From NCBI GenBank assembly GCA_021823305.1, contig JAKAOE010000023.1:1-10821 (forward strand): a DNA stretch of 10,821 nucleotides, read 5' to 3'. This DNA is from Acidobacteriota bacterium (GTDB lineage Bacteria; Acidobacteriota; Terriglobia; Terriglobales; SCQP01). Positions 1 to 10,821 of this stretch are shown one piece after another. A program made the position numbers and the translations under genes. The notes under the pieces are model-generated. The model was not told the origin of the DNA and made no database searches. It saw only the letters and a list, made by a program, of their open reading frames with translations. Numbering within the stretch: the stretch's first letter is position 1; each line of letters begins with the position of its first letter.

Positions 1-1128
<1,128 letters not shown>

Positions 1129-1145
1129 GCGCGGCGTGGCCGCGC
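1129..1145. terminator. GC hairpin between convergent genes, possible bidirectional terminator
   Basis: GCGCGGC-GTG-GCCGCGC forms a perfect 7-bp stem that fills most of the 20-bp gap between two convergent stop codons. There is no T-tract on either side, so it is not a classical intrinsic terminator. Position and symmetry are seen; the terminator role is inferred. Confidence 0.4.
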
Positions 1146-1148
1146 CGG

Positions 1149-1544
1149 TTAGAAGCCCGGGTTCTTGAGGGCTTCCAGGCGGGTCAGCGCGGTGCGATAG
1201 TGGCCGGCCTGATAGGCGCTCAAGCGCAGCAGCTCGCGTTCCAAGCCGTCGGAATCGGGGCGCATCCAGCGGGCCAGGCGCAGCAGGTGGAAGTACATCT
1301 GCAGCCAGACTTCCTGGCGGAGGTAGACCGCCGGGGCGATTTCGGCCAGCTTGGCGTGCACCAGCTTGAAATCCTCGACCAGGCGCGGCGACTCCGGCAG
1401 CACGCCCTCGCGCCGCAGGCGGTCCAGCTCGGTCATGTCGGAGTCGGTGATGCGCACGTGGGCGAAAGCGAACGTGGTGTACGCCAGCACCGAGAAGCCG
1501 ATCACCAGGACCAGGATCGATAGGAAGAGGGAACCGTCTACCAT
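1149..1544 (-). CDS. Small single-pass membrane protein, unknown function
   Basis: The product is a 131-residue protein that I do not recognise. It opens with one hydrophobic helix (about residues 6-29, LFLSILVLVIGFSVLAYTTF). The remaining roughly 100 residues are soluble, predicted helical, rich in Leu, Arg and Glu, and contain a Trp/Tyr-bearing stretch (EVWLQMYFHLLRLARWM). This looks like an N-terminally anchored protein with a helical soluble domain. The ATG is preceded by AGGAGG with a 4-nt spacer (1549-1554), which fixes the start. The start overlaps the end of the upstream seven-helix gene by 7 bp, so the two are very likely co-transcribed and translationally coupled. The products may act together, but no catalytic motif is visible. 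Confidence 0.75.
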   Translation of the reverse strand: MVDGSLFLSILVLVIGFSVLAYTTFAFAHVRITDSDMTELDRLRREGVLPESPRLVEDFKLVHAKLAEIAPAVYLRQEVWLQMYFHLLRLARWMRPDSDGLERELLRLSAYQAGHYRTALTRLEALKNPGF

Positions 1545-2263
1545 GCGCCCTCCTGCCGCAGCCGGGCGATTGCCGCCGCCTCGGCGCGCGCGCGCTCGAA
1601 CCGGGCTTCCGGCTCGGGCACCACCAGCGAATAGGCGATCAGCCCCATGCCCAGCAGGCTGGTCATGGGCGCGCCATAGTAAAGCAGCGTGTGGAACGCG
1701 GGAAGGATCGCGTTCAGGGAGTAGACCACCGCGCCCGAGCTGTAAAGGAAGCTGAAGGCCAGCACCACGCGCCGGAACCGCAGCCCCGGCACCTGCAGGA
1801 CGTTCATCCCCACCGCCAGCACAATCGCCAGGATCATGCCGAGGAAGGAGAAGTTCTGCTCCATCTCGTAGCTGAAGAAGACCGTCGTCAGGCCGCCGCG
1901 CATCAGGTAGACCAGCAGTCCGCTGACCGCGGCCAGACCGGTGAACAGGAGGATGGCGCCGGTGCGCAGGCCAGGCAGCTTGACCGAGGATTTTTCAAAG
2001 GCCAACTCGACTAAGCGAGCCAGCACGAAGTAGCCGAAAACCACGATCGCGAGATCGGTGCCGAAATAGGCGTACTTGTACTGCGCCGAGCGGTAGCCGA
2101 AATGGAGGAGCGTGAAATGAACCCCGCAGTTGCCAATAAGGCCCGTGACGAAATACCAGCGCAGCCAGAGCAAGCCGGGGTCCAAGCCACGCCGGAACGT
2201 CGCAGTCAAAGCGACGGCGTTGGCCAGACAGACCGTGAGCCAAATGGCTAAGCTGATACTCAC
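1538..2263 (-). CDS. Seven-helix integral membrane protein, unknown function
   Basis: The product is a 241-residue protein with about seven hydrophobic segments, near residues 3-22, 33-54, 65-87, 101-121, 137-157, 165-187 and 192-214. A charged C-terminal tail of about 27 residues (EPEARFERARAEAAAIARLRQE) follows and may be cytoplasmic or coiled. I see no transporter, kinase, cyclase or rhodopsin signature; in particular there is no Lys in the last helix to hold retinal. The start is a GTG at 2263 with no strong Shine-Dalgarno. It is chosen because the first helix begins immediately after it and no better upstream start is seen. The gene overlaps the next gene by 7 bp and lies 61 bp downstream of the secreted repeat protein on the same strand. 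A small receptor or sensor-like role is possible but unproven. Confidence 0.75.
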   Translation of the reverse strand: MSISLAIWLTVCLANAVALTATFRRGLDPGLLWLRWYFVTGLIGNCGVHFTLLHFGYRSAQYKYAYFGTDLAIVVFGYFVLARLVELAFEKSSVKLPGLRTGAILLFTGLAAVSGLLVYLMRGGLTTVFFSYEMEQNFSFLGMILAIVLAVGMNVLQVPGLRFRRVVLAFSFLYSSGAVVYSLNAILPAFHTLLYYGAPMTSLLGMGLIAYSLVVPEPEARFERARAEAAAIARLRQEGAW

Positions 2264-2324
2264 GCGCTCAGTCTAGTGCGGACTGGGCGCCAAGGCAAGT
2301 TAGATTTTTCTAATCTTAGGCCGA
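2264..2324 (-). promoter_or_regulatory. AT-rich gap with TTAGA-TTTT-TCTAA dyad upstream of the seven-helix gene
   Basis: This short gap between the repeat-protein stop and the GTG of the seven-helix gene holds a perfect 5-bp inverted repeat, TTAGATTTTTCTAA, at 2300-2313. Read on the minus strand it contains TAGAAA, a possible -10 element. It has no GC stem followed by a T-tract, so I read it as operator or promoter DNA rather than a terminator. It resembles the dyad at 2978-2991. Confidence 0.35.
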
Positions 2325-2852
2325 CTACTTGGCAGCCGCGGCACGCCCCATGGGAGGGGGGTCGCCCAAGCCATTCATCGCAATCAGGCCCATCGGCGGC
2401 GGGTCGCCAAGGCCATTCTTGGCCAGGCCCATCGGCGGTGGGTCGCCGAGGCCATTCTTGGCCAGGCCCATCGGCGGTGGGTCGCCGAGGCCATTCTTGG
2501 CCAGACCCATCGGTGGGGGATCGCCAAGGCCATTCTCGGCGAGGCCCATGGGGGGCGGATCACCAAGGCCGTTCTTGGCCAAGCCCATCGGCGGGGGATC
2601 GCCGAGGCCGTTCTTGGCGAGGCCCATGGGGGGCGGGTCACCGAGGCCGTTCTTGGCCAGGCCCATGGGGGGCGGGTCGCCGAGGCCGTTCTTGGCTACG
2701 AGGCCCATCGGGGGTGGGTCGCCGAGACCGTTGGCGAGGATGGTGGCATGGCTGGCGCCGGCCGGGGCGGAGGCGATCGCCCAGTTCCGCACGCCCATAG
2801 TGGCGGTAAGCAGAACAGCGGCGAAGGTGAGGGCTCGTAAGGTCGAATTCAT
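2325..2852 (-). CDS. Predicted secreted protein made of ten NGLGDPPPMG repeats
   Basis: The product is a 175-residue protein that I do not recognise. Residues 1 to about 29 look like a Sec signal peptide: MNSTLRA, then a hydrophobic core LTFAAVLLTATMGV, then a plausible AIASA/PAG cleavage site. From residue 41 the chain is ten copies of NGLGDPPPMG. Most are joined by LAK; variants are LVAK, LAE and LIAM, and the tail is RAAAAK. The start at 2852 is preferred over an in-frame upstream ATG at 2921 because GGGAG lies 6 nt upstream and the signal peptide begins there. The minus strand is taken as coding because differences between repeats are synonymous on this strand but swap Ile/Met and Lys/Arg on the other. 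Possible roles are a structural or surface protein, or a precursor cut into identical peptides at the LAK linkers; neither is shown. Confidence 0.75.
   Translation of the reverse strand: MNSTLRALTFAAVLLTATMGVRNWAIASAPAGASHATILANGLGDPPPMGLVAKNGLGDPPPMGLAKNGLGDPPPMGLAKNGLGDPPPMGLAKNGLGDPPPMGLAENGLGDPPPMGLAKNGLGDPPPMGLAKNGLGDPPPMGLAKNGLGDPPPMGLIAMNGLGDPPPMGRAAAAK
2346..2732 (-). repeat. Ten tandem 39-bp (13-codon) repeats inside the secreted-protein gene
   Basis: Ten units are visible. Eight have the basic 13-codon length or differ only in the linker, and the first and ninth carry one extra codon. The ten-residue core NGLGDPPPMG is identical in all copies, while codons vary (CCG/CCC/CCA for Pro, GAC/GAT for Asp, AAT/AAC for Asn, CTT/CTC for Leu). 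The period is a multiple of three, which keeps several frames open on both strands and produces overlapping spurious ORFs. Confidence 0.95.
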
Positions 2853-3078
2853 GTTCTTCTCCCAGTTGCCGATAAACTTCTCGGGGTCTTGCCCGTGCGA
2901 CATGGGTTGAGATTGGCGCAAATCGGGAAGGCGCGCCGCGCCAGCAAGCCGAAATCCACAAAAAACTGTGGAAATTCTTAGGAAATTCTAAGGCTTGGGC
3001 CGAAAACGTCACATTTTTGTGACAATTCAGGCCCAGGTAACTGGCGAAATACTGGCCCGGAAGGCCCCCCACCCTGGG
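2853..3078 (-). promoter_or_regulatory. Upstream region of the repeat protein with candidate promoter and clustered dyads
   Basis: This 226-bp gap has an AT-rich core (about 2950-3030) in otherwise GC-rich DNA. A candidate minus-strand promoter is GTGACG (3012-3007) and TAGAAT (2990-2985) with a 16-bp spacer, matching consensus at 4/6 and 5/6. Dyads seen: GTCACA-TTTT-TGTGAC (3008-3023) overlapping the -35; CTTAG-N6-CTAAG (2977-2992) overlapping the -10; and TCCACA-N6-TGTGGA (2955-2972) just downstream. A tandem direct repeat, GGAAATTCTTA then GGAAATTCTAA, occupies 2970-2991. The TGTGAC arms are in the opposite order to a CRP site (TGTGA-N6-TCACA), so I do not call it one. No gene is supported in this gap. 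Confidence 0.45.
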
Positions 3079-4101
3079 TTAACGGGCGTGGAAGTAGCGA
3101 ACCAGGCGGACGTAGGCGTCCACCGCGGCGACCAATTCTGACTTGAGAATGTGCTCGTCGGAGGTGTGGGCGAGGTGAATGGAGCCGGGCCCGAACAAGA
3201 CCGGGCGTCCCCAGGCGCTGAGGTTGGGAATGTCGGTGCCGAAGGCCACCACGCCTGTGGCGAAGCCCGGCGCGGTCTCGAGGCGGATGGGAGGGAACTC
3301 GAGAACGAACTCGTGCTCGACGCCCGCGGCGGCCAGAGCAGCGGCGATATCGGCCTTGAGGGGGGCGGAGTCGGCGACCAGGCGGATCATGACTTCGGCT
3401 TCAGCTTCATCGGGGATGACGTTGGGGGCGCGGCCGCCGCGCAAGGTGCCGACGTTGAGCGTGGTGGGGCCGAGCACGGGATCGGCGGGTAAGGGCAGGC
3501 GGCGCAACCGCTCCAGGCCGTCGAGCAGCTTGGTGATCGCCGACTCGCCCAGTTCGGGGTAGGCGGAATGGGCGCAGCGGCCGTGGGCGCGCAGGTTGAG
3601 CCGCAGCACGCCCTTGCCGGCGCGGATGAGGCGGCTTTCGGTGGGCTCGCCGTTGATCAGCCAGCGCGCGCCCTGCGGCCGCAGGTTGGCGGCGAGGGCG
3701 CCGGCGCTGTTGCGCTCCTCGCCCACGACAAAGAGCAGGCCAAAGCCGTCGTCGCCGGCACGCGCCAGCTCGAGCGCGGCGAAGATCATGGCGGCGACGA
3801 TGCCCTTGGCGTCGCAGGCGCCGCGGCCGTAAATCGCACCGGCCTCCTCGCGCGAGGGGAAGAAGGGCGGCACGGTGTCGAGATGGGTGCTGAGGACGGC
3901 GTGCAAGGGCGCGCCGGCGGGCAGGCGGCGGGCGAAGACGTTGGTGCGGCCAGGCTCGACCGGCCAGCGCTCGACCGCGAAGCCGCCGGCGCGCTCGAGA
4001 AACGCGGCGGCCTTTTCACCGGCTTCGCCCTCGCGCCCGGTGGTCGAATCCACATCCACCAGCTCGCGCAAAAAACGGAACAGTTTATCCTCGTTCTGCA
4101 T
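3079..4101 (-). CDS. M20-family zinc metallopeptidase / N-deacylase (ArgE/DapE/CPG2-like)
   Basis: The product is a 340-residue cytoplasmic hydrolase of the M20 family, whose members use two zinc ions to cleave N-acyl or peptide amide bonds. Metal and catalytic motifs seen: STHLDTVP (His73, Asp75), GRGACDAKG (Asp97, bridging ligand), GEERNSAG (Glu128 general base, Glu129 ligand), NGEPTE (Glu152) and the C-terminal AHTSDEH (His312). The central lid or dimerisation domain is recognisable from GKGVLRLNLRAHGRCAHSAYP onward. The length suits the shorter ArgE/DapE-type members. The substrate cannot be assigned, and no arginine or lysine biosynthesis gene is nearby. I chose the ATG at 4101; ATGs at 4110 and 4155 are also in frame, and GGGAG precedes 4110 by only 2 nt and 4101 by 11 nt. 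The 5' end meets the divergent hydrolase on a shared CATG. Confidence 0.9.
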   Translation of the reverse strand: MQNEDKLFRFLRELVDVDSTTGREGEAGEKAAAFLERAGGFAVERWPVEPGRTNVFARRLPAGAPLHAVLSTHLDTVPPFFPSREEAGAIYGRGACDAKGIVAAMIFAALELARAGDDGFGLLFVVGEERNSAGALAANLRPQGARWLINGEPTESRLIRAGKGVLRLNLRAHGRCAHSAYPELGESAITKLLDGLERLRRLPLPADPVLGPTTLNVGTLRGGRAPNVIPDEAEAEVMIRLVADSAPLKADIAAALAAAGVEHEFVLEFPPIRLETAPGFATGVVAFGTDIPNLSAWGRPVLFGPGSIHLAHTSDEHILKSELVAAVDAYVRLVRYFHAR

Positions 4102-4741
4102 GTCTCGCATCACTCCCGGCACGTTCCCCGGCCCGGCCGGGCAGGTGGAGTTCATCTTAAACGAGCCCGATGGCGGGCCGCCGCGGGCGGCGGCGGTGAT
4201 CTGCCATCCGCATCCGCTCTACGGCGGCACGCTGCATACGCGGATTGTCTACCAGACGGCGCAGGTGATGCTGGGGCTGGGTTGGCCGGTGCTGCGCTTC
4301 AACTTTCGCGGGGTGGGCCGCAGCGCCGGCGCCTACGATCACGGGCGCGGCGAGCAGGCGGACGCGCGGGCGGCGATGGCCTACCTGCGTTCGCTCTATC
4401 CGGTGCCGCTGACGCTGACGGGGTTTTCCTTCGGTGCGATGGTGGTGGCGAGGCTGCTGGCGGCGGAGGCGCCGGCGGAAGTGGCGCGGGCGGTGCTGTT
4501 GGGATTGCCGGTGGACCGGGAAGAGATTCCGGCGGATTGGAAGTGGCGCGGGCCGAAGCTGATGATCTCGGGCGAGCGCGACGAGTTCGCCAGCGTGGCG
4601 GGCCTGAACGCCTACTTCGCCCGCCTGGCGGAGCCGAAGGCCTGCGTCTGGATCCCGGGCGGAGATCACTTCATGGCGCCGCGGCTCGATCAGTACCGCA
4701 GCGCGCTGCGGCTGGGGCTGGTGGCGATGCTGGCGGGATGA
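4100..4741 (+). CDS. Alpha/beta hydrolase (CHPHPLYGG type, serine hydrolase)
   Basis: The product is a 213-residue cytoplasmic alpha/beta hydrolase. It carries the hallmarks of a small dienelactone-hydrolase-like bacterial family of uncertain substrate: CHPHPLYGGTLH (35-46), then FNFRGVGRS (68-75). The nucleophile elbow is GFSFG with Ser110, and the likely acid and base are Asp161 in GERDEF and His190 in GGDHFM, giving a complete triad. ATG 4100 is chosen because FPGPAGQVEF just after it resembles the usual beginning of this family. A GTG at 4145 is a weaker alternative, and no clear Shine-Dalgarno precedes either. The gene is divergent from the M20 enzyme with overlapping starts and converges on the ntrX-like gene with a 12-bp gap. 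An esterase or hydrolase of a small metabolite is likely; the substrate is unknown. Confidence 0.88.
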   Translation: MSRITPGTFPGPAGQVEFILNEPDGGPPRAAAVICHPHPLYGGTLHTRIVYQTAQVMLGLGWPVLRFNFRGVGRSAGAYDHGRGEQADARAAMAYLRSLYPVPLTLTGFSFGAMVVARLLAAEAPAEVARAVLLGLPVDREEIPADWKWRGPKLMISGERDEFASVAGLNAYFARLAEPKACVWIPGGDHFMAPRLDQYRSALRLGLVAMLAG

Positions 4742-4753
4742 GGGAGCGCCGGA

Positions 4754-6112
<1,359 letters not shown>

Positions 6113-6132
6113 AGACGTATTTTACGGGGATT

Positions 6133-6171
6133 GATCCGGAGGGAGGGCGGCGCCGCGCCGCGCCACGGATC
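6133..6171 (-). other. Hairpin in the ntrY-ntrX gap
   Basis: GATCCG (6133-6138) and CGGATC (6166-6171) are perfect 6-bp arms around a very GC-rich interior containing GGCGGCGCC. The structure begins inside the ntrY-like stop codon and fills most of the 57-bp gap before the ntrX-like start. It may stabilise or attenuate the message; no T-tract follows. Confidence 0.35.
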
Positions 6172-8353
6172 AGTCGGGGACGGGGAGTTCGACGATGAAG
6201 CGGGCGCCGAGGGGGGAGTTGTCCTCGGCGCGGAGGGCGCCGCCATTCTCCTCGAGGATGCGCTGGGCGATGGCGAGGCCGAGGCCGGTGCCGCGCGCCT
6301 TGGTGGAGTAGTAGGGCAGGAAGAGGCGCTGCTTGTCGCCGGCGGGGAGGCCGCGGCCGGTGTCGGCGACCACGGCTTCGACGCTGCCGTCGAGGGCCTG
6401 GGTGGCGAGGGTGAGCTGGCGGTAGGGTGAGGCGCTCATCGCCTCGGCGGCATTGTCGATCAGGTTGAGGAAGACGCGCTTCATGTCCTCGGGGTCGAGC
6501 GTGAGGGACGGGAGGGGGTCGAAGCGGGTGCGAATCTCGATGCCATCCAGGCGGCCGTCGAAGGCGCGCAGGGCGCGCTCAATGATTTCGTTGAGGTCGC
6601 AGGCCACCGGCTGGGCGTGGGGAAAGCGGGCGAAGGCGCTGAAATCCTCCACCAGGCGCTCGAGCGAGCGCACCTCGGCCTCGATGGTGGCGGCGCACTC
6701 GGCGATCACGGCGGGCAGTTCGGCGCCCGAGGATGGCCCGGCCAGGCGCCGGCGGATGCGCTGGGCGGAGAGGGCGATGGGGGTGAGCGGGTTCTTGATC
6801 TCGTGCGCGATGCGCTGCGCGACCTCGCGCCAGGCCGCGGTCTTCTGGATGCGGAGCAGGTCGGTGAGGTCCTCCAGCACCAGCACGTAGCCGGCCCAGG
6901 CGCGGCGGCGGGGCCGGCGCTCGCCGGCGGGAGTGGCGGCGGGACCGGCGGGGATGGCGGCGACGGTGGCGGCCAGAGTGAGTTGGCGTCCGCCGGCGGC
7001 GGCGACCTCGAGCTGGCCGGTGGCGGCGGGCCAGCGCTCGGACTTGCGCAACAGGTGATGGATTTCGCGCAGGCTGGCGGCGTCGAAGAGCTCGTCCAGG
7101 CGCCGGGGCGGCGCGGGCTCGGCGGCGGCGCGGGCCGGCGGCTCGCGCCCCGGGCCGAAGAGGCGGGCGACGGCGGGGTTCAGGCGTTCGATGCGGTGCT
7201 CGGGATCGAGCGAGATCACCGCCGAGGGGGTGTGTTCGAGCAGGGTCTCGGTGTATTGGCGGCGGGCTTCGAGTTCGCGGCGCGAGGCCTCGATCTGGCT
7301 GCGGTTGGCCTCGAGCTCGGCGGCCATGCGGTTGAAGGAGTCGAGCACCTCGACGATCTCGTCCTTGCCCGCCGGGGGCGGCGCCTTGACGCGGTAGGCG
7401 AGGTTGCCGCGCGAAATTTCGCGCGTGGCCGCGGCCAGTTCGCCCATCGGCACGGTCACCTGTTTGGAGAGATAGAGCGCCATCCAGGTGGCGCCGAACA
7501 GGATCGCGAGCGTGAGCAGCAACAGGTAGCCGGTGTAGAGCAGCTTGAGCGAGCGCCGTTCGCGCGCCAGGCGGTCGTAGCGGTCCCGCGCCGCGGCCAG
7601 GCGCGCCAGTTGGGCGGAGAGCGCCGCCGGCAGGGGGAGGCCGAATTCAAGCTGGCCGCGCGCGACGGCGGCGTGGGTGAGGAGGAAGGTGCGCCCGCCG
7701 AATTGCGCGCTGCGCGCCTCCGGCTGGGGCACATAGCCGGGTGGGGGCGAGCCGATGCGGGCGCGGACGCCGCCGTGGGCGTCGAGCAGCACGGCGAAGC
7801 CGCCGTCGCCCAGCGGCTGATGGCGCGCCAGCGCGCGCTGCGCCGCGCTCCAGTCGGACTGGCGCGCCGCCGACTCCAGGGCGGGGTCGGTGGCGAGCGT
7901 CTTGGCCTCGCCGGCGGCGCTATGGCCGGCGAAGGAGGTGAGCAGGTCGAGCAGGCCCTGGTTGGCGTCGCGCACGTCCACCACCGGCTGGCTGAACCAT
8001 TTGTCGAGGGTGCGGTTGATCAGCCCGTAGGTGAAGGCGAACATGCACAGCACCGGGGTCAGGCTGAGCGCCAGGGCGCCGATCACCAGCTTGGTGCGGA
8101 ACTGGGCGCCGAGCACGTTGGCGCGGCGCTCGGCGTAGAGCTTGACCACCTGGCGCGCCAGCACCAGGGTGAGGATCACCGTGCCCAGGAAACTGAGCGT
8201 GGAGATGACGAACAGCAGCCAGGTGTTTTCGGTGCTGGGGGTGTAGCGCAGGCTGAAGGCCTGCGGCCAGAACAGCACCACCACCAGCAGCGTGAGCATC
8301 AGGCCGAGGATCCAGACCCTGCGGCGGCGGGCCGGGCTGGCGGCGGAGGTCAT
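6170..8353 (-). CDS. ntrY: NtrY-like membrane sensor histidine kinase
   Basis: The product is a 727-residue inner-membrane kinase that should phosphorylate the adjacent NtrX-like regulator. It has three N-terminal hydrophobic helices (about 13-33, 45-69, 88-112). An extracytoplasmic region of roughly 150 residues follows, then a fourth helix (about 271-295). After that come a HAMP linker (about 296-350), a coiled segment and a PAS domain (about 365-500, interrupted by Ala/Pro-rich low-complexity stretches near 402-418 and 468-484). The H-box is RIAHEIKNPLTP with His517, the N-box LIDNAAEAMS has Asn634, and the G boxes are DTGRGLP and GTGLGLAI. The four-helix layout and H-box fit NtrY. The ATG at 8353 overlaps the upstream glycosylase stop as ATGA, without its own Shine-Dalgarno, so translation is probably coupled. 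An in-frame open stretch upstream of this ATG has no kinase features and overlaps the glycosylase. Confidence 0.93.
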   Translation of the reverse strand: MTSAASPARRRRVWILGLMLTLLVVVLFWPQAFSLRYTPSTENTWLLFVISTLSFLGTVILTLVLARQVVKLYAERRANVLGAQFRTKLVIGALALSLTPVLCMFAFTYGLINRTLDKWFSQPVVDVRDANQGLLDLLTSFAGHSAAGEAKTLATDPALESAARQSDWSAAQRALARHQPLGDGGFAVLLDAHGGVRARIGSPPPGYVPQPEARSAQFGGRTFLLTHAAVARGQLEFGLPLPAALSAQLARLAAARDRYDRLARERRSLKLLYTGYLLLLTLAILFGATWMALYLSKQVTVPMGELAAATREISRGNLAYRVKAPPPAGKDEIVEVLDSFNRMAAELEANRSQIEASRRELEARRQYTETLLEHTPSAVISLDPEHRIERLNPAVARLFGPGREPPARAAAEPAPPRRLDELFDAASLREIHHLLRKSERWPAATGQLEVAAAGGRQLTLAATVAAIPAGPAATPAGERRPRRRAWAGYVLVLEDLTDLLRIQKTAAWREVAQRIAHEIKNPLTPIALSAQRIRRRLAGPSSGAELPAVIAECAATIEAEVRSLERLVEDFSAFARFPHAQPVACDLNEIIERALRAFDGRLDGIEIRTRFDPLPSLTLDPEDMKRVFLNLIDNAAEAMSASPYRQLTLATQALDGSVEAVVADTGRGLPAGDKQRLFLPYYSTKARGTGLGLAIAQRILEENGGALRAEDNSPLGARFIVELPVPD

Positions 8354-9000
8354 GGGCGTACGGCGGGCAGCAGCGGGCGCAGCGGGCAGGCGGCGCAGTC
8401 GGGCCGGCGCTTGCGGCAATAGCGTTTGGCGGTTTCCACCATCCAGGCGTGCCAATGGCGGTAGCGGCGCGCCGAGGGCGGCAGTTGGGCGGCGATCCAG
8501 GCGCGGTCGAGCGGCAGGCGGTGGCGGGTGAAGATGCGGCGCGTGTAGGCATCCACCACGAAACTGGGGTGGCCGGCCGCGAACAGCAGGATGGCGTCGG
8601 CGGTCTCCTCGCCGATGCCCTCGCGCGCCAGCAACTGGCGGCGCACCTCGGCGGTGGGCAGACGGAAGAGGCGGCTGAGGCTGCCGGCGTGTTCCCGGCG
8701 CAGCCAGGCGAGCAGCGCCTTGAGCCGGCGCGCCTTCTGCCGCCAGCATCCGGAACTGCGGATCAGGCGGCCGAGTTCGGCTTCATCCAGGCGTTCGAGG
8801 CCGGCCTGGCTGAGGCGGCCGGCGGCGCGCAAGGCCGCCATGGCGAGCGCCACGTTGGCCCACCCGGTGTTCTGCGCGAGCAGCGCGCTGACCATGATCT
8901 CCAGCCGCGTGCGGCCCGGCCACCAGCGGTCGAGCGCGGGCGGAAATGCTGAGTGGGCGCGCAGCGCGGCTTCGTAGGCGGCTAGGCTGGCTCGCGGCAC
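8350..9000 (-). CDS. Endonuclease III-like HhH-GPD DNA glycosylase
   Basis: The product is a 216-residue base-excision repair glycosylase of the HhH-GPD superfamily. Seen motifs are LLAQNTGWANV (41-50), the helix-hairpin-helix GIGEETAD (128-135) and the catalytic-Asp segment FVVDAYTRRIF (Asp150). The residue matching the lyase Lys of E. coli Nth (GVGRKTAN) is Glu132, which suggests a glycosylase without the classical Nth lyase chemistry. The C-terminal iron-sulfur motif shows only three cysteines (195, 202, 205); the expected fourth position, six residues later, is Leu211. The GTG start at 9000 is chosen because family similarity begins right after it. In-frame ATG 9072 and TTG 9090 would add residues encoded by hairpin-rich DNA that looks non-coding. 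This is the first gene of an apparent three-gene operon with the NtrY/NtrX pair. Confidence 0.85.
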   Translation of the reverse strand: MPRASLAAYEAALRAHSAFPPALDRWWPGRTRLEIMVSALLAQNTGWANVALAMAALRAAGRLSQAGLERLDEAELGRLIRSSGCWRQKARRLKALLAWLRREHAGSLSRLFRLPTAEVRRQLLAREGIGEETADAILLFAAGHPSFVVDAYTRRIFTRHRLPLDRAWIAAQLPPSARRYRHWHAWMVETAKRYCRKRRPDCAACPLRPLLPAVRP

Positions 9001-9032
9001 GGCGTTTCCCAGGCCCAGCTTAGCAGGGTGGC

Positions 9033-9051
9033 GGGGTGGCACGGCCACTCC
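9033..9051. repeat. Hairpin 1 of the gap/glycosylase intergenic cluster
   Basis: GGGGTGGC-ACG-GCCACTCC can form eight pairs, one of them a G-U wobble, with a 3-nt loop. Confidence 0.5.
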
Positions 9052-9080
9052 TGATTTGGGACGCCCTCCCATTGCCACCC

Positions 9081-9098
9081 CAGAGCGCAAGCGCTCTG
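9081..9098. repeat. Hairpin 2, REP-like palindrome
   Basis: CAGAGCGC-AA-GCGCTCTG is a perfect 8-bp palindrome around two bases, flanked by CCC and TGGG that could extend the stem with a bulge. Confidence 0.65.
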
Positions 9099-9103
9099 TG
9101 GGC

Positions 9104-9119
9104 CCCGACGTTGGTCGGG
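9104..9119. repeat. Hairpin 3, REP-like palindrome
   Basis: CCCGAC-GTTG-GTCGGG gives a perfect 6-bp stem with a 4-nt loop, five bases after hairpin 2. Confidence 0.6.
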
Positions 9120-9140
9120 CTGTAGCCGAGCTTCGATCCC

Positions 9141-9185
9141 CGGCAACGGACGCCTGCTGGCGCTCAGGGCGTCTCCAGGTTGCCG
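9141..9185. repeat. Hairpin 4, long imperfect inverted repeat
   Basis: The outer arms are CGGCAAC (9141-9147) and GTTGCCG (9179-9185). The inner arms are GACGCCTG (9149-9156) and CAGGGCGTC (9165-9173), with one bulged G. Together they make a two-part stem of about 15 bp over 45 bases. Confidence 0.6.
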
Positions 9186-9287
9186 TGTAACGAGGCGAAT
9201 CGGGCCGCGGGCTGATCCATTTGGCGTCCCGCGGTCACAGGCGGGGCGGCGCGGATTCCGGTACCATAAAGCTCCGGGAGGAAGACT

Positions 9288-10292
9288 ATGGCATTGCGGG
9301 TGGGCGTCAACGGTTTTGGCCGCATCGGGCGCAACTTTTTTCGTGCAGCGCTCGGCCATCCCGCCTTCGAGATCGTCGCGATCAACGACATTACGTCGCC
9401 GGCTACGCTGGCGCATCTGCTCAAGTACGACTCCATCCTGGGCAACCTCGCCGGCGAGGTGACGGCGGGCGAGAACTGGATCCGGGTAAACGGGCGGCAG
9501 GTGCCGGTATGGTCGCAGCCCGACCCGGAGAAGCTGGACTGGGACAGCGTGGGCGTCGGGGCGGTGGCGGAGTGCAGCGGCAAGTTCAACACCGCCGCGG
9601 GCGCGGGCAAGCACCTGCGCGGCGGGGTGAAGCAGGTGGTGATCTCGGCGCCCGCCGGCGACGCCGACGTCACGCTGGTGCTGGGCGTGAACGACAGCGC
9701 CTACGATCCGGCGAAGCATCGCATCCTTTCCAACGCCAGTTGCACCACCAACTGCCTGGCGCCGGTGGCGAAGGTGGTGGACGACAGCTTCGGGATCCTG
9801 TCCGGCGCGATGACCACGGTCCACTCCTACACCAACGATCAGCGCATCCTTGATCTGCCGCACAAGGACAAGCGCCGTGCGCGCGCGGCGGCGATCAACC
9901 TGATCCCCACCTCCACCGGGGCGGCCAAGGCGCTGCACTTGGTGATCCCGCGGCTGAAGGGCAAGCTCGACGGGTTTGCGCTGCGCGTGCCGACGCCCAA
10001 CGTTTCGGTGGTGGATCTGACGGTGTGGGTGGAGAAGGAGACCAGCGCCGAGGCGGTCAACGCGGCGCTGCGGACGGCGGCCGCGGGGCCGATGCGCGGC
10101 ATTCTGGGCTATGAGGAGGAGGAGCTGGTTTCGAGCGACTATCGCGGCGACGAGCGCTCCTCGATCGTGGACGCCAAACTGACGCGGGTGATCGGCGGAC
10201 GGTGCGTGAAGGTGGTGGCCTGGTACGACAACGAGTGGGGCTACTCCTGCCGTATGCGCGACCTGTTCGCCCGGCTGGCGGGAGGGCGCTGA
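9288..10292 (+). CDS. gap: Glyceraldehyde-3-phosphate dehydrogenase
   Basis: The product is a 334-residue cytoplasmic glycolytic enzyme that oxidises glyceraldehyde-3-phosphate to 1,3-bisphosphoglycerate with NAD. The N-terminal Rossmann motif is VGVNGFGRIGRNFFRA, and the Asp of AINDIT is the residue that favours NAD over NADP. The active-site Cys is in SNASCTTNCLAP, and the later conserved runs TTVHSYTNDQ, NLIPTSTGAAKA and WYDNEWGYS are intact. LDLPHKD keeps the Leu-Pro pair typical of NAD-specific enzymes. Full length agrees with the family. The start is fixed by GGAGG 6 nt upstream and by the canonical N-terminus. The next gene, pgk, encodes the following step and begins only 6 bp after the stop, so the two form an operon. 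Confidence 0.98.
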   Translation: MALRVGVNGFGRIGRNFFRAALGHPAFEIVAINDITSPATLAHLLKYDSILGNLAGEVTAGENWIRVNGRQVPVWSQPDPEKLDWDSVGVGAVAECSGKFNTAAGAGKHLRGGVKQVVISAPAGDADVTLVLGVNDSAYDPAKHRILSNASCTTNCLAPVAKVVDDSFGILSGAMTTVHSYTNDQRILDLPHKDKRRARAAAINLIPTSTGAAKALHLVIPRLKGKLDGFALRVPTPNVSVVDLTVWVEKETSAEAVNAALRTAAAGPMRGILGYEEEELVSSDYRGDERSSIVDAKLTRVIGGRCVKVVAWYDNEWGYSCRMRDLFARLAGGR

Positions 10293-10298
10293 GCGGCC

Positions 10299-10821
10299 AT
10301 GGCCAAGCTGACGCTGGCGCAATTGGAACTCGCCAACCGGCTGGTGCTGGCGCGGGTGGACTATAACGTGCCCCTGACCGAGGGGGCCGTGGCCGACGAC
10401 ACCCGCATCGCGGCCACGCTGCCGACGCTGCGCTACCTGCTGCAACGGGAGGCGCGGGTGGTGTTGTGCTCGCATCTGGGGCGGCCCAAGGGCAAGCCGG
10501 ACGCGCGCTACAGCCTGCGGCCGGTGGCGGAGCGGCTGGAGCGCCTGCTGGGGCGCAACGTGGGCTTCTGCCCGGAGACGGTGGGCGCGCGTGCGGCGGA
10601 GATGGCGGCGCGGCTGGAAACGGGCGGCGTGTTGATGGTGGAGAACCTGCGCTTCCAGCCCGGCGAGGAGGCGAATGACCCCGAATTCGCGCGCCAACTG
10701 GCGGAGTTAGGCGAGGTGTTCGTCAACGACGCCTTCGGCGCGGCGCATCGCGCCCACGCTTCGACGGTCGGGGTGACGCGCTACTTTCCGCAGGCGGCGG
10801 CCGGGCTGCTGATGCAGCGCG
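10299..10821 (+). CDS. pgk: Phosphoglycerate kinase, 3'-truncated by the window
   Basis: The first 174 residues of phosphoglycerate kinase are present. The enzyme transfers the phosphate of 1,3-bisphosphoglycerate to ADP, yielding ATP and 3-phosphoglycerate. The N-terminal substrate-binding domain is clear: LARVDYNVPL (a Tyr where Phe is commoner), DDTRI, SHLGRPKG, ENLRFQPGEE and VNDAFGAAHRAHAST. The frame stays open to the last base. The ATG at 10299 follows the gap stop by 6 bp; a GGAGG at 10281-10285 lies within the end of gap, 13 nt away, so translation may be partly coupled. The ADP-binding C-terminal domain is outside the window. Confidence 0.97.
   Translation, partial: MAKLTLAQLELANRLVLARVDYNVPLTEGAVADDTRIAATLPTLRYLLQREARVVLCSHLGRPKGKPDARYSLRPVAERLERLLGRNVGFCPETVGARAAEMAARLETGGVLMVENLRFQPGEEANDPEFARQLAELGEVFVNDAFGAAHRAHASTVGVTRYFPQAAAGLLMQR

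Follow-up and report, generated by a model that had tools for sequence, protein, structure and literature searches.

In the fungal alpha-factor (MF-alpha)/Ste2 system, the peptide precursor is a leader followed by tandem identical units with dibasic (Kex2-type) processing sites between them, and the receptor is a seven-transmembrane (7TM) protein. The Agr and ComX quorum-sensing systems of Gram-positives encode a short secreted peptide of lineage-specific sequence beside its membrane partners, which in the Agr type are an adjacent histidine kinase receptor and a processing protease. Several core peptides in one RiPP precursor are described for microviridin (PMC5934393). The locus described here lies in a stretch of 10,821 nucleotides (the window) of an Acidobacteriota genome, and consists of a repeat peptide gene and two downstream genes, p241 and p131 (Table 1). 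Like the alpha-factor precursor, its product has a leader, probably secretory to judge from its hydrophobicity, and tandem identical units, and p241 is by prediction a 7TM protein with the N-terminus outside and the C-terminus inside. It differs from alpha-factor/Ste2 in showing no detectable sequence relation to it (0 PDB and 0 Pfam matches), in the adjacency of the peptide and putative receptor genes, in its bacterial host, and in its linkers: those of the window (LAK, LAE, LVAK, LIAM) are not dibasic, and over all arrays even a single Lys or Arg closely precedes only 72 of 134 later copies. The cassette may thus work like alpha-factor/Ste2 in layout, and is not a member of that system, given no detectable homology and no general basic linkers. 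With the Agr and ComX type it shares a short peptide gene beside membrane partners and lineage-specific peptides, which here too would be secreted; it differs in its multi-copy precursor and in lacking a histidine kinase domain, and neither an adjacent kinase receptor nor a processing protease of the Agr type was found, p241 and p131 matching no Pfam or NCBIfam family. The likeness to multi-core RiPP precursors is that several units share one precursor; the difference is that no modifying enzyme was recognised in the conserved cassette. Searches of the open-licence PMC literature found no description of such a cassette. Its three protein families match no described family here and may be new, the fungal pheromone signalling that it may resemble being already known.

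Table 1. Positions of the cassette genes and of the parts of the repeat protein in the window.
Feature	Positions	Strand	Remarks
Gene 1, repeat peptide precursor	2325..2852	minus	175 aa; ATG at 2852, stop ending at 2325
Hydrophobic leader, residues 1-24 (MNSTLRALTFAAVLLTATMGVRNW)	2781..2852	minus	Resembles relatives with different repeats
Ten NGLGDPPPMG cores and LAK-type linkers, residues 41-169	2346..2732	minus	From TRF and copy comparison
Gene 2, p241, 7TM	1538..2263	minus	GTG start; predicted N-out/C-in and GPCR-like fold
Gene 3, p131, one TM helix and helical domain	1149..1544	minus	7-nt overlap with gene 2

The repeat gene and its relatives

The repeat gene had been singled out by a sequence-only reading, which placed it correctly and gave no strand; the open reading frame is on the minus strand. 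The ten identical cores of that reading were recovered as 10 exact copies, its LAK-type linkers are mostly LAK with the three variants named above, and its signal-peptide-like N-terminus corresponds to the hydrophobic leader, on the basis of which the product is probably secreted. TRF independently reported a DNA array at 2347-2726 (period 39, 9.6 copies, 86% matches). Nine of the 10 core codon positions differ among the window copies, all silently, with only the Met codon fixed and 0 changed residues in the ten cores; because the codons vary in this way without amino-acid change, the repeat is more than chance. Between 2276 and 2910 the plus strand can likewise be read through the array (ORFs of 174 and 193 aa), which follows from its period being divisible by three; the relatives retain the minus-strand reading together with its leader. 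The sequence-only reading knew of no named family with this repeat. Pfam GLTT (PF01744) does score the window protein above its cut-off (25.6 bits against 21), yet membership was rejected as a low-complexity match of composition, since none of its stretches passes individually, its orthologue L022 reaches 10.2 bits and the window protein has no G-L-T-T; five other peptides scanned gave no GLTT match. No convincing family was found.

Searching directly with the repeat protein gave misleading results: among 5.8 billion proteins, with scoring confined to the 7,994 candidates that had most words in common, it returned one unrelated weak match (P0001, E 0.46), and tblastn against plasmids gave 7 records, all compositional matches. 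Against 298 genomes 13 matched, the genuine ones being the window's own genome and five relatives; in G024, G030, G038, G043, G154, G177 and G212 the matches were, by eye, repeat-rich frames without a leader. Homologues with a conserved core, whose absence would have counted against the sequence-only reading, exist. According to the genome searches the relatives have a similar leader and a different unit in each: NGIGDPPPMG in seven copies in G011 (with the same peptide in L021, DAIDIF010000090.1, Acidobacteria bacterium), NGLGGPPPPQVV-type units in G019 at a contig end that cuts the peptide gene, seven SGTGLPIPGSGLAK-type units in G007, two copies of NDGSTLPPPPG in G015, and in G023 a GGDPFPPPP tail that is not repeated.

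The p241 and p131 genes, their distribution and descent

The 7TM and one-TM (1-TM) genes downstream, which the sequence-only reading did not mention, accompany the peptide gene across families, and gene 3 often overlaps gene 2. Seven helices were predicted in p241, the N-out/C-in orientation following from loop charge bias, and its model resembles animal and fungal hormone receptors in predicted fold. Homology to the GPCR superfamily was not detected: none of 21 members of the p241 profile A3 matched any Pfam family, 7tm families included, at E up to 0.1, and p241 matched no PDB sequence, and hence no solved GPCR, at E up to 1. For the 44 relatives of p241 in the large protein database, every name given is 'hypothetical protein', nine of these coming from Terriglobales MAGs. 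In four genomes of the window's family a p131 paralogue (L061-L064) occurs with neither p241 nor peptide nearby, downstream of a gene that appears TPR-like by eye.

Beyond the cassette, positions 3079-10821 of the window hold genes for an M20 peptidase, a hydrolase, an NtrC-type regulator, a histidine kinase and an HhH-GPD protein, and GAPDH- and PGK-like genes. Synteny of these genes extends to the genus relative G011 and partly to G019 and G023; in the other genera G007 and G015 they were not found near the cassette; the kinase and regulator are thus genus-level neighbours. By tblastn, the only window genes near the peptide in G007 and G015 are p241 and p131, immediately downstream. This bears on a multi-core RiPP, in which p241 would be a processing or modifying membrane enzyme or an exporter. 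Multi-core precursors are known, as for microviridin (PMC5934393), yet such a role is very unlikely here given this pair and its want of any Pfam or NCBIfam match. No modifying enzyme was recognised among the nine window proteins scanned, and in the relatives the search covered window genes.

Of the 14 genomes in the window's family, 12 gave a p241 and 13 a p131. The p241 search had matched 13 of 298 genomes; the match in G039 is due to chance and falls within an ORF of 527 aa. When 299 genomes were sampled from the class, profile A3 matched 90 of them. With the broader profile A4 and E up to 1e-5, matches were obtained in 81 of the 89 genomes in family f7, a figure that includes a second group of p241 paralogues of about 260 aa (E about 1e-7 to 1e-19). 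In a sample of the phylum, 10 of 297 genomes matched the p241 profile, giving 14 new loci; a small leader-plus-proline peptide is seen by eye upstream in nine and is absent in five. Three of the nine carry repeats, two in f6 (one with unread bases inside) and one in G002 (f2), and six are single-copy, five in G040 and one in G041 (both f2). The five p241-like genes of G040 (L197, L204, L206, L207, L208) each have a different single-copy leader peptide upstream, the tails of some containing Cys and Pro, and are possibly several parallel channels.

A p241 tree was built from 97 rows, and on it the six host families need 5 changes, the minimum; the long-branch sequence L152 (f7) falls among f1, whose clade support is weak (77/23). 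The tree thus follows host families, as suits a resident function better than a mobile bacteriocin. A proline-rich antimicrobial peptide or bacteriocin, with p241 and p131 as immunity or export proteins, would agree with the strong variation of the unit between lineages, with the multi-copy proline-rich precursors of insect apidaecins, and with immunity being often given by small membrane proteins. Against it, the patchy, horizontally moving distribution expected of bacteriocins was not observed in the tree (L152 aside), almost all genomes of the window's family have p241, its model resembles receptors, and five proteins tried gave no PADLOC match; we regard it as quite unlikely.

Upstream peptides and the change of their copies

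For a catalogue of upstream peptides, 101 p241 loci were oriented, leaving out G039, the contig-end fragment G023:C70 and ten weak A3-profile matches. At least 300 nt of upstream sequence was available for 91, and in 81 of these p241 is directly preceded by an ORF whose N-terminus is hydrophobic and whose tail is Pro-rich, a catalogue figure, since the choice of ORF used tail Pro content, favoured most repeats and was not blind. A repeated 5-mer occurs in 61 of the 81 peptides against 18 of 1402 control ORFs (any ORF of 20-260 aa in neighbouring stretches of the same loci), a contrast big enough to survive that selection bias. Counted as exact 5-mers, the copies number one (20 loci), two (20), three (26), four (9), five (1), six (2), seven (2) and ten (1), the last being the window array, the longest among the 81. 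The distance between successive unit starts is 9-18 aa, except for a single one of 39. Among the 61 arrays there are 57 distinct invariant cores, with 10-12 aa as the commonest length. P-x-P is present in all 81 tails and G-x(1-3)-P-x-P in 73.

Six of the ten loci with less than 300 nt upstream show by eye an array at the contig edge (L102, L114, L120, L125, L142, L150). Among the ten loci negative by rule, inspection by eye revealed a peptide in L073 (single-copy, much like L072) and L134 (three copies), arrays open at the contig edge in L143 and L157, and no upstream peptide in L124, L132, L152 and L160. L124 (G389) and L132 (G462) are each an additional p241 copy that lacks a recognisable upstream peptide; the other copy in the same genome (L125 and L129, respectively) has one. 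Intact frames, on which the sequence-only reading had also staked itself, were not found throughout: in L097 the leader and repeats lie in different frames, and L105 retains a remnant only. The count of 81 is uninformative on frame breaks, the repeats having been sought within one open frame. The split in L097 (G401) may be either decay or an assembly error; p241 and p131 are open there, and the close relative L096 is intact.

In pairwise comparison of copies over the 61 arrays, pS was 0.553 and pN 0.011 in the 5-aa seed, values biased by the way the copies were found; for the rest of the unit, linkers included, which was not used to find them, pS was 0.483 and pN 0.129. This excess of pS over pN indicates that the array is under purifying selection as protein. 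Slippage generates tandem repeats. A non-coding or recent slippage repeat without function is nevertheless hardly credible beside a pS of 0.48-0.55 and a pN of 0.01-0.13 between copies and a conserved leader and cassette. Between the window and G011, pS of p241 is 0.28, below the divergence of copies within either array (0.58, 0.52), and core position 3 is Leu in 10 of 10 window copies and Ile in 7 of 7 G011 copies. Similarly, L091 and L092 differ by Thr versus Asn across three copies, and L076 and L079 by Ser versus Gly across three. In seven of nine close pairs with equal copy number, copies at the same position are closer between species than copies at other positions (0.54 against 0.66 in L091/L092); they are equal in L076/L079 and farther in L158/L161, where the cores were cut one residue out of register. 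These sequences suggest that all copies of an array change amino acid together, and do no more than suggest it because the sites are few and pS could be raised by selection that disfavours repeats of identical DNA.

The single-copy peptides, many with tails of a few dozen residues, argue against a wall polymer whose function depends on length. A proline-rich surface or wall polymer, the second idea of the sequence-only reading, would suit the extended proline-rich composition and the variable copy number; these short forms and the constant company of the 7TM and 1-TM proteins count against it, and it is highly improbable. The main rival is a peptide that is not released, a small inner-membrane subunit whose proline-rich extracytoplasmic tail would regulate or scaffold p241 and p131, the repeats giving valency. 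It draws on the absence of a universal cleavage motif (A-x-A in 42 of 81 peptides; Lys or Arg within 4 residues before 72 of 134 later copies, the other 62 having no basic linker), on the single-copy forms (20 of 81), and on a loose leader pattern that 73 of 81 peptides keep immediately behind their hydrophobic stretch, as an anchor binding a partner might show. The lineage-specific turnover of units and the apparent coordinated change of copies better suit a recognised ligand, and the unreleased subunit is considered unlikely.

A proposed peptide signal and its receptor

The three genes form a cassette in Acidobacteria that is conserved, wide in distribution and inherited along host families, with in-frame repeats under purifying selection. 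With slightly better than even confidence, it is read as a lineage-specific peptide pheromone and receptor cassette, because a precursor with a leader and 1 to 10 identical lineage-specific units is encoded next to a 7TM protein that looks like a receptor and to the 1-TM protein coupled with it. The product of gene 1 would be secreted and would release several copies of one short Gly/Pro-rich peptide. This peptide would be sensed by p241, which has a GPCR-like predicted fold with the N-terminus outside and the C-terminus inside, and p241 would pass the signal to or through p131, a protein of one TM helix and a cytosolic helical domain. The multi-copy precursor proposed by the sequence-only reading gains support from the in-frame, lineage-specific copies under purifying selection and from the single-copy versions; its Lys/Glu-bearing linkers are not general as cleavage sites. 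A fuller proposal, made tentatively and at somewhat less than even confidence, is that several families of one Acidobacteria class have a host-inherited receptor of GPCR fold with a linked multi-copy pheromone, whose copies would change together to match the receptor and in which the 1-TM protein would replace the G protein, as an independent counterpart of alpha-factor/Ste2.

Acidobacteria are a widespread soil phylum. If the peptide-signal reading is true, they have a peptide communication system without a name in Pfam and NCBIfam, one that would join a receptor fold known for eukaryotic peptide ligands to a precursor layout known from yeast. The cassette would then supply ligand-receptor pairs made by nature and an example of convergent evolution, and signalling in Acidobacteria would be testable at once, each genome spelling out its own ligand.
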